Shown piece after piece: positions 1 through 64,000 of a stretch of DNA of 64,000 nt. The notes under the pieces were generated by a model, which ran no database searches, was not told the DNA's origin, and worked only from the letters and a program-made list of their open reading frames with translations. A program made the position numbers and the translations under genes. The number at the start of each line of letters is the position of its first letter. Within the stretch, counting starts at the first letter, position 1. Origin of the DNA: Meiothermus sp. (GTDB lineage: Bacteria > Deinococcota > Deinococci > Deinococcales > Thermaceae); assembly GCF_026004075.1 (NCBI RefSeq), contig NZ_BPIK01000001.1:1838041-1902040 (forward strand), written 5' to 3'.

Positions 1-25
1 GCTATACTGACCCTTTGGGTTGGGT

Positions 26-2278
26 ATGCAGGAGGTTACCGAATCGCTGGATTTTGACCGTATTCGCCAGGCTCTGGCCGAGCGAGCCTCCACCTTTATG
101 GGGCGGGAGGCCCTTCTGGCCCTTGAGCCCAAGCGCACCCTCGAGGAGGCCCAGGCCCAGCAGGCCACCGTGGCCGAGGCCCTGGCCTATCCCTACCGGC
201 TGGGGGGCATCAACGACCTGCGACCGGCCCTGGCAGCGGCGCGGGAAGGGCTCCGGCTGGAAGGGCCCCAGCTACGCGAGGTAGCGGCCAGCCTCGAGGC
301 GGCTGTAACACTCCGGCACGAGCTGCTGGAAATAGGCGAGCACCTCAAGGCCCTGGCGGGCCGCATCGGCGAGCACACCTTCTTTCTGCGGCGCATCCGG
401 GAGTCGCTCGATGAGGCTGGCAACGTGCGCGACGAGGCCACCCCCCGGCTGCGGGAGATTCGCAGGCGGGTCAATCCCCTGCGCGAACAGATTCAGGATC
501 GGCTGCACCAGCTCATGGATCGGCACCCCGAGGCCATCCAGGAGCGCTTCATCACCCTCCGGCGCGACCGCTTCGTGATACCGGTCAGGGCCAGTCACCA
601 GAACAAGATTCCAGGTATTGTGCTCGACCAGTCCGACTCGGGGCTTACGGTGTACATCGAGCCCGCCTCGGTGGTTCCCCTCAACAACCAGCTCGCCAGT
701 CTGCGGCTCGAGGAAGAAGCCGAGGTCAACCGGGTGCTCTTCGAGCTGTCGGCCCTGCTGGGCCACGACCAGGAGCTCGACCAGACCCTGCAGGCCCTCA
801 CCGAACTCGACATGGCCCGGGCTGCTGCCGTCCTGGCCGAAGACTGGAGACTGGTGCGGCCCCGCCTCAATCGGGAAGGGCTGTACCGGCTCGAGGCCGC
901 CCGCCACCCGCTGATTGGCAACCCTGTTGCAAACGACATAGAGCTCACCCCAGCGCACAGAATCCTGCTCATCACCGGCCCCAACATGGGCGGCAAGACC
1001 GCCCTCCTGAAAACCCTGGGTCTGGCCGTGCTGATGGCCCAGTGCGGGCTTTTTGTGGCCGCCGAGCGTGCAGAGCTGGCTTTCCCGGACAGGTTGTTTG
1101 TAGACATCGGCGACCAGCAGTCCATTCAGGAGAGCCTCTCGACCTTTGCCGCACACCTCCTGAGACTGAAGGAAGTACTGGAAAAGGCCACACCCCACAG
1201 CCTGGCCCTCATTGACGAGCTGGGCTCGGGCACCGACCCCGAGGAGGGGGCCGCGCTGGCCCAGGCTTTTGTGGAGGGGCTGCTGGCCAAAGGGGTGCGC
1301 GGCCTGATCACCACCCACCTTTCCCCGCTCAAGGCGTTCGCCCAGGACACCCCCGGTGTGCAAAACGCCTCTATGCGCTTCGACCTCGAGCACCTCCGCC
1401 CCACCTATCAACTGGTGGTAGGCGCACCAGGGCGCAGCTACGCCCTCTCCATCGCCCGGCGGCTGGGCTTTCCCCAAGAACAGCTCGAGCGGGCCGAGGC
1501 CCTCCTGGGGCCGGAGGGCGGGCGACTCGAGCGCCTGCTGGCCTCGCTCGAGGCCGAACGGGAACGCCTGCGTGCCCAGAGCCAGGCCGCCCAGGCAGAA
1601 CGGGAGCAGGCCGCTCGCCTTCAACAAGAGCTTTCCCGGCAACTGGCCGAGCTGGCTCAGAGCAAAGCACGCTTGCTCGAGGAGGCCCAGGCCCAGGCCG
1701 AGCAGGTGGTCAAAGAAGCCCAGGAGCGCATCCGCCAGGCCCGCGAGCGCCGCAAAACCCAGGGCCAGGGGCAGGCCCTGCAAGAGCTCATCCAGCTCCG
1801 GAGCCGCTACCAGCGCCCCGAGAAACCCGCCCCCGCCCAGCCCGGCCTGCAGGTAGGCACGGTAGTAGAGGTGCCCGAGTACGGGGGCCGGGCCACCGTG
1901 GTGGAGCTAAGGGGTCAGGAGGCCGTCTTGCAGATGGGCGCGGTGCGCCTTACCCTGCCGGTTGCGCGCCTACAGCCCAGACCCGCCCCACGGCCCGAGC
2001 CTTCGGCAGGCCGCGTAGCCCACAAAGCTAAAATTCCCACCGAACTTAACCTGCGCGGCCTGACCGTGGAGGAGGCGTTGCTGGCCGTAGACGACTACCT
2101 GGCCGAGGCCAAGGCCACCGCTACCACCCCCGTTCGCCTGCTACACGGCAAGGGCACCGGGGCCCTGCGCAATGCGCTGCGCGAATCGCTCAAGCGCGAC
2201 CGCCGGGTGGAGCACTTTCACGACGCGGTGCCCTACGAGGGCGGCCACGGGGTCACCGTGGTGCATTTGCGCGTCTAG
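26..2278 (+). CDS. mutS2: Endonuclease MutS2
   Basis: MutS2 is a MutS paralogue that acts on branched DNA or collided ribosomes rather than in mismatch repair. The 750-residue product has the MutS core and ATPase domains: Walker A GPNMGGKT near residues 318-325 and Walker B LIDELGSGTDPEEG. A long charged coiled coil follows at about 490-590. The C-terminal Smr nuclease domain has the HGKGTG motif at about residue 707. Length and domain order are normal for the family. I chose the ATG at 26; an in-frame TTG at 20 is also possible. Only 25 bases of upstream sequence are in the window, so the promoter cannot be judged. Confidence 0.95.
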   Translation: MQEVTESLDFDRIRQALAERASTFMGREALLALEPKRTLEEAQAQQATVAEALAYPYRLGGINDLRPALAAAREGLRLEGPQLREVAASLEAAVTLRHELLEIGEHLKALAGRIGEHTFFLRRIRESLDEAGNVRDEATPRLREIRRRVNPLREQIQDRLHQLMDRHPEAIQERFITLRRDRFVIPVRASHQNKIPGIVLDQSDSGLTVYIEPASVVPLNNQLASLRLEEEAEVNRVLFELSALLGHDQELDQTLQALTELDMARAAAVLAEDWRLVRPRLNREGLYRLEAARHPLIGNPVANDIELTPAHRILLITGPNMGGKTALLKTLGLAVLMAQCGLFVAAERAELAFPDRLFVDIGDQQSIQESLSTFAAHLLRLKEVLEKATPHSLALIDELGSGTDPEEGAALAQAFVEGLLAKGVRGLITTHLSPLKAFAQDTPGVQNASMRFDLEHLRPTYQLVVGAPGRSYALSIARRLGFPQEQLERAEALLGPEGGRLERLLASLEAERERLRAQSQAAQAEREQAARLQQELSRQLAELAQSKARLLEEAQAQAEQVVKEAQERIRQARERRKTQGQGQALQELIQLRSRYQRPEKPAPAQPGLQVGTVVEVPEYGGRATVVELRGQEAVLQMGAVRLTLPVARLQPRPAPRPEPSAGRVAHKAKIPTELNLRGLTVEEALLAVDDYLAEAKATATTPVRLLHGKGTGALRNALRESLKRDRRVEHFHDAVPYEGGHGVTVVHLRV

Positions 2279-2348
2279 CACATGCCGGTAGGCCCTCGCG
2301 GTCTCATCCAGGGCGCAAATCTGAGTTTTTTCTTAGTAGATTAGCCAT

Positions 2349-2364
2349 ATTTCTCATGAGAAAT
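2349..2364. promoter_or_regulatory. Perfect 16-bp palindrome before the response regulator gene
   Basis: ATTTCTCATGAGAAAT reads the same on both strands. It ends 5 bases before a likely -10 box and is centred about 25 bases before the start codon, so it covers the -35/spacer region. This position fits a repressor or autoregulatory site. The binding protein is unknown; the adjacent regulator is one candidate. Confidence 0.6.
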
Positions 2365-2369
2365 CCGGC

Positions 2370-2375
2370 TACCCT
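2370..2375 (+). promoter_or_regulatory. Leaderless-type -10 box
   Basis: TACCCT lies exactly 6 bases before the ATG at 2382. No Shine-Dalgarno sequence is present, so transcription probably begins at the start codon. Confidence 0.4.
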
Positions 2376-2381
2376 GCTGGT

Positions 2382-3065
2382 ATGGAAGGTATGGAACAAC
2401 CCCTGATCCTGATCGTCGAGGACGAAAAGGACATCGCCCGCTTCATCGAACTCGAGCTCCAGGCCGAGGGTTACCGCACCGAGGTGGCCTACGACGGCAT
2501 TACCGGCCTATCGCGCTTTCGTGAGACCAACCCCAACCTGGTGGTGATGGATCTGATGCTACCCGTAATGGACGGCCTCGAGGTGGCCCGCCGGATTCGC
2601 AAGACCTCCAATGTGCCCATCGTGATCCTGACCGCCAAAGACCGGGTGGAAGACAAGGTGGAGGGCCTGGACGCTGGAGCCGACGACTACCTGGTCAAGC
2701 CCTTCAGCATCGAGGAGCTTTTGGCCCGCATCCGCGCCCATCTGCGCCGGGTAACCCCCGCCATTACCGGCGAAATTCGGGTCTCCGACCTAATCATCAA
2801 CCTCGAGGGCCGCGAGGTCTACCGGGGAGGGCGGCGCATCGAGTTCTCCAACAAGGAGTTCGAACTCCTGGAGCTGCTCGCCAAAAGCCCCGGCAAGGTC
2901 TTTAGCCGCTTCGAGATCGAAGAAAAGGTCTGGCCCGGCTACCAGGGCGGCTCCAACGTGGTGGATGTGTATATCGGCTACCTGCGCAAGAAGCTCGAGG
3001 GCACCGGCGAGCGCCGCCTGATACACACCGTGCGCGGTGTGGGCTACGTGCTGCGCGAGGACTGA
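2382..3065 (+). CDS. OmpR/PhoB-family response regulator
   Basis: This DNA-binding response regulator has 227 residues. The N-terminal receiver domain has acidic residues in VEDEKD, the phospho-acceptor Asp57 in VVMDLMLP and the conserved Lys in LVKPF. A C-terminal winged helix (about 130-225) ends in the typical [11 protein letters not shown] second in-frame ATG at 2391 is possible. The partner kinase is probably the gene starting at 3359, although 293 bases separate them. The palindrome at 2349-2364 suggests it is itself regulated. Regulated targets cannot be told from the sequence. Confidence 0.92.
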
Positions 3066-3358
3066 GCCACAAGGCCATCATCCGAGGCCGGGCATCAACC
3101 CGTTCCGCTGTGATATTAAGCCAGTACTCAAGCCCTGTTCGAATCATACAAGGCCTCTATTATGGTAGTTGGGCAGTGCGGTTTTCGAACGATCATCTGC
3201 TATCGATGAGCGATTTGAAGAAGGTATCCCGTGTAGCTTTCTTTGGTTGGGCCTCATTGGGGGCAGGGGGCTCTGGCCCAAAACGACGCTGGTATTTTTC
3301 TCTCGCTGTGGCAGCTCTGGCTTTGGCATCCCAGTACGAGCCCTAAGAAACCAAAATC

Positions 3359-4780
3359 ATGACCCTTCGCACCCGAATCACCCTGCTGACGCTGGCCCTG
3401 CTGGCTTTTTCCTTGTTGCTCATCGGGGGGTCGGTGTATGGCAGCCTGCAATTCACCCTTTACGACAATCTCCGGCGCGAACTGGTTGAAACCTCCCAGG
3501 CAGCCCAGCGCCTCATCCGCGAGCAAGGCAGCCTGGAGGGCTTACCGCTCACGGTGTACGGCCAGGCCCTGTGGGTGCCTTTCCCCAACCCCACCCCCAG
3601 CGATATCCTGCAAGGGGCTGCTATTCCCATCGCCAAATCTCTGGCAATGGGTGATGCCACGCTGACCCTTTCAGAAAAGGGCTTGCTAGAGGTTTTGCGC
3701 TCCGGCGGTTTCTATACCCAAACCGTCCTCATTCGCCCAGATGGCACCCAGGTTCCCCTACGCGTGCGGGCCGAACGCCTGATGACCGAGATTGCTGGTA
3801 TTCCCCAAGGCCCCCAATTGGTCATCCTGATGGTGGGCAAGTCCACCGAGGGCATCCAGAGTACCCTCACCGATTTCGCCCGCACCTATACAGCGACGGC
3901 CCTATTGGTGCTAATTTTTGGCGGTTTGCTGGCCTTTCGCCTGGTACGACAGACCCTCGAGCCCCTCGAGTGGGTAGCCAAAAAAGCCGAGCAGGTCAGT
4001 AGCAAACCCGAAAAGCTACCTGAACTCGAGGGCCACAACGAGGTAGCCTCACTGGTCAAGTCACTCAACCGCATGCTCACGCGGCTCGAGAGCGCCTGGG
4101 AGACCCAGGGTCGCTTTCTGGCCGACGCTTCCCATGAGTTGCGCACGCCCGTAACGGCCATTCTGGGGCACGTTAACTATTTGCTACGACGAACGCAAAT
4201 TACCGAGCAGCAGAAGGAAAGCCTGGAGATCATCAAGCGCGAGTCGGAGCGGATGCAAAAGCTGGTAGGCGATTTGCTCGAGCTCTCCAAAACCGGCGGG
4301 AGCTGGAAGGTTGAGCTGGGCTCGGTGCACCTAAAAACTGTGCTCAACGAGATTGAGGAAGAATATAGCAAAAGTTTCGAGGGACAAATTGAGGTGCAGG
4401 CCCCCGACCATGTCTGGGTGTTGGGCGATCCCGAGCGGCTCCATCAGGTGGTAGCCAACTTGGTTTCCAACGCTATTAAAGCCAATTCCACCCGGATCAA
4501 GCTCATTGTGCTCGACCTAGCCGAACGAGTGGTTCTTCGGGTGGAGGACAACGGCGAAGGCATTAGTAAAGAGCATCTCCCCCATCTGTTCGAGCGTTTT
4601 TACCGGGTTGACAAGGCCCGCGACCGTGAACGCGGCGGTAGCGGGCTGGGTTTGGCGATTGTGCGTTCAATTGTTGAAGCCCATGGAGGCAACGTATGGG
4701 CCGAGAGCGAGCCAGGCAAGGGTTCGGTCTTTAGCATATCCCTCAAAAAAGCCTCTGCTCCCCACCCTCAACTGGCCTGA
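3359..4780 (+). CDS. Membrane sensor histidine kinase (HAMP-HisKA-HATPase)
   Basis: The product is a classical transmembrane sensor kinase of 473 residues. A first membrane segment (about 10-30) is followed by an extracytoplasmic sensor region (about 31-175), a second membrane segment (about 178-196) and a HAMP linker. The HisKA domain carries the phospho-accepting His259 in ASHELRTP. The ATPase domain has the N box NLVSNAIKA, G1 DNGEG, F box FERFYR and G2 GGSGLGLAI. It probably phosphorylates the upstream OmpR-type regulator, but lies 293 bases downstream of it, so it may have its own promoter. Its stop lies 18 bases from the convergent surE. Confidence 0.93.
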   Translation: MTLRTRITLLTLALLAFSLLLIGGSVYGSLQFTLYDNLRRELVETSQAAQRLIREQGSLEGLPLTVYGQALWVPFPNPTPSDILQGAAIPIAKSLAMGDATLTLSEKGLLEVLRSGGFYTQTVLIRPDGTQVPLRVRAERLMTEIAGIPQGPQLVILMVGKSTEGIQSTLTDFARTYTATALLVLIFGGLLAFRLVRQTLEPLEWVAKKAEQVSSKPEKLPELEGHNEVASLVKSLNRMLTRLESAWETQGRFLADASHELRTPVTAILGHVNYLLRRTQITEQQKESLEIIKRESERMQKLVGDLLELSKTGGSWKVELGSVHLKTVLNEIEEEYSKSFEGQIEVQAPDHVWVLGDPERLHQVVANLVSNAIKANSTRIKLIVLDLAERVVLRVEDNGEGISKEHLPHLFERFYRVDKARDRERGGSGLGLAIVRSIVEAHGGNVWAESEPGKGSVFSISLKKASAPHPQLA

Positions 4781-4782
4781 GC

Positions 4783-4820
4783 CGGCCACAACAATATTTT
4801 AGCGTCTGGCCGTTTTTTTT
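4783..4820 (+). terminator. Rho-independent terminator overlapping surE
   Basis: CGGCCA (4783-4788) pairs with TGGCCG (4807-4812), followed at once by eight T residues. It begins 2 bases after the kinase stop codon. The distal half and the T tract lie inside the 3' end of convergent surE, where the T tract encodes the two Lys near its C-terminus. Confidence 0.6.
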
Positions 4821-5572
4821 GGGGTGCGCACCCTGAACTTTTGCTCGAGCTCGGCAGCAAAAGCATGATTGGTGTAGTCGAGCGAGATGGGGGTCACGGA
4901 GATAAAGCCGTGCTGAACTGCCCAGTAATCGGTACCCTCCTCTAGCTCGGCGGTAGGTTTACCAGCTACCCAGTAGTAAGGCCGCCCCTCGGGGTCTTCC
5001 CGTTCGACAATGGAGTCTTCGTAACGGTGAGTGGAAAGGCGGGTAATCTTTACCCCTTGAGGTGTGCGGTTGGGGAAATTCACGTTGAGAAGGGTTTTGT
5101 TAGGCAGGCCGTGCTTCAAAACCCAGCGGGCAATTGGCACAGCATACTGAGCAGCTTCCTCGAAGCGCAGCTCCTCGCCGGAAGCATCCAGGCTAAACGC
5201 GATGGAGGGGATACCCAGCGAAGCCCCTTCCAGAGCCGCCGCCACCGTACCCGAATGGGTGAGGTCGAGGCCCATGTTAACGCCAATGTTAATCCCGGAA
5301 ACCACCAGGTCGGGCCAGCCCAACAGGCGACTGCCCAAAACCACGCAGTCTGCTGGCGTTCCATCTACTCGGTAGGCTGGAATCTCGCCAAACCCCGCCG
5401 AGGCGGTGTGCTTGAAGCGCAAGGGGCGGCGAAATGTGATGCTGTGCCCTACGCCCGACTGCTCTACATCGGGTGCTACCACGTTTACTTCGGCCAGCTC
5501 ACGTAGCGCAAAAGCCAGCGCCTTGATCCCAGGAGAAAAGATGCCGTCGTCGTTAGCAACCAAAATTCGCAT
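4799..5572 (-). CDS. surE: 5'/3'-nucleotidase SurE
   Basis: SurE is a metal-dependent phosphatase that removes phosphate from nucleoside 5'- and 3'-monophosphates, linked to stationary-phase survival. The 257-residue product starts with the hallmark metal-binding MRILVANDDGI and contains SGVGHSIT, the GTPADCV motif and SGINIGVNMG, all typical. The length is standard. Its 3' end holds the terminator of the opposing histidine kinase gene. A TAGGCT box 8 bases upstream of the start suggests a leaderless transcript. Confidence 0.95.
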   Translation of the reverse strand: MRILVANDDGIFSPGIKALAFALRELAEVNVVAPDVEQSGVGHSITFRRPLRFKHTASAGFGEIPAYRVDGTPADCVVLGSRLLGWPDLVVSGINIGVNMGLDLTHSGTVAAALEGASLGIPSIAFSLDASGEELRFEEAAQYAVPIARWVLKHGLPNKTLLNVNFPNRTPQGVKITRLSTHRYEDSIVEREDPEGRPYYWVAGKPTAELEEGTDYWAVQHGFISVTPISLDYTNHAFAAELEQKFRVRTPKKTARR

Positions 5573-5580
5573 ACTCGACT

Positions 5581-5586
5581 AGCCTA
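5581..5586 (-). promoter_or_regulatory. Leaderless-type -10 box of surE
   Basis: On the minus strand TAGGCT is followed by 8 bases and then the surE ATG, with no Shine-Dalgarno sequence between. Confidence 0.35.
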
Positions 5587-5707
5587 ATCCTAAAGTGTCG
5601 GGGTGCAAAGCAGGGCAAAAGATAGAGGCCAGCCATCCGCCTCAGTCAACCTTTATCGGGTTTTGCAATCTTTGGCCTATATTCCCGAGTGCAGCCCGGG
5701 TTGGTAA

Positions 5708-6187
5708 TCACGCGTACACTAGTTCAACAACCACATAGGTCTGGCTGCCTTTAGGGCTTTTGACCTGCACTTCATCGCCTACTTTTTTGCCCATCAGGGC
5801 CTGGCCCAGAGGGGATTCGTTGGAAATTTTACCACTGAACACGTCGGCTTCGTGGCTACCGACCATGGTCACGCTCATACGCTGACCGCTGGGGGTCTCG
5901 AGTTCGACTGTTACCCCGAGCTGTACTTCGGTGGGAACACCATTGCCCGATTCCACAATCTGCACCCGGCTGAGGATGTCCTCGAGCTCGGCAATACGGC
6001 TGTTGTTTTGCCACATGGCCCGGCGGGCTTCATCGTAGCCAGCATTCTCACGCAAATCGCCCTCGGCGATGGCCCGGCCCATCTCATCGGCAATCTGCTG
6101 CATTTTTTCGGTTTTCAAATAGGCAAGCTCTTGCTCGAGTCGCGCCTTGCCTTCTGCGGTAAGGTATACCGGTTTTTTATCTGACAT
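5708..6187 (-). CDS. greA: Transcription elongation factor GreA
   Basis: GreA enters the RNA polymerase secondary channel and stimulates cleavage of backtracked transcripts. The 159 residues match the family: an N-terminal coiled-coil hairpin (about 1-78) and an FKBP-like C-terminal domain. The catalytic tip EGDLRENAGY keeps both acidic residues (Asp44, Glu47). This argues for true GreA rather than the inhibitory Thermus paralogue Gfh1. A GGAGG ribosome binding site lies 9 bases before the ATG, and a TATACT box is visible further upstream. Confidence 0.94.
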   Translation of the reverse strand: MSDKKPVYLTAEGKARLEQELAYLKTEKMQQIADEMGRAIAEGDLRENAGYDEARRAMWQNNSRIAELEDILSRVQIVESGNGVPTEVQLGVTVELETPSGQRMSVTMVGSHEADVFSGKISNESPLGQALMGKKVGDEVQVKSPKGSQTYVVVELVYA

Positions 6188-6344
6188 TCAGCAAAACCTC
6201 CAGGAGTCTACTCAAGGTAGACCCCAGCTTCAGTATAGTACAGCCGAGAGCAGACTAGCTTAAGCGCAGGTTTTACCCGAGTTTATCGCAATTGGATGCC
6301 TTAGCTGACCGAAATAGGTTTTACGATCTCACTTTTCCGTAGCA

Positions 6345-6350
6345 TAAAAT
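6345..6350 (+). promoter_or_regulatory. Leaderless-type -10 box
   Basis: TAAAAT is followed by 6 bases and then the ATG at 6357. No ribosome binding site is visible. Confidence 0.4.
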
Positions 6351-6356
6351 GACGCC

Positions 6357-8420
6357 ATGCGCTGGATAGCGGGTGTTCTCCTATGGGGTATGGCGCTGGC
6401 CCAGAGCCTGGCCGTATCCCCCGAGGCCCAGGTTGGGCAGACCCTTGAAATACGGGGGGCTGACTTTCCTCCAGGCCGTTATACCCTAAAAATCGCTTCG
6501 GAAGCAGCTACCACCGAGGTAGACCTCGAGACCTTCAATGGCAGCCTGGCCACAACCTGGACGCCACCGGCAGAGGGTACGTACAAAATCAGCATTCAGG
6601 TAGGCGAGCGCGTCATACAGGCGGAGACGCAGGTGCGTTCTGCTCCTCCCCCTACGCCACCAGCAGCTCAATCCACCACCCCTGCTCAGCCCCCAAAGGC
6701 ATTACCGACCTTCACGCCCGAAGGGCTGGTACTGGGTAGCTGGAAATTGCCACTTAAGGGTGAGTGGGTCGGCCCAAGAGTGCTGGGGCAGCGGGCTTTT
6801 ATTGCCCGGGGCCCGCTGGTGCTGGAAATAGACCTTCAATCGCCCAAAGTGGTCGCGCAGCACTATCCTCCAGGAGAGGTGCGGGCCCTGGAGGCCGATG
6901 CCGAACTCACTGTGCTACTGGAGGATGGCCGACGGCTGGGTCTTGGGGCTTTTGCCGGTAAGCCCTACGAGGGCCGGTGGGAAAGCCTGGCAGTAATTCG
7001 CGAGTACCTCGATACACTGAAGGCTACCAGTACAGGCGCGCTCGACCAAAGCCCTTCCTCCAACCGCCCGTACTGGTATTTTTTTAGCCTCGGGGTGGAC
7101 AACGTTCACCCAACCGACCTCGAGTCCATCGGGCGGGATTTGCTCCAGCGCGGCCATCGCCCCGAACTGGCCTGGGGGCCGGGGGTAATGCGCTGGCTCG
7201 AACCCTGGCTGATGCAGGTACGGGTCGCGCGCAAGCAGGGGATTGAGCAAAGTCTGCTTTGGTCAGACTTTTTTTTGAAGTATCTACCCCAAGTACCCGG
7301 CGCCAAAGCCATGTTGTGGGAGCAGGTTGGCTGGCTCGAGGCCCAGGGCCGTCCGGATCTGGGGCAACGCTACCGTGCAGCCTTGCGTCAGGTCGCAGGC
7401 TGGCAGTCCCCACTTACCTCAGCCAATATGGCTGCAGCCACCTGGGTGCTGCTGGGGCTGTACAGCCTAATGCTCCTGTATCTGGCTCTAATCTACCTAC
7501 CAGCCCAGCTACGTGGGCTGCGCTCTAGCGGGGGCTGGCTGGTCGGCTGGTTTCAACACCCGTTGCTGCGCCTACGTCACAGTGTTCTGGCCTATACCAC
7601 CATTGGTGAGCGCAGCATACTTCTAGTTTTGTTTGCATTAGCAGCCCTGGCTTTGCTGAGCTGGGGCTTCATGGCCCGTTCTGAGGCTCTCTTGGCGCAG
7701 GATAGCCTCATGCGGGGCACGCTACGCTCGAGTGCAGCCGCAGAAGCCCTGCGCGGTTTTGCCAACACCGCACCATTACGGGGCCTGCTGGCCTACGCCC
7801 TGGCCAAAGAAAATCCTGGTGAGTCCCAGCGACTTTTCCAGGAAGCCCCGCCTTGGACTTACGTTCTGTTGGGACGGGGCACTCCAGAGGCTTTGGCGCA
7901 GGCCTACCAAAGAGCGCCTTCCCTGGCAGCCGTGCGTGAAGCCCTGGGTCTGGGTGGCGACTTTTGGACGCCTGTGTACCGCGACGCAGGGGTGGTGCGG
8001 GAAGCCGTTCCAACACCCAGGATTATTGTTGCCTCGGTGGGGTTGAGCAGCTTGCAAGGGCTGGGTTCGGATTTTTTTGCTACCTGGCGAGACCTGCCCA
8101 TCTGGCCCAGTGCGTTCTGGGCCTGGACTGTGGCTGCTGCGATTCTTGTGTTCACGCTATACCACATGCTTTGTTTTTTTCTGCCCAAGCCTCAAAGCAC
8201 CACCGACAACCTGGCCTGGCGGCGTACTGTGCAGCTCCTGTTCCCCGGAAGTCCTATCTATAACCAGGGTTGGGGCCTGCTGGTACTGCTGGCTTTTGCG
8301 GGTGGCCTATGGCTGTGGCGGCAGGATAATGGCTGGGGGGTCGTTCTGGCCGGTGCGGCCCTGAGCATGCACCTATTGCTGTGGGTACTGCTGGTCTACC
8401 GGGGCGGCAAAACCGCATAA
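6357..8420 (+). CDS. Unknown secreted/membrane protein with N-terminal Ig-like domain
   Basis: I do not recognise a function. The 687-residue product begins with a signal peptide (about 1-16). A small beta-rich, Ig- or IPT-like domain (about 19-92) and a Pro-rich linker (about 93-118) follow, then a mixed extracytoplasmic region. There are five likely membrane segments at about 357-381, 420-441, 585-608, 640-656 and 661-682. It has no catalytic motif I can name. It lies alone between divergent greA and convergent agmatinase, with only 8 bases to the latter, and is probably monocistronic from a leaderless promoter. Confidence 0.75.
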   Translation: MRWIAGVLLWGMALAQSLAVSPEAQVGQTLEIRGADFPPGRYTLKIASEAATTEVDLETFNGSLATTWTPPAEGTYKISIQVGERVIQAETQVRSAPPPTPPAAQSTTPAQPPKALPTFTPEGLVLGSWKLPLKGEWVGPRVLGQRAFIARGPLVLEIDLQSPKVVAQHYPPGEVRALEADAELTVLLEDGRRLGLGAFAGKPYEGRWESLAVIREYLDTLKATSTGALDQSPSSNRPYWYFFSLGVDNVHPTDLESIGRDLLQRGHRPELAWGPGVMRWLEPWLMQVRVARKQGIEQSLLWSDFFLKYLPQVPGAKAMLWEQVGWLEAQGRPDLGQRYRAALRQVAGWQSPLTSANMAAATWVLLGLYSLMLLYLALIYLPAQLRGLRSSGGWLVGWFQHPLLRLRHSVLAYTTIGERSILLVLFALAALALLSWGFMARSEALLAQDSLMRGTLRSSAAAEALRGFANTAPLRGLLAYALAKENPGESQRLFQEAPPWTYVLLGRGTPEALAQAYQRAPSLAAVREALGLGGDFWTPVYRDAGVVREAVPTPRIIVASVGLSSLQGLGSDFFATWRDLPIWPSAFWAWTVAAAILVFTLYHMLCFFLPKPQSTTDNLAWRRTVQLLFPGSPIYNQGWGLLVLLAFAGGLWLWRQDNGWGVVLAGAALSMHLLLWVLLVYRGGKTA

Positions 8421-8428
8421 TGCACGCT

Positions 8429-9346
8429 TTATACAGCCCAGCAGGCCAGCACCTCGGCCAGCAAGCGCGCCCCTACCAAGGCTGATAAATCGCTGCTATC
8501 CAGGTTGGGCGCGAGTTCGACAAAATCGAGGCCCACAAGCTGGTTTTGCTCTAGCGTCCGTCGCACTATCTGTAGGCTTTCGCCGTAGCTCAGGCCCTCC
8601 ACCTCGGGGCTGCTGGTGCCAGGCAAAATTGAGGGGTCGAGCACGTCGGCATCGAAGCTCAGGTAAACCTTCTTGCCCTTGGGAAGCTGTGCCAGTACCC
8701 AGGGCAGGTTCTCCCGCACCCTGGAGGCGGTAATCAGGGTATGGCCCCGGTTTTTGGCCGCTTGGTAGGCCTCGGGGCTGGTGCGCAGGCCGCGCAGCCC
8801 CACCACGGTGATGTGCTTGAGTCCCGGAACATCCTCCACCGCCCGGCGGAAGGGGCTGCTGTTGGAAAAGCGGGTTCCGTTGCGGCTATCCGAGAAGTCC
8901 AGGTGTGCGTCGAGCTGGACGACGTGGAGCTCCTCGAGGTCGTCGTAGGCCCGCAAAACTGGGTAGGTGACCGAGTGATCGCCCCCTACAAACACCGGCA
9001 GTTTCACCCGCCCGCGCAGGGCGCGGGCCGCCTCGGTAATGCGGCGGAAGGTCTCGGGGTACTCGAGCTGGGCCGGGTCTACGTCACCCGCGTCCACGAG
9101 GCGCACCCCCTTGAGGCGGTAGGTCTCGGTCTCGAGGTCGAACCACCCCTCCGGCCCCGGTGCATAGCGCCCGCTGGCCTCACGCAGGGCACTGGGGGCA
9201 AAACGAGCGCCGGGGCGGTAGCCCACGGCAAAGTCGTAGGGTAGGCCCAGCAGCCCCACCTCGGCCTGCCAGGGCTCGGTAAGGGGCCGGTGGGGTGCCT
9301 TAAAAAAGGTGGCCGGGCCGGTAAAGGAGAGTTCGGTGTATCGCAT
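8429..9346 (-). CDS. speB: Agmatinase/arginase-family ureohydrolase
   Basis: Members hydrolyse a guanidino group to urea; agmatinase gives putrescine, and Thermus-type agmatinases act on aminopropylagmatine for polyamine synthesis. The 305-residue protein has all manganese-binding motifs: GGDHSVTYP, DAHLDFSDS and SFDADVLDPS. The following region, PGTSSPEVEGLS, matches the agmatinase branch. Substrate is inferred and could be agmatine or aminopropylagmatine. It follows the phosphotransferase gene by 78 bases on the same strand and may be cotranscribed or separate. Confidence 0.85.
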   Translation of the reverse strand: MRYTELSFTGPATFFKAPHRPLTEPWQAEVGLLGLPYDFAVGYRPGARFAPSALREASGRYAPGPEGWFDLETETYRLKGVRLVDAGDVDPAQLEYPETFRRITEAARALRGRVKLPVFVGGDHSVTYPVLRAYDDLEELHVVQLDAHLDFSDSRNGTRFSNSSPFRRAVEDVPGLKHITVVGLRGLRTSPEAYQAAKNRGHTLITASRVRENLPWVLAQLPKGKKVYLSFDADVLDPSILPGTSSPEVEGLSYGESLQIVRRTLEQNQLVGLDFVELAPNLDSSDLSALVGARLLAEVLACWAV

Positions 9347-9424
9347 AAGGCATATCCCTGGTTTGCTCTTCTGGGCTTCTTATAGCAGCACCCAGCAGCA
9401 CGCCATACAAAGTACCTTATACGT

Positions 9425-10471
9425 CTAAATCTCGCCCGTGGCGATGGCTTTCTGTATCTTCTGACCAATTTCGCGAATCAAGTGTATCAGCACCGCAAAG
9501 CGCTCGTCGCGGGTGTAGCCCTTCTGGTAGCGGGCAAAAATCTGCTGCATAATCACACCGACCTTGAACAATCCGAACACGTAATAAAAAACGATGTTAT
9601 CCACACTGCGACCGCTGTGGGCCGCGTAGGCCGCGACCAGCTCGGCCCGGCGCAGGTTGCCCGGTAGGTGGGTCAGGCCAAAGCGCCTTAGGCCCGGCGG
9701 GTCGTCCGGCTCTGCCCAGTAGCCCAGGGTAGTGCCCAGGTCCATCAGGGGGTCGCCCAGGGTGGCCATTTCCCAGTCCAGCACGGCCATTACCTGGGTT
9801 GGGTCGGCGGGGTTCAGCATCAGGTTGTCGTATTTGAAGTCGTTGTGGATCAGGGCGGCGCTCGAGCTGGCCGGGATGTGGGCAGCCAGCCACTCCATGG
9901 CCTGCTCCATGCCGGGCACCGCCTCGGTGCGGGCCTTCTGGTAGCGCTCCGTCCAGCCCCGCACCTGCCGCTCCACATAGCCCTCGGGCCGGCCCAGGTC
10001 GCCCAGGCCGGCTTTCTGATAGTCCAGGCTGTGTAGCTCGACCAGGGCCTCGAGCGCGGCCTCGCAAATCCTGCGCATGCGCTCGGGGGTCAGGTCGGGC
10101 GGGGGCTGGGTGCGCAGAACCACCCCGTGCAGGCGCTCCATCAGGTAAAAGGGCGCACCGATCACCGAATCGTCCGGGCAGTAGAGCAAGGGCCGGGGCA
10201 CCTTGGGGTAGACCGGCTTGAGGGCCGAGAGAATCCGGTACTCCCGGGCCATGTCGTGGGCGGTCTTGATGTTGGCCCCAAACGGCGGGCGGCGCAGCAC
10301 CAGCTCCTGCCCGCCCAGCCTGAGCAGGTAGGTCAGGTTGGAAAAACCGCTGGGAAACTGCAGCACCTCGAGGCGGCCTTCGGCCCCTGGCAGGTGCTCC
10401 AGCAGGTAGGCTTGCAGCCGCGCAATGTCCAGCTCTTCGCCGGGTCGGGTGGGGGCGGGTTGGTCGGTCAT
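9425..10471 (-). CDS. ACAD10/11-type aminoglycoside-phosphotransferase-family kinase
   Basis: This 348-residue protein has the APH/choline-kinase fold. It shows the nucleotide-binding Lys region (QELVLRRPP), the catalytic loop HNDFKYDNLML and the metal-binding DWEMATLGDP. This subfamily is fused to acyl-CoA dehydrogenase in animal ACAD10 and ACAD11, where the kinase phosphorylates 4-hydroxyacyl substrates before elimination. Here the matching dehydrogenase is the gene immediately upstream, 15 bases away, so the two likely form the bacterial split version. The substrate assignment is inference. Confidence 0.85.
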   Translation of the reverse strand: MTDQPAPTRPGEELDIARLQAYLLEHLPGAEGRLEVLQFPSGFSNLTYLLRLGGQELVLRRPPFGANIKTAHDMAREYRILSALKPVYPKVPRPLLYCPDDSVIGAPFYLMERLHGVVLRTQPPPDLTPERMRRICEAALEALVELHSLDYQKAGLGDLGRPEGYVERQVRGWTERYQKARTEAVPGMEQAMEWLAAHIPASSSAALIHNDFKYDNLMLNPADPTQVMAVLDWEMATLGDPLMDLGTTLGYWAEPDDPPGLRRFGLTHLPGNLRRAELVAAYAAHSGRSVDNIVFYYVFGLFKVGVIMQQIFARYQKGYTRDERFAVLIHLIREIGQKIQKAIATGEI

Positions 10472-10486
10472 GGCAGTACGTTTGGG

Positions 10487-11680
10487 TCAGAGCGAGATAT
10501 CCAGGCCATAGTCCTTGAGCAGCGCTCGAGTCACCACGGTCTTGTGGACTTCGTCGGCCCCGTCGTAGATGCGGGCGGCCCGTTCGTGGCGGTAGAAGAA
10601 CGAGAGCGGCAGGTCGTCGGACATCCCCAGGCCCCCGTGCACCTGGATGGCCCGATCCAGCACCCGCTGCAGCACCCCTGCCACAAAGAATTTGATGAGC
10701 GAGATTTCCACTCGAGCCCCCTCGGCCCCCTTTTGCTCGACCTTCTCGGCGGCATCCAGCACCATCAGCCGGGCCGCGTGAATCTCGGCCTGGGACTCGG
10801 CGATCAGGTGCTGGATAGCCTGGCGCGAACCCAGGGGCTTGCCGGGGGCAAGCTCGCGCCGGGCGGCGTAGGCGCACATCAGCTCGAGGCTGCGCTGGGC
10901 AATGCCAATCCAGCGCATGCAGTGGTGGATGCGCCCCGGCCCCAGCCGCTCCTGGGCGATGGCGAAGCCCTTGCCGCGCGCACCCAGCAGGTTCTCCTGG
11001 GGCACCCGCACGTTCTCGAGTCGAATCTCGGAGTGGCTCATCCAGTCCTCGCCCTCCTCCCCCATCACCGAAATTTTGCGCACCTGCTGGAAGCCGGGGG
11101 CATCGGTGGGCACGATGATCTGGCTGGCCCGGGCGTAGGGGTTGGGCTGCTCGGGGTCGGTGATGCACATCACGATGCAGAAGCTCGAGCCCTCGAAGCC
11201 GGTGGTGTACCACTTGTGCCCGTTGATGACCCACTGGCCGCCCTCGAGCACCGCCCGTGTGTTCATCCAGACCGGGTTGGAACCGGGGTACTCGGGCTCG
11301 GTCATGCCAAAGGAACTGCGAACCTCGCCCTTTGCCAAAGGCTCCAGAAAACGCGCTTTCTGCTCCGGCGTGCCATGCTTGAGCAGTACCTCCATATTGC
11401 CGATGTCGGGGGCCTGGGTGTTGAAGACGTAGTGGCCCAGGGGGCTGCGGCCCAGCTCCTCGCTCAGGCGGGCAAAGGCCCCCAGGCTCAGGCCCATACC
11501 CAGCGGCTTTTGCAGCGGGGGCAGCCACCAGCCCTTTCCCTTTACCTTTTGCCGAACCCGCTCTAGCTCGGGCAGAACAGCCTTGAAGCCGTGCTTCAGG
11601 AAGATGGGCTCGAGGGGCAGCACCTCGGCCTCGAGGAACCTGCGTACTTCCAGCGCCAGGTCGGTGGTTTGTGCGGTCAT
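10487..11680 (-). CDS. Acyl-CoA dehydrogenase, ACAD10/11 type
   Basis: This 397-residue FAD-dependent acyl-CoA dehydrogenase has the flavin-binding FGMTEPEYPGSN and substrate motifs, and ends with the ACAD11-like IYDGADEVHKTV. In that motif Asp replaces the Glu of the usual YEGT sequence. I chose the ATG at 11680, giving MTAQTTDLALEV; a longer reading would run back into the upstream gene. It lies 15 bases before its kinase partner and 68 bases after fadE, from which it is separated by a terminator. A TACACT box 8 bases before the ATG may give it its own promoter. Confidence 0.9.
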   Translation of the reverse strand: MTAQTTDLALEVRRFLEAEVLPLEPIFLKHGFKAVLPELERVRQKVKGKGWWLPPLQKPLGMGLSLGAFARLSEELGRSPLGHYVFNTQAPDIGNMEVLLKHGTPEQKARFLEPLAKGEVRSSFGMTEPEYPGSNPVWMNTRAVLEGGQWVINGHKWYTTGFEGSSFCIVMCITDPEQPNPYARASQIIVPTDAPGFQQVRKISVMGEEGEDWMSHSEIRLENVRVPQENLLGARGKGFAIAQERLGPGRIHHCMRWIGIAQRSLELMCAYAARRELAPGKPLGSRQAIQHLIAESQAEIHAARLMVLDAAEKVEQKGAEGARVEISLIKFFVAGVLQRVLDRAIQVHGGLGMSDDLPLSFFYRHERAARIYDGADEVHKTVVTRALLKDYGLDISL

Positions 11681-11688
11681 TTGGCCCC

Positions 11689-11694
11689 AGTGTA
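11689..11694 (-). promoter_or_regulatory. Possible leaderless -10 box
   Basis: TACACT on the minus strand lies 8 bases before the dehydrogenase ATG at 11680. No convincing -35 box was found. Confidence 0.3.
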
Positions 11695-11700
11695 CCAACT

Positions 11701-11731
11701 TAAAGCAAGAAAGGGCGCAGCTCGTGCGCCC
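11701..11731 (-). terminator. Rho-independent terminator after fadE
   Basis: On the minus strand GGGCGCA pairs with TGCGCCC across a 5-base loop (11713-11731), followed by the T-rich tail TTTCTTGCTTT. It lies 17 bases after the fadE stop and before the next dehydrogenase gene, so read-through may be partial. Confidence 0.6.
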
Positions 11732-11748
11732 CTGGAAATCTGACCCGT

Positions 11749-13494
11749 TCAAGCCCTGGGCTGGGGATAGCCGCCCGCTTCCAGCACCTTCTGGGCAATC
11801 CGGCGGCGCAGCGCCACCAGGTCGGCGGGGTCGTGCTTGGTCAGGCGGCGGGCCGCCGAGGCCATCAGGCGCATATCGTCGCCCTCGGCCAGGCGCGGCA
11901 GAATCGAGAGCGCCGCGGCCTGGGCGCGGTCGAGGGCCTGGTACAGGTAGAGCGCGGCCATCTCGGCATACACCCCACCGCCCAGCCGGCGGGCCCGCAG
12001 CAGGGCGCTTTCGGCAGCGAACACATCTATCAGGATGTCGGCGGCCACCGCCAGCACCTCCTGCTCCTCTTCAATCTGCTTGCCGTACTTGAGGGCGGCC
12101 AGGCCCAGCACCGCCAAGGCCAGCTTTTTGAGGCCCTCGAGCTGGGCCAGCTCCTTGTCCTCGGGCTCCTCGAAGCTGGGCTCCAGCAGCTCTTTTTGCA
12201 GCTTCATGGCTGCATCGAAGAGGGGCAGTTCGCCCTTCATGGCCCGGCGCAGGAGCATGCCCGGAATCAGCAGGCGGTTGATCTCGTTGGTGCCCTCGAA
12301 GATGCGGTTGATGCGGCTGTCGCGGTAGGCCCGCTCGATCTCGTACTCGGCGGAGTAGCCGTAGCCGCCGTGAATCTGCACGCCTTCGTCCACCACGTAG
12401 TCCAGCACCTCGGAGCCCAGCACCTTGATGATGCTGGCCTCAATAGCGTACTCCTCGATGCCGGCGAGCACCGCCTCGGCGGCGTTGGCCTTGTCCAGGC
12501 TGCTCAGAGCCTGGTCAATCATGCCCATGGTGCGGTAGACCGCGCTTTCGCCGGCAAAAATGCGCGCGGCCATCTCGGCCAGCTTTTGCTGGATCAGGCC
12601 GAACTGGGCAATGGGCTTTCCAAAGGCCACGCGCTCCTGGGCGTACTTGGCCGAGAGCGCCAGGGCCCCTTTAGCGCCGCCAATGGCTCCCGCGCCCAGC
12701 TTGTAGCGCCCCACGTTGAGCACGTTGAAGGCGATTTTGTGGCCCTTGCCCAGCTCGCCCAGCACGTTCTCGACCGGCACCTTCACGTCTTCCAGGAAGA
12801 CCTGGCGGGTGCTGGAAGCCTTGATGCCCATCTTCTTCTCTTCGCCGCCCAGGCGCAGGCCGGGGGTGTCGCGTTCGACCAGGAAAGCGGTCAGGCCCTC
12901 CGGGGTCTTAGCGAAGATGGTAAAGAGATGGGCAAAGCCGGCGTTGGAGATCCACATCTTGGTGCCGTTTAGGATGTAGTATTTGCCATCGGCGGAAAGC
13001 TCGGCGCGGGTCTTGGCCCCCATGGCGTCGGAGCCGGACTGCGGCTCGGTCAGGCAGTAGGCCGCGATTAGCTCACCCGAGACCAGTTTGGCCAGGTATT
13101 TGTCCTTCTGTTCCTTGGTGCCCCAGTAGACCAGCGGCAGCAGGCCGATGGAGGTCTGCACCCCGTAGGTCACGCTGAAGCCACCGGTGCCAGCCAGGGC
13201 CTCAGCAATCACCGTGCTGACGGTTTTGGGCAGGTCGAGGCCGCCGTACTCCTCGCCGACCTCTACGCCCAGCAGGCCCAGTTCACCGCACTTCCGCAGC
13301 AATGGGATGTTGTGCTCGAGCTCGCCGTGCTCCATAGCCTCGGCTACAGGCCGGTACTCCTTCTCCACAAACTGCCGCACGGTCTCTTGAATCATGCGGG
13401 TGGTGTCGTCGAAGTCTTCCGGGGTGAAGATCTGCTCGGGCTTCTCCAGGAGCCAGCCGCCGCCTTTGGTTGAGAGTTTTTTGTCTGCAATCAC
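11749..13494 (-). CDS. fadE: Acyl-CoA dehydrogenase FadE (Bacillus type)
   Basis: This enzyme catalyses the first step of fatty-acid beta-oxidation. At 581 residues it is longer than ordinary acyl-CoA dehydrogenases and matches the FadE type: an ACAD core (about 30-420) with LTEPQSGSDA and the catalytic Glu in IFEGTNEINR, plus a helical C-terminal extension. The start is a GTG preceded by GGAGG with a 6-base spacer. A sigma-70-like promoter overlaps a large dyad (13514-13547), one arm of which recurs before the thiolase gene, so both are probably controlled by the same regulator of fatty-acid use. Confidence 0.93.
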   Translation of the reverse strand: MIADKKLSTKGGGWLLEKPEQIFTPEDFDDTTRMIQETVRQFVEKEYRPVAEAMEHGELEHNIPLLRKCGELGLLGVEVGEEYGGLDLPKTVSTVIAEALAGTGGFSVTYGVQTSIGLLPLVYWGTKEQKDKYLAKLVSGELIAAYCLTEPQSGSDAMGAKTRAELSADGKYYILNGTKMWISNAGFAHLFTIFAKTPEGLTAFLVERDTPGLRLGGEEKKMGIKASSTRQVFLEDVKVPVENVLGELGKGHKIAFNVLNVGRYKLGAGAIGGAKGALALSAKYAQERVAFGKPIAQFGLIQQKLAEMAARIFAGESAVYRTMGMIDQALSSLDKANAAEAVLAGIEEYAIEASIIKVLGSEVLDYVVDEGVQIHGGYGYSAEYEIERAYRDSRINRIFEGTNEINRLLIPGMLLRRAMKGELPLFDAAMKLQKELLEPSFEEPEDKELAQLEGLKKLALAVLGLAALKYGKQIEEEQEVLAVAADILIDVFAAESALLRARRLGGGVYAEMAALYLYQALDRAQAAALSILPRLAEGDDMRLMASAARRLTKHDPADLVALRRRIAQKVLEAGGYPQPRA

Positions 13495-13513
13495 CGCTTA
13501 CCTCCACACCATT

Positions 13514-13547
13514 CTTTGACTCGTTATAAATTTATACTGAGTCAAAG
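13514..13547. promoter_or_regulatory. 34-bp operator dyad over the fadE promoter
   Basis: CTTTGACTC (13514-13522) and GAGTCAAAG (13539-13547) are perfect inverted arms. They share their centre with the inner palindrome TATAAATTTATA (13525-13536). In all, 15 of 17 base pairs are symmetric. The dyad overlaps the -10 box and spacer, which fits a repressor, perhaps a TetR-type fatty-acid regulator; none is encoded in the window. Confidence 0.65.
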
Positions 13548-13558
13548 TTTAGCGTCAA
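13531..13558 (-). promoter_or_regulatory. fadE promoter
   Basis: On the minus strand TTGACG (13558-13553), a 16-base spacer and TATAAA (13536-13531) form a good sigma-70 promoter that lies partly inside the operator dyad. Confidence 0.6.
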
Positions 13559-13706
13559 GGTCTGGAGTCGTCAATCGGCCATATCACACACCAGACCCAG
13601 CATTTCGCGCCCTGCGGCTGGGGCTTCAATCTCCTGTTTTCGATCCGAGCACACCGGGTTGCTATGTCCCTTGACCCCAGGTATCCGGCTCCTCAGAATG
13701 AGCCAT

Positions 13707-14267
13707 ATGGCGATTTACATGGTGTACGAAGATGCATTGGCCCTTATGCAGCGGTTTACTCCCTCTGAAAGCCTGCAACGGCACATGATGGCGGTCGAGG
13801 CGGCCATGCGGGCCTACGCCCGGAAATATGGTCAGCCCGAGGAGAAGTGGGCCATTACCGGCATTCTGCACGACTTTGACTACGAGCAATTCCCCGAGGA
13901 GCACCCCTACAAAGGGGTGGAGATGTTGCGTGAGATGGGCTATCCCAAAGATGTGCTCGAGGCCATTCTGGGCCATGTGGATACCCCCGAGCACCCCCGC
14001 AATTCTCTGATGGCCAAGGCGCTGTTTGCAGTTGATGAACTGGTGGGCCTGATTGCCGCAGCGGTATACGTGCGACCCGATCGGAGTATCCACAGCCTCG
14101 AGCTATCCAGCCTAAAAAAGAAATTCAAAGACAAAGCCTTCGCTGCCAAAGTAGATCGGGAGGGCATCGTGCGCGGTGCACAGGAGCTGGGTGTCGACCT
14201 CGACGAGCACATGGCCTTCGTACTCGAGGCCATGAAAGCCGATGCCCGGCGGCTGGGGCTGGGATAA
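13707..14267 (+). CDS. HD-domain phosphohydrolase-like protein
   Basis: This 186-residue protein belongs to the HD superfamily of metal-dependent phosphohydrolases. Metal-binding His and Asp are seen in HMMAVEAAM and the ITGILHDFDYE motif, with a further His in ILGHVDTPEHPR. Substrate is unknown. Several in-frame starts exist (13659, 13698, 13707, 13719). I chose 13707 because it gives the usual family length and has a CAGAAT box 7 bases upstream. The neighbours do not suggest a pathway. Confidence 0.8.
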   Translation: MAIYMVYEDALALMQRFTPSESLQRHMMAVEAAMRAYARKYGQPEEKWAITGILHDFDYEQFPEEHPYKGVEMLREMGYPKDVLEAILGHVDTPEHPRNSLMAKALFAVDELVGLIAAAVYVRPDRSIHSLELSSLKKKFKDKAFAAKVDREGIVRGAQELGVDLDEHMAFVLEAMKADARRLGLG

Positions 14268-14291
14268 CCCTTGCCGAAGCAAGATTTACAG

Positions 14292-14297
14292 TAGGCT
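14292..14297 (+). promoter_or_regulatory. Leaderless-type -10 box
   Basis: TAGGCT is followed by 6 bases and then the GTG at 14304. No Shine-Dalgarno sequence is present. Confidence 0.4.
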
Positions 14298-14303
14298 AAT
14301 GGC

Positions 14304-16202
14304 GTGAACCTACTGCGCTCCGGGTTGGTCGCGCTGGTTTTTCTGGCGCTGGCCTGGGGAAGAAGCTACAGCCTCGAGCGCGTCGAGCAGGATGTATATC
14401 TGCAGGCCGGTGGGCTGGTGCGGGTGGTGGATGTGCGTACCTGGCGCTTCGATGGCGCCTTTCGCGAGGTCTTCCTGGAGATCGATCCCCGCCCAGGCGG
14501 TGTTGTGCGCTTTGAAGAAGCCCAGGCACTGGATAGCGGCCCCCCTATTCGGTACGAAGTACAGGGCAATCGCATCAGCCTGACCGCAGGCCCCCCTGAC
14601 CGGTCGGGCAACCTACCGGTGCTGGCCGAAAACCAGAGCCGCACCTTCCGAATCAGCTATACGCTCAGCAACGAGATCACCGTGGCCCGCGACGCAGCGC
14701 TCTTCGACCGGCAGGTGCTGGAGCCCGAACACGCCGCCGTGGACACTTATCTACTGCGGCTGCATGCCCCAAAACCTGCACCGGAGCAGTTTAGGGTGTT
14801 TGTTTTCACCGGACGGGGGCGCATTGGCACGCTCGAGTTCGACCAGGCCAAGCAGGTTGCCATCGTACGGCTGTCCCCGGTCAGCCAGAACGAGTTTGTG
14901 CGGGCCCGGGTCATCCTGGAAGCCGAGGCTTTTGCCTTCCGCAGCGTGAGCCAGCCCCGCCTGGAGCAGTGGCTGCAAGAGACCGAGGAAGAAACCCGTA
15001 GTTTCCGCGAACGCTCCCGGCAACTCACTGAAAATCAGCAGATGCCCGGCTGGGCCTGGGCGCTGGCTGCCGGGCCAGGTTTGCTGCTGATTGTGCTGTT
15101 TGGTTTTTTCTGGCAGGCCTATCAACGCTATGGCCGCGAACCCCGCATCGAGGAAGTGGGACGCTACTACCGCGAGCCTGCCGAGGCAATTCCACCGGGC
15201 CTGGTGCCCTACGTGATGACCCAGGCCGACCCTGGTCAGAGCATGCTGGGCCGGTTGATCTCGGCTACTTTGTTGGATTTCGCCCGCCGAGGCTCGGTAG
15301 AACTGATTCGCCACGAGAACCCAGGCATTTTGGGCTTATTTGCAAGCACCGAGACCCATTTCAAACTGGTGGCACCGCCCGAAAATGCCACCGCCCTGGA
15401 GATGGAAGTCTGGAATGTACTGCGGGCCGCAGCAGGAAAGGACAGCGTACTTCGGCCCGATGAGCTTAAGAAGTACTTTCAGCAACACCCCAGCCTCCTG
15501 ACCAGCCTGAGCCGCCGCCCCCGCGCCATTTACGAAGCCACCTACGGCAAACTACTCGACCCCCAGAGCAGCAAGGCCGCCGTCCGTTGGGGGGGCTGGC
15601 TGGTAGGGCTGGGTTTTGTGTCTCTCCTGCTCACTTTTACCGCCGGGCCCAGCCTGCTAGATGCCCAAAACGGTGCCCTGTGGGTGGGGGTGCTGATGCT
15701 CAGTGGGATACTGGCCGGTATCGGCTTTTTGGTGCTGGGCTTTCTGGCTTTCGGGGTACTGGCTCGCTGGATGCCGGATAAGTTGCTCAATGCCAAGCGC
15801 TGGCAAGCCTATCGCAACTTTCTCGCCGACTTCTCCCAGATGGAGCAGGCCCCCGCTGAGCACTTCAAGATATGGGACTACCACTTTGTGTACGCAGCAG
15901 CCCTGGGCGTGGCCGAACGCTATTTACGAAACCTGCGTCGAGTGGCCGAGCAACGCCCCGAAGTTTTGGCAGTACCCCGCTGGATTCCAGGTGCAAACCT
16001 GAGCCAGGCAGGGTCGGTGATGGCCTCCGGCGACATGCTGCAACAAATTAGTCAGATGGCGGGGGGACTCGAGCAGATCACCCGCAACCTGGAGAGCCTC
16101 GAGCGGGCCCTCAGGCCCTCCTCGAGCGGCACCGGTGGAGGCTTTGGGGGTAGCTCGAGGGGAGGTTCTTCGGGTGGTGGCAGCTCGAGTGGGGCTCGAT
16201 AA
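14304..16202 (+). CDS. DUF2207-family membrane protein
   Basis: This 632-residue protein has a signal or anchor segment (about 4-20) and a beta-rich extracytoplasmic domain (about 20-245) typical of DUF2207. Membrane segments follow near 250-272, 431-452 and 461-487, and the C-terminus is a Gly/Ser-rich tail (GGGFGG and serine-glycine repeats). Function is unknown. DUF2207 and LemA genes commonly occur together, and here lemA follows by 23 bases, so the two form an operon. The start is a GTG behind a leaderless-type -10 box. Confidence 0.88.
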   Translation: MNLLRSGLVALVFLALAWGRSYSLERVEQDVYLQAGGLVRVVDVRTWRFDGAFREVFLEIDPRPGGVVRFEEAQALDSGPPIRYEVQGNRISLTAGPPDRSGNLPVLAENQSRTFRISYTLSNEITVARDAALFDRQVLEPEHAAVDTYLLRLHAPKPAPEQFRVFVFTGRGRIGTLEFDQAKQVAIVRLSPVSQNEFVRARVILEAEAFAFRSVSQPRLEQWLQETEEETRSFRERSRQLTENQQMPGWAWALAAGPGLLLIVLFGFFWQAYQRYGREPRIEEVGRYYREPAEAIPPGLVPYVMTQADPGQSMLGRLISATLLDFARRGSVELIRHENPGILGLFASTETHFKLVAPPENATALEMEVWNVLRAAAGKDSVLRPDELKKYFQQHPSLLTSLSRRPRAIYEATYGKLLDPQSSKAAVRWGGWLVGLGFVSLLLTFTAGPSLLDAQNGALWVGVLMLSGILAGIGFLVLGFLAFGVLARWMPDKLLNAKRWQAYRNFLADFSQMEQAPAEHFKIWDYHFVYAAALGVAERYLRNLRRVAEQRPEVLAVPRWIPGANLSQAGSVMASGDMLQQISQMAGGLEQITRNLESLERALRPSSSGTGGGFGGSSRGGSSGGGSSSGAR

Positions 16203-16225
16203 TGGAGCCCAGGGAGGAATAAGGT

Positions 16226-16768
16226 ATGGAAATCCTGTTGATCCTGGTTCTGCTGGTGGTGGCTTTATTCGTTCTGTACTACAACCGCATCATCACCCTG
16301 GAAAATCGGGTGAACAACGCACTCTCGCAGGTAGATGTGCAGCTCAAGCGGCGCAACGACCTGATTCCCAACCTGGTCAATACGGTCAAGGGCTATGCCG
16401 CCCACGAGACCGGGGTCTTCGACCGGGTCACCCAGGCCCGCGAGCGGATGCTATCGGCTGGCAGCATCGAGGAAAAATCGGCGGCCTCCAACCAGCTCAC
16501 CCAGGCCCTGCGCAGCGTTTTTGCCATCGCCGAAGCCTACCCCGCGCTCAAGGCCGACGCCAACTTCCGGGAGTTGCAAGGGCAGCTCGAGGAGACCGAA
16601 AACAAGATCGCCTACGCCCGCCAGTTCTTCAACGACACCGTGCTGGACTTCAACAACACCGTCACCACCATTCCCGGCGTATTCGTCGCCCAGCTCATGG
16701 GCAAGAAACCCAGGCCCTTCTTCGAAGTCGACGAGGCTACCCGGCAGGTGCCCGGTGTGAATTTCTGA
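16226..16768 (+). CDS. lemA: LemA family protein
   Basis: LemA proteins have one N-terminal membrane helix (about 3-22 here) and a long helical-bundle domain outside the membrane. Their role is unclear. The 180-residue product shows the conserved RRNDLIPNLVNTVKGYA, FNDTVLDFNN and the PRPFFEV ending typical of the family. A GGGAGGAATAAGGT ribosome binding region precedes the ATG. It is cotranscribed with the DUF2207 gene. Confidence 0.93.
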   Translation: MEILLILVLLVVALFVLYYNRIITLENRVNNALSQVDVQLKRRNDLIPNLVNTVKGYAAHETGVFDRVTQARERMLSAGSIEEKSAASNQLTQALRSVFAIAEAYPALKADANFRELQGQLEETENKIAYARQFFNDTVLDFNNTVTTIPGVFVAQLMGKKPRPFFEVDEATRQVPGVNF

Positions 16769-16844
16769 GGGCTGTTAAATCACTCTCCGCCGGAATAAAA
16801 CCCGCTATGATGAGTCGGTAACCCCGCCTCGAGGGAGGTACTTT

Positions 16845-17099
16845 ATGAAGCTCGGCGCACAGGCTCGAAGCGAACTCCTCTCCCGCATAAGCGCCAACCC
16901 CGACGTTCTGCGCGGCAGGCCCCGCCTCAAGGGAACCCGCATCGCGGTGCACATGGTGCTGGAAGCCCTGGCCGCACAGATGTCCATCGAAGAAGTGTTG
17001 TTGCAATGGCCGGAACTCACCCGCCAGGATATCCAGGCAGCCTTGCTGTACGGGGCCCGCTCGACTAACTACGAGTGGATCGCCCTGCACGAAGAGTAA
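16845..17099 (+). CDS. DUF433 protein, putative antitoxin
   Basis: This 84-residue protein matches the DUF433 helix-turn-helix-like family: the core GRPRLKGTRIAVHMVLE, then SIEEVLLQWPELTRQDIQAAL. DUF433 genes are often paired with DUF5615 PIN-like genes and are thought to encode the antitoxin. Here the stop TAA overlaps the next ATG by one base, so the pair is translationally coupled. GAGGGAGGTACTTT precedes the ATG. Confidence 0.85.
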   Translation: MKLGAQARSELLSRISANPDVLRGRPRLKGTRIAVHMVLEALAAQMSIEEVLLQWPELTRQDIQAALLYGARSTNYEWIALHEE

Positions 17100-17449
17100 T
17101 GCGAATTCTGCTCGACGAAAACATCCCCCAGCGGGTCTTGTGGTGGCTCATTGGCGAGGGCCACGAGGTGGTCACAGCACGGGAGGTAGGCCTTACGGGG
17201 CGCTCCGATCAGGTATTGTACGACTACGCCGAGCGCCACAACTACGTGCTGGTCACGCTCGACCTGGACTTTTCCGACCCCGTGCGCTTTCCCTTGAGCT
17301 TTCCGCGCATTGTATTGCGCCCCGGTGTGATTGACCCCGAGCTGATGCGCGAAATCCTGCGCGATGTCTTCCGGCAGGGATTTCCGCTCTGGGGCGAACT
17401 CTACGTGGTTCAGCCGGAGGGCATCGCCCGGTATAGTGAGGAACTGTGA
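17099..17449 (+). CDS. DUF5615 PIN-like protein, putative toxin
   Basis: This 116-residue protein matches the DUF5615 PIN-like (Mut7-C-related) family. It has the acidic LLDENIP at the N-terminus and VTLDLDFSD in the middle, which together resemble the metal-binding residues of PIN nucleases. I chose the ATG at 17099 overlapping the DUF433 stop. Toxic ribonuclease activity is inferred from the family pairing. Its own stop overlaps the GTG of the following lyase gene, an unusual coupling of a toxin-like gene to a metabolic gene. Confidence 0.85.
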   Translation: MRILLDENIPQRVLWWLIGEGHEVVTAREVGLTGRSDQVLYDYAERHNYVLVTLDLDFSDPVRFPLSFPRIVLRPGVIDPELMREILRDVFRQGFPLWGELYVVQPEGIARYSEEL

Positions 17450-18297
17450 AGTGGGTGGAGTGTCCACGGGACTCCTGGCAGGGTTTTGCCCGGTTTATCC
17501 CGACCGAAGAAAAGGTGAGCTATCTGCTGGAGCTGCTCGAGGCCGGTTTTACAAACCTCGACCTCACCAGCTTTGTCTCGCCCAAGTGGGTGCCCCAGCA
17601 CGCCGACGCCGAGGCGGTGCTGGCCGCCCTGCCCGCGCCGCAAGGGCGGGAGTACCTGGCTATCATCGGCAACCTGAAGGGCCTCGAGCGGGCCCGACAG
17701 GCCGCCCACCTCACCGCGGTGGGCTACCCCTTTTCCATCTCCGAGACCTTTCAGCGCAAAAACCTCAACCTGGGGATTGAGGAGTCCTGGCCGGTGTTGC
17801 AACAGCTCCTGGCCGAGGCCCAGGGGCTCAGGTTTGTGGTCTACCTCTCGATGGCCTTTGGCAACCCCTATGGCGATACCTGGACACCGGGCCTGACGGC
17901 GCAGTTTGTGCAGCGCATGCGAGCGCTACCTGGGCTGAGTGGCATCGTGCTGGCCGACACCTACGGGGTGGCCTCGGCCCAGACTATCGCCCAGACTCTG
18001 GAAGCCGTGGCCCAGGCCGGCGGGCTGGATGAGCGCCTGGGGCTGCACCTGCACAGCCGCCCGGAACACACCCTGGACAAGGTGCGGGTGGCCCTGGCGT
18101 CTGGGGTGGGCTGGCTCGAGGGGGCCCTGGGCGGAATTGGCGGCTGTCCGTTTGCCGGCGACGACCTGGTGGGCAACCTGGCCACCGAGCAGGTCTTGCC
18201 TTACCTGGCCCAGCAAGGCCGGGACACCGGGGTTGACCTGAACCGGCTGTCAGAACTCTCCAGCCGGGCCCATTTGCTCCGCACCAAGTACGCCTAG
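17446..18297 (+). CDS. Hydroxymethylglutaryl-CoA lyase-like protein
   Basis: HMG-CoA lyase splits HMG-CoA to acetyl-CoA and acetoacetate in leucine and ketone-body metabolism. The 283-residue TIM-barrel product has the N-terminal catalytic Arg region VECPRDSWQ and the mobile-loop GGIGGCPFAGDD with the conserved Cys. The metal-binding HxH is present as HLHSR, where the usual following Asp is Ser, so substrate may differ. The GTG start overlaps the preceding stop by four bases. Its stop shares CTAG with the convergent FUN14 gene. Confidence 0.8.
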   Translation: MKWVECPRDSWQGFARFIPTEEKVSYLLELLEAGFTNLDLTSFVSPKWVPQHADAEAVLAALPAPQGREYLAIIGNLKGLERARQAAHLTAVGYPFSISETFQRKNLNLGIEESWPVLQQLLAEAQGLRFVVYLSMAFGNPYGDTWTPGLTAQFVQRMRALPGLSGIVLADTYGVASAQTIAQTLEAVAQAGGLDERLGLHLHSRPEHTLDKVRVALASGVGWLEGALGGIGGCPFAGDDLVGNLATEQVLPYLAQQGRDTGVDLNRLSELSSRAHLLRTKYA

Positions 18298-18608
18298 CCC
18301 CGCCGCAGGCCCAGCAGCAAACCCGCCACAAAGGCCCCCCCAAAGGGCAGGTTGGTGGTGAGCACCCGAACCAAAGCATCCCAGGCGCTCTTGATCTGAT
18401 CCTGTTGCAATAAAGGCTCTACGTCGCGCTGGATACGCGTCCAGTCTACGTTGATGTAGCCCATCGAGGCCAGCACCTGTACCACCACAAAGATCAGGCC
18501 CAGGATGATAGCTACCCAGCGCCCCACGGTCTTGATGGCATAGCCTACGGCAAAGCCAGCTACACCCCCAAAGGTGATCTGGCCGATGTACGGTTGTATC
18601 AGTTCCAC
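18294..18608 (-). CDS. FUN14-domain small membrane protein
   Basis: This 104-residue protein has FUN14-like features: Gly-rich membrane segments (GGVAGFAVGYAIK at about 14-26 and an adjoining helix at 31-48), and a C-terminal helix (about 88-102). Bacterial function is unknown. The start is GTG, with CACAAT 6 bases upstream that could be a leaderless -10 box. It lies 36 bases downstream of the SDR gene on the same strand. Confidence 0.8.
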   Translation of the reverse strand: MELIQPYIGQITFGGVAGFAVGYAIKTVGRWVAIILGLIFVVVQVLASMGYINVDWTRIQRDVEPLLQQDQIKSAWDALVRVLTTNLPFGGAFVAGLLLGLRRG

Positions 18609-18644
18609 GTTTCCATTGTGCCACGCTCAGGCTGGACGAGTGGT

Positions 18645-19493
18645 TCAACCCTTTTTACGCATGGCCTCGAGCATATCCCACTGCTCTGGTGTTACCGCGT
18701 CCAGCACGTTGAATTCTCCGGCGTTCCAGACCGTCTCGCCTCCGTCAATGGTGATAACGTCGCCGGTGATAAAACCGGCATAGTCCGAAATTAGATACGC
18801 AGCCAGGTTGGCGAGTTCGATGTGCTGGCCCACCCGCCCCAGGGGAATCTTCTTCTCGAACATCTGGGCAATTTCCGGGGTGGGCATCAGGCGCGTCCAG
18901 GCTCCCTCGGTGGGGAAAGGCCCCGGCGCGATGGCGTTGAGGCGGATGCCGTACTTGCCCCACTCCGCGGCCAGCGATCTGGTCAGAACCACCACCCCGG
19001 CCTTGGCCGTGGCCGAGGGCACCACGTACCCCGAGCCGGTCTGGGCGTAGGTGGTGGCGATGTTGAGCATGGTGCCTTTTTGTTTCTTGGCAATCCAGCG
19101 CTTACCCACTTCCAGGGTGCAGTACACCGTACCATGCAGCACAATATTCAGAACCGCATCGAAGGCCCGGTAGGAAAGCCGCTCGGTGGGCGAAATAAAA
19201 TTGCCCGCAGCGTTGTTAACCAGCACATCAATTCGGCCAAAATGGGCCTCCACCGCATCTACCATGGTCTTTACGGCTTCGGGATCACGCACATCCACCG
19301 GTGTAGCAAATACCTCTCCTCCGGTCTGTTGCATCATCTCCTGAGCGGCCTGCGCGATGGTTTCGGCCCTGCGGCTGGTAATGGCTACCTTGGCCCCGAG
19401 TTCCAAAAAGCGCGTGCTCATCGAGCGACCGAGGCCCGTGCCGCCACCCGTAACCAGTACCACCTTATCCTTCAAAAGTCCTGGCTCAAACAT
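18645..19493 (-). CDS. SDR oxidoreductase, 2,4-dienoyl-CoA reductase-like
   Basis: The 282-residue short-chain dehydrogenase binds NAD(P)H through TGGGTGLG near the N-terminus and has VNNAAGNF. Its active-site segment SGYVVPSATAKAG resembles mitochondrial 2,4-dienoyl-CoA reductase rather than the standard YxxxK, which suggests a role in oxidising unsaturated fatty acids. I chose ATG 19493; a GTG at 19499 is possible. It lies 178 bases downstream of the thiolase gene, which supports a beta-oxidation role. Confidence 0.85.
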   Translation of the reverse strand: MFEPGLLKDKVVLVTGGGTGLGRSMSTRFLELGAKVAITSRRAETIAQAAQEMMQQTGGEVFATPVDVRDPEAVKTMVDAVEAHFGRIDVLVNNAAGNFISPTERLSYRAFDAVLNIVLHGTVYCTLEVGKRWIAKKQKGTMLNIATTYAQTGSGYVVPSATAKAGVVVLTRSLAAEWGKYGIRLNAIAPGPFPTEGAWTRLMPTPEIAQMFEKKIPLGRVGQHIELANLAAYLISDYAGFITGDVITIDGGETVWNAGEFNVLDAVTPEQWDMLEAMRKKG

Positions 19494-19671
19494 ATGCACC
19501 CCGCTGGTTCAGCTTAGAAGCGCGCGAATGCGCTCACCCTCGGTGAGACGTCATCTGCACAACGTTCTTGAAAGCAGACATCTTTTCTCTCAAACCTGAG
19601 TCTCCTTGCCTTGTCTGAAAAAGGCTGTCGCCAGCAGACTTTGACCCGAATTTGTGCATCCCAATCTGGCA

Positions 19672-20844
19672 TCAGGCTTGTGGGTACACCTCAAACACCC
19701 CAGCAGCCCCCATCCCACCACCAATGCACATGGTCACCATACCCAGCCCGCCCCCACGCTTGCCAAGTTCGTGGATAAGCTGGGTGGTGAGCTTGGCTCC
19801 GGTCGCACCCAGGGGGTGGCCCAGCGCAATGGCCCCACCGTTGACGTTGACTTTTTCGGGGTTCATTTGCAGCTCCCGCATCACCGCCAGCACCTGAGCC
19901 GCAAAGGCTTCGTTGAACTCGATGAGCTTGAGGTCGTCCAGGGCAATGCCGGCCTTCGCCAGGGCTTTAGGAACTGCCTTGATGGGGCCTACACCCATGA
20001 TGTCCGGGTCTACCCCACCCGTAGCAAAAGAGACGAACCGGGCCAGCGGCTTCAGGCCTAGCTCTCTGGCTTTGTCCGCGCTCATCACCAGCAAGGCCGC
20101 TGCCCCGTCGGAGTAGGGGGAGGCGTTACCGGCGGTCACAGTACCCCCTTCTTTGAAGGCAGGTTTGAGCTTGGCGAGGCGCTCGAGGCTGGTATCGGCA
20201 CGGGGAAGCTCGTCTTTAGCAAACAACACTTCCTCTACCTGTTTTTTGCTCCCTTTCCAGTGCACCTTTTTGACCGGGATGGGCACAATTTGCTCGTCGA
20301 AAGCACCCCGGGCCTGGGCTTCCAGGGCTTTCTGGTGGCTCCGCAGGGCCCAGGCATCCTGGTCGGCGCGGCTAATGCCCCAGCGCTCGGCCACCCGCTC
20401 GGCGGTGAAGCCCATCCCGATATAGGCTTCGGTAAGTTCGGGGTGGAGCTGGGTATGGTAGCCCGACATCGGCACCTGGCTCATCATCTCCACACCCCCG
20501 GCCAGCACCACCTCGTTCATACCCGACATAATGGCCTGGGCTGCATAGGCCACGCTCTGCAGGCCCGAGGAACAAAACCGGTTGATGGTCGCCGCCGAGA
20601 CCTCTACGGGGAAACCAGCCCGCAGCATGGAGAGCCGGGCCACGTTCAGGCCCTGGCTGGCCTCCGGCATTGCACACCCCCACTGAATGTCTTCGATGAG
20701 GGCGGGGTCTACACCGGCCTTGGCCGCCGCCGCTTTCATCACCTCAGCCGAAAGGTCGATGGGGTGCACAGTAGCCAAAGAACCGTCGCTTTTGCCGCGC
20801 GCAACTGCGCTACGAACTGCACTGACGATAACCGCTTCCTTCAT
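19672..20844 (-). CDS. fadA: Thiolase (acetyl-CoA C-acyltransferase)
   Basis: Thiolase cleaves 3-ketoacyl-CoA at the end of each beta-oxidation cycle. The 390-residue product has the nucleophilic Cys in [15 protein letters not shown], the His in [14 protein letters not shown] and the second Cys in [11 protein letters not shown] catabolic rather than biosynthetic role is inferred from the promoter: a 20-bp element identical to one before fadE lies 16 bases upstream. An AAGGAG ribosome binding site precedes the ATG. Confidence 0.93.
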
Positions 20845-20860
20845 GGTTGCTCCTTAAAAG

Positions 20861-20880
20861 TTATACTGAGTCAAAGTTTA
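20861..20880 (-). promoter_or_regulatory. 20-bp regulatory element shared with fadE
   Basis: TTATACTGAGTCAAAGTTTA is identical to positions 13532-13551 before fadE, in the same orientation to its gene. TATAAC on the minus strand inside it serves as a likely -10 box, with TTTGCC 16 bases upstream. Only one half of the fadE dyad is present here. Confidence 0.65.
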
Positions 20881-21021
20881 TGGCAAAGTGATTCGGGCTT
20901 CAAGCCTCTGGCCGCTCGAGGAAGTCTATGTCGGTGTGGTGGTAGTGGTTTGGCAAGTTTACCATCATGACAGGCTAGAACACGCAACGTTGTTGGGCAT
21001 TGCTTCAAAACACGATAGGAT

Positions 21022-21534
21022 ATGAATGTGGCAGAGAAGCCTTCTACTTGGTCACAACTGCTCGTGGGCTACGGCGAAGACGCGCACCGTCTGGGTGAGG
21101 GGCGCGAGTTATGGCTGGGGGGCGTCCGAATCGAAAGTGACCGCGGCGCCATAGCGCACTCAGACGGCGATGTGCTGTTGCACGCCCTCTCCGATGCTTT
21201 GCTTTCCGCCTTTGCGTTGGGCGATATCGGCAGCTACTTTCCCGACCACGACCCCAGGTGGAAAGGCCTGGAAAGCCGGGTGATCCTCGAGGTGGTTTTG
21301 CAAAAAGTACGGGAGAGCGGCTATAGGCTAAGCCAGCTTTCGGCGGTGGTGGTGCTCGACCGGCCTAAGCTGGGGCCTCACCGCGCGACCATTCAGCAAC
21401 ACCTGGCCCTTCTGACCGGATTATCCGAAAAACGGGTGGGCCTTACCTTCAAAACCTCCGAAGGGCTGGCCCCCGACCACGCCCAGTGCCGGGCGGTGGT
21501 CTACCTCGAGCCTCTTCCCGGCAAAGAAGCGTAA
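21022..21534 (+). CDS. ispF: 2-C-methyl-D-erythritol 2,4-cyclodiphosphate synthase
   Basis: IspF forms the cyclic diphosphate in the MEP isoprenoid pathway. The 170-residue product has the zinc-binding GYGEDAHRL, the [16 protein letters not shown] motif and the C-terminal FKTSEGL, all at normal spacing. The N-terminus is about 12 residues longer than usual; a GTG at 21028 is an alternative. TTGGGC and TAGGAT with a 17-base spacer lie just upstream. It is probably monocistronic. Confidence 0.93.
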
Positions 21535-21602
21535 AACTGGAGTTTACCAAGTGCGGCAAAGGATATCCGTTTAGTGCCCTTTGTAAGCAGCGTTGAGGGG
21601 GT

Positions 21603-22220
21603 ATGCAGCACTGGCAATTGCTCGATATTCTGGCCTGGGCTGGCCTCCTGGCTTTTGGGGTCTCGGGCGCTCTGGTAGCGGTTCAAAAGCGTTTCGATTT
21701 AGTAGGCATTATTGTTTTGACCGGGGTTACAGCCATCGGCGGAGGGGCCATTCGGGATGTGTTGGTAGGCTCGCTGCCGGCCGGCTCACTCCGTAACGAA
21801 GCAGTGTTGTGGTTGGTATTTTTGATAGCTCTCTTGGTGTGGCGGTTCAACCAGCGGCTGGGCCGGCTCGAGCGCCCCATCTACTACCTCGACACCATCG
21901 GACTCGGGCTGTTTGCCGCGCTGGGCGCCGAGCGGGCTCTGGCGTTTGGTCTGGGGTTTTGGGGTAGTGTGTTCGTGGGTACGGTTTCGGGCGTGGGGGG
22001 CGGGGTTTTGCGCGATGTGCTGGCCGGAGAAATCCCCGGTATTTTTTACCGAAACCGCGACCTCTATGCCTCGGCTGCTAGCGGCGGGGCGGCAGTGGTT
22101 TTTTTGATCTACACATTTTTACCCGCTTACTCCGCCCTGGCAGTGCTACTGGGCGCTCTGGTCACCATTGGACTGCGGCTCTCGAGCCGCTGGTTGGGAC
22201 TGCGCCTTCCCACTCCCTAA
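21603..22220 (+). CDS. TRIC-type cation channel family (UPF0126) protein
   Basis: This 205-residue protein has about seven membrane helices in two repeats, each with a Gly-rich bend and Arg-Asp: GGGAIRDVLVG and GGGVLRDVLAG. This matches the bacterial trimeric intracellular cation channel family, thought to conduct potassium or sodium. A GAGGGGGT sequence precedes the ATG. A weak terminator and the mgtE promoter follow. Confidence 0.88.
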   Translation: MQHWQLLDILAWAGLLAFGVSGALVAVQKRFDLVGIIVLTGVTAIGGGAIRDVLVGSLPAGSLRNEAVLWLVFLIALLVWRFNQRLGRLERPIYYLDTIGLGLFAALGAERALAFGLGFWGSVFVGTVSGVGGGVLRDVLAGEIPGIFYRNRDLYASAASGGAAVVFLIYTFLPAYSALAVLLGALVTIGLRLSSRWLGLRLPTP

Positions 22221-22227
22221 ACACAAC

Positions 22228-22251
22228 AAGCAAGGCCCGCTTTGCTTGCTT
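22228..22251 (+). terminator. Weak terminator hairpin
   Basis: AAGCAAG (22228-22234) pairs with CTTGCTT (22245-22251) across a 10-base loop. There is only a short T run, and the 3' arm doubles as the mgtE -35 box. Confidence 0.3.
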
Positions 22252-22274
22252 TAGAGGGCCTCGAGTGCTAGGCT
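22246..22274 (+). promoter_or_regulatory. mgtE promoter
   Basis: TTGCTT (22246-22251), a 17-base spacer and TAGGCT (22269-22274) give a likely start near 22281, leaving a leader of about 190 bases before the mgtE ATG. Confidence 0.5.
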
Positions 22275-22360
22275 ACTTTAGGCTTTGCCAAGCGGGAAAC
22301 ACTCGGGTTTGCCTGCGGGCTGCGAGCACATAGGAGGCACCGTGGAAGATCACAGTTCTA

Positions 22361-22467
22361 GTCGAAGATTTTACCCGGTGTGCTCCCACACCGAGTAATC
22401 CTCGACAAACCGTGTACCCTGCGGAGCTTCCTTCCAAGATTCGGCCTTGGCCGAAAACCGAAGGAGG
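22361..22467 (+). ncRNA. Structured mgtE leader, possible riboswitch
   Basis: A long hairpin spans 22361-22406: GTCGA/TCGAC, GATT/AATC and CGGTGTG/CACACCG with a CTCC loop. Downstream, CTTCCTTC (22427-22434) can pair with GAAGGAGG (22460-22467), the mgtE ribosome binding site, enclosing a third hairpin TTCGGCC/GGCCGAA (22440-22455). This is the layout of a translation-blocking switch. I could not match it to the known M-box magnesium riboswitch. Confidence 0.45.
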
Positions 22468-22473
22468 CCGCAT

Positions 22474-23838
22474 ATGTACGATACTGAAAGCTTGGTTGGG
22501 CTGGAAGCCCTCAAAAACGCCCTGCGCGATAGCGACGCTTTCAAGGTCAAGGCGGCGCTGGAGGAGCTATACCCGGCGCAAATTTTGGAGCATTGGTCGG
22601 AGTTTGCGCCGGAGCACCGGCTGCCCATCCTGACCCTGCTCTCCCCTGCCGAGGCAGCGGAGGTCTTCAGCCACCTCGAGGAAGCCGAGCAGGCCGAACT
22701 GCTCGAGGCCCTGCCCCCCTGGCGGGTCAAGGAGCTGCTGGAGGAGCTGTCGCTGGACGACCTGGCCGACGCCATCAACGCGGTTGAGGAGGAAAACAGC
22801 CCCGAGGCCGCCCAGGCCCTTTTGCGCCAGCTCGACCCGGAGACCCGGGCCGAAGTAGAGGAGCTGGCCGAGTACGACGAGGACGAGGCCGGCGGCATCA
22901 TGACCTCGGAGTACATCGCGGTGCGGGACTCCATGCGGGTGGAAGAGGTGTTTCGCTTCTTGAGGCGTGAGGCCCCCGACGCGGAGCAAATTTACGTGAT
23001 TTACGTGGTGGACGCTGAGGGACACCTGCAGGGGGTGCTCACTTTACGCGACCTTATTGTGGCCGACCCCAAGACCCGCGTCGCGGAGATCATGAACCCC
23101 GACGTAATTTACGTGCGCGACGACACCGACCAGGAAGAAGTAGCCCGCTTGATGGCCGACTACAACTTCACCGTGCTGCCGGTGGTGGACGAAGACAAAA
23201 AGCTGGTCGGGATTGTAACCATCGACGACGTCATAGACGTAATTGAGGAAGAAGCCACCGAGGACATCTATCGGCTGGGTGCGGTGGAGTCGCCTGAGCT
23301 GGTATACAGCAAGTCGAGCGTGTGGGAGTTGTGGAGTGCTCGAGTGCGCTGGCTAATTATTCTGATTGTAACGGGCAGCATCACCAGCACTATTTTGCAA
23401 GGCTTTGAGTCGGTGCTCGAGGCCGTTACAGCCCTGGCTTTTTACGTACCGGTGCTGGTGGGCACCGGGGGTAACACCGGCAACCAGTCCAGCACCCTGA
23501 TCGTGCGGGCTCTGGCCACCCGCGATGTGGCCTTAGGTGACTGGCTTCGCATCATGCGCAAAGAACTCGGGGTAGGTATGCTCCTGGGCCTGACCCTGGC
23601 CAGCCTGCTCACCATCAAGGTTCTGATCGATGGCCAGGTTCAACTACTGGCAGTGGTGGGTATCTCGCTGGGCCTGGTGGTGCTGTTGGCCAACGTGGTG
23701 GGGGCCATGCTGCCCCTGCTCCTGCGCCGGCTGAAGCTAGACCCGGCCCTAATCTCCAACCCCCTGATTGCCACCGTCACCGACGTTACCGGACTGGTGG
23801 TGTACCTGAGCGTGGCCCGCTGGCTATTGAAGCTATAA
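22474..23838 (+). CDS. mgtE: Magnesium transporter MgtE
   Basis: MgtE is a magnesium-gated Mg2+ channel of the inner membrane. The 454-residue product has the N-terminal helical domain with LSPAEAAEVF and acidic repeats, two CBS domains (about 125-250) and five membrane helices (about 275-452). PVLVGTGGNTGNQS and the conserved Asp in ATVTDVTGLVV are present. AAGGAGG precedes the ATG at 22474; an upstream ATG at 22447 lies inside the leader hairpin and is rejected. Its last 6 bases overlap the convergent YwiC-like gene. Confidence 0.95.
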   Translation: MYDTESLVGLEALKNALRDSDAFKVKAALEELYPAQILEHWSEFAPEHRLPILTLLSPAEAAEVFSHLEEAEQAELLEALPPWRVKELLEELSLDDLADAINAVEEENSPEAAQALLRQLDPETRAEVEELAEYDEDEAGGIMTSEYIAVRDSMRVEEVFRFLRREAPDAEQIYVIYVVDAEGHLQGVLTLRDLIVADPKTRVAEIMNPDVIYVRDDTDQEEVARLMADYNFTVLPVVDEDKKLVGIVTIDDVIDVIEEEATEDIYRLGAVESPELVYSKSSVWELWSARVRWLIILIVTGSITSTILQGFESVLEAVTALAFYVPVLVGTGGNTGNQSSTLIVRALATRDVALGDWLRIMRKELGVGMLLGLTLASLLTIKVLIDGQVQLLAVVGISLGLVVLLANVVGAMLPLLLRRLKLDPALISNPLIATVTDVTGLVVYLSVARWLLKL

Positions 23839-24633
23839 ACCCCCTCGAGCCCCCAGCGCCGTGAGCAGCACCACCCATAACCCCAGCGCCATCTGGCTCC
23901 AGCCCACCACCCTGGCCGGCACCGGAGGCTTGCTAAAGGTATAAAGCGAAAGTGGAATGAGAATAGCCAGGGCTACAACACTCAGCCAGGGAACCAGGCC
24001 CAACCCCGTTCCTGCAATGAGCACCACAACTGCGAGAGTTTCCGCAAAGTAGGCGGCTACCAGATTGACCGATTCTCCCCGGGTTCGGCGCACCTGGGCT
24101 CGAGCGTAGAAAATGGAAGCCACCGCACGGGCCGCCAGCACCAGCCAAAGCCCATAGGCCAGCCGTGGGTCTTGACCCGCGGCCAGGGCAATACTGCTAG
24201 CCATAGCACCCATCGCTACCGCGCCAGAAAGCTCGGGCAGTAGGTTTCGCCCCCGGTTGTGGGCATCAAACCAGAGCTGCACCCCCACCAACGGCAGCGC
24301 CAGCAGCAGCGGTAGCCAGAAAGGCCCGCTTGCCCACCACGCCGCCAATGTCAGACCAGCCAGGGCCAGCAGGCCGTACAGCAGGGCGAGGTTTCGGGCC
24401 AGGGCCGTGCGAGGGAATTTTTTACCCCGGCGCAGGTCGGAAAGCCAGAGCTTGAGGGGGTGGCGGGTAAAAAAGGCCGCCAGCGCGAATAGCCCCAGGC
24501 CCAGCCCGGCCCCGCTCGGGGCTACCAGCAGGCCCAGCAGGACGGGCTCGAGGGTGAAGCCCCAGCCGCCGTGTTCGCTGGGGAGGGCCACGGCCTTAAG
24601 GGAAACTTTGGGCGTCGAGATGGTGTTCATCAT
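23833..24633 (-). CDS. YwiC-like family membrane protein
   Basis: This 266-residue protein of about eight membrane segments begins with PSEHGGWGF, the signature of the YwiC-like family. In Bacillus subtilis ywiC lies by narK-fnr, so a link to anaerobic respiration is plausible but unproven. It is the last gene of a four-gene operon: its ATG overlaps the cupin stop by four bases. A second ATG at 24630 is also possible. Confidence 0.82.
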   Translation of the reverse strand: MMNTISTPKVSLKAVALPSEHGGWGFTLEPVLLGLLVAPSGAGLGLGLFALAAFFTRHPLKLWLSDLRRGKKFPRTALARNLALLYGLLALAGLTLAAWWASGPFWLPLLLALPLVGVQLWFDAHNRGRNLLPELSGAVAMGAMASSIALAAGQDPRLAYGLWLVLAARAVASIFYARAQVRRTRGESVNLVAAYFAETLAVVVLIAGTGLGLVPWLSVVALAILIPLSLYTFSKPPVPARVVGWSQMALGLWVVLLTALGARGGL

Positions 24634-24953
24634 TTTTTAGGTAACAAGATTAGCAACATTACCAAGGGACTTTCGGCCCGCACCGCATGTACCAGACCCG
24701 CGGGCATGTAGGCCAGGCTTCCAGGTTGGGCCTCGAGTTCCTCCTCGCCCAACTTCAAGCATCCCTTGCCCGAAAGAATTTGCAAAAGCGCAGGACGCGA
24801 AGCGGTATGCTCGGAAAGCTCCTGCCCAGCATCGAAGGCAAAAAGCACCACCTTGTGCCCCTGCGCGCTTTGCAGGGTGCGGCTCAGGATACCCCCCTTT
24901 GGAATGGGGGCTTCGCTCAGCAGGTCGGGGTAATAGTGCGCCGGTGTCTCCAT
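24630..24953 (-). CDS. Small cupin-domain protein
   Basis: The 107-residue product is a single cupin barrel. It has the first motif FDAGQELSEHTASRPALLQILSGKG and the second, LEAQPGSLAYMPAGLVHAV, with potential metal-binding His and Glu residues. Function is unknown; similar cupins sit beside DUF2249 and denitrification-related genes. A GGAGGT with a 5-base spacer selects the ATG at 24953; an upstream GTG would lie inside that ribosome binding site. Coupled to the genes on both sides. Confidence 0.85.
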   Translation of the reverse strand: METPAHYYPDLLSEAPIPKGGILSRTLQSAQGHKVVLFAFDAGQELSEHTASRPALLQILSGKGCLKLGEEELEAQPGSLAYMPAGLVHAVRAESPLVMLLILLPKK

Positions 24954-24955
24954 GC

Positions 24956-25333
24956 TTACCTCCACCCCAGCACCAATCTGGCTTCAGGGCTGAGCCGGGC
25001 TGGGCTCCAGGGGGGATCCCAGGTGAGTTCGACCTGCACCTGCCGAATGCCAGGTAGGGCTCGCAAGGCCGCCTCGACACCGCCCTTAATGGCATCGTGC
25101 AAGGGGCAGCCGCGGGTAGTCAGGGTCATGCGCACATAGGCTTGCGGCGGCTCCACGCGCAGTTCGTAAATCAGGCCCAGGTTGACTACATCCAGTGCCA
25201 GTTCGGGATCGTAGACCTGTTGAAGGACTTCCCAAGCCTGGGCCTCTAGGGAAGGTGCGGCCACTTGATCCAAAGACGCTACCTCTTGCGTCTCCTGAGG
25301 GGATTGCACCCTGGGAGTCTCCGATTTATTCAT
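24956..25333 (-). CDS. DUF59/MIP18-family Fe-S assembly factor
   Basis: This 125-residue protein has a low-complexity N-terminus (about 1-30) and a DUF59 domain: the [18 protein letters not shown] motif, then [14 protein letters not shown] with the conserved Cys. This family includes SufT and PaaD and helps mature Fe-S proteins. Its ATG overlaps the membrane-protein stop by four bases, and the cupin ATG follows its stop by two. It may serve the ferredoxins or other Fe-S targets of the divergent operon. Confidence 0.88.
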
Positions 25334-26490
25334 CTCCGTATCACCTCCTGCAAGCTATACACAAATACCAGGCTGCCCAACACCAGCAGCGCTATTGCGT
25401 GGGGCGTAAAAGGCGTGAGCAATGCCCCAACCCCCCACAGCAGCCCAGCCAGCCGGGTCGTTGAGTCGGGCAGCATATCTTTGAGCAGCGGCACCTTCTG
25501 CTTACCCACCAAAGGGGCGTAGCGGTGCGTCCAGATCAAGAAGGGGGTGATCTTGTAAAGCATGCCGGTTACCACCAGCCCCACAAACCCCAAGGCAAAC
25601 CACAAGCCCGCCACCAAGGAATGGCCCAGGCCAAAGGCTCCAGCGCAAAGCAGGAGAAAGCCCAGCCCGGCCAGGTAGTGTTGCACTCCAATATCGAGGG
25701 CTTTTTTGTTGCGCTGGGCCAGAATGTTCCAGGTATCGAACAAAGCTAGGGCCAGCCCTGCCCAGAGAAGCGCCGCCCCCAGCTCTCGCTGGAAGGCCAG
25801 CGCCAGGAGGCCCAGGTTAAAGGCCCAGAGCTGCAAACCCAGCCACCGAACGGACCCCCCATGAGAGAGGCTAAACATGCCTACTAAAAGATGGCCCACC
25901 CCCAGAATAGACAGCACAAACACGCCCACCAAGCCTGCTGCAGCGTGCCAGCCCAGCCGGGCGGGGTCGTAAAAGCCGTATCGCAGGCTCAGGGCCTGTA
26001 AAAGGCCCAGCAAAGGGGTCAACATCAGGTAAAACAGTGTCCAGGACAGGGCCGTGGCCACAGGGTTCCATCGAGGTGCCTGGCGAAAGGTTAGCACCAT
26101 TCCCAGGGTAAAGACCCCCAAACCCACCCAGGCCAGCCCACCGCCCAGCGCAATTCCCAAGGGGTTCTGTTGCAAAAAGCCCACCGCCTGAAGCGGCGTG
26201 CCCAATCCCCAAAAAAACAACGCCACATAGCCAAGGCTGGCTCGAGCCAGTGGCACCTCCAAAACCACCGGCACCAGCTGGTGCATGACCCCCATCAACA
26301 CCCCCACCCCAAAACCGAGAAAAAACAGGTGGGCAGCGGCCAGGAGTACCGGATGCCGATAGGCCCCCAAAGCCTGGGGTTCCAGCGCGACCAGTCCCAC
26401 AGCCAACAGCAGATATAAAGCTGCCAGGCCCACAAACGAGAGCGGCAGGCTCAGGGGTACGACTGCGTTCTTGGGGGCCAGCAAAGTCAT
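25330..26490 (-). CDS. Polytopic membrane protein, heme-copper-oxidase/NnrS-like
   Basis: The 386-residue protein has about 12 membrane segments. Conserved-looking His residues sit in helices: [44 protein letters not shown] and IWTHRY. This pattern recalls catalytic subunits of heme-copper oxidases and NnrS, a nitric-oxide stress protein. It is probably heme-binding, but no copper-site motif is clear. It heads a tightly coupled operon with DUF59, cupin and ywiC-like genes. TAGGCT lies 6 bases before the ATG and a 20-bp palindrome is centred about 42 bases upstream. Confidence 0.7.
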
Positions 26491-26496
26491 GGTTCA

Positions 26497-26502
26497 AGCC
26501 TA
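26497..26502 (-). promoter_or_regulatory. Leaderless-type -10 box of the membrane-protein operon
   Basis: TAGGCT on the minus strand is followed by 6 bases and the ATG at 26490, identical in form to the box before the DUF2207 gene. Confidence 0.45.
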
Positions 26503-26522
26503 CGAAGGGCTTCCGCGCCCGG

Positions 26523-26542
26523 GCCATGACTTAAGTCATGGC
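26523..26542. promoter_or_regulatory. Perfect 20-bp palindrome, CRP/FNR-type site
   Basis: GCCATGACTTAAGTCATGGC is fully symmetric and contains TGA-N6-TCA, the spacing used by CRP/FNR-family regulators. Its centre is about 42 bases before the presumed leaderless start of the minus-strand operon, the usual class II activator position, and 52 bases before the plus-strand ATG. The regulator itself is not in the window. Confidence 0.65.
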
Positions 26543-26584
26543 GCAGGGGGGATTTCGGATGCATCCTGGCCTCGAGGTGAACCC

Positions 26585-26812
26585 ATGGCGCACACTCTAG
26601 ACGTTCGTACCTTGGCCCCCCGTGACCGGCACCCCCAGATCTTCGCCTTGTTCGATGGACTGAAGCCGGGGGAGGCCTTCGTGTTGGTAAACGATCACGA
26701 CCCGAAGCCGCTGTTTTATCAGTTCTCCGCCGAGCGAGCAAACCAATTTACCTGGAACTACCTCGAGGCCGGCCCCGAGGTCTGGCGGGTCGAGATCGGC
26801 AAACGAGGCTGA
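26585..26812 (+). CDS. Single-domain DUF2249 protein
   Basis: This 75-residue protein begins LDVRTLAPRDRHP and contains LVNDHDPKPLFYQF, the DUF2249 signature with a His-Asp that may bind metal or heme. Function is unknown; the family occurs near denitrification and nitric-oxide genes. GAGGTGA lies 5 bases before the ATG at 26585. It is first in the plus-strand operon, 2 bases before the next gene. Confidence 0.88.
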   Translation: MAHTLDVRTLAPRDRHPQIFALFDGLKPGEAFVLVNDHDPKPLFYQFSAERANQFTWNYLEAGPEVWRVEIGKRG

Positions 26813-26814
26813 AG

Positions 26815-27630
26815 ATGGTACACCCCGAGATGCGCGTGAGCGAGGTTTTGCAGCGCTACCCAGCCCTGCTCGATGAGCTGATTGCCGCCAGTCCGGCCTT
26901 CGCCAAGTTGAAAAACCCCTTGCTGCGGCGTACCATGCCCCGGCTGGTAAGCCTGGCGCAGGCCGCGCGAATGGGTGGCCTCGAGCCTCAGGAACTGGTT
27001 AGTCGGCTCAACCGGACCCTGGGTCTGGCGACAAACCAAACACCCCAGTCCAGCCTGGAAAGCGTGTCGGAAGCACAAAGTAAGCTGGGTACACCCAGTC
27101 CCACCTGGCTACAAGCCGCCATCGGCTTTCACCTGGATGTGCGGCCCATTCTGGAGGCTGGAGGGGAACCCTTCCAGGCCATTATGGAAGCAGCCAACGA
27201 AGTATTACCGGGGCAGCGGCTGGTGCTGGAGGCTCCTTTCGAGCCCCTACCGCTTTACCGAGTAATGTCCGGGAAAGGCTTCGAGGCCTGGTGTGAGCAG
27301 ATAGATGAACACTACCGGGTGCACTTTTACCGCACACCCCGCCGGCCCCAAACAACCCCGGCCCAAAGCCCAAGCAAGCCAGCCCAGTTCAGCCAAGACG
27401 ACTGGAACCGGCCTGATGCCGTGGTACAGATTGAGGCCCAGTGGGAACCGCCCCTGCCGATGCAGGCTGTGCTGGAAGCCCTATCTAAGCTCACACCCGG
27501 TCAGTGGCTGCTGGTGCACCACGTGCGCCGCCCGGTGCACCTGCTGGCCCGGCTCGAGCAAGAAGGTACGCCCTATGAATTGCGCGACCTTGGACCCAAC
27601 CGAGTGGATTTGCTCATTGAAAAGAGGTGA
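26815..27630 (+). CDS. DUF1858 plus two DUF2249 domains
   Basis: The 271-residue protein has an N-terminal DUF1858-like helical domain (about 5-68), a variable linker, then two DUF2249-type domains (about 100-170 and 200-271). The first has LDVRPILEAGGEPF, and the second ends PNRVDLLIEKR. The His-Asp of the single-domain neighbour is not kept (FEPLPLYRV and VRRPVHLLA instead). Function is unknown; it probably acts with the neighbouring DUF2249 protein. Confidence 0.85.
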   Translation: MVHPEMRVSEVLQRYPALLDELIAASPAFAKLKNPLLRRTMPRLVSLAQAARMGGLEPQELVSRLNRTLGLATNQTPQSSLESVSEAQSKLGTPSPTWLQAAIGFHLDVRPILEAGGEPFQAIMEAANEVLPGQRLVLEAPFEPLPLYRVMSGKGFEAWCEQIDEHYRVHFYRTPRRPQTTPAQSPSKPAQFSQDDWNRPDAVVQIEAQWEPPLPMQAVLEALSKLTPGQWLLVHHVRRPVHLLARLEQEGTPYELRDLGPNRVDLLIEKR

Positions 27631-27636
27631 GGGGAA

Positions 27637-27897
27637 GTGCCGCACATCATAGCTGAGCCCTGCATTGGGGTTAAAGACCGTAGCTGTCAGGAAGTTTGTC
27701 CAGTGGAGTGCATTTACGATGGGGGCGACCAGCTCTATATCCACCCCGATGAGTGTATCGACTGTGGAGCCTGTGTACCGGCCTGCCCCGTCTCAGCCAT
27801 CTTCCCTGAAGAAGACCTGCCCGAGCAGTGGCACAGCTACATCGAGAAAAACCGGCGGCTTTCGGCAGGGCCCAATCTACATTTTCGGGAGAGCTAG
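27637..27897 (+). CDS. Dicluster (Thermus 7Fe-type) ferredoxin
   Basis: This 86-residue ferredoxin has eight Cys: Cys9, 17, 21 and 25, then 40, 43, 46 and 50. The spacing is that of 7Fe ferredoxins with one 3Fe-4S and one 4Fe-4S cluster, and the sequence closely resembles the Thermus ferredoxin I remember, including CPVECIYDGGDQ. It carries low-potential electrons in the cytoplasm. The start is GTG, preceded by GGGGAA. Partners are unknown; placement in this operon suggests a role in the same module. Confidence 0.93.
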   Translation: MPHIIAEPCIGVKDRSCQEVCPVECIYDGGDQLYIHPDECIDCGACVPACPVSAIFPEEDLPEQWHSYIEKNRRLSAGPNLHFRES

Positions 27898-27899
27898 GC

Positions 27900-28100
27900 A
27901 TGGCGTACGTGATTACAGCAGCCTGTACAGGCCAAAAGGAACAACCCTGTATTCGAGTCTGTCCTGCCGATGCTTTCGTGGATAGGCCAGCCGACCCCCG
28001 TCCTGTTATCGACCCTGACCTATGCATCGAGTGTGGGCTGTGCGCAAGCGTCTGCCTGATAGGAGCCATCCTTCCCGGAGAAGACCTACCACAGGCCTAA
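27900..28100 (+). CDS. Second, shorter ferredoxin
   Basis: This 66-residue ferredoxin starts 2 bases after the first. It keeps Cys9, 17, 21, 42, 45, 48 and 52, but has Ala at position 25. That missing Cys corresponds to the free Cys24 of Azotobacter ferredoxin I, so both clusters could still form. It has a longer inter-motif loop and lacks the C-terminal tail of its neighbour. It is probably a diverged duplicate with a separate partner. Confidence 0.85.
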   Translation: MAYVITAACTGQKEQPCIRVCPADAFVDRPADPRPVIDPDLCIECGLCASVCLIGAILPGEDLPQA

Positions 28101-28190
28101 AATCCCAACACCGAGCGCTAGCGGGCAAACCTCAGACACTGGGTTGCTTAGACCAGATTCAGAAAATCCGTCGCCCAAGAGCATACGCCT

Positions 28191-28637
28191 ATGTCTTTTT
28201 ACGAGCATCTCTTTGTCCGGAGCAGTCTTTTTTATCTGCTCTATACAACCCTCACCGGAACGGCCTTCTATGTTTGGCCCGGCTTGATACCCTACTTCAA
28301 ACCCAGTCATGTGCACGCCGGACTGGTGGGGTTTTTTTTGTGCATGGTCATGGGAGTGGCTTTTTGGATGATGCCCAGGCCTGGCCAGATTCGTCAAGAT
28401 AGGCTGGAAGCGCTGGCTTTTTTTATCCTCAACGCCGGGCTGCTTCTGCGTCTGATTGTCGAACCCTGGCTTCTTTTCAGCGGAAACCGCGAGCTGCTTT
28501 GGCTGCTGGTTACTTCGGGCTTGCTGCAGACGACGGCTATCGCGGTGTTCGCCTATGCCATGAGTAAGCGGGTGCTAACCAAGGAAAAGCTCTTCGAGCT
28601 AGCCGAGCGGCGCAAGGCGAAGAATAACCAAGGGTAA
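28191..28637 (+). CDS. Small 4-TM protein, heme-oxidase-like helix motif
   Basis: This 148-residue protein has four membrane helices and a basic C-terminal tail. The segment SHVHAGLVGFFLCMVMGVAF followed by MMPRP resembles the His-rich helix and Pro-Arg motif of cbb3/NnrS-like proteins and of the 386-residue protein in the divergent operon. It lacks the second helix His. It may bind heme or be an accessory subunit. It ends the plus-strand operon, 90 bases after the second ferredoxin. Confidence 0.7.
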   Translation: MSFYEHLFVRSSLFYLLYTTLTGTAFYVWPGLIPYFKPSHVHAGLVGFFLCMVMGVAFWMMPRPGQIRQDRLEALAFFILNAGLLLRLIVEPWLLFSGNRELLWLLVTSGLLQTTAIAVFAYAMSKRVLTKEKLFELAERRKAKNNQG

Positions 28638-29100
28638 TTCGTCTAGAAAGTGCGTTCGCGGCAGCAAGCACAGCCCCTTTGAATAGAATTTGTGTCGGCA
28701 CCTTTCCACAAAAGTTTTCATCAGCAGGTATCCTCCCCGATATTTCCCTCAAGCACTCCAAGTTGTTCTGCGCCTCTAGCGCACCCGCAGAACGCTTGTG
28801 GCAGCTCCAGGTGAAGCTGCCAGGGGTGCTTCTCGGTGTTATCCGGTACAGGGGATGACATTACCCGTCGAAGTCAGTGCGTCCGGGAAACCGGTTATTT
28901 CAGGGAACGGCTGTAGGTTGTGCGGGGCCCGACTTGGCATTAGAACCAGGCTTGCTTTTGCTAATCACAGCTATTCTCGCTCTTATCTGCACCATATGCA
29001 CATCGAAAAAGCCCGGCTTCCGGCTAAGATGTTAGTGTTGAGGTGGCTCATGGCCCTAACTTCCCCTGCACGCATTCCGAAACCTTCTTTGCGAAAACAA
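28638..29100. other. 463-base non-coding stretch with two perfect hairpins
   Basis: No convincing gene is present. An open frame runs from 28798 into uppS, but its first 100 codons do not resemble UppS. Two hairpins stand out: TTCTGCG/CGCAGAA (28766-28772 and 28786-28792) and TGGCAGCT/AGCTGCCA (28799-28806 and 28815-28822). The stretch could hold a structured RNA or a long uppS leader. Confidence 0.4.
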
Positions 29101-29892
29101 ATGATCGAGTTATTCAGCACAGCCCTCAAGCCGCTGTACTGGTGGTATGAAAAGCGCATCGAAGCCGAGGTGCGGAGGGGACATACCCCCAAGCACTTGG
29201 GCTTAATTCTGGATGGCAACCGTCGTTTTGCGAGGGAGCTGGGTTTGGAAGGGCACCAAGGGCACGAATTCGGGGTACAGAAGGCCTATGAAGTCCTGGA
29301 GTGGTGCCTCGAGCTCAGGATTCCCACTGTGACCATCTGGGTTTTCTCTACTGACAATTTCAACCGCAGCCAGACCGAGGTAGAAACCCTCATGCAGCTC
29401 TTCGTGCAGGAAGCCAAGCGCATGGCCCAGGATCCGCGCATACATGCCAACGAGGTGCGGGTCAAGGTGATCGGGCGGCACGACCGCTTCCCCCCCAAGG
29501 TGTTGGAGGCCCTGGAAGAACTGGAGAAGGCCACCGAGCACCACAACGGCATGCTCTTGAACATTGCCATGGGCTACGGTGGACGGGAAGAAATTGTAGA
29601 TGCCGTCAAGAGCCTGTTGCTGGAAGCAGCCCAGACCGGCAAGTCGCCGGAAGAACTGGCCGCCGAGCTGGACATGAAGCACATCTCCGAGCGCCTCTAC
29701 ACCGCCGGCGTGCCCGACCCCGACTTCATCATCCGCACCTCGGGCGAGATACGGCTCTCGGGCTTTTTGCTCTGGCAGGCGGCCTACAGCGAGTACTACT
29801 TCTTCGATGCCTTCTGGCCCGCCTTCCGCAAAGTGGACTTTCTGCGGGCGGTGCGCGACTACCAGAAGCGGGAGCGTAGGTTTGGTAAGTAG
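29101..29892 (+). CDS. uppS: Isoprenyl (undecaprenyl) diphosphate synthase
   Basis: UppS condenses isopentenyl diphosphate into the long cis-prenyl carrier for cell-wall synthesis. The 263-residue product has the catalytic LILDGNRRFARELG, the TIWVFSTDNFNRS motif and RTSGEIRLSGFLLWQAAYSEYYF in two parts, all typical. I chose the ATG at 29101, giving MIELFSTALKPLYW. An open frame extends 101 codons upstream but lacks family similarity. No strong ribosome binding site is visible. Confidence 0.92.
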   Translation: MIELFSTALKPLYWWYEKRIEAEVRRGHTPKHLGLILDGNRRFARELGLEGHQGHEFGVQKAYEVLEWCLELRIPTVTIWVFSTDNFNRSQTEVETLMQLFVQEAKRMAQDPRIHANEVRVKVIGRHDRFPPKVLEALEELEKATEHHNGMLLNIAMGYGGREEIVDAVKSLLLEAAQTGKSPEELAAELDMKHISERLYTAGVPDPDFIIRTSGEIRLSGFLLWQAAYSEYYFFDAFWPAFRKVDFLRAVRDYQKRERRFGK

Positions 29893-29906
29893 CGCACTGG
29901 ATGGGG

Positions 29907-31112
29907 TCAAATCAGAAGCAAAACAAGCAAGGCCAGCACACCCCCCGGTATCAGGCCAAGGGCCACGTAAGCTCCCAATCCCTTAGCGCCAAACGACAGG
30001 GCGGTTTTGAACACGGTGTTGCTCAGCGCAGCAACCACGATGGCGATGGAGGCCACCGACGCCATTAGCTGCTCGTTGGCCGCCAGCCGGGCTAGCGAGA
30101 GCGTGATGGCGTCCACATCGGCCACCCCCGAAAAAGCGCTCACCACAAACACCCCGGCACTACCAAAGACCTCGAGGCCCGCCCTAGCCAGCAGCTTGAC
30201 CAGGGCATAGACGCCCGCGAAAAGCAGGGCGCTTTGGAGTTGTAAAGGATTCTGCACCGAGACCGGCTGGGCTTCGCTGGTGTCGCGCCGGGTCAGCCAG
30301 AAGGCCACCAGCAGCCCCCAAACCAACCATAGCAACATCGCAGGCCACAATCTTTGCAGCAAAACAGGTGCTATGGCAGCACTCCAAACCAGAATTCGTC
30401 CCAACATCATCTGCGAAGCCAGCACCGCCCCACTGGCCCAGAGCAGGTTTTTGCCGGGGTTGGCCCGGCTTTGGGTCACCATCGAGAGGGTGACGGCAGT
30501 GGAAGAAACCAATCCTCCCAGAATGGCCGCTGCCCACAAGCCCCTCGAGCCCAGCAAGCGCAAAGCCAGATAACCTACAAAGTTAACCCCCGCCACCAGC
30601 AAGACCACCTGCCAGATTTCCTGGGGGTTCCATACTCCATAGGGGCCATAGTTGGCGTCGGGCAGCAAGGGATAGACCACCCCCAGGAGCAGGGCCAGCA
30701 ACACCGCCGCTTCCACCTCGCTTCGCTCTATTCCACCCGCAAAGGCGTGCAGCTCGTCGTGGAAGGCCAGAAAGCCCAACAGCAAAGCCCCGGCAAACAG
30801 CGCGGGCAGCACAATCCCCAGGCCACACAGCACGCCCAGCACATACACCACCAGGGCGGCCACCTGGCTGGTAGCATCGCGGCTGTTTCGGAGCGAGTAC
30901 ACTGCCAGCCCGGCCACCGCAGCCAGCCCCACCACGGGCAACCACTGGTTTTGTCCGAGGGCGCCCACCCCGCCCAGCAGACCCAGCAGGGTGAAGGTGC
31001 GCACCCCTCCGATGGTCGAGCCCTGGCGCTCGACTTTGGCGCGCTCGCGCTCGAGGCCCACCGCAAAACCAATCAGGGTGGCGGCCAGCAAATGCCATAA
31101 AGCGTCTTGCAC
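29907..31112 (-). CDS. MgtC/SapB plus DUF4010 membrane protein
   Basis: This 401-residue protein has about twelve membrane helices. The N-terminal MgtC-like part (about 1-130) contains GFAVGLERERAK and GVRTFTLLGLLGG; the rest matches DUF4010. Bacterial MgtC proteins help survival at low magnesium; the role of this fusion is unknown. The GTG start lies within AAGGGGGTG, so the ribosome binding site nearly touches it. It lies 101 bases downstream of the sensor kinase gene and ends 14 bases from convergent uppS. Confidence 0.85.
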   Translation of the reverse strand: MQDALWHLLAATLIGFAVGLERERAKVERQGSTIGGVRTFTLLGLLGGVGALGQNQWLPVVGLAAVAGLAVYSLRNSRDATSQVAALVVYVLGVLCGLGIVLPALFAGALLLGFLAFHDELHAFAGGIERSEVEAAVLLALLLGVVYPLLPDANYGPYGVWNPQEIWQVVLLVAGVNFVGYLALRLLGSRGLWAAAILGGLVSSTAVTLSMVTQSRANPGKNLLWASGAVLASQMMLGRILVWSAAIAPVLLQRLWPAMLLWLVWGLLVAFWLTRRDTSEAQPVSVQNPLQLQSALLFAGVYALVKLLARAGLEVFGSAGVFVVSAFSGVADVDAITLSLARLAANEQLMASVASIAIVVAALSNTVFKTALSFGAKGLGAYVALGLIPGGVLALLVLLLI

Positions 31113-31213
31113 CCCCTTACGCTACTACGTTTGTAAGGGGACAAAGACCCTTTGGGTGTAATCAAGGACAAGGGTTCGAGCCGACCGAAGGGAGTAGGAG
31201 TGCGTGCTAGCCT

Positions 31214-32752
31214 TCACGAAGACGTACCGGGCGACTGGCTTTGCGGGTTTGGTAGCGCATGGCTTGGCTGCTCAGGCAGGTCTAGCTCGGCCCGCACGGT
31301 AGTGCCCGAGCCGGGGCTGCTTGTGATACCAAAGCGCCCTCCCAGACGCTCAATACGCTCGCGCATGGAAACCAGGCCCAGGTGGCCGGGGTACTCACGC
31401 TGGCTGTCGAAGCCGACCCCGTCGTCGCGAACCTCGAGCTCGACCCTGCCTTCTTGTTGTTGCAAGCGCAGGTGAACTTTGCGGGCTTGCGCGTGCTTGA
31501 CGATATTGTTGAGGGCTTCCTGGGCCACCCGGTACAGGGCTTCCTTGGCCTCCGGGGCCAGGGGTGGCTCGGCGCACAGGTGGGTCTCGACCAAGAAGCC
31601 GTGCCGGCTTCGCATAGCCGCCGCCTGCTTGGAGAGGGCCGCCACCAACCCTTGCTGCTGTAGCGAGTCCGGTCGCAGCTCGAAAATCAGGGCCCGCATC
31701 TCCGCCGTGGCCGCCTCGGCCAGCTTCAAGACGAAGTCCAGCGTCGCAGGAACCCGCTCGGGGTACTGGGCAAGCTGGGCTTTGGCGCTGCGCACGCCCA
31801 GGACGATACCGTAAATAGTCTGGGAAACCGAGTCGTGCAGGTCACGGGCCAGCTTTTGCCGCTCCTCGAGGGCCGCCCTGCCCTGGGCCTGGGCATACAG
31901 GCGGGCGTTGCGGATGGCGATGGCAGCCCGCTGCGCCAGCGAGGTAAAAACCCGCTGTTCCTCGGGGCCCAGGGTGTGGGGACGCAGGCTATTAATGCTA
32001 AAAACCCCAAACACCTGGCCCTCGAGGCGTATCGGAATATGCATGAAAGCCCGAATGCCCTCGGCGTCGGTGATGTGTCGGGCCACCCGCTCATCTTTGT
32101 GGGTGTCCTGTACCACCACCGTCTCCCCGCTGCGGGCGGCATGGGCAATCAGGCCATGCCCGGAATAGGCGTTCATGACCTGCACGAACTGGGAGGTAAA
32201 GCCCCGCTGGGCACGGGTAATCAGGTGCTGGCGGGTTTCGTCCCAGGTCAGGATGCAGCTCTTGTCGGCTCCCAGCAGATCCACGCACACATCGGCCAGG
32301 GCTTGCAACACCTGGTCGAGCTCGAGCGAGGCATAAAGCTTTTCGTCGGCCTGGTAGAGGGCCTCGAGGTGGCGCAGGGTCTGGCGGGCCTCGGTAAGGT
32401 CATGGGCAATCACAATTCCGTAAATCTGGCCATCAAGTTCAAGGCGCACGATCGAACCATGCACAGTACGCAGGCTCCCATCCTTACGCACCAGATCAAT
32501 CTCGAAAATATCGGGCTGGGCAGTACTGCTGGGCCGGATACGTTCTGCAAACCATTCGCGGTGGGAGGGCGCAATCCAATCCAGCTTGTCTTTGGTGTGC
32601 AGTTCCTCCAGCTCATAGCCCAGTAAATCTTGAGCCGCGCGGTTGGCATAAACCAGTTTGTGCTCGGAGGAGGCGATCAGGATGGCGTCGCGGGTCGCCT
32701 CTAAAAATCCGGCCAGGGTCTTGGCCTCGAGCCGGTGTAAAAAGTTACTCAA
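31214..32752 (-). CDS. NarL-system sensor kinase (PAS-GAF-HisKA_3)
   Basis: This cytoplasmic sensor kinase of about 512 residues has a PAS domain (about 10-125), a GAF domain (about 145-280) and a HisKA_3 dimerisation domain with LARDLHDSVSQ. The ATPase domain has EALNNIVKHA and DDGVGF. There is no membrane segment, so it senses an internal signal. The start is uncertain: TTG at 32752 would overlap the regulator stop by 8 bases; TTG at 32779 is possible. It is translationally coupled to the NarL-type regulator upstream. Confidence 0.9.
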   Translation of the reverse strand: MSNFLHRLEAKTLAGFLEATRDAILIASSEHKLVYANRAAQDLLGYELEELHTKDKLDWIAPSHREWFAERIRPSSTAQPDIFEIDLVRKDGSLRTVHGSIVRLELDGQIYGIVIAHDLTEARQTLRHLEALYQADEKLYASLELDQVLQALADVCVDLLGADKSCILTWDETRQHLITRAQRGFTSQFVQVMNAYSGHGLIAHAARSGETVVVQDTHKDERVARHITDAEGIRAFMHIPIRLEGQVFGVFSINSLRPHTLGPEEQRVFTSLAQRAAIAIRNARLYAQAQGRAALEERQKLARDLHDSVSQTIYGIVLGVRSAKAQLAQYPERVPATLDFVLKLAEAATAEMRALIFELRPDSLQQQGLVAALSKQAAAMRSRHGFLVETHLCAEPPLAPEAKEALYRVAQEALNNIVKHAQARKVHLRLQQQEGRVELEVRDDGVGFDSQREYPGHLGLVSMRERIERLGGRFGITSSPGSGTTVRAELDLPEQPSHALPNPQSQSPGTSS

Positions 32753-33386
32753 GCCCCACCAACCCCTCCCGGATGGCAAACAACGCGGCCTGGGTACGCG
32801 AGGATAACCCCAGCTTGGAAAGCAAGTTAGAAACGTGGGTCTTGACGGTTAGCTCGGACAGGTTGAGCTGCTTAGCGATGCGCTTATTGGAAAGCCCGTG
32901 CGCCACCAGCCGCAGGATCTCGGTCTCCCTGGGAGTCAGGGCCTCGCGCATCCCGGCGGTACGTACCTCCTGGGCCAGCCTTCGGGCTGCCTCGGGATGC
33001 AGCCGCACCTCCCCCCGGCTCGCTGCATAGATGGCCTCCACCAGTTCTTCGGGGTGGGTGTCCTTGAGCAGATAACCCGATGCACCCGCGTGTATGGCCT
33101 CGGCCACCAGTTGGTCTTCCAGGGCGCTGGTCAGGGCCACCACCTCTATCTCGGGATAACGGGCCTTGATCTCGCGGGTTGCCTGTACCCCGTCCAAAAC
33201 CGGCATCAGCAGGTCCATGAGCACCACATCGGGGTGCAGCTCGGCCACCTTCTGGATGGCTTCCTGGCCGTTCTGGGCCTCACCCACCACCACCAGCCCC
33301 CCATCGGTCGCCAGAAACATCCGCAACCCCTGGCGTACCACCGCATGGTCGTCAACCAGCAGAACCTTCAGGGCGGGGTCGCTCAT
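32745..33386 (-). CDS. NarL/FixJ-family response regulator
   Basis: The 213-residue product has a receiver domain with phospho-acceptor Asp58 in VVLMDLLMP, and a C-terminal LuxR-type helix-turn-helix (LTPRETEILRLVAHGLSNK). I chose the ATG at 33386 (MSDPALKVLLVDDH); a longer reading adds 14 unlikely residues. Its 3' end overlaps the sensor-kinase start, which identifies its partner. Targets are unknown. Confidence 0.93.
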   Translation of the reverse strand: MSDPALKVLLVDDHAVVRQGLRMFLATDGGLVVVGEAQNGQEAIQKVAELHPDVVLMDLLMPVLDGVQATREIKARYPEIEVVALTSALEDQLVAEAIHAGASGYLLKDTHPEELVEAIYAASRGEVRLHPEAARRLAQEVRTAGMREALTPRETEILRLVAHGLSNKRIAKQLNLSELTVKTHVSNLLSKLGLSSRTQAALFAIREGLVGLE

Positions 33387-33570
33387 GGCCCCAGGGTACA
33401 ACGAGGCAGTGAAGCTCACCAGGGGCACAGATTCTCCGCATCAGAAATAAGGGAAAATACCCCTGTACCCCGTTCCGATGGCGGGCTTACTTGCCCCAGC
33501 ACCCCAACCGACGGATAATGCGTATGAGGGCAGTTCCTGCGCATACCCCGCACAACGGTTTTGATGTACT

Positions 33571-33599
33571 GGATAAATAACTCCGCCCGTGGTGCGGAG
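33571..33599 (-). terminator. Terminator after the SMR exporter gene
   Basis: On the minus strand CTCCGC and GCGGAG pair across a 7-base loop (33581-33599), followed by TTATTTATCC. It lies about 40 bases after the exporter stop. Confidence 0.45.
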
Positions 33600-33640
33600 C
33601 GATTGTGGGCAACGCGATACGTCGGCTAGGTCTGGCGGCG

Positions 33641-33973
33641 CTACCCCTGGGCCCTCGAGGCCAGGTTCAACACCACCACCCCCACGATAATCAGCACGAT
33701 ACCCAGGGCAATGGTGCCGTTCATAGGCTCTTTGAGCACCCACCAGCCTAGCAGCGCAATCAGGGCCGTACCCAGCCCCGACCAGACTGCATAGGCGGTA
33801 TTGAGCGGGATGGTTTTGAGGGAGAGGCTCAGAAAATAAAATGCCAATCCATACCCCAGCACTACCACCAGCGAAGGCAGCAGCTTGCTGAAGCCCTGGG
33901 AAGCCTTGAGCGCGGTAGAACCCACCACCTCGGAGACAATCGCCAGCAGCAGTAAAGCCCAACCGTTCATCAT
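33641..33973 (-). CDS. Small multidrug resistance (SMR) family transporter
   Basis: This 110-residue protein has four membrane helices and the essential Glu in [10 protein letters not shown] near residue 15. [25 protein letters not shown], split over helices 2 and 3, matches the EmrE/SugE family. Such proteins export cationic drugs or guanidinium as antiparallel dimers. Helix 3 has the [10 protein letters not shown] motif of the family. The substrate cannot be fixed from sequence. It is monocistronic. Confidence 0.93.
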
Positions 33974-34030
33974 TGCTCCAGATTACGTTATACCCAGTGC
34001 TTACATCCTCGTTTGAGTCGGGCTACTGTG

Positions 34031-34036
34031 TACAAT
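34031..34036 (+). promoter_or_regulatory. -10 box of the orphan regulator
   Basis: TACAAT lies 8 bases before the ATG at 34045, consistent with a leaderless or nearly leaderless transcript. Confidence 0.4.
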
Positions 34037-34044
34037 ACATACCA

Positions 34045-34698
34045 ATGATTCGCATCTTACTCGCCGACGACCATGCCCTCTTTCGCCAGGGACTCAAAAG
34101 TCTTCTGGAAGCGGAACCCGATTTTAAGGTCATGGGCGAGGCCAAGGACGGGCGCGAGGCCTTACGCCACGCCCTCGAGGCCCACCCCGACATCATCCTG
34201 ATGGACATCCAGATGCCCGGCCTCGATGGTGTGCAGGCCACCCAGGAAATCCTCAAGGAATGGCCCCAGGCCAAGGTGATTATGCTGACCATGTACCGCC
34301 AGGACGGCTACGTCTTCGAGGCGGTGAAAGCCGGGGCGCGGGGCTACATGCTCAAGGACGCCGACGCCAAGGAACTGCTGGACGCCATTCGGCGGGTGTA
34401 TCAGGGTGAGGTCTTGCTGGATGCCGAGATGGCCGAGCAGATCATCCAGGACTTCAAGGCCAAACAGGAAACCACCCCCAAAGCCCACGCCGAGCTTTCC
34501 GAGCGGGAGGTACAGATTTTGCGCCTGGTAGCCCAGGGCTACACCAACCTCGAGATCGCCTCGGAGCTGTCGCTTTCGGAAAAAACCGTGCGCAACCGGC
34601 TTTCGGACATCTTCCAGAAACTCCACCTCAACAACCGCACCCAGGCGGCCCTCTACGCTTTGCGCGAGGGGCTGGCAGAAAAGAGCGACGAGCAGTAA
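34045..34698 (+). CDS. Orphan NarL-family response regulator
   Basis: The 217-residue product has a receiver domain with Asp54 in [10 protein letters not shown] and the Lys in YMLKDAD, then a LuxR-type helix-turn-helix ([20 protein letters not shown]). I chose the ATG at 34045 ([10 protein letters not shown]). No kinase adjoins it; the NarL-type kinase at 31214-32752 is the nearest candidate. The M20 hydrolase ATG follows its stop with no gap, so they are cotranscribed. Confidence 0.92.
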
Positions 34699-35733
34699 AT
34701 GAGCGACTTTACCACCGATACTGCCCTCGATCCTGTGAGGCTGCTGGGCGAGATTGCCGAGATTGGCGGCGACGCCGCCCGCGGAGCCTGGGTAGCCCGG
34801 AACCTGCAGGCCCAGGGGCTGGAGCCCCATACCGACGAACTGGGCAACGTCTGGGCCGGCCATGGCTCTACCCTGCTGGTCGCCCACATCGACACCGTTC
34901 TGACCCCCACACCCCTGCGGCGAGAGACAAACCGCTGGTATGGCCCGGCAGTAGGGGACAATTCCTCCGGGGTAGCTGTTTTAATGGCCCTGGCCGCGGA
35001 GCTGGTGCCCCTGGGCTGTACGGTAGCCTTCAGCGTGGGCGAAGAAGGGTTAGGCAACCTGCGCGGTGCACGGCAGTTGGTTCGGCACCTACAACCCCAG
35101 CAGATGGTTGCAGTGGATGGATACCTACCCGGTGTCGTAAGTCGCTCGGCAGGTTCGCACCGGATGCGGGCCCGGCTGATTGGGCCGGGCGGCCATGCCT
35201 GGGGTGACCGAGGGGCCCCATCTCCGGTACCGGCCCTGGGACATGCGCTCGCCCAGATGTATGCCCTCGAGCGCAGCAGCAACACCAGCCTGAATGTGGG
35301 CAGGTTGTGGGGAGGTGAGGCCATCAACGCCATCCCGCAAGAAGTAGGCTTTGAGCTTGATCTACGAGCCACAGACGCCTCGGAGCTGGGCCGGATGGTT
35401 GTCCAGGTGCGGGAAATTCTGATGGAAGCCGCTCGCAGGTTCAGTCTTCGAATGGAAATTGATGTACTTGGCGAGCGCCCTGCTGGCATGACAGCCACCC
35501 AGGCCATGCTGGAAGCCGCCCACCGGGCTTTGCTGGAGATTGGCCTCGAGGCTCAGTTCACCACTGGCTCCACCGATGCCTCGGCAGGGGTAGAGGTAGG
35601 TATTCCCGCCATTACCCTGAGCGTCTACCAGGGGGGCGGAGCCCACACCCCCGAAGAATGGGTGGAGCCCGACTCCCTGCGCTTAGGCCTGCGTGCGCTC
35701 CGAAGCTTTGTGCGACAGCTCCTCCAAACATAA
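34699..35733 (+). CDS. M20-family metallopeptidase/deacylase
   Basis: The 344-residue product has the M20 metal-binding residues: AHIDTVL, GDNSSGVAV, GEEGLGN and the C-terminal GAHTPEEW. An internal dimerisation domain (about 150-250) has GPGGHAWGD. Members remove acyl or amino-acid groups; relatives include LysK, ArgE and tripeptidases. No neighbouring biosynthesis genes fix the substrate. Its start abuts the regulator stop exactly. Confidence 0.88.
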   Translation: MSDFTTDTALDPVRLLGEIAEIGGDAARGAWVARNLQAQGLEPHTDELGNVWAGHGSTLLVAHIDTVLTPTPLRRETNRWYGPAVGDNSSGVAVLMALAAELVPLGCTVAFSVGEEGLGNLRGARQLVRHLQPQQMVAVDGYLPGVVSRSAGSHRMRARLIGPGGHAWGDRGAPSPVPALGHALAQMYALERSSNTSLNVGRLWGGEAINAIPQEVGFELDLRATDASELGRMVVQVREILMEAARRFSLRMEIDVLGERPAGMTATQAMLEAAHRALLEIGLEAQFTTGSTDASAGVEVGIPAITLSVYQGGGAHTPEEWVEPDSLRLGLRALRSFVRQLLQT

Positions 35734-35781
35734 CGGCTTCGTAACGTTGGCCTTGCTATCCTCTGGCGCAAGGAGAGGGCT

Positions 35782-35985
35782 ATGTCCAAAAACAAAACCT
35801 TTTTGCTGCAAATCTGGCAAGACCCAGGGGGCATCTGGGCCGTGCTCAAGGATGAGGATTGCGGGCTACTGCACCAGTTCGAGAGCCTCGAGGCGCTTGT
35901 CCAATTTTTGTCGCGAGAAGCTGAACCATACCCGTCACCTAGCCTCGAGCCGGTGCACACGGGGCCCAAGAGTGCGATAGGATAG
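35782..35985 (+). CDS. Small protein of unknown function
   Basis: I do not recognise this 67-residue protein. It has an AAGGAGAGGG ribosome binding site at good spacing, and composition fits a real gene. The N-terminal half looks like a small alpha/beta unit (FLLQIWQDPGGIWAVLKD), with a helix ESLEALVQFLSREAE and a Pro-rich tail. It may be cotranscribed with the following gene, 4 bases away, although that gene has its own -10 box. Confidence 0.6.
   Translation: MSKNKTFLLQIWQDPGGIWAVLKDEDCGLLHQFESLEALVQFLSREAEPYPSPSLEPVHTGPKSAIG
35978..35983 (+). promoter_or_regulatory. Leaderless-type -10 box
   Basis: TAGGAT, 6 bases and then the GTG at 35990. The box lies inside the end of the upstream small gene. 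Confidence 0.45.
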
Positions 35986-35989
35986 TCGG

Positions 35990-36829
35990 GTGCGTGTAGG
36001 TGTCTTGAATAGCTGGCTTGCCGATCGCTACCTACCCTTCTGGGCGTCCTATTTACAGGCTTTAGAGGTCGAGGTTGTTCGTCCCCAGGAAATTTCGGTA
36101 AACCTGCCGGTTCCCGCACCCATTCGGCGGGTGCTCAGCCAGGTTTTTAGCCTTAAGAGCCAAGGGATAGACTTTCTGCTGCTACCAGATGTGCAGCTCG
36201 GCGTCGAAGCCCACAGGGGCAACCCTTCGCCCTGGCTGGTAGACCTGGGCGCAACCCTGGAGCGGCTGGTACCGGGCCTGCCCCCTACCCTGGTGGTTCC
36301 CGCCGAGCTCTCGCCAGAGGTAGCCGGTCTTGCTGCGAAAATTGGGCAGCTTCTGACTCAGAACCCCATGCTGGCCCGGCGGGCACTGGAGCGTACCAAG
36401 CACCAGTTGAACAGCTCTTTTACGCCACCCAAGCAGTCTGGAGTCCATCTGGTTGGAGTGGTGGCCCAGCCCATGCTGCTAAGCGACACTGACTGGCTAA
36501 ACAATCTGCGGGCCGGGCTGGCCGAGTACGGGCTGCACCTATTCCTGGCCGACAAAGCCCCTGCCGAACTTCGCCAGGAAGGTGCCAGCCTCGCACTGGG
36601 CCTCGAGCTTCCGACCGACCTCGAGGCCGCCGGTATGCACCGCTACCTCTCGAGGCTGGGCAAGGTCAAGGGACTGCTGTACGTGCACGACCCCGAGTAC
36701 CTGCCTTTGCCCAACCCCCTGCGCAAACTGTTGAAGAAATCCGAGCCCCCCAAGCCCTGGCGGGTGGTGGGCCTCGAGGCCCCCTGGCCCCAGGTGGCCG
36801 CCGAACTGGCCCAGCGCCTTCGGCTCTGA
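35990..36829 (+). CDS. Unknown protein, possibly acyl-CoA-dehydratase-activase related
   Basis: This 279-residue soluble protein is not firmly recognised. Its N-terminus, RVGVLNSWLADRYLPFWASY then an element about EVVRPQEI, resembles DUF2229-type parts of 2-hydroxyacyl-CoA dehydratase activases, as does GIDFLLLPDVQ. It lacks the conserved Cys residues that bind Fe-S in those enzymes. It could be a diverged scaffold or sensor. The GTG start has a clear leaderless -10 box. Confidence 0.6.
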   Translation: MRVGVLNSWLADRYLPFWASYLQALEVEVVRPQEISVNLPVPAPIRRVLSQVFSLKSQGIDFLLLPDVQLGVEAHRGNPSPWLVDLGATLERLVPGLPPTLVVPAELSPEVAGLAAKIGQLLTQNPMLARRALERTKHQLNSSFTPPKQSGVHLVGVVAQPMLLSDTDWLNNLRAGLAEYGLHLFLADKAPAELRQEGASLALGLELPTDLEAAGMHRYLSRLGKVKGLLYVHDPEYLPLPNPLRKLLKKSEPPKPWRVVGLEAPWPQVAAELAQRLRL

Positions 36830-36874
36830 TGCTTGGTCGAATAAACTACAGTTAAGCTATTGGGGAGGAATAAA

Positions 36875-38695
36875 GTGGTAAAGATGCCCTCATCCGATCA
36901 TTCTAAGACATCCTCCAGAACTGACCGGTCAGTTTTCGGCCCGCTGATGGCCCTGATGCCGTACCTGCGGCGCTACGGCCCCCAGTACCTGTGGGGCATG
37001 CTGGCCGGCATTGCCTCGGTGGGGGTGGCCTCGCTGTCGCCCTACTTTTTGCGCCATGCCATTGATGCCATCCGGGCCGGGGAGGCCTACCTGGTCTGGG
37101 TCTGGGCCATTCTGGGCGCGGCGGTGGCCTCGGCCTTTTTCTCCTGGGCCAACCGGCAGCTTTTGGTGGTGGCCAGCCGCTACATCGAGCACGACCTGCG
37201 CATGGATCTTTTCAAAAAGGCCCTCTCGCTGGACAGCTATTTTTACAGCAAAAACCGCATCGGCGACCTGATGAACAAGTTCACCACCGACCTGGGCGCG
37301 GTGCGCGAGATGCTGGGCGGCGGTATCAACATGGGCAGCCGCCTGCTGATGTTTGTGGTGTTCGCCATTGTGGCCATGTACCTGGTGAGCGTACCGCTGG
37401 CCCTGGCCCTCTCCCTGGTCTTCCCTATCATTTTTGGGGTGATGTACTACGTGCTGCGCCTGATTGACCGGCGCTACCGCGAAAGCCAGGAGTCCTTCGA
37501 TCGGATTTCCACCCGCGCGCAGGAGAACTTCTCCGGTATCCGGGTGGTAAAGGGGTTTGCCCTGGAAGACCGCGAGCTCGAGGCCTTCCAGGCCCTCAAC
37601 AAGGACTACATCGCCAAAAGCCTGGCCCTGACCCGCGTGGACGGGCCGGTACGGGCCTTGATGGGGCTGCTGATGGGCTTTGCCGCGCTCATTGTGCTGT
37701 GGATGGGCGGCGGCATGGTCATCCGGGGTGAGATGACCGCCGGGCAGTTCGTGCAGTTCAACGCCTACCTGATGATGCTGGGCTGGCCCATTGTGGGCCT
37801 GGGATGGACGCTCACCATCTTCCAGCGGGGTTCGACGAGCTACAAGCGGCTGGAGGAGTTCTGGCGCGAACCGGCGCGGATTACCGAACCTAGCCCCCTC
37901 TCCCCCGCCCTTTCTCTCCCACCAAAGGAGAGGGGGGTGGCTGAAGATATTAGCCTAGCGGGAGAGGTCAAGTTTGAAGAGGTCAGCCTCGAGCTGGGGG
38001 AGCGCAAGGTGCTGGACGGCATCACCCTGACCATCCCCGAGGGCACCACCCTGGGCATCACCGGGCGCACTGGCAGCGGCAAGACCCTGCTGGTGAGCCT
38101 GATTCCACGCATCCTGGATCCCACCTCGGGCCGGGTGCGGGTGGGGGGCTACGACGTTCGGGAACTGCCCCTCACCACCCTGCGCAGGGTCATCGGGATG
38201 GTGCCACAGGAGCCCTTTCTGTTTTCCGATACCCTGGCCGAGAACATCTGCTTCGGGCTACCGGAGGTAGACCTCGAGCGGGCTATCTGGGCCGCCAAGC
38301 TGGCTGGGGTGCACGACGACATCATGGGCTTTCCCAAAGGCTACGAGACCTCGCTGGGCGAGCGCGGCGTCACCCTTTCGGGCGGGCAGCGCCAGCGGGT
38401 AGCCCTGGCCCGGGCCCTGGCCCGCAAGCCACAAATTCTGATCCTGGACGACGCCATGAGCGCGGTGGACACCGAGACCGAGTCGCGGATTCTCTCCGGG
38501 CTCAAAAGCGTGCTGGGACAGCAAACCACCCTGCTCATCGGCCACCGCACCTCCACCTTGCAGTACGCCGACTGGATTGTGGTGCTGGATCACGGCAGAA
38601 TCGTGGAGGAAGGTACCCACGAGATGCTGCTGGCCGCAGGCGGCATCTACGCCGAACTCGACCGCATCCAGCGCCTGCAAGCAGAGGTGGACTAA
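36875..38695 (+). CDS. ABC exporter half-transporter, degenerate-site subunit (TmrAB-like)
   Basis: The 606-residue protein has six membrane helices (about 30-300) and a nucleotide-binding domain with Walker A TGRTGSGKT, a standard LSGGQRQR signature and Walker B ILILDDAMSAVD. In that motif Asp replaces the catalytic Glu, as in one subunit of Thermus TmrAB. It probably pairs with the next ABC gene to form a heterodimeric drug or peptide exporter. GGAGG selects the GTG at 36875. A short palindromic repeat appears to have inserted in frame in the linker (37892-37942). Confidence 0.92.
   Translation: MVKMPSSDHSKTSSRTDRSVFGPLMALMPYLRRYGPQYLWGMLAGIASVGVASLSPYFLRHAIDAIRAGEAYLVWVWAILGAAVASAFFSWANRQLLVVASRYIEHDLRMDLFKKALSLDSYFYSKNRIGDLMNKFTTDLGAVREMLGGGINMGSRLLMFVVFAIVAMYLVSVPLALALSLVFPIIFGVMYYVLRLIDRRYRESQESFDRISTRAQENFSGIRVVKGFALEDRELEAFQALNKDYIAKSLALTRVDGPVRALMGLLMGFAALIVLWMGGGMVIRGEMTAGQFVQFNAYLMMLGWPIVGLGWTLTIFQRGSTSYKRLEEFWREPARITEPSPLSPALSLPPKERGVAEDISLAGEVKFEEVSLELGERKVLDGITLTIPEGTTLGITGRTGSGKTLLVSLIPRILDPTSGRVRVGGYDVRELPLTTLRRVIGMVPQEPFLFSDTLAENICFGLPEVDLERAIWAAKLAGVHDDIMGFPKGYETSLGERGVTLSGGQRQRVALARALARKPQILILDDAMSAVDTETESRILSGLKSVLGQQTTLLIGHRTSTLQYADWIVVLDHGRIVEEGTHEMLLAAGGIYAELDRIQRLQAEVD
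37892..37942. repeat. Palindromic repeat inserted in a coding linker
   Basis: AGCCCCCTCTCC (left arm) and GGAGAGGGGGGTGGCT (right arm) form an imperfect inverted repeat, with further CTCTCC between. It is read in frame as a Pro-Leu-Ser-rich linker (SPLSPALSLPPKERG) between membrane and ATPase domains. Its composition differs from the flanks. I saw no second copy in this window. Confidence 0.5.
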
Positions 38696-38751
38696 ACCCC
38701 CATGGGAAAGCTTCAGCCCCTGGCTCATCGGCAGCGAACAGCGTACCTGCA

Positions 38752-38770
38752 CTTCCCGTGGAGGCCCCAG
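38752..38770 (+). repeat. 19-bp element, copy 1
   Basis: CTTCCCGTGGAGGCCCCAG lies between the two ABC exporter genes, flanked by CCTGCA/TGCAGG that can form a stem around it. It matches positions 58280-58298 at 17 of 19 bases. Confidence 0.4.
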
Positions 38771-38846
38771 AATGCAGGAAAATTAGCGGTAGAGCACTTA
38801 GCAGAGCTGCGATCGGCCATCTGTACTCAACTACCAGCGGAGCCTT

Positions 38847-40754
38847 ATGCACGAAGAAGAAGCCTTTAAGAAGAGTTTTGATGCCAAGCTGGCCCGGCGC
38901 ATCCTGAAGTATGTGCGGCCCTACTGGAAGCAGGTGGGGCTGGCCCTGCTGGCGCTGGTGGTGAGCACCCTCACCGCCGCCTCGACCCCGCTTTTCCTCA
39001 AGTACGCCATTGACAACGCCATCGTGCCGCGCGAGGTGCTACCTTTGGCCCAGCGCTACGAGACCCTGCTGCTCATCAGCGCTGTTTTTCTGGCGGTACG
39101 GGTGGTGGACTTTATCGCCAACTACGCGCAAACCTACCTGATTAGCTGGGTGGGGCAACATATCCTCTTCGACCTGCGTTCGGAGATTTTCGCCAAGCTC
39201 CAGCGCATGCACCTGGGCTACTTCGACCGCAACCCTGTAGGCCGTCTGATGACCCGCATCACCTCCGATGTGGACGCCATCAACCAGTTCATCACCGGCG
39301 GGCTGGTGGGGCTGATTGCCGACTTCGCCCTGATGATTGGACTGATGACCTTTATGCTGGTGCTGGACTGGCGCCTGGCCCTGGTGGCCTTTGCCATCAT
39401 GCCCATCTTCCTGGCCGTGACCACCTGGATCCGGGGTGGGATGCGCGAGGCCTACCGGGCCATGCGGCTGCGACTGTCCAGGGTTAATGCTTCGCTGCAA
39501 GAAAACCTGGCCGGCGTCCAGACCACCCAGCTTTTCAACCGGGAACCCAAGAACGAAGCGCAGTTCAACCTGCTCTCCGCCGATTTGCGCAGGGCCTGGG
39601 TGGAGATCATCAAATGGTTTGCCCTGTTCTTCCCCCTGGTGGGCCTCATGGGTGAGGTCACGGTGGCCCTGGTGCTGTGGTATGGGGGCGGGCAGGTGGT
39701 ACAGCAGGCCATTACCCTGGGCTTGTTGGTGGCTTTCACCGATTATGTGCGCCAGCTCTTCCAGCCCCTGCAAGACCTTTCCGAGAAGTTCAATATCTTC
39801 CAGGCCGCCATGGCCTCGGCAGAGCGCATTTTTGGCCTGCTGGACGCCAAAGAAGAGGTGGCCGACAAGCCGGGGGCGATACCGGTCGAGCGCTTTAGGG
39901 GCCAGATTGACTTCGAGGACGTCTGGTTTGCCTATGGCCGGCGGGGCGAGGCCAAACCCGAGAGAACGGGGCCTGGGGAAGAAGGAAAAGAGGTTGAAGG
40001 CCAGCCAGCAGCCGGCCTCGAGGTGCTCGAGCCCAGCGCCCCTGAAGAGGGCGAGTGGGACTGGGTGCTACGGGGGGTGAGCTTCCGGGTGCGGCCCGGC
40101 GAGAAGGTGGCCCTGGTGGGGGCTACCGGTGCGGGCAAGACCAGCGTGATTAGCCTGATTGCCCGTTTCTACGATGTGCAGCAGGGTGCGGTCAAGATTG
40201 ATGGCCTGGACGTGCGGGACTACCGGCAGCGCGACCTGCGCCGTGCCATTGGCATCGTGCTGCAAGACCCCTTCTTGTTCAGCGGCAGCATTGCGTCGAA
40301 CCTACGGCTGGGCGACGAGCGCATTACCTTAGAGCGCATCCAGGAAGTGTGCGCATTTGTGGGGGCCGACGAGTTTATAAAGCGGCTGCCGCAGGGTTAC
40401 GAGACCGTTCTGCACGAGCGCGGCGGGGGGCTTTCCACGGGGCAGAAGCAACTGCTGGCCCTGGCCCGGGCCATCCTGCACAACCCCGACATCCTGCTGA
40501 TTTTGGATGAGGCCACCGCCAACGTGGACTCCGAGACCGAGCAAAAGATTCAGGCCGCGCTCGAGCGGGTCATGGAGGGTCGCACCTCGATTGTGATCGC
40601 TCACCGTCTCTCGACCATTCGCCACGTGGATCGGATTCTGGTCTTCCGCAAGGGCAAGCTCCTGGAAGAAGGCAGCCACGACGAACTACTGCAGAAGGGC
40701 GGCTACTACGCCAAGCTGTACGAGCTGCAGTATGTGCATGGAAGCGGCGACTAG
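38847..40754 (+). CDS. ABC exporter half-transporter, catalytic subunit (TmrAB-like)
   Basis: The 635-residue partner has six membrane helices (about 25-310) and an ATPase domain with Walker A GATGAGKT, Walker B LLILDEATANVD with the catalytic Glu, and a variant signature LSTGQKQ. Standard signature and variant catalytic residue in one subunit, and the reverse in the other, indicate a heterodimer with one working ATP site. An acidic insertion of about 45 residues follows the first strand of the ATPase domain. Its stop shares CTAG with the convergent gene. Confidence 0.93.
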   Translation: MHEEEAFKKSFDAKLARRILKYVRPYWKQVGLALLALVVSTLTAASTPLFLKYAIDNAIVPREVLPLAQRYETLLLISAVFLAVRVVDFIANYAQTYLISWVGQHILFDLRSEIFAKLQRMHLGYFDRNPVGRLMTRITSDVDAINQFITGGLVGLIADFALMIGLMTFMLVLDWRLALVAFAIMPIFLAVTTWIRGGMREAYRAMRLRLSRVNASLQENLAGVQTTQLFNREPKNEAQFNLLSADLRRAWVEIIKWFALFFPLVGLMGEVTVALVLWYGGGQVVQQAITLGLLVAFTDYVRQLFQPLQDLSEKFNIFQAAMASAERIFGLLDAKEEVADKPGAIPVERFRGQIDFEDVWFAYGRRGEAKPERTGPGEEGKEVEGQPAAGLEVLEPSAPEEGEWDWVLRGVSFRVRPGEKVALVGATGAGKTSVISLIARFYDVQQGAVKIDGLDVRDYRQRDLRRAIGIVLQDPFLFSGSIASNLRLGDERITLERIQEVCAFVGADEFIKRLPQGYETVLHERGGGLSTGQKQLLALARAILHNPDILLILDEATANVDSETEQKIQAALERVMEGRTSIVIAHRLSTIRHVDRILVFRKGKLLEEGSHDELLQKGGYYAKLYELQYVHGSGD

Positions 40755-43414
40755 AGGGCTTCCAATGCGTCGCGGTGGCGCTCGATGAGCACAAGCAGGC
40801 GGGAGAGCAGGGCTTTTTCAGCGAGGATGACCAGTCCTTTTTGCTTCAAGGGCACCAGCACCAAAACCCACTGCGGCAAGGAAATAACCGATAGCTGGGC
40901 CGACCGGCCCGATAGCTCGTTGGCTAGGCTGAGCAGGTCATCGAAAATCACCTGGGCGCTCTTGGGCGCAAAGGGCAGGCTGCCTGCCGCTATCCGCCCC
41001 GCCTCGATAATGGCTATGGCTTCTACGCCGCGCATCTGAAATTGCTGTAGCACTGAGGGCTCGCCTGTGGTTCTGGCAGGTTCGGTCTGGGGACTGGTCT
41101 GAGCCGGGCTCGGCGTTTCGAAGATGTCGAGCAAGGCCTCGAGATCCGCGCCCTTCAACTGCTGAAGCACACTTTGCGCTGCTTGATATTCTTGCGCTAG
41201 CTGAACCTCGAGGCGTTCAGCTTCCTCCAGAGCCCGCCGCACCTCCAAGAGGCCGCTCACCCCCAGACGGGGCAGGCGCTCAGTGGCAGATTGCAGGAAG
41301 TCGCAGAGGGGTTTGAGGCGCAAGGCTGTTTCGCCCCCCACCCCTTTATGGGTGTTGTAAGCCTCGAGCAAAGCCCCTATCCGTGCGCCCAGCTCGGCCC
41401 GCAGGGTTTCCTGGGCGCGGCGCAGGCGACCCAGAAGCTCGTGAATCTCTGTCAGGTCGGGCAGTTCGCCAGCCTGAAGATAGGCTCTGGCCTGGGCTAC
41501 CTTTTCCTCGAGTTCTTCGCCGCCCAGGCCTTTGAGGCTACGGGCTACCGCTTCGTAACGCGTGAGTTCCTCGGCTATCGAGGCTCGACGGGCCGCCACC
41601 AAATCGCTCAGAGCCTGCTCCAGCGGGGCAGGGTCTGCAATGCGCCCCTGGGCCAGGGCCTGGCGGCTGGCTTGTAGGGGCTGTTTGAGTTCGATCAGAG
41701 ATTCCTTGAGTATGCGCCCTAGGTGCTGGATGCGGGCCTCGAGATCATCCAGCTTGCTAGCGACCAACGTCTTGGCTCGCTCGGCCAGGGCCTGTACCGC
41801 GGACTCGAGTTCATCCAGGCTGCCCAATCCTTGCTCGATCTGCTGCATCAGGTGTCGCTTGTCGGAATCGAGGGGCTCGAGACTTGGCAAAGCCTGTAAG
41901 GTGGCCCGCAGGCCCATGCGTTTGAGGCTTTCTTCTTCGCGCTCTCGGGCCAGCTGGGACAGCAGCTCGGAAAGCTCCTGGCGCAAGGTAGTCAGGGCTG
42001 CTTCCGAGATATCCGGCGCGGCCAGCGCAGTCAGGAAAGACTCCACCTGCGCCCGTCCGCGGAAAGGCGAAAGGGCCTGTTCGGCCTCGGCGCGCAGGGT
42101 AGTCAGCGCGGCCTCGAGGCGAGCTTGACGGGCCCTGCTTTCACGGTGGGCTTTTTCTTCGAGCTCGAGGCTTTCCAGGTTGCGTTCCAGCTCGGCCAGC
42201 TCGTGGGGTATGCCACCCGCTTGTAAAGTTTCCAGCGTCACGGCCAGGCGGGCCTGGAGGGGGGCGGTTCGTTCTGGGGGCAGCTCGAGGCGGCCCAGTC
42301 GATCGGCCAGCCACTCGTAACGTACCCGTGCCTCGGTCAGGGCCTCTACATGGGTATTTTTGAGCAGCTCAGAAAAAGCGCCCAAACGCTCTCCTAGAGG
42401 GATACCAGCCGCTAGCTGGGCTTCCAGATCGGCCAGTTGACCGGCCAGGTTGGGCAGGCTCAGTACGGCGGCATACCGCTCCTTGAGCGATTCCAGCTGA
42501 CGGGCATCCTCGGCCACTTCAATCTCGCGAATGCGCGATAATTGTTCGGTGGTCAGGGCTTCGAAGTCGAGGTCGATGATCAAGGCTTCGTCGTCGAAGC
42601 CATCGGCAGGCTCATCCAGCACCACCGGCGCCTCGATGGTGGGGTCTTTGAGCACCACTTGTGGCTCGGTCGGCGTTGCTATGGGCGAGGCATCCTCGAT
42701 GGTGTCCAGGGTAATGGCCGCCTCGCTGGTAGGGTTCTGTACTACCGAGGATTCCACCAGTTTGCGCATATCCGCCGCCAGGGCTCGAGCCCGCTCTACC
42801 TCGGCCACGGCCAGGGTTTCTTGTGCGTGGGCCTCCTGGATAAGCCGGATCAGGTTTTCCAGGCGGCGCACCTTGGCCCCGCCCACACTCTGTACCCGAG
42901 ACAGGTTCATCTCCAGCTCGGCAATGTCGCGGGTTTGACGCAACAAAGCCGCCTGGAGCTTCTCCTCGAGCTGAACCAGCACCTCCTGCCCCTCGCGCAA
43001 CAGCGAGCGCACCGTTGCAGCTGCTGGGTCTTGCTTGATCACATTGATCACGCCGCGCAAACGCCCTACCTCGGGCCAATCAAGGTACAGGCTAAAGCGC
43101 TTGAGGCCCGCCTCGAGGTCGGCCAGTACCGCACTGGCATGCGCCGACATTGCCTCCGCTTTCGACTGAGCGGCTTTCTCGCCAGCAATACCCAGCTCCT
43201 TCAGGAGTTCTTCAATGCGACTGCGGGCTGCACCGGGGCTCATTTTGGCCTGCAGCTCGCGATAAACCAAGCGCTTGAGGATGGTCTCGGCCTGGGATGC
43301 GTCGAGCTGCTCTGGGCTGATACCCAGCCGGCGCACCCCCTCTTCCAAGACTGCCCGGGCACGCTCGCCCAACACCGGCTCGAGGGACTTACTGAGAGTT
43401 TGATACAGCGACAA
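40751..43414 (-). CDS. Very long coiled-coil protein with roadblock/LC7-like C-terminus
   Basis: The 887-residue protein is almost entirely helical. A conserved-looking N-terminal unit (SLYQTLSKSLEPVLGERAR and about 60 further residues) precedes hundreds of heptad-rich residues. The C-terminal 100 residues (MRGVEAIAIIEAGRIAAG then beta-strand/helix alternation) resemble roadblock/LC7 domains that regulate small GTPases such as MglA. No membrane segments or catalytic motif were found. GGAGGT with a 6-base spacer suggests the TTG at 43414; an ATG at 43438 lies upstream of that site. Function is unknown. Confidence 0.75.
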   Translation of the reverse strand: MSLYQTLSKSLEPVLGERARAVLEEGVRRLGISPEQLDASQAETILKRLVYRELQAKMSPGAARSRIEELLKELGIAGEKAAQSKAEAMSAHASAVLADLEAGLKRFSLYLDWPEVGRLRGVINVIKQDPAAATVRSLLREGQEVLVQLEEKLQAALLRQTRDIAELEMNLSRVQSVGGAKVRRLENLIRLIQEAHAQETLAVAEVERARALAADMRKLVESSVVQNPTSEAAITLDTIEDASPIATPTEPQVVLKDPTIEAPVVLDEPADGFDDEALIIDLDFEALTTEQLSRIREIEVAEDARQLESLKERYAAVLSLPNLAGQLADLEAQLAAGIPLGERLGAFSELLKNTHVEALTEARVRYEWLADRLGRLELPPERTAPLQARLAVTLETLQAGGIPHELAELERNLESLELEEKAHRESRARQARLEAALTTLRAEAEQALSPFRGRAQVESFLTALAAPDISEAALTTLRQELSELLSQLAREREEESLKRMGLRATLQALPSLEPLDSDKRHLMQQIEQGLGSLDELESAVQALAERAKTLVASKLDDLEARIQHLGRILKESLIELKQPLQASRQALAQGRIADPAPLEQALSDLVAARRASIAEELTRYEAVARSLKGLGGEELEEKVAQARAYLQAGELPDLTEIHELLGRLRRAQETLRAELGARIGALLEAYNTHKGVGGETALRLKPLCDFLQSATERLPRLGVSGLLEVRRALEEAERLEVQLAQEYQAAQSVLQQLKGADLEALLDIFETPSPAQTSPQTEPARTTGEPSVLQQFQMRGVEAIAIIEAGRIAAGSLPFAPKSAQVIFDDLLSLANELSGRSAQLSVISLPQWVLVLVPLKQKGLVILAEKALLSRLLVLIERHRDALEAL

Positions 43415-43551
43415 GCCCTGACCTCCAGTCAAAACCATACGATTTCCCAGCCCAGTGTATAGCGAAAAGTAGGTGACGATGGTTCAAAACGACATTATGA
43501 GCACTTTCTAGATTAAGGCTAGCTCAATTTCTGCCCACAACAAGTCAGCGG

Positions 43552-44259
43552 TCAGCGCACCGCGGGGTGGGCAGCGGCCTCGAGCAGCAGACGGAAGATG
43601 CCCCATTGCTCGGGTAGCAGCTCCGGGTGCCACTGTACCCCCAGGTAAAACGGATGCCCCTCGAGCACCACCGCCTCTACAATGCCATCGGGCGCGACAG
43701 CCACCGCCCGCAGGCCAGGGGCCAGATCCTTAATGGCCTGGTGGTGATAGGAGTTAACCCGGAAGCGCGGTTCAAACAGCTTGCTGAGGGGGCTTGGCTC
43801 GGTCTGCTCGAGGCTATGCCCCAGCACCGGCGGCTCGGATTTCTGGCTGTGCTGCACGGTGCGAAACCCTTGCGCGGGCAGATCCTGGTACAGGCTACCA
43901 CCCAGGGCCACGTTCATGACCTGGATGCCGCGACAGATCCCCAGGGTGGGAATGCCGTGCTGAGCAGTGTAACGAGCCACGAATAGCTCGAGAGCATCGC
44001 GCTTCAGGCTCACCTCCCCCATCTCGGGGATGGGCTCTTCGCCAAAGTGGGCCGGGTCTACATCCACACCTCCCGGCAGCAAGATGCCATCCAATTTTTC
44101 CAACAGCCCAGGCAGCTTATCGTCGGCCTGGGGAGGAAGTATTACAATGCTGGCACCCTGACTCTCCAGAGCCCTCAGATAGGGCTCGAGCAGGCCCCAT
44201 ATTTTGGTGCGAAAGAGTCCTTCTGCGTTACGCGACTGAGGGGTTACACCGATGAGCAT
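43552..44259 (-). CDS. Class I glutamine amidotransferase-like hydrolase (PuuD type)
   Basis: The 235-residue product has the catalytic Cys in LGICRGIQVMN, the oxyanion LLPGGVDVDP and the His-Glu in GVQWHPE. This matches gamma-glutamyl-GABA hydrolase and related gamma-glutamyl peptidases. The substrate is not known; no puu or gamma-glutamylation genes are nearby. Its ATG overlaps the start of lysA on the other strand. TAGGAT lies 6 bases upstream, suggesting a leaderless transcript starting inside lysA. Confidence 0.9.
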   Translation of the reverse strand: MLIGVTPQSRNAEGLFRTKIWGLLEPYLRALESQGASIVILPPQADDKLPGLLEKLDGILLPGGVDVDPAHFGEEPIPEMGEVSLKRDALELFVARYTAQHGIPTLGICRGIQVMNVALGGSLYQDLPAQGFRTVQHSQKSEPPVLGHSLEQTEPSPLSKLFEPRFRVNSYHHQAIKDLAPGLRAVAVAPDGIVEAVVLEGHPFYLGVQWHPELLPEQWGIFRLLLEAAAHPAVR

Positions 44260-45433
44260 GTCCCAATCCTACACCGCCCTACGCCCCGAGTTTAAAGAGG
44301 CCCTTCTGGAAGCCGCGACCCGCTTCGAAACCCCTTTCTATGCCTACGACTGGCTCACCACCCTCGAGCGCCTCGAGCGCCTACAAAAAGCCTTTCCACA
44401 GGCCGAGATTTTTTATGCTATTAAGGCCAATCCCCGTCTAGGACTCTTGCGGCGCCTGTTGGAGCGGGGGATCTTTGTAGAGGCGGTCAGCCTGGGTGAG
44501 GTGTATCGGGCCTACAGGGCTGGCTTCCGCCGAAACGAGGTGCTGCTGAACGGGCCGGTTAAAACGCCGGCTGTACTCGAGACCCTGGGCCGAATCGGTA
44601 TCCCCATCCTGGGGCTGGATTCGCTGGTGGATGTCCAACGGGTGGGCCAGGTGCTACCCGGAGCCCGGGTGCTCCTGCGGATCAACCCCGATCTGCCCGT
44701 CGTTGCTCACGACCACCTGGCCACGGGGCGCGGCGAGAGCAAGTTTGGCATCCTGCCCGAGGACGTGGGACAGGCCCTGGAACTGGCCCACCAGAACCGC
44801 CTCGAGGTGCTGGGCTTGCACATTCACCTGGGTTCGGCCCTGGAACACCCCGAAGACTACCAGGCGGGCTACAGGGTGATGGACGAGCTTTACCGCACCC
44901 ACGGCCCCTTTCCGGTCATGAACCTGGGCGGGGGCTTTGGGCTGGGCCTTAACCTGGCCGAGCTGGGAATGCAGGTTACAACCCTAGCCCAAAAGCATAA
45001 CGCCGAGGTTTGGCTCGAGCCGGGCCGCTATTTGGTTGCAGAGGCCGGGGTGCTGGTCACGCGCTGCTGGGGCACCAAGCGCACCCGGCGCAACTACCTA
45101 CTGATAGATGCTGGGATGAGCCAGCTCATTCGGCCCATGCTCTATGGCGCGGCACACCCGGTGGAGCCGCTGTACCACAACCCCCGTCAAGCCACCTACG
45201 ATCTGGCCGGCCCCGCTTGCGAGTCGGGCGATGTGCTGGCCCGCGACGTCACCCTGCCCGAACCCAGGGAGGGCGACCTGCTGGCCATTCTGCAAGCCGG
45301 AGCCTACGCCAGCAGCATGAGCAGCAACTACCTCGACACGCCCCACTCCGCTGAGCTGTTGTGGACAGGCTATGGCTGGGAGGTGCTCCGCCAGCAACAG
45401 ACACTAGATACCCTGTTGCAAGGCGAAATGTGA
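44252..45433 (+). CDS. lysA: Diaminopimelate decarboxylase (LysA)
   Basis: LysA is a PLP enzyme that makes lysine from meso-diaminopimelate. The 393-residue product has the PLP-Lys in YAIKANPR, HIHLGSAL, the PLP-phosphate motif GGGFG, EPGRYLVAEAG, the active-site CESGD and AGAYASSMSSNY. GAGGGG lies 8 bases before the ATG at 44252; ATG 44258 is also possible. The start overlaps the start of the divergent hydrolase. If lysine is made by the alpha-aminoadipate route, as in Thermus, this could be a related decarboxylase. Confidence 0.9.
   Translation: MSMSQSYTALRPEFKEALLEAATRFETPFYAYDWLTTLERLERLQKAFPQAEIFYAIKANPRLGLLRRLLERGIFVEAVSLGEVYRAYRAGFRRNEVLLNGPVKTPAVLETLGRIGIPILGLDSLVDVQRVGQVLPGARVLLRINPDLPVVAHDHLATGRGESKFGILPEDVGQALELAHQNRLEVLGLHIHLGSALEHPEDYQAGYRVMDELYRTHGPFPVMNLGGGFGLGLNLAELGMQVTTLAQKHNAEVWLEPGRYLVAEAGVLVTRCWGTKRTRRNYLLIDAGMSQLIRPMLYGAAHPVEPLYHNPRQATYDLAGPACESGDVLARDVTLPEPREGDLLAILQAGAYASSMSSNYLDTPHSAELLWTGYGWEVLRQQQTLDTLLQGEM
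44266..44271 (-). promoter_or_regulatory. Leaderless-type -10 box inside lysA
   Basis: TAGGAT on the minus strand is followed by 6 bases and the hydrolase ATG at 44259. The promoter therefore lies within the first codons of lysA. Confidence 0.45.
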
Positions 45434-45451
45434 AAAAGAAGTCCCGGTACT

Positions 45452-46651
45452 TCAGCGCGCCGCTTCGGCTTTGCGCTGGGCCTCTTCCAGGGCCTGACGG
45501 GCCGGCACGTTGCCCTTGAGGGCTTTTTCCAGGGCTTCTTCCAAAAAGTTGCGCCACACCGCAAATTGCGGTACTCGAGGGCGCGGCTGGGCTACCGCAA
45601 CCTGCTCGAAGGCCACCTTGCGGTAGGGGTTTTCGCGGTAGAAGGCTTCCAGCAGCGGCGTGGCCGATTTGCGCAGGGGCACGTAGTAGCTGGCCTCCAC
45701 CCAGGTTTTGATGTTCTGAGGCTCCATCAAAAAGCGCCAGAACTCGAAGGCCCCGCGCTGCTGCTCGGCGCTGGCCCCGCGCAGCACCACCAGTTGAGCC
45801 CCACCCAGCGGCACTTTTCCGTTGGGCTCGCGCGGGATGGGGGCCACCCCCAGCTTGAAGGCAAAGGAAGCATTCTCGGCGGCGGGCCAGTTAGCAATCG
45901 AGGCCATCACCATCATGCCCTTGGTGCGAATGAAGTCGGTCTGGGCGAAAAAGCTCTCCGAGAGGTTGCGCACGCTGGTACTGCCCTCACGCCCCAGGCG
46001 TTGCAGGAACTCGAGCGCCTCCACCACCTCGCGGGAGGTAAAGTTGGGCCGTCCATCGGACGTTACCAGGTTGCCGCCCCGGCTGGTCACCTGGGCCTCG
46101 AAGGTCCAGGACTCCGAAAGGGCAATAAAGCCCTTGGAGGTACGGCTGGTCAGGCCCTTGGCCGCCTGTTCAAACTCGCGCCAGTTGGTAGGCACTTTTA
46201 GTCCCCTGGCCCGCAGTTGGTTTTCGTTGAAGAAAAGCACCGGGGTGGAGGTATTGAAGGGCAGCCCATAGCGGCGGTTGTTGATCAAGCCGTAGTCCCA
46301 GGCCGCCTCGAACAGATCGTCGGTAAAGGCTTTGGGCAGGGTACTGGTCAGCTCGTCCAGCGGCAGCACCACCCCCTCGGCCACCAGGCACGGGAACAGC
46401 AGAATCTCGGCCTGGAACAGCACTGGCGCACCACCCGCCCGCAATGCCGCCAGCAAGCGGGTCTCGCCCTCGCGGTAGTCGCCAATCAGGCGCGGGGTCA
46501 CCCGGTAGTTCCGCTGCGAGGCATTAAACGCACTCGCAAACTGGGCGATCACCCGCTCGGCGGGGCCATCCATGCTATGCCAGAAAGAAATCTCGGTCTG
46601 GGCCGAAGCCAATCCTGCCATCAAAACCAAAGAAGCCATCCAACGCTTCAC
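45452..46651 (-). CDS. Extracellular solute-binding protein (family 1, UgpB-like)
   Basis: This 399-residue periplasmic binding protein has a signal peptide (about 1-18, cut after ASA) and the two-lobe family 1 fold. Motifs such as EISFWHSMDGPAERV and GLPFNTSTPVLFFNE resemble glycerol-3-phosphate or sugar binders. No permease or ATPase genes adjoin it, so it must use a transporter encoded elsewhere. TCCTCC on the plus strand marks a GGAGGA ribosome binding site. It ends 18 bases from convergent lysA. Confidence 0.9.
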   Translation of the reverse strand: MKRWMASLVLMAGLASAQTEISFWHSMDGPAERVIAQFASAFNASQRNYRVTPRLIGDYREGETRLLAALRAGGAPVLFQAEILLFPCLVAEGVVLPLDELTSTLPKAFTDDLFEAAWDYGLINNRRYGLPFNTSTPVLFFNENQLRARGLKVPTNWREFEQAAKGLTSRTSKGFIALSESWTFEAQVTSRGGNLVTSDGRPNFTSREVVEALEFLQRLGREGSTSVRNLSESFFAQTDFIRTKGMMVMASIANWPAAENASFAFKLGVAPIPREPNGKVPLGGAQLVVLRGASAEQQRGAFEFWRFLMEPQNIKTWVEASYYVPLRKSATPLLEAFYRENPYRKVAFEQVAVAQPRPRVPQFAVWRNFLEEALEKALKGNVPARQALEEAQRKAEAAR

Positions 46652-46674
46652 ATCTTCCTCCTAGGCGTCACCCT

Positions 46675-46701
46675 ATTCTATGCCCATAGCCGGATTGTCA
46701 A
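46675..46701 (-). promoter_or_regulatory. Solute-binding protein promoter
   Basis: On the minus strand TTGACA, a 15-base spacer and TAGAAT lie 24 bases before the ATG. The spacer is short, which suggests a weak or activator-dependent promoter. Confidence 0.45.
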
Positions 46702-46881
46702 GGCGAATTGCATATGCGCCAAGATTCATCTCACACTCCCCTCGACCAGCCCATCGGCAGCGTGGGGGCCAATCCTCCAAGCTCGGTAAGCCGCTTTTTT
46801 GTGGGGAAACTCTAAAACAACTTTGCCTGCTATATTCCTACCTGGAGAGAAGCCCGTTTTGGTAAGGCTGGATGAAACGCC

Positions 46882-49734
46882 TCAGAGCTGGAGCGTACGA
46901 TATGAGTCACCCATGGCGACAAAAGCCGCCCAAAAATAGGGGTTGGGAAAGACCGCGCGCACAGCAAGCTGTGCCTCACGCAATGCTGTGGCTATGGGCT
47001 GGCCCAACCGTAGATGGGTGTAAAAGGTGGTCATAAACTGAGCCGTAACATCGTCTCGAACCGGCCACAGGCTAGCAATCAGACAGGGCGCGCCAGCATA
47101 CAGGAAGCCCCGCGTCAGACCCATCAGTTCGTCGCCGCCGGCCTGTTTGGTCAGCCCTGTTTCACAAGCCGAGAGCACCACCAATTCGGCCTGGAGGCGA
47201 AGGTTGTAAAGGTCGCGGGCCGTCAGCCATCCATCGGCCATACGCAGGCCGGAAAACATAGGGTTATCGGGACGGAACGCCCCATGGGTTGCAATGTGCA
47301 AAACCCCTGCCTGGGGCGCAGCAGCAAAGAAATTCTGCAAGGTAGCCTCGTCACCCACAAACTTTTGGGTGTTTTGTACAATTCGGCAAATCTGCTCCAC
47401 CTCTTCAACAGCATAGGGAATGTTGGCAAGCGGTACACCAAAAGCAGTTAGGGGGCCTGTCTCGAGATAGCTGCGCTTACGACACAAAGTGTACACCGCC
47501 GCACTGGGGGCTAGAGAGACCTCCGCGCGATCAAGCAGGTACTGCTCACCATCGAACAAGGCGGCAAAGGGCACGGCGTGCAGCGCCCCATGCGGCACGA
47601 TAATCAGGGGTTGGCCGGTGAGCTGGAGCGGAAGGGGTTCGATCAGCAGGTGGTACAGAGCCTGGAGGTGTTCGTCCACCGCGCGCCGAAGGGCTTCTTC
47701 GCCATAAATTTTGAGCATGATGCCGCCCTGCGCCACGCGGGTCAGAAAGAACTCGAGCTGCTCGAGGTGCTGCCGAGCCCGCTCAAGCGAGCCCAGGTTG
47801 CGCACCACCTCAATGCGCTTTTCTTCAATCAAAAAAGCTACCAGTCCGCGGTGCGTATTGTAGTACTCCAGCAGAACAGCGCCAGACTCGAGGGCTTGCC
47901 GCACATCCCACAAGCCAATACCCGGCACCTGCTCAAAGGCCGCGGCTTCTGGCTGAAGGCGCTCGATCTCGCGAACAAGCTGCGTAATCCGATGCTCGAG
48001 GCTCACCATTTTCTCCCGCTGGCTGCTGCGGATCCCCGAGGTTTCCGTTTCCAGGATCAGGAGATACTGGTTCAATTCCTGGCGCGTCTGGGCTAGCTCC
48101 TGTTGCAGTCGTTCTATTTCAGGATCAAAAAGGGTTTGGGGCTGTTCACCCCTTTGGGCCAGCATGTCTACCAAAGCCCGTGACTTGGCCCGCTCGGCGT
48201 ATTCAAAGGCTTCGGGCAGGCGCTGTTTATCCAGCAGCAGCTCGACCAAGCAGTCGTACACTTCCAGCTTATCGCCCAGGTATGCCGACTTAAACTCGTC
48301 CACCCTCAGGCTTACCCGCATGCTCTCGAGGCGCTCGATGGCTTGTTTAAAATGCAACTCGGCAGCTTGCGTGCGATTCTCCAGCAGGGCCATCTGGCCC
48401 CGCAGGCGTTCGATGCGAATGGTGAGATCGGGAATATTCAGCCCCACCATCAGCGAGACCGCTTCCTCCAGATAGCGTCTGGCCTCGGTATGGTTGCTCA
48501 GGCTCAGCAAGGCCTCGGCCATAACGCTCAGACCCAGGGCCTTGGCCGAGGGGATCTCGGTCAAGGCCTCGAGGGCCCGCCCCACCACCAGCACCGCCTG
48601 CTCCAAGGCCTCGACCTGACCCTTACGGCCCGACTCCAAAAACAAAGACGCCACCGCTACATCCACTAGGGCAACCTGGATGACATTGTCCAGCACCAGC
48701 CAGCCCGCCCGCGCACGCTCTAGGGTCTGCCGGGCTTCCTCGAGCTGGCCTTGCTTGGCCTGTGCACCACCCAAGGTGGTCAGGGCTTCGGCCAGTTCCT
48801 TCTGCATCCCCCGTGCAGAAAAGAGCTCCACCAACACCCGAGAAAGTTGAATGGCCTCGGACAGCAGGTTGAGGTCGAGGCAAATACGGGCTTCCTCGAG
48901 CTGGGCAAAAGCAGCGTTGGGGTAGTCTTCCAGGTTCCCATACATGAGTCGAACCCGGCTCAGAAGATCGAGGGCCTGGTTCAGGCGGCCCTGCTTGCGG
49001 TGCAGCAGGGCCAGCTTGACGCTGTTTCCGATAAAGTCTTCGGTCTGGTTGTGGGTACGAAAGATCTCCAGCGCCCGCTGGTAGTGCTCTACGGCCTCGG
49101 AGTAGCGATCCTGGGCCTCGTAAATGAGGGCCAGGTTGCTGTGGGCCTTGCCCTGCCCAATTAAATCACCCAGCCGCTCGAGCTGTTCCAGCGCATACCG
49201 CACAGCCCCTTCGGCCTCGAGCATGCGACCCGAGCGGTAATGGATAATGCCGATATTTATGCTGACCAGCGCTGCATCGTGCAGCAATTTCAGATCGATA
49301 AAAGCTTCGCGAATCTGTTCTGCCAGGGCTAGAGCACCAGCCATGTTGCCCGTAATGGCCAGGGCCTGAATTTCTCGCATGCCCGCGCGGGCCGCATCTT
49401 CTTTGTGGCCCAGACTTTGCAGACCCTGGCGGGCCTCCGCGTAGTACGGCAATGCTTCGGTAAACCGTCCCCGCACAGTAAGACCAACTGCATAGGCCCA
49501 AAAAGCCAACCAACGCGCTCGAGCATCCCGCACATAAGCTGCTATCTCCAATGCCCGCTCGCCCGCTTGCAGGGCCCTGGCTGTATCCACATCTTTATGG
49601 CGATCAACCTCGGCTTTGAGGGCTTCAATCAGGTGAGCGTACTCGGCCTCGGATGTAAGCTGTTGCAACCAGGCCTGTCTCCTAGCCGGATCGGGCTCGT
49701 TCATAATGTATTGGGCCAGGTCGTAAGGGGTCAT
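46882..49734 (-). CDS. TPR-CHAT caspase-like protease
   Basis: The 950-residue protein has tetratricopeptide repeats over about residues 1-420 and a coiled coil near 520-600. The C-terminal CHAT domain (about 660-950) is a caspase/separase-like cysteine protease. The catalytic dyad is intact: His817 in HIATHGAF and Cys857 in LSACETG. GDELMGLTRGF and the C-terminal WAAFVAMGD are typical. It has no signal peptide, so acts in the cytoplasm. A tandem 14-bp repeat lies just upstream, and the GGDEF gene and a small beta-rich protein gene precede it on the same strand. The substrate is unknown. Confidence 0.93.
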   Translation of the reverse strand: MTPYDLAQYIMNEPDPARRQAWLQQLTSEAEYAHLIEALKAEVDRHKDVDTARALQAGERALEIAAYVRDARARWLAFWAYAVGLTVRGRFTEALPYYAEARQGLQSLGHKEDAARAGMREIQALAITGNMAGALALAEQIREAFIDLKLLHDAALVSINIGIIHYRSGRMLEAEGAVRYALEQLERLGDLIGQGKAHSNLALIYEAQDRYSEAVEHYQRALEIFRTHNQTEDFIGNSVKLALLHRKQGRLNQALDLLSRVRLMYGNLEDYPNAAFAQLEEARICLDLNLLSEAIQLSRVLVELFSARGMQKELAEALTTLGGAQAKQGQLEEARQTLERARAGWLVLDNVIQVALVDVAVASLFLESGRKGQVEALEQAVLVVGRALEALTEIPSAKALGLSVMAEALLSLSNHTEARRYLEEAVSLMVGLNIPDLTIRIERLRGQMALLENRTQAAELHFKQAIERLESMRVSLRVDEFKSAYLGDKLEVYDCLVELLLDKQRLPEAFEYAERAKSRALVDMLAQRGEQPQTLFDPEIERLQQELAQTRQELNQYLLILETETSGIRSSQREKMVSLEHRITQLVREIERLQPEAAAFEQVPGIGLWDVRQALESGAVLLEYYNTHRGLVAFLIEEKRIEVVRNLGSLERARQHLEQLEFFLTRVAQGGIMLKIYGEEALRRAVDEHLQALYHLLIEPLPLQLTGQPLIIVPHGALHAVPFAALFDGEQYLLDRAEVSLAPSAAVYTLCRKRSYLETGPLTAFGVPLANIPYAVEEVEQICRIVQNTQKFVGDEATLQNFFAAAPQAGVLHIATHGAFRPDNPMFSGLRMADGWLTARDLYNLRLQAELVVLSACETGLTKQAGGDELMGLTRGFLYAGAPCLIASLWPVRDDVTAQFMTTFYTHLRLGQPIATALREAQLAVRAVFPNPYFWAAFVAMGDSYRTLQL

Positions 49735-49760
49735 GAATATCGCGAATTCCAGAGCAAATT

Positions 49761-49788
49761 ACAAATAAATCGATACAAATAAATCGAT
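49761..49788. repeat. Tandem 14-bp repeat before the CHAT gene
   Basis: ACAAATAAATCGAT occurs twice with no gap (49761-49774, 49775-49788), starting 27 bases upstream of the CHAT ATG. It is much more AT-rich than its surroundings and could bind a regulator or act as an upstream promoter element. Confidence 0.6.
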
Positions 49789-49886
49789 CCGTGCTCACTT
49801 AAAGTTCCCGTAGCAGCTCGTACCAGGTGTGAGTCCTGCGGATTGTAAAAGCTATAGCGGCCTTCGCTTCTTTACTGAAGCGTGTT

Positions 49887-51881
49887 CTAAGCTGCCGATT
49901 GATCACTTAGCCATACCCTCAGAGAGTATAAGGCCTCTACTACTCCGGGATCAAAGCGCTGGTGGGCTTGCGCAACAATCTCCTCTAAGGCTTCCTCCGG
50001 GCTTCGGGCAGCCCGTCCTTCTGCCGGCTGGGTGGCTGTGATGTAGTGTAAAGCCACCTGCAGTACCCGTGCCGCTCGCGGAATCGACTCGCTCAGCAAT
50101 TCCCGGGCATCCCAGGGGCTCTGAAGATACATCAACACCCTTGCAGCCTCGCGCAGCAGGGCTTCAGGGAGCTGTGCTTCCGTCGTCGGCATGGCCCGCC
50201 CCAGGGCCAGCTCGAGCAGATAGCAACTGGCCTGTAAAACCTGCTGCTCCTCCCAGTCCAGTTTTAGCACCTGCGCCAGGCGGTCAGCCAGGCGAAACAA
50301 TGGGGTATCCAGCTGTAGGCCCCACTGGGCTGGCTCGAGTCCGGGTGCAAATAACGGAGTGCGACCCTTGCGCAAGGCTTTGTCTTTGTACATCTGATCG
50401 TCGGCCCGTCGCCAAAGGTTTTGGGCGTCGGTGACCTCGGTTGGGAAAACCGCATAGCCAAGACTCACTTTTAGATATGTACTGTCCGAAACTCGAATCT
50501 CCTCTAGCAAAGCTCGGTAGCGCTCGGCAATGCGCTGGGGATCCAGGTTGCTCGAGCCCTCGATTAGCAGAGCAAACTCGTCGCCCCCCAGGCGGTAGGC
50601 CCGGTCGCCGGCCCTGGCCCTGGCGCGCAACACTCCGCCCAGCCGCACCAGCAGATGATCGGCGTGAATATGGCCATAGGTGTCGTTGATGGACTTGAAC
50701 CCATCCAGGTCGAGCAACATCAGCACCACCATCCGGCCATTGGTTCGGGCGGTCAGCTTTTCCAGGTCGCGCTCAAAAGCCCGGCGGTTGCCCAGGCCCG
50801 TCAAGGGGTCGGTGTAGGCAGCCCAGGCCAGCTCGCGCCGCAAGGCCCACTCAGCCCGCACGACCCCAATGGCCGCTGCCATATCACCCAGCAGTTCTTG
50901 TGTCTGGGCGTCGGGCAACCAGTGTCGTTGGGTGCTGAACAGCAGCAGTGCGCTGGTTTCGCTGCTCTGGCGCAGAATGGGCAGGATAAACAGGCTACGC
51001 AGCCCAGCTTCGAACAGTTCGGGGCGCCGGTTGGGGTAGAGGTCGTAGCGCGGTATGCCCACCTGCTGGCCGCTGCGCAGACGCTCGCCCAGCTGGCGGG
51101 TAATGGCCGCCTCCACCACCAGCCCCGAGCCCCAGCCGGCCTGGGCGATGGTGCGGATAGCGTGTCCTTCAAACACAATTAGGCGTGCGCCTTCGGCCCC
51201 GGAAAGCCGGGTGGCTTCCTCGATGGCATCCTGCAAGACTAGCTCGAGCGGTTGTTCGCGTGAGGTTTGTAGAAGAGCATTGATGGCCGATAGCCAGAGC
51301 GCTTTCCGCTCGGCTTGCTCACGCAGATACACCTCGCGCAGAATTGGCGCAATTCCCGAAACAAACTGCCCCACCCAGCCAGCCTCGTCCGGGCCAAGGT
51401 GCTGGGCCTGTGCATGGAGTTGCAACACCGCCCACACCTGCCGATCCGCCACCAGGGGCAGGGTTAGGTTGGCTGGCGGCTCCTCTACCGAGAGCCCGGC
51501 AGGCTGCAGCCCCAGAACCCGCTCCAGGATGTGCTGCTGATTGTCAAGGTGGGCTACCCCACCCTGCCAGTCTTCCGCTGAGCCCAAGTAGGCCGACTTG
51601 AGGGAAGACTCCAGCACCTCCTCGAGGCTTCCTTTTGGCACACCTCGAGCAGCCTGCAAATAAAATTGATGGGGGCCCTGGCGAACCCAAAAAAAGGCTT
51701 GCGCTATCCCCGGTAGTTCGTGCAGCAGCTCGTCCAGGGTCAGCTCAAAGGATGCTGTTGTACTGCCCTTCAACAGACGGTCAATCAGGGCGGCAGGAAC
51801 CGCAGGGCGTGCTTTATTGGCTCTGGCACCCGAGGGTACTCGAGGCAAGCGCAAACGGCGCGGCAAACGTTCTTCAGACAT
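49887..51881 (-). CDS. GAF-GGDEF diguanylate cyclase with degenerate HD-GYP-like tail
   Basis: The 664-residue cytoplasmic protein has GAF-like sensor domains over about residues 25-360, then a GGDEF domain whose GGDEF signature is intact at 432-436. An inhibitory RxxD (RAGD) lies five residues before it, so it should make c-di-GMP with product inhibition. The last 150 residues resemble an HD-GYP domain (SPEEALEEI and FDPGVVEALYSL) but lack the metal-binding His-Asp and GYP residues. I chose the ATG at 51881. It lies 98 bases after the small beta-rich gene and 152 before the CHAT gene. Confidence 0.9.
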   Translation of the reverse strand: MSEERLPRRLRLPRVPSGARANKARPAVPAALIDRLLKGSTTASFELTLDELLHELPGIAQAFFWVRQGPHQFYLQAARGVPKGSLEEVLESSLKSAYLGSAEDWQGGVAHLDNQQHILERVLGLQPAGLSVEEPPANLTLPLVADRQVWAVLQLHAQAQHLGPDEAGWVGQFVSGIAPILREVYLREQAERKALWLSAINALLQTSREQPLELVLQDAIEEATRLSGAEGARLIVFEGHAIRTIAQAGWGSGLVVEAAITRQLGERLRSGQQVGIPRYDLYPNRRPELFEAGLRSLFILPILRQSSETSALLLFSTQRHWLPDAQTQELLGDMAAAIGVVRAEWALRRELAWAAYTDPLTGLGNRRAFERDLEKLTARTNGRMVVLMLLDLDGFKSINDTYGHIHADHLLVRLGGVLRARARAGDRAYRLGGDEFALLIEGSSNLDPQRIAERYRALLEEIRVSDSTYLKVSLGYAVFPTEVTDAQNLWRRADDQMYKDKALRKGRTPLFAPGLEPAQWGLQLDTPLFRLADRLAQVLKLDWEEQQVLQASCYLLELALGRAMPTTEAQLPEALLREAARVLMYLQSPWDARELLSESIPRAARVLQVALHYITATQPAEGRAARSPEEALEEIVAQAHQRFDPGVVEALYSLRVWLSDQSAA

Positions 51882-51979
51882 ACTAGTACCTTTGTCAGAC
51901 AATTCGCTTGAAGGTGTTTATCAAGTATCAGAGCGCGGGATGGTATACCAAATTCCGGTTGCAGAGGCTTTGGAGAAAA

Positions 51980-52348
51980 TCAAGGTATATCCAGCGAACG
52001 CACTACAAACGAATGTCCGCCCAGGTGCATCTCGAGGCGGCAGACCCCACCAGCAGGAACCCGAAAATGCCAGGCTCTCATGGCCCCCAGCTCGGCATCC
52101 TGCAGCACCTCCTGGTTTTCGGCCACCAGCCGAACCCTGCCTTCCAGGGGGTTGGGTGTCAGCAGTTTGCCCATCAGAAGCGGCCCCGACCCATCTATCT
52201 TTAGGCTCAAGTCGAGGTAGAGATTGTCCAGCTTGTACAGGCGGTTCCAGGATTCGCAGGTGCTGTGGCTGCCAACTATAGCGGGTGCGCTGCGCGAGTA
52301 CATAATCAAAATAGCTTCACCATACTGGGGTATTGTATCTGGTGTCAT
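51980..52348 (-). CDS. Small beta-rich protein, CHAT-associated, paralogue A
   Basis: This 122-residue protein is predicted mostly beta-strand. Its core WNRLYKLDNLYLDLSLK, followed by a GxLL strand and the C-terminal VVRSLDIP, is shared with the protein at 59016-59387. The pattern of a hydrophobic strand, GKLL, polar turn and VPAGG turn resembles carboxypeptidase-regulatory or transthyretin-like folds. AGGAG selects the ATG at 52348. It is first of three minus-strand genes ending in the TPR-CHAT protease, so it may be its ligand, substrate or regulator. This is inference. Confidence 0.75.
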   Translation of the reverse strand: MTPDTIPQYGEAILIMYSRSAPAIVGSHSTCESWNRLYKLDNLYLDLSLKIDGSGPLLMGKLLTPNPLEGRVRLVAENQEVLQDAELGAMRAWHFRVPAGGVCRLEMHLGGHSFVVRSLDIP

Positions 52349-52423
52349 ACTGGTTTCTCCTAAGCATCTACGCCATCCACCAATGGCTGTTCTCACAATA
52401 AAAACCATTCTCAGGTTGGAGGG

Positions 52424-52452
52424 TACATATAACCGTTACGCGTAAATGTCAA
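52424..52452 (-). promoter_or_regulatory. Promoter of the CHAT-associated gene set
   Basis: On the minus strand TTGACA, an exact 17-base spacer and TATGTA form a strong sigma-70 promoter. The spacer contains CGTAACGG (plus-strand 52433-52440), which also occurs before the paralogue at 59016. Confidence 0.65.
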
Positions 52453-52591
52453 GCTCCTCACGTCCCAGATGAGCTTCAATACTCCACAGGCGACCGTGAA
52501 ACCCTTTGCAGGCGAACACGGCTTCAAGGTTGCTCGCAATGGTTAGCCAGGCACATGGTCTTTTTGGAGGGCAGTGTTAGGATTGAGGGCG

Positions 52592-53779
52592 ATGAACGCG
52601 GTTTCTTCCTCCGCTGGGACTTGGCGATATGCGCCCGTGCGCGACCCCAGGCTACTTCCGATTGTTGAAAAAGTAGAGGCTGGCGAGCGCCTCACCTTCG
52701 AAGAGGGCCTGGTGCTCTACCACACCCCGGACTACAACACCCTGATGCGCTTAGCCAACCGGGTGCGCGAGCGCAAACACGGCTCTAAAACCTACTTTGT
52801 GCACTCGCTGCGGCTCGAGTTCACCAACATCTGCTATGTGGGCTGTACTTTTTGTGCTTTTGCTGCCCGAAAAGGCGAGGCGCGGGCCTGGGATTATAGC
52901 GTGGAAGAGGTGATAGCCAAGGTACGGGAGAAGTGGGAGCCGGGCCTGACCGAGCTGCACATGTCCAGCGGCCACCACCCCAACCGCCCCTGGAGCTACT
53001 ACCCCCAGATGGTGCGGGCTCTGAACGAAAACTTCCCCGGCATTCAGGTCAAGGCTTTCACCGCCGCCGAGATCGAGCACCTCTCGAAAATCAGCAAGAA
53101 GCCCACCCTCGAGGTGCTGCGCGAGCTCAAGGAGGCCGGCCTGGTAGCCCTGCCGGGCGGCGGGGCAGAGATCTTCGCCGAGCGGGTGCGCAAGCAGATC
53201 GCCAAAAACAAGGTCAAGGCCGAAAAGTGGCTGCAAATCCACCGGGAAGCCCACAGCCTGGGCCTGCGCACCAACGCCACCATGCTGTATGGGCACATCG
53301 AGACCCTGGAAGAACGCCTCGACCACATGGACCGGCTGCGCCGTCTGCAGGACGAGACCGGTGGCTTTTATAGCTTTATCCCCCTGGCCTTTCAGCCCGA
53401 CGCCAACGCCCTGGCCTTCAACCTGGGCAAGACCGAGTTCACCACCGGCCTCGACGACCTGCGCAACCTGGCGGTGGCCCGGCTTTACCTGGACAACTTC
53501 GACCACATCAAGGGCTACTGGGTGATGATCTCCTCTGACCTGGTGCAGGTCTCGCTGGACTGGGGGGTCTCGGACATCGACGGCACCATCATTGAGGAAC
53601 ACATCGCCCATGCCGCGGGGGCCACCTCGCCACTGGGGCTCTCCCGCCAGAAGATGGTGCAGCTCATCCAGGCCGCCGGGCGGATACCGGTAGAACGAGA
53701 TGCGCTGTACAACGAGCTGCGCGTCTTCGAGGCGCCCATTGCCAGCGGAAACCGCGCCCCCCGGGCGGCCGCCCACTAG
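52592..53779 (+). CDS. mqnE: Aminofutalosine synthase MqnE
   Basis: MqnE is a radical-SAM enzyme that joins the chorismate-derived MqnA product to SAM, giving aminofutalosine for menaquinone synthesis. The 395-residue product has the CYVGCTFCAF cluster motif, HMSSGHHPN and the typical C-terminal region. I chose the ATG at 52592. A TAGGAT box 8 bases upstream may make it leaderless. mqnA follows by 21 bases, which fixes MqnE over the similar MqnC or CofH. Confidence 0.93.
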   Translation: MNAVSSSAGTWRYAPVRDPRLLPIVEKVEAGERLTFEEGLVLYHTPDYNTLMRLANRVRERKHGSKTYFVHSLRLEFTNICYVGCTFCAFAARKGEARAWDYSVEEVIAKVREKWEPGLTELHMSSGHHPNRPWSYYPQMVRALNENFPGIQVKAFTAAEIEHLSKISKKPTLEVLRELKEAGLVALPGGGAEIFAERVRKQIAKNKVKAEKWLQIHREAHSLGLRTNATMLYGHIETLEERLDHMDRLRRLQDETGGFYSFIPLAFQPDANALAFNLGKTEFTTGLDDLRNLAVARLYLDNFDHIKGYWVMISSDLVQVSLDWGVSDIDGTIIEEHIAHAAGATSPLGLSRQKMVQLIQAAGRIPVERDALYNELRVFEAPIASGNRAPRAAAH

Positions 53780-53800
53780 ACCCCCGACCTCAACACCGCT

Positions 53801-54613
53801 ATGTACATCCTGGGTGTTCCCCGTTACGCCAACACCGCGCCGCTCTATCACTTTCTGGAGGAAGGGGATGGCGTAGCTTTTCGCTACGGCGTACCCACCG
53901 AGCTCAACCGCTGGCTACTGGAGGGCACAGTGGACCTGAGCCTGGTCTCGTCGTACTTTTACCTCGAGCACGCCCACCAGCTACGCCCCCTGCCCGACTT
54001 TAGCGTGGCCGACCTGGGGCCGGTGTATTCGGTCAATTTATTTCACCGCATCCCCTGGAAAGATCTAAAACGCATTGCCCTGACCATCGAAAGCGCCACC
54101 TCGGTGCGGCTTTTGCAGTACCTGCTCGAGGCCGATGGCATCCAGGCCCAGTACACCCCGGCGCAGGGGGGCCTGGAGCTGCTGGAGCAGTACGACGCTG
54201 TGCTCCTGATCGGCGACCGGGCCATCACCACCTACTACGGCCTGCTTTCTGTCATCCCCGAGTCGGTGCACCAGGTTCCCAACCAGATCGAAGGCATCCG
54301 CATCACCGACCTGTCGATGAAATGGTTCGAGCGAACCCGGCTGCCCTTTGTGTTTGGGGTCTGGGTCACCCGCAACAATGCCCCACCCCCCCCTGAGGTT
54401 GTCCGCCGGCTGCGGGCTGCTCGCTCACTGGGGCTGGGCAACCTGGCCGCTGTGGCCGGTACCGAGGCCCAGCGCCTGGGCGTACCCGAGCGGCTGATGC
54501 AGCACTACTTGTGGAACTTCCGCTACCACCTCGAGGCCCCCGACCGGCTTGGCTTACAAACCTTTGCTCAAGCGGTAGGTCTGCCTTATCCCGACGACTA
54601 CTGGGAGGTATAA
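53801..54613 (+). CDS. mqnA: Chorismate dehydratase MqnA
   Basis: MqnA converts chorismate to 3-[(1-carboxyvinyl)oxy]benzoate, the first futalosine-pathway step. The 270-residue periplasmic-binding-like fold has GVPRYANTAPLYHFL, the VDLSLVSS motif and LPFVFGVWVTR, all typical. It forms an operon with mqnE. No other menaquinone genes are in the window. Confidence 0.94.
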   Translation: MYILGVPRYANTAPLYHFLEEGDGVAFRYGVPTELNRWLLEGTVDLSLVSSYFYLEHAHQLRPLPDFSVADLGPVYSVNLFHRIPWKDLKRIALTIESATSVRLLQYLLEADGIQAQYTPAQGGLELLEQYDAVLLIGDRAITTYYGLLSVIPESVHQVPNQIEGIRITDLSMKWFERTRLPFVFGVWVTRNNAPPPPEVVRRLRAARSLGLGNLAAVAGTEAQRLGVPERLMQHYLWNFRYHLEAPDRLGLQTFAQAVGLPYPDDYWEV

Positions 54614-54692
54614 AGCGGCAGTTGTGGCCTTTGTAACCCAATGCAGCAGAATCCCGACTAAACTACTATACATTCTTGGATACAAGACCTAT

Positions 54693-54723
54693 ACTCTTAT
54701 TGCGAGTGATTCGCATTAAGAGT
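54693..54723. promoter_or_regulatory. Fur-type operator dyad before sufC
   Basis: Two 13-base arms (54693-54705 and 54711-54723) match at 12 of 13 positions around a 5-base centre. The core TGCGAGTGATTCGCA has the 7-1-7 form of Fur-family boxes. A possible TATACT -10 box (54690-54695) overlaps its left end, so binding should block transcription. Iron control of sufCBD is the natural inference. Confidence 0.6.
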
Positions 54724-54757
54724 TCTAGGCCAAGCGAATACAGCAAGGGGAACAAGC

Positions 54758-55513
54758 ATGGTAAATCAACTGGAAATCCGCAACCTGCATGCCAGAATCG
54801 TAGACGGCGAGACCATTCTGAACGGGGTTAATCTGGTGCTGCCCAAGGGCCAGGTACACGCCATCATGGGGCCCAATGGGGCCGGCAAAAGCACCCTGGG
54901 CAAGATTATCGCCGGTGACCCCAGCTACGAGATAATCAAGGGTGACATCCTGATGGACGGGGAGAGCATCCTGGAGATGGAAGCAGACGAGCGCGCCCGC
55001 AAGGGGCTGTTCCTGGCCTTCCAGTACCCGGTGGAGGTTCCGGGGGTTTCCAACGCCAACTTTTTGCGGCTGGCCTTGCAGGCCAAAAAGGGCGGCGAAG
55101 TCAATATGATGGAGTTCTACGGCAAGCTGCAAAAGGCCCTGGAGACCCTCGAGTGGGACGAGAGCATCCTGACCCGCTACCTCAACGACGGCTTCTCCGG
55201 GGGCGAGAAGAAGCGCAACGAGATCATGCACATGATGGTGCTGGAACCCACCTACGTCATCATGGACGAGACCGACTCCGGCCTGGACATCGACGCTTTG
55301 AAGGTGGTGGCCAAGGGGGTTAACGCCATGCGCGGCCCCAACTTTGGCGCGCTCCTGATTACCCACTACCAGCGCCTGCTCAACTACATCGTGCCGGATA
55401 TGGTGCACGTGATGATTGATGGCCGCATCGTAACCTCGGGTGGTCCCGAGCTGGCTATGAAGCTCGAGGAGCAGGGCTACGACTGGGTCAAAGAGCTGGC
55501 CGTGTCGAACTGA
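54758..55513 (+). CDS. sufC: Fe-S assembly ATPase SufC
   Basis: SufC is the ATPase of the SufBCD scaffold that builds Fe-S clusters. The 251-residue product has Walker [10 protein letters not shown], the Suf-specific signature [11 protein letters not shown] and Walker [20 protein letters not shown] precedes the ATG. It is first in sufC-sufB-sufD, probably under the Fur-type dyad upstream. No sufS or sufU gene is in the window. Confidence 0.96.
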
Positions 55514-55528
55514 CGGGAAGGAGCCAGT

Positions 55529-56938
55529 ATGTCCGATAACATCCTGATCGAAGACATTGGGAATGAATACAAGTACGGCTTTGTGGACGAGGTAAAGCCG
55601 GTCTGGAAAGCCGAAAAAGGTCTCAACCGGCGGGTGGTAGAGGCCATCAGCTACCACAAAGACGAGCCGGCCTGGATGCTCGAGTTCCGCCTCAAGGCCC
55701 TGGAAATCTACCAGTCCAAGCCCGTTCCCGCCTGGGGCGCCGACCTCTCGGGCCTCAACATGGACGAGATCTACTTCTACGCCAAGCCCACCGAGAAACG
55801 CGACGCGCGGAGCTGGGACGAGGTGCCCGAGGAAATTCGCCGCACCTACGAGAAGCTGGGCATTCCCGAGGCCGAGCGCAAGGTGCTGGCCGGGGTGGGC
55901 GCACAGTACGACTCGGAGATGGTCTACCACCAGGTTAGGGAAGAACTCCAGCGCCTGGGCGTAATCTTCGTCTCCATCGAGGAGGGGCTCAAGCACCACG
56001 AAGACCTCTTCCGGGAGTACTTTGCCACGGTCATTCCACCCGAAGACAACAAGTACGCCGCCCTCAACTCGGCGGTCTGGTCGGGTGGGAGCTTTGTGTA
56101 TGTGCCCAAGGGGGTCAAGGTAGACCTGCCCTTGCAGGCCTACTTCCGGGTCAACACCGCCGAGCTGGGCCAGTTCGAGCGCACCATCATCGTGGTGGAC
56201 GAAGGGGCCGAGGTGCACTACATCGAGGGCTGCACCGCCCCCACCTACACCACCGACTCCTTCCACTCGGGTGTGATTGAGATTGTGGTGAACCAGGGGG
56301 CCAAGAGCCGCTACACCACCATCCAGAACTGGTCGCACAACATGTACAACCTGGTCACCCAGCGGGCTTTGGTGAAGAAGGACGCCTACCACATGTGGCT
56401 GGATGGCAACCTGGGCTCCAAGGTGACCATGAAGTACCCCAGCAGCTACCTGGTGGAGGAAGGGGCCCGCTCGGACATCCTCTCCATCGCCTTTGCCAAC
56501 ACCGGCCAGCACCAGGATGCCGGCGGCAAGCTGATTTTCGCAGCCTCCCACACCGGCGGCTCCATCGTCTCCAAGAGCATCTCCAAAGGCTCGGGGCGCA
56601 GCAGCTACCGGGGCCTGATTAAGGTGTACGAGGGGGCCAAGCACGTCAAGGTGAACGTGGAGTGCGACGCGCTCTTGATTAACGAAGAGTCGCGCACCGA
56701 CACCTACCCCTACATGGAGATCGAGGACGACACCGCCACCGTGGGCCACGAGGCCACCGTGAGCCGCCTCAACGACGAGCAGATTTTCTACCTGCAAAGC
56801 CGAGGCCTGCCCGAGGACGAGGCCGCCGCTCTGATTGTGCGCGGGTTCATCGAGCCGGTGGCCAAGGAGCTGCCCCTCGAGTACGCCGTCGAGCTGAACC
56901 GGCTGATCGAGCTCGAGATGGAAGGATCGGTGGGCTAG
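55529..56938 (+). CDS. sufB: Fe-S assembly scaffold SufB
   Basis: SufB carries the nascent cluster. The 469-residue product has the right-handed beta-helix core with the conserved YIEGCTAPTY and WSHNMYNLVT. The likely cluster Cys lies in VECDALLINEES near the C-terminus, with RGLPEDEAAALIVRGF following. It lies 15 bases after sufC with GGAAGGAG before the ATG, and 1 base before sufD. Confidence 0.97.
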   Translation: MSDNILIEDIGNEYKYGFVDEVKPVWKAEKGLNRRVVEAISYHKDEPAWMLEFRLKALEIYQSKPVPAWGADLSGLNMDEIYFYAKPTEKRDARSWDEVPEEIRRTYEKLGIPEAERKVLAGVGAQYDSEMVYHQVREELQRLGVIFVSIEEGLKHHEDLFREYFATVIPPEDNKYAALNSAVWSGGSFVYVPKGVKVDLPLQAYFRVNTAELGQFERTIIVVDEGAEVHYIEGCTAPTYTTDSFHSGVIEIVVNQGAKSRYTTIQNWSHNMYNLVTQRALVKKDAYHMWLDGNLGSKVTMKYPSSYLVEEGARSDILSIAFANTGQHQDAGGKLIFAASHTGGSIVSKSISKGSGRSSYRGLIKVYEGAKHVKVNVECDALLINEESRTDTYPYMEIEDDTATVGHEATVSRLNDEQIFYLQSRGLPEDEAAALIVRGFIEPVAKELPLEYAVELNRLIELEMEGSVG

Positions 56939-56939
56939 T

Positions 56940-58274
56940 ATGGAACTCACCTCGAGCCTTTCCCGCGACCTCGTTTTAGAGGTCTCCAAAAAACTCAACG
57001 AGCCCCAGTGGCTCCAGACCAAGCGGCTGGAGGCCTGGGAGACCTTCGCCAAGCTGCCCTACCCCACCACCCGCACCGAGGAGTGGAAGTACACCGACAT
57101 CACCGAGGTGCCCTTCGAGGAGCTGCCGCTCGAGCTACCCAAGGGCGGCATAAGCGAGATTCCCCAGGCCGTCCAAGACCGCCTGGCCCAGGCCCAGCTC
57201 TCGGGCTACGCGGTGTTCGTGGGGGCCGACCTGGTACACGTGGAGCTACCGGAGGAGTACCGGCAGCAGGGCGTTATCTTCACCAGCCTGCACCAGGCCA
57301 TCGCCCAGCACCCCGAGCTGGTAGAGGCCAACCTCTTCAAGGCCGTCAACTGGCACGACCTGGTGGGCACCCAGAAGAACCGCCCCGAGAACTCCAAAAT
57401 TCCCGCCCTCAACGCGGCCCTCTTCACCCATGGGGTGTTTTTGTACATCCCCAAGAACGTGGAGTTCAGCAAGCCCATCGGTGTGTTCAAGTACCTGGAA
57501 GGCGGTAGGCTTTCCGGCTCACGCACCCTGATTGTGGGCGATGTGAACAGCCAGGCCGTCTACATCGAGGAGTACATCTCGCCGGCCAGGGTAGCCCCTT
57601 CGGTGAACACCTCCTCCACCGAGATTATCGTAGGCAACGGGGCCAAGGTGCGCCACGCCCACATCCAGCTTCTGGGCCAGGGCTTCTACCACTTCCACCG
57701 CCAGCGGGCCCACCTCCAGCGCGACGCCGCCCTCAACGACCTGGTGGTGAACATGGGGGCCTCCATCAGCCGGGCCGAGGTACAGTCGGAGATGCTGGGG
57801 CCGGGTTCGTCCTCGGAGATGCTGGGCCTGTACTTCACCACCGGCCAGGAGCACGTGGATCACTACACCCTCCAGCACCACGTGGCCGACCACGCCTACT
57901 CCGACGTGCTCTACAAAGGCGCGGCCAAAGACCAGAGCCGCACGGTGTACGCGGGCCTGATCAAGGTGGAGCAGGGGGCCCAGAAAACCGACGCCTACCA
58001 GACCAACCGCAACCTGCTTCTGTCGGAGGATGCCCGCAGCGACAGCGTGCCGCAGCTCGAGATTGGGGCCAACGACGTGAAGTGCTCCCACGGCTCCTCC
58101 ACCGCGCCGGTGGCCCCCGAGGAGCTGTTCTACCTGATGAGCCGGGGCCTGCCGCGCCACATGGCCCAGCAGATTCTGGTCAAGGGCCACATGACCGATG
58201 TGCTCACCCGCATCCCCATCGAGCCCTTGCGGCAGTACATCGAGAGCATCATCGAGGAGAAGGTGCGGGTCTGA
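56940..58274 (+). CDS. sufD: Fe-S assembly protein SufD
   Basis: SufD pairs with SufB and SufC in the scaffold complex. The 444-residue product is a SufB paralogue: RTEEWKYTDITEVPF at the N-terminus, a beta-helix core and the C-terminal CSHGSSTAPV and LMSRGLPRHMAQQIL. It begins 1 base after the sufB stop. A 19-bp element shared with the ABC exporter intergenic region follows its stop. Confidence 0.96.
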   Translation: MELTSSLSRDLVLEVSKKLNEPQWLQTKRLEAWETFAKLPYPTTRTEEWKYTDITEVPFEELPLELPKGGISEIPQAVQDRLAQAQLSGYAVFVGADLVHVELPEEYRQQGVIFTSLHQAIAQHPELVEANLFKAVNWHDLVGTQKNRPENSKIPALNAALFTHGVFLYIPKNVEFSKPIGVFKYLEGGRLSGSRTLIVGDVNSQAVYIEEYISPARVAPSVNTSSTEIIVGNGAKVRHAHIQLLGQGFYHFHRQRAHLQRDAALNDLVVNMGASISRAEVQSEMLGPGSSSEMLGLYFTTGQEHVDHYTLQHHVADHAYSDVLYKGAAKDQSRTVYAGLIKVEQGAQKTDAYQTNRNLLLSEDARSDSVPQLEIGANDVKCSHGSSTAPVAPEELFYLMSRGLPRHMAQQILVKGHMTDVLTRIPIEPLRQYIESIIEEKVRV

Positions 58275-58279
58275 GTGCG

Positions 58280-58298
58280 CTTCCCGTGGGAGCCCCAG
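58280..58298 (+). repeat. 19-bp element, copy 2
   Basis: CTTCCCGTGGGAGCCCCAG lies between sufD and the Rieske gene and matches positions 38752-38770 at 17 of 19 bases. TTCCC in it could pair with GGGAA just downstream. Confidence 0.4.
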
Positions 58299-58346
58299 GG
58301 TGGGGAAAACCCGTGATAGAAGCTGTCTTTAGACCTCAATAAGCTT

Positions 58347-58649
58347 ATGTGGATTCCCGTTGCCAAGCTCGAGGAGTTCCAGAATGGCCGCCTGGTGGTG
58401 CGGGTGGAGGGCGAGAAAACCCCGGTGCTGCTCATCCACGCCGGCGAGGAAATTTTCGCCATCTCGGACATCTGCACCCACGACAAAAACCCGCTCTCCG
58501 ATGGCCCGGTAGAAGGCGAGACCATCCGCTGCACCCGCCACGGGGCTAAGTTCAACCTGCGCACCGGCCAGGCCACCCTGCCCGCACCCCGTCCGGTAAA
58601 GGCCTACAAGGCCCGGCTGGAGGACGGGCAGGTCTGGCTCGAGGTGTGA
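58347..58649 (+). CDS. Rieske [2Fe-2S] ferredoxin-like protein
   Basis: This 100-residue single-domain Rieske protein has both cluster motifs, CTHDKNPLSDG and CTRHGAKFNLRTG. It resembles NirD and the ferredoxin components of dioxygenases, and Rieske proteins found in suf operons. It is a soluble electron carrier or an assembly accessory; the suf operon position favours the latter. A strong hairpin follows the stop. Confidence 0.9.
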   Translation: MWIPVAKLEEFQNGRLVVRVEGEKTPVLLIHAGEEIFAISDICTHDKNPLSDGPVEGETIRCTRHGAKFNLRTGQATLPAPRPVKAYKARLEDGQVWLEV

Positions 58650-58659
58650 TACCAGATTC

Positions 58660-58693
58660 GAGCAGTTCGTCGCTAATCGGCGACGAGCTGCTC
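58660..58693 (+). terminator. Terminator of the suf-Rieske operon
   Basis: A 14-bp stem (58660-58673 with 58680-58693, one G-T pair) closes a 6-base loop, 10 bases after the Rieske stop. The following run TGCTTTAT is only modestly T-rich. Confidence 0.55.
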
Positions 58694-58894
58694 TGCTTTA
58701 TAGCAGCTTCTCTCCTTTTTGCCGCTGCTCGGGCCAGCGTAGGCCGCTGCGACCTCGAGGTTTCTGAAGCAAAAGCAAGCTCGGAAAAACACTTCTCACG
58801 CTGGAAGTCTGTCCTTCTCGCCGAGGCCACTCTAGATTAATGTTAACTGTTTCTTGGCCCTACTGTGCGCAGCAATGGCATTAATTGCGTTGGG

Positions 58895-58930
58895 CGTAAC
58901 GAGACGTAACGGTCAAATTTGAACTTGACA
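58895..58930 (+). promoter_or_regulatory. Promoter region of the lone small beta-rich gene
   Basis: CGTAACG occurs at 58895-58901 and 58905-58911, one helical turn apart. TTGACA follows at 58925-58930, with TATCTT 15 bases further on. The CGTAACGG form also lies in the promoter of the paralogue at 52348. Confidence 0.45.
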
Positions 58931-59015
58931 TGGGAAAGGGATGGCTATCTTTAATTTGGACTTTACGGATGGACTGGCTCGAGCCAGCACCACAAGGTCA
59001 GGTTAGGAGTACGTC

Positions 59016-59387
59016 ATGCTCTCAAGCCCGTCTTCGTCACACAGTGAAGGAATCCTGATTCTGGATTCGCGCAATATGCCCGGTACCACACTGCGGTATC
59101 AGGGCTCTTTTAGTGTGTGGAACAGGCTTTATAAAGTGGGGCATTTTTATCTCGACTTGTCCCTCAAGGGCGATGAAAGCGGTGCCTTCTTGGTTGGGCA
59201 GGTGATTTGCGAGACCCAAAAGCCATCATCCTGGCAGATAACCCTCCATGGCCCCAGCCAGCACTACAGCAGCCCTGTCAGTGAATATGGAAGCTTCCGG
59301 ATAAAGGTTGCAGAAAAGGGCGAGTACGACCTCGAGCTTGCCCTGGGCCATGAAACCTTCTGGGTACGGGGCTTGGATATATCGTAG
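59016..59387 (+). CDS. Small beta-rich protein, paralogue B of the CHAT-associated protein
   Basis: This 123-residue protein shares VWNRLYKVGHFYLDLSLK and the C-terminal WVRGLDIS with the protein at 51980-52348, and has the same length and predicted beta-rich fold. It has no Cys and no signal peptide. TTAGGAG precedes the ATG. It is monocistronic, 7 kb from the CHAT locus, with its own promoter. Function is unknown; it may act on the same TPR-CHAT protein in trans. Confidence 0.75.
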   Translation: MLSSPSSSHSEGILILDSRNMPGTTLRYQGSFSVWNRLYKVGHFYLDLSLKGDESGAFLVGQVICETQKPSSWQITLHGPSQHYSSPVSEYGSFRIKVAEKGEYDLELALGHETFWVRGLDIS

Positions 59388-59408
59388 CTGCGGAAACACC
59401 GCCCTGGA

Positions 59409-60494
59409 TCAGCGTTTTATCTGAGCACTACCCAGTTTAGCCAGCTTTTGGTATTCGTTCTGGTACTTTTTTTTACGTGTGCGTGGGGGCTGGGTCGATT
59501 GGCGGACAATAAGGGTAGGCTCAAAGCGCCGGGCTCGAGGGCTGCCCCTGTAGCCCCGGATGCGATCGAGCAACAGGCGGGCGGCCTCGGCCCCCATGGC
59601 CTCGATGGGCTGGGCCAGGGTCGAGAGACCCCGGGCTTCGGTCCAGGGGTGCCCATCGAAGCCCAGCAAGCGCACCTCCTCACCGACCTCGAGCCCCTGC
59701 CGCTCGGCCTCCTCCAGCACCCCCAAGGCCAATAGGTCGGCCCCGGCAAAGATGTTGTAAGGGGGCTTGGACTGCCGCATAAAGTGCTGCAGGGCCAGCC
59801 GCCCGCCCTCGGCCGAGAACCGCGAGATAAACACGTGGTTATCGGGCAGTTTCCGCCCGGCCTGCTCGAGCCCTTCTCGGAACCCCGCAACCCGCTCCTG
59901 CCCCACGGTATTGCGCATCAACTCGTCGAGCTCTTCTTGCATCTGGATGGCAAACATCTCACCGGGAAACTGGGCCAGGTGCTGGGCTGCCATCTGCCCG
60001 CCCAGACGGTTGTCCACGTAGGCTGAGTCGTAGCGAGGACTGTAGGCATCCACCAGCACCACGGGCCGCTCGGTAGGAAATTTCTGGTCGGGCAACAGGT
60101 GGGCCAGGCCCTGCGAGGCCACCAACAGTCCGTCGGTCTGGTAGGCCAGCGAGCGGCTTTCCAAATAGCGCTGTAACCGTTGCGGCGAGAAGATAGGGAA
60201 CAGCGCAATTTCGTAGCGCTCTTCACTCAACACCTGCTCGATGCCCTCGAGCAGTCGGTTGTAAAACTCGGTGGAGATTACCGGGAGGATGAGCGAGATG
60301 GTGTAGCTGCGCCCCCCCGCCACCCGCCGGGCATGGGGGTTGGGGCTGTACCCCAGGCTGGACATTGCGGCCAGCACGCGTTCGCGGGTCTCCGGTCGTA
60401 CCGAGGGGTGGTTGTTGAGCACCCGGCTTACCGTTCCGATTCCAACCTTGGCTAGGTGAGCAACTTCGTGGATGGTAGGTTTGCGTTTGGCCAC
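59409..60494 (-). CDS. LacI-family transcriptional regulator
   Basis: The 361-residue repressor has a LacI helix-turn-helix (TIHEVAHLAKVGIGTVSRVL) and a sugar-binding-like effector domain (about 60-340). GAGGA with a 7-base spacer selects the GTG at 60494. A cre-like dyad just upstream suggests autoregulation. No sugar genes adjoin it, so its targets are elsewhere. Its stop lies 21 bases from the convergent small gene. Confidence 0.92.
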   Translation of the reverse strand: MAKRKPTIHEVAHLAKVGIGTVSRVLNNHPSVRPETRERVLAAMSSLGYSPNPHARRVAGGRSYTISLILPVISTEFYNRLLEGIEQVLSEERYEIALFPIFSPQRLQRYLESRSLAYQTDGLLVASQGLAHLLPDQKFPTERPVVLVDAYSPRYDSAYVDNRLGGQMAAQHLAQFPGEMFAIQMQEELDELMRNTVGQERVAGFREGLEQAGRKLPDNHVFISRFSAEGGRLALQHFMRQSKPPYNIFAGADLLALGVLEEAERQGLEVGEEVRLLGFDGHPWTEARGLSTLAQPIEAMGAEAARLLLDRIRGYRGSPRARRFEPTLIVRQSTQPPRTRKKKYQNEYQKLAKLGSAQIKR

Positions 60495-60513
60495 GTGGGT
60501 TTCCTCTTTTGCG

Positions 60514-60532
60514 TGGAAGCGTTTTCGTTTCG
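60514..60532. promoter_or_regulatory. cre-like LacI-family operator
   Basis: TGGAAGCGTTTTCGTTTCG contains GAAGCG and CGTTTC arms around TTTT and begins like the catabolite element TGNAANCG. It lies 20 bases before the lacI-type gene start, so autoregulation is likely. Confidence 0.5.
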
Positions 60533-60670
60533 TAAGCCAAACATAGTCTATCACACAATCTGTACCATTAAGCAGGCTCCCACACCCATAGTACTGCCCA
60601 AAAGCAAGGGAAGGCTTAGGGTTACGCCCTGTCAGCAAAAAAGCCTGTCGCGATAGCATGGGGGTAGATT

Positions 60671-61240
60671 ATGGACTTTCTATGGGTGGTGGTGGCCTAT
60701 CTGGTAGGTTCACTAACTTTTGGACAGATTGCAGGGGTGATCAAAGGGTTCAACCTGGCCGACCGGGATACACCCGGTGCTAGCGGCACTTTTCGCCAAC
60801 TGGGAGCCCGGTGGGGGGTTGCGGTGGCGCTGGCCGATGTGCTCAAAGGGGTTTTGGTGGCCTACCTGAGCCAGTTTGGTCAGGGGCCCTGGAGCGTGGT
60901 TTTGATGGGTGTGGCCGTGGTGGCGGGCCATAACTGGCCGATCTTTTTTGGTTTTCGCGGAGGGGGTGGAATTGCCCCAACCCTGGGTTTTTTTGGCTTT
61001 CTGTACCCCACCATCACCTTTATTGCGGCAGCGATCGGCCTGGGGGTCGCAGGCCTCTACTGGCAACTCTATTGGAAACGTCACCGACAAAGCTGGTATC
61101 CCTTCCCGGTAGGCGCATTGGTTGGCTATATTTATGCACTCATCGCCTTTTGGCCCACCGGCATAGGGTTCTGGGCCTTTCTGGGGGTGAGTGGGGTGGT
61201 GGCGCTGCGGGGTTTGCGCATGGTCAGAAATGGACGATGA
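60671..61240 (+). CDS. plsY: PlsY-family glycerol-3-phosphate acyltransferase
   Basis: PlsY transfers acyl from acyl-phosphate to glycerol-3-phosphate in the membrane. The 189-residue product has about five helices and the family motifs GSLTFGQ, PGASGTFR and GHNWPIFFGF. The third motif, normally followed by GKGVAT, reads GGGGIA here, so the Lys is missing. It may be a diverged paralogue rather than the main enzyme. It is divergent from the lacI-type gene. Confidence 0.8.
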   Translation: MDFLWVVVAYLVGSLTFGQIAGVIKGFNLADRDTPGASGTFRQLGARWGVAVALADVLKGVLVAYLSQFGQGPWSVVLMGVAVVAGHNWPIFFGFRGGGGIAPTLGFFGFLYPTITFIAAAIGLGVAGLYWQLYWKRHRQSWYPFPVGALVGYIYALIAFWPTGIGFWAFLGVSGVVALRGLRMVRNGR

Positions 61241-61290
61241 GCAGCCCAAAAGGTTTGTTGTGATCGAGCAGGCCAGGACACTTCCCTTGC

Positions 61291-61296
61291 TAAACT
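61291..61296 (+). promoter_or_regulatory. Possible leaderless -10 box
   Basis: TAAACT lies 7 bases before the GTG at 61304. The intervening GAGG could also act as a short ribosome binding site. Confidence 0.35.
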
Positions 61297-61303
61297 GAGG
61301 TTT

Positions 61304-63184
61304 GTGCGGATTGTATACGCCGAGAACCTCGAGTACACCCTGGGGGCCCGCGACCTGCTGGCGGGGGTAAACCTGGAATTGCGCCACGGCGACCGGCTGG
61401 CCCTGGTAGGGGCCAACGGCTCGGGCAAGACCACCCTCATGCGCCTGCTGGCGGGGGCGCTGGAGCCCACCGCAGGCCGGATTCACCGGAGTGAGGGGGT
61501 GCATCTGGAGCTTTTGGCCCAAGACCCCCAGTACGGCCCCGCAGACACCGTGGAATCGGTGCTCAAGCGGGGGTTTGCTCGGGTACAGGCCATGGAGGCC
61601 GGGCTGGCCCAATTGGAAACCCATCTGGCCGACCCTGGCATCTACCACCGCTGGGAGGCGCTGCACGAGCGTTATCAGGCCATTGGCGGCTATCAGCAAC
61701 GGGCCCGCTACGAGGCGGTGCTCAAGGGTTTGCGCTTCGAGGGGCGTGAGCAGGAGAAGGCCAGCGTACTCTCGGGGGGCGAGGCCCGTCGCCTGGCCCT
61801 GGGGGCCTTGCTGCTCTCAGGGGCGGATGCGCTATTGCTGGACGAGCCGACCAACCACCTCGACCTCGAGATGACGGCCTGGCTGGTGGGTTTCTTGCAA
61901 TCCTACGGCGGCGCCATTCTGACCGTCTCGCACGACCGGCGCTTCCTCGACCAGGTAACCCAGCGGGTGGCCTGGCTGCGCCGCGGGCAGATCCGGCTCT
62001 ACGAGGGCAACTACTCGGCCTTTCGCCGCGAGCGGGCGCTTCAGGAAGAGCAGGAAGCCCGCGAATACGCCAACTGGCTCAAGGAGAAGGAGCGGCGCGA
62101 GGGCATTCTGGAGCAGGCCCAGCGCTGGGCCCACAGCAGCGCCAAGCACGCCCGGCGCCTGCACAGCCTGGAAGCCCGTATGGCCCAGTTCATGGAGGAA
62201 GCGGTGCAGGCGCCCGAGGCCGACGACCCCAGCCTGCGGATTCACTTCCCCCTGGAGAAGGAAGCCACCGCCGAGCGGGTGCTCGAGGGCTGGGAGTTAC
62301 ACAAAACCCTGGGGGGCCGCCCGCTGTTTCAGATACCCCACCTGCTGGTGCGCAAGGGCGAGCGCATCGCCCTAATTGGCCCCAACGGGGCCGGCAAGAC
62401 CACCCTGCTCAGGGTGCTGCTGGGCCTGCTGCCCTCCGACCATCCGGCGGGGCGGGTCAAAACCGGGCCGGGGGTGCGGGTGGGCTACTACGACCAGAAG
62501 CTCTCCGGCTTCGACCCCGAGCTCACCCTGTTCGAGACCCTTTACCGGATGCTGGGCGAGAAGGCCCATGCCGCGCTGGGGGCCTGGATGTTTCCCTACG
62601 AGGCCCAGTTCAAGCAGGTCAGGCACCTTTCGGGCGGGGAGCGGGCCCGGCTGGCCCTGCTCGCGCTTTCGTTGCAGCAGGCCAGCCTGCTGGTCTTGGA
62701 CGAGCCCACCAACCACCTCGACCTCGAGACCGTGGAGGCCCTCGAGCAGGCCCTGCTGGACTACCCCGGTACGCTGCTGCTGGTCTCGCACGACCTGGCC
62801 TTCCTCGACCGACTGGCTACCCGCACCTGGCACGTTCATAACGGGCAGTTCGCCGACTACCCGGCCCCGCCCGGCGAGTATCTGGAACGCCGGAATGTGC
62901 GCATAGCGCCCGAGAAAAGCCCCGACCCCAAGCCCCAGAACCCCACCGCCAGGCCTGGCAGGGTTAAGGGCCGCTGGCACCTCGAGCGGGAAAAAGAACG
63001 GCTGGAGGCCGAGATAGCTGGGCTCGAGGCCCAGCTTCAGGCCGTGCTGGCCCAGGCCAACCAGCCCGGCCTGCACCACCTCGAGTACGCCCGGATTGCC
63101 GAGGAACAGCACCGACTCCAAGCCCTGCTCGAGCAGGCCTTCGCCCGCTGGGCCGAGGTCTCGGAGCGACTGGAAGCCCTGTAA
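61304..63184 (+). CDS. ABC-F family ATPase (Uup/EttA-like)
   Basis: ABC-F proteins bind the ribosome E site and relieve stalling. The 626-residue protein has two ATPase domains, with GANGSGKTT and GPNGAGKTT Walker A motifs, LSGGEARRL and LSGGERARL signatures and two DEPTNHLDLE motifs. A charged linker lies between them. The C-terminal coiled coil (about 555-626) is Uup-like. It has no membrane segments. It starts at a GTG. Confidence 0.93.
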   Translation: MRIVYAENLEYTLGARDLLAGVNLELRHGDRLALVGANGSGKTTLMRLLAGALEPTAGRIHRSEGVHLELLAQDPQYGPADTVESVLKRGFARVQAMEAGLAQLETHLADPGIYHRWEALHERYQAIGGYQQRARYEAVLKGLRFEGREQEKASVLSGGEARRLALGALLLSGADALLLDEPTNHLDLEMTAWLVGFLQSYGGAILTVSHDRRFLDQVTQRVAWLRRGQIRLYEGNYSAFRRERALQEEQEAREYANWLKEKERREGILEQAQRWAHSSAKHARRLHSLEARMAQFMEEAVQAPEADDPSLRIHFPLEKEATAERVLEGWELHKTLGGRPLFQIPHLLVRKGERIALIGPNGAGKTTLLRVLLGLLPSDHPAGRVKTGPGVRVGYYDQKLSGFDPELTLFETLYRMLGEKAHAALGAWMFPYEAQFKQVRHLSGGERARLALLALSLQQASLLVLDEPTNHLDLETVEALEQALLDYPGTLLLVSHDLAFLDRLATRTWHVHNGQFADYPAPPGEYLERRNVRIAPEKSPDPKPQNPTARPGRVKGRWHLEREKERLEAEIAGLEAQLQAVLAQANQPGLHHLEYARIAEEQHRLQALLEQAFARWAEVSERLEAL

Positions 63185-63261
63185 GGGCGCCGTCACCCCC
63201 CACCTGATTGTCCTAGCACAATCCGGCAACTTGTACCTTTCCCCGGCTGGAGCCCTGTGCA

Positions 63262-63267
63262 TATAAT
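63262..63267 (+). promoter_or_regulatory. -10 box of the MocR-type gene
   Basis: A perfect TATAAT lies 24 bases before the ATG at 63292, with AAGGAGG between. No good -35 box is at standard spacing. Confidence 0.45.
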
Positions 63268-63291
63268 GCCCTCCATCACCAAGGAGGTTGC

Positions 63292-64000
63292 ATGGGGGTG
63301 CGGGTCAAGCTGCGGCATGACAAACATATGGCTTTGTACCGCCATATTGCCGAGGAGTTCCGCACCCGCATCGCCAAGGGCGAGCTGCCCCCCGGCACCC
63401 GGCTGCCCACGGTGCGGGCCCTGGCCCGCGAGGTAGGCACCACCCGCCTCACCGTGCACAACGCCTACCGCGAGCTACAGTCCGACGGGCTGATCGAGTC
63501 GGTGGTGGGGCGGGGCACCTTTGTGAGCCCGCAAGCCCGGCCCTCCACCCCGCTCAGCTTTGGCGAGCGGCTGGAGCCCGACTCGGTGCTCTCCGACCTG
63601 CACCGCCTGCAACACGCCCGGGTGTTGCACAACCTGGCCCTGGCCACCGCCGACCCTGCTCTGTTCCCGTATGCGGCGTTCTGGGCCTGCCTGGATAGCC
63701 TGAAGCCCCTGGCCCAGGAGGTTTTTGGCTATGGCTCCCTGATGGGCGAGCCCGAACTCCGGGTGGCTATTAGCGAGCTGCTGGAGCAGCGGGGCATCGG
63801 GGCCGACCCCAAGGAGGTGCTGGTCACAGTAGGGGGTCTGCAGGGACTGGCCCTGGTCTGCCGGGCCCTGGCCGAACCGGGCGAGGAGGTGCTGCTGGAA
63901 GAGCCCACCTACCTGGGCCTGCTGGGCATCCTCAAGCAGTTTCGCCTCAAGCCCCTGCCGGTGCCCCTGAACCCCGAAGGCCCCCGGCTCGAGGTGCTCG
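63292..64000 (+). CDS. MocR/GntR-type regulator with aminotransferase domain (partial)
   Basis: The frame is open to the window edge, so the 3' end is missing. The N-terminus is a GntR winged helix (YRHIAEEFRTRIAKGELPPG then LPTVRALAREVGTTRLTV). It continues into a PLP-dependent aminotransferase domain with YGSLMGEPELRVAI, VTVGGLQGLALV and EEPTYLGLL. The PLP Lys lies beyond the edge. AAGGAGG is 6 bases before the ATG. Such regulators control vitamin B6 or amino-acid genes, and some act as aminoadipate aminotransferases (LysN); which applies cannot be told. Confidence 0.88.
   Translation, partial: MGVRVKLRHDKHMALYRHIAEEFRTRIAKGELPPGTRLPTVRALAREVGTTRLTVHNAYRELQSDGLIESVVGRGTFVSPQARPSTPLSFGERLEPDSVLSDLHRLQHARVLHNLALATADPALFPYAAFWACLDSLKPLAQEVFGYGSLMGEPELRVAISELLEQRGIGADPKEVLVTVGGLQGLALVCRALAEPGEEVLLEEPTYLGLLGILKQFRLKPLPVPLNPEGPRLEVL

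Follow-up and report, generated by a model that had tools for sequence, protein, structure and literature searches.

The SMALL-GGDEF-CHAT locus of Meiothermus sp. is probably a reduced, lineage-specific version of a proteolytic signalling module that occurs across phyla, in which a small protein (SMALL) would dock on a TPR-CHAT protease. This reading builds on features that we observed directly, namely homology, conservation of gene order, intact catalytic residues, a common promoter box and the pattern of gene loss. By analogy with a known CHAT protease, we infer that the target of CHAT is either SMALL itself or a protein that SMALL presents.

Organization of the Meiothermus locus

The window, a stretch of 64,000 nucleotides of contig NZ_BPIK01000001.1 (positions 1,838,041 to 1,902,040), carries the three genes SMALL, GAF-GGDEF and TPR-CHAT, all on the minus strand, as well as a second SMALL copy and two promoter boxes:

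46882-49734, minus strand: TPR-CHAT cysteine protease, 950 aa, Pfam CHAT (PF12770) at 4e-69 plus TPR repeats
49887-51881/51902, minus strand: GAF-GAF-GGDEF protein, Pfam GGDEF at 3e-36, two GAF stretches and a C-terminal partial HD_5 match
51980-52348, minus strand: SMALLb, 122 aa, ATG at 52348, predicted beta-sandwich protein
52427-52440, minus strand: promoter box CGTAACGGTTATAT, upstream of SMALLb-GGDEF-CHAT
58905-58918, plus strand: promoter box CGTAACGGTCAAAT in front of SMALLa, the second of the two in the genome
59016-59387, plus strand: SMALLa, relocated paralogue, which adjoins SMALLb in the five relatives G002, G003, G005, G013 and G017

The three same-strand genes described in the first-pass annotation were all present, and the His817/Cys857 dyad of the protease was invariant across 10 homologues. 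The protein combines a PF12770 profile match above the cut-off with this His/Cys dyad, as expected of a CHAT peptidase. For SMALLb, a longer frame from 52408 exists, and the family alignment favours the 122-aa start. The tail of the GAF-GGDEF protein is degenerate and HD-like; the GGDEF site and the RxxD inhibitory site were intact in nine operon orthologues, which are predicted on this basis to be diguanylate cyclases. The CHAT gene is present in a single copy in the window genome, in which GGDEF gave 14 matches. Direct repeats and CRISPR-like repeats were absent from 40-62 kb of the window, in agreement with the first-pass annotation, and the neighbouring frames that we read included neither a gRAMP (Cas7-11) lookalike nor an ECF sigma gene. 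A search of the window genome for an S8 protease matching the SMALL-linked subtilase of the relatives found none.

Identity of the SMALL protein

The Pfam search of the window SMALL returned no matches. Its AlphaFold prediction was compact and mostly of good quality, the model of SMALLb being a nine-strand beta-sandwich (pLDDT 88). Foldseek searches with SMALL against solved structures recovered generic Ig-like matches and nothing more specific, the family profile matched NOMO2 at 5e-7 together with other prealbumin-like domains, and CarboxypepD_reg weakly matched 7 of the 41 family members (best E-value 4e-4). We also considered a gasdermin-type effector and ruled it out, SMALL being far too short and without a library match.

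With hhalign, the SMALL family of the genus aligned with the C-terminal half of an acidobacterial protein (98.5%). The N-terminus of this acidobacterial protein matched RsiW at 8e-7, with weaker matches to DdvA and ChrR, and the top fold match of its model was ChrR (2.5e-3). Among the distant SMALL homologues, 27 of 41 carried the HX3-4CX2C anti-sigma motif. The acidobacterial family is thus similar at its N-terminus to the zinc anti-sigma factors RsiW and ChrR, in sequence and also in structure in the case of ChrR, whereas this domain is absent from the window SMALL sequence. As judged from these profile and model comparisons, SMALL shares homology with the C-terminal half of putative zinc anti-sigma proteins and is probably a beta-sandwich of the carboxypeptidase-regulatory/Ig-like type that has diverged, and not the wholly new family for which it had been taken.

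The first 45 residues of a solved CHAT domain-containing protein (PDB 8rot_B) weakly matched the zinc anti-sigma-like N-terminus (E-value 0.04). This protein is a possible anti-sigma/CHAT fusion, which we mention only as a lead; our literature search returned no paper on the point for CATRA, PDB 8ROT/8RW5/8RLZ or DdvA.

SMALL copies in the genus and their promoter box

Searches with a single sequence restricted SMALL to the genus, two weak matches aside, and the profile search extended it to two further genera of the same order. The 46 SMALL copies in the sampled loci fell into five contexts. In context A, the order SMALL(-SMALL)-GGDEF-CHAT was kept in nine genomes of the genus. In context B, SMALL is divergent from a sigma-region-4-like gene on one side and is followed by a MASE9-HD-GYP gene on the other; this third SMALL copy, with an intact HD-GYP gene, was seen in about a dozen genus genomes (L005:9160-11350 and relatives). 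SMALL lies immediately 3' of the gene for an S8 subtilase that carries a lipoprotein-like signal in context C and 5' of an unrelated dehydrogenase gene in context D, and context E comprises orphan copies such as the one at 59016. Contexts C and A are united as S8-SMALL-SMALL-GGDEF-CHAT in G002 and G003, and in a third relative when two results are combined. Among the SMALL copies, SMALLa is closest to the upstream one of the two-SMALL operons. Because some SMALL copies of the genus lie apart from CHAT, the family does not serve CHAT exclusively as a partner. Two matches on different contigs of one genome (G000:C1:2465169 and G000:C2:10105) had identical identity and E-value, perhaps through assembly overlap.

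The promoter box CGTAACGGTYAWWT occurred 16 times in 18 genus genomes, and, judged by position, each of the 16 matches lies 5' of one of the two SMALL genes (a or b), of the S8 gene or of GGDEF. A control with the reversed pattern gave none. The window genome has two matches, 5' of SMALLb and 5' of SMALLa. Upstream of SMALLb, the conserved elements were the CGTAACGG box and, farther downstream, a stretch resembling TATTGTG. The box was found directly 5' of GGDEF in G012, which has no SMALLb there, and a close variant occupies the same place in G010; G016 retains a SMALLb remnant.

The first-pass annotation had proposed that the three genes run from one strong promoter. Co-transcription of SMALL, GGDEF and CHAT is favoured by the conserved gene order and by the shortness of the gaps, as far as can be read from the genomes. 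The single strong promoter found partial support: the window's TTGACA 5' of SMALL showed no conservation, the consensus promoter scan gave no excess over shuffles, and it placed one weak promoter-like site before CHAT (49954-49925). The gap between GGDEF and CHAT is 3-75 bp in eight relatives vs about 150 bp in the window, and the scan listed no minus-strand terminators in the two intergenic gaps.

The copies of SMALL with other neighbours could suggest that the genes of the locus adjoin by chance, with no functional link. This explanation is barely credible given that the association recurs in two phyla and that the genes share a private promoter box.

Loss pattern and the role of the GGDEF protein

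CHAT was present in 13 of 18 genus genomes and the GGDEF protein in 17. With the copies assigned to contexts by us, 11 of the 13 genomes that have CHAT showed an intact CHAT-linked SMALL; the two exceptions, G012 and G015, are both about 85% complete. None of the five CHAT-less genomes showed one. G008 has lost CHAT and keeps only a relic of the SMALL next to it, with GGDEF intact. SMALL and CHAT look like a working pair because the CHAT-less genomes keep GGDEF without an intact CHAT-linked SMALL.

This pattern bears on the suggestion that the GGDEF protein gives the signal, binding of c-di-GMP or of a GAF ligand activating CHAT. GGDEF does adjoin CHAT in 9/9 complete operons, at a distance down to 3 bp, its active and inhibitory sites are intact, and context B also includes a c-di-GMP enzyme, the intact HD-GYP protein. 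However, the GGDEF gene is kept in all five CHAT-less genomes, one of which (G009) retains the promoter box upstream of it, it was not seen in the Trueperaceae or Acidobacteriota clusters described below, and its frame is split in G016. We thus consider this role, which the first-pass annotation had favoured, unlikely. In the latter genome (G016:C1:772125-774130), GGDEF was matched in two frames, possibly by a frameshift, and the downstream CHAT is in one piece.

Related clusters in other lineages

The search for the SMALL family next to CHAT genes, which had been put forward as a check of the partnership, recovered it in nine genus genomes, in Trueperaceae and in Acidobacteriota. The absence of co-occurrence that would have spoken against SMALL as a real partner in a CHAT protease system is thus excluded in two phyla. 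One Trueperaceae contig has the order S8-SMALL-CHAT; the Trueperaceae CHAT genes L122 and L124, from the close clade, have neither SMALL nor S8 nearby. When genome contigs were scanned by means of the CHAT alignment, SMALL-like and S8 genes adjoined the acidobacterial CHAT genes, with ECF sigma genes (Sigma70_r2 and r4) upstream. The typical order in Acidobacteriota was ECF sigma, SMALL, TPR-CHAT and subtilase. Neither the subtilase and ECF sigma factor of the relatives nor the shared promoter box had been picked up in the first-pass annotation.

In the set collected from CHAT, SMALL adjoined 13/19 close CHAT loci vs 2/52 distant ones (p 4e-8, a value that overstates independence, the loci being related by descent). 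The search based on SMALL alone covered 199 Acidobacteriota genomes, whose neighbourhoods were then read, and gave 23 loci; an ECF sigma gene lay within 1 kb in 18/23, CHAT within 1.5 kb in 17/23, S8 within 6 kb in 16/23 and all three in 12/23, these being descriptive counts, since CHAT-linked members had supplied the training set of the profile and the loci are of common descent. A plasmid search with an acidobacterial CHAT gave no match. Downstream of the acidobacterial subtilase, three loci (L131:13250-15397, L132:13766-16066 and L133:14087-16309) encode a large protein of 716-767 aa with similar N-termini, which is possibly a regulated product.

The acidobacterial SMALL-type protein is usually a fusion of the N-terminal zinc anti-sigma-like domain with the beta-sandwich. 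This arrangement better suits a target or docking role than that of a non-cleaved activator or sensor subunit, whose beta-sandwich would bind a ligand or peptide and switch CHAT on against targets elsewhere. Peptide or sugar binding is common among carboxypeptidase-regulatory and Ig-like folds, the SMALL fold is compact and mostly well predicted, and two SMALL paralogues could sense two inputs; we nevertheless hold the activator role to be rather doubtful.

CHAT proteases are also found in defence systems, and the CHAT protein of the window gave weak PADLOC matches, which could indicate an anti-phage or abortive-infection module. SMALL and GGDEF, however, had no PADLOC match, no effector was found beside the locus, CRISPR-like repeats are absent from the interval given above, and the relatives accompany ECF sigma factors and secreted subtilases, so that a defence function appears very improbable.

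Discussion

We return to the reading of the locus as a reduced signalling module. The full module would comprise an ECF sigma factor, an anti-sigma-like protein with a zinc domain and a C-terminal beta-sandwich, a TPR-CHAT protease and a secreted S8 subtilase. In the genus version, the locus has neither the sigma factor nor the zinc domain, and free beta-sandwiches (SMALLa and SMALLb) stand beside CHAT, with GGDEF between. SMALL may dock on CHAT as a substrate or as a substrate-presenting adaptor, in the manner of the C-terminal domain of Csx30 for Csx29, and its cleavage or binding would alter the activity of a regulator acting downstream. The GGDEF protein has its operon and promoter box in common with SMALL and CHAT; c-di-GMP might conceivably gate CHAT.

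In the Craspase of type III-E CRISPR (Csx29-Csx30-CASP-sigma), Csx29 recognises and cleaves Csx30 via the Csx30 C-terminal domain, which relieves the sigma factor (PMC10028731). Both systems have a TPR-CHAT protease and, in the relatives of the window locus, a partner protein tied to an ECF sigma factor. Unlike Craspase, the window is devoid of CRISPR repeats and its CHAT scored 47.7 bits with the NCBIfam Csx29 model, below the cut-off of 300; SMALL is likened to Csx30 by role and not by demonstrated homology. More tentatively, the module may be a CRISPR-free chromosomal counterpart of the sigma arm of Craspase, in which TPR-CHAT would cleave an anti-sigma protein through its beta-sandwich and so control transcription, the genus having detached the beta-sandwich as free SMALL proteins with a private promoter box. 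Type III-E CRISPR could possibly have recruited its protease from modules of this kind.

A review (PMC8999054) describes ECF54 sigma factors as devoid of an anti-sigma factor and, in its section 3.3, gives them a gene context of carboxypeptidase, subtilase and CHAT proteins. Our clusters resemble this context by the CHAT protease accompanied by a putative carboxypeptidase-regulatory-like domain, by the subtilase of the relatives and by the ECF sigma factor of the acidobacterial relatives, a likeness of gene context and not an assignment to an ECF group. They differ in that the window has no nearby ECF sigma factor and no matching S8 in its genome, with GGDEF instead, and in that the acidobacterial SMALL protein looks like an anti-sigma factor. 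The CHAT module is thus already known at the level of the ECF54 context; what we add is the likeness of the middle gene to anti-sigma factors, the reduced form that the genus has and the promoter box.

To our knowledge, CHAT proteases are widespread and their partners outside CRISPR systems mostly unknown. The present analysis names the SMALL beta-sandwich as a specific conserved partner of a non-CRISPR TPR-CHAT, as well as a circuit that is likely to be ancestral (ECF sigma, anti-sigma, CHAT and subtilase), and a private promoter box marks the regulon. The substrate of a non-CRISPR TPR-CHAT becomes a directly testable question in a cultivable genus.
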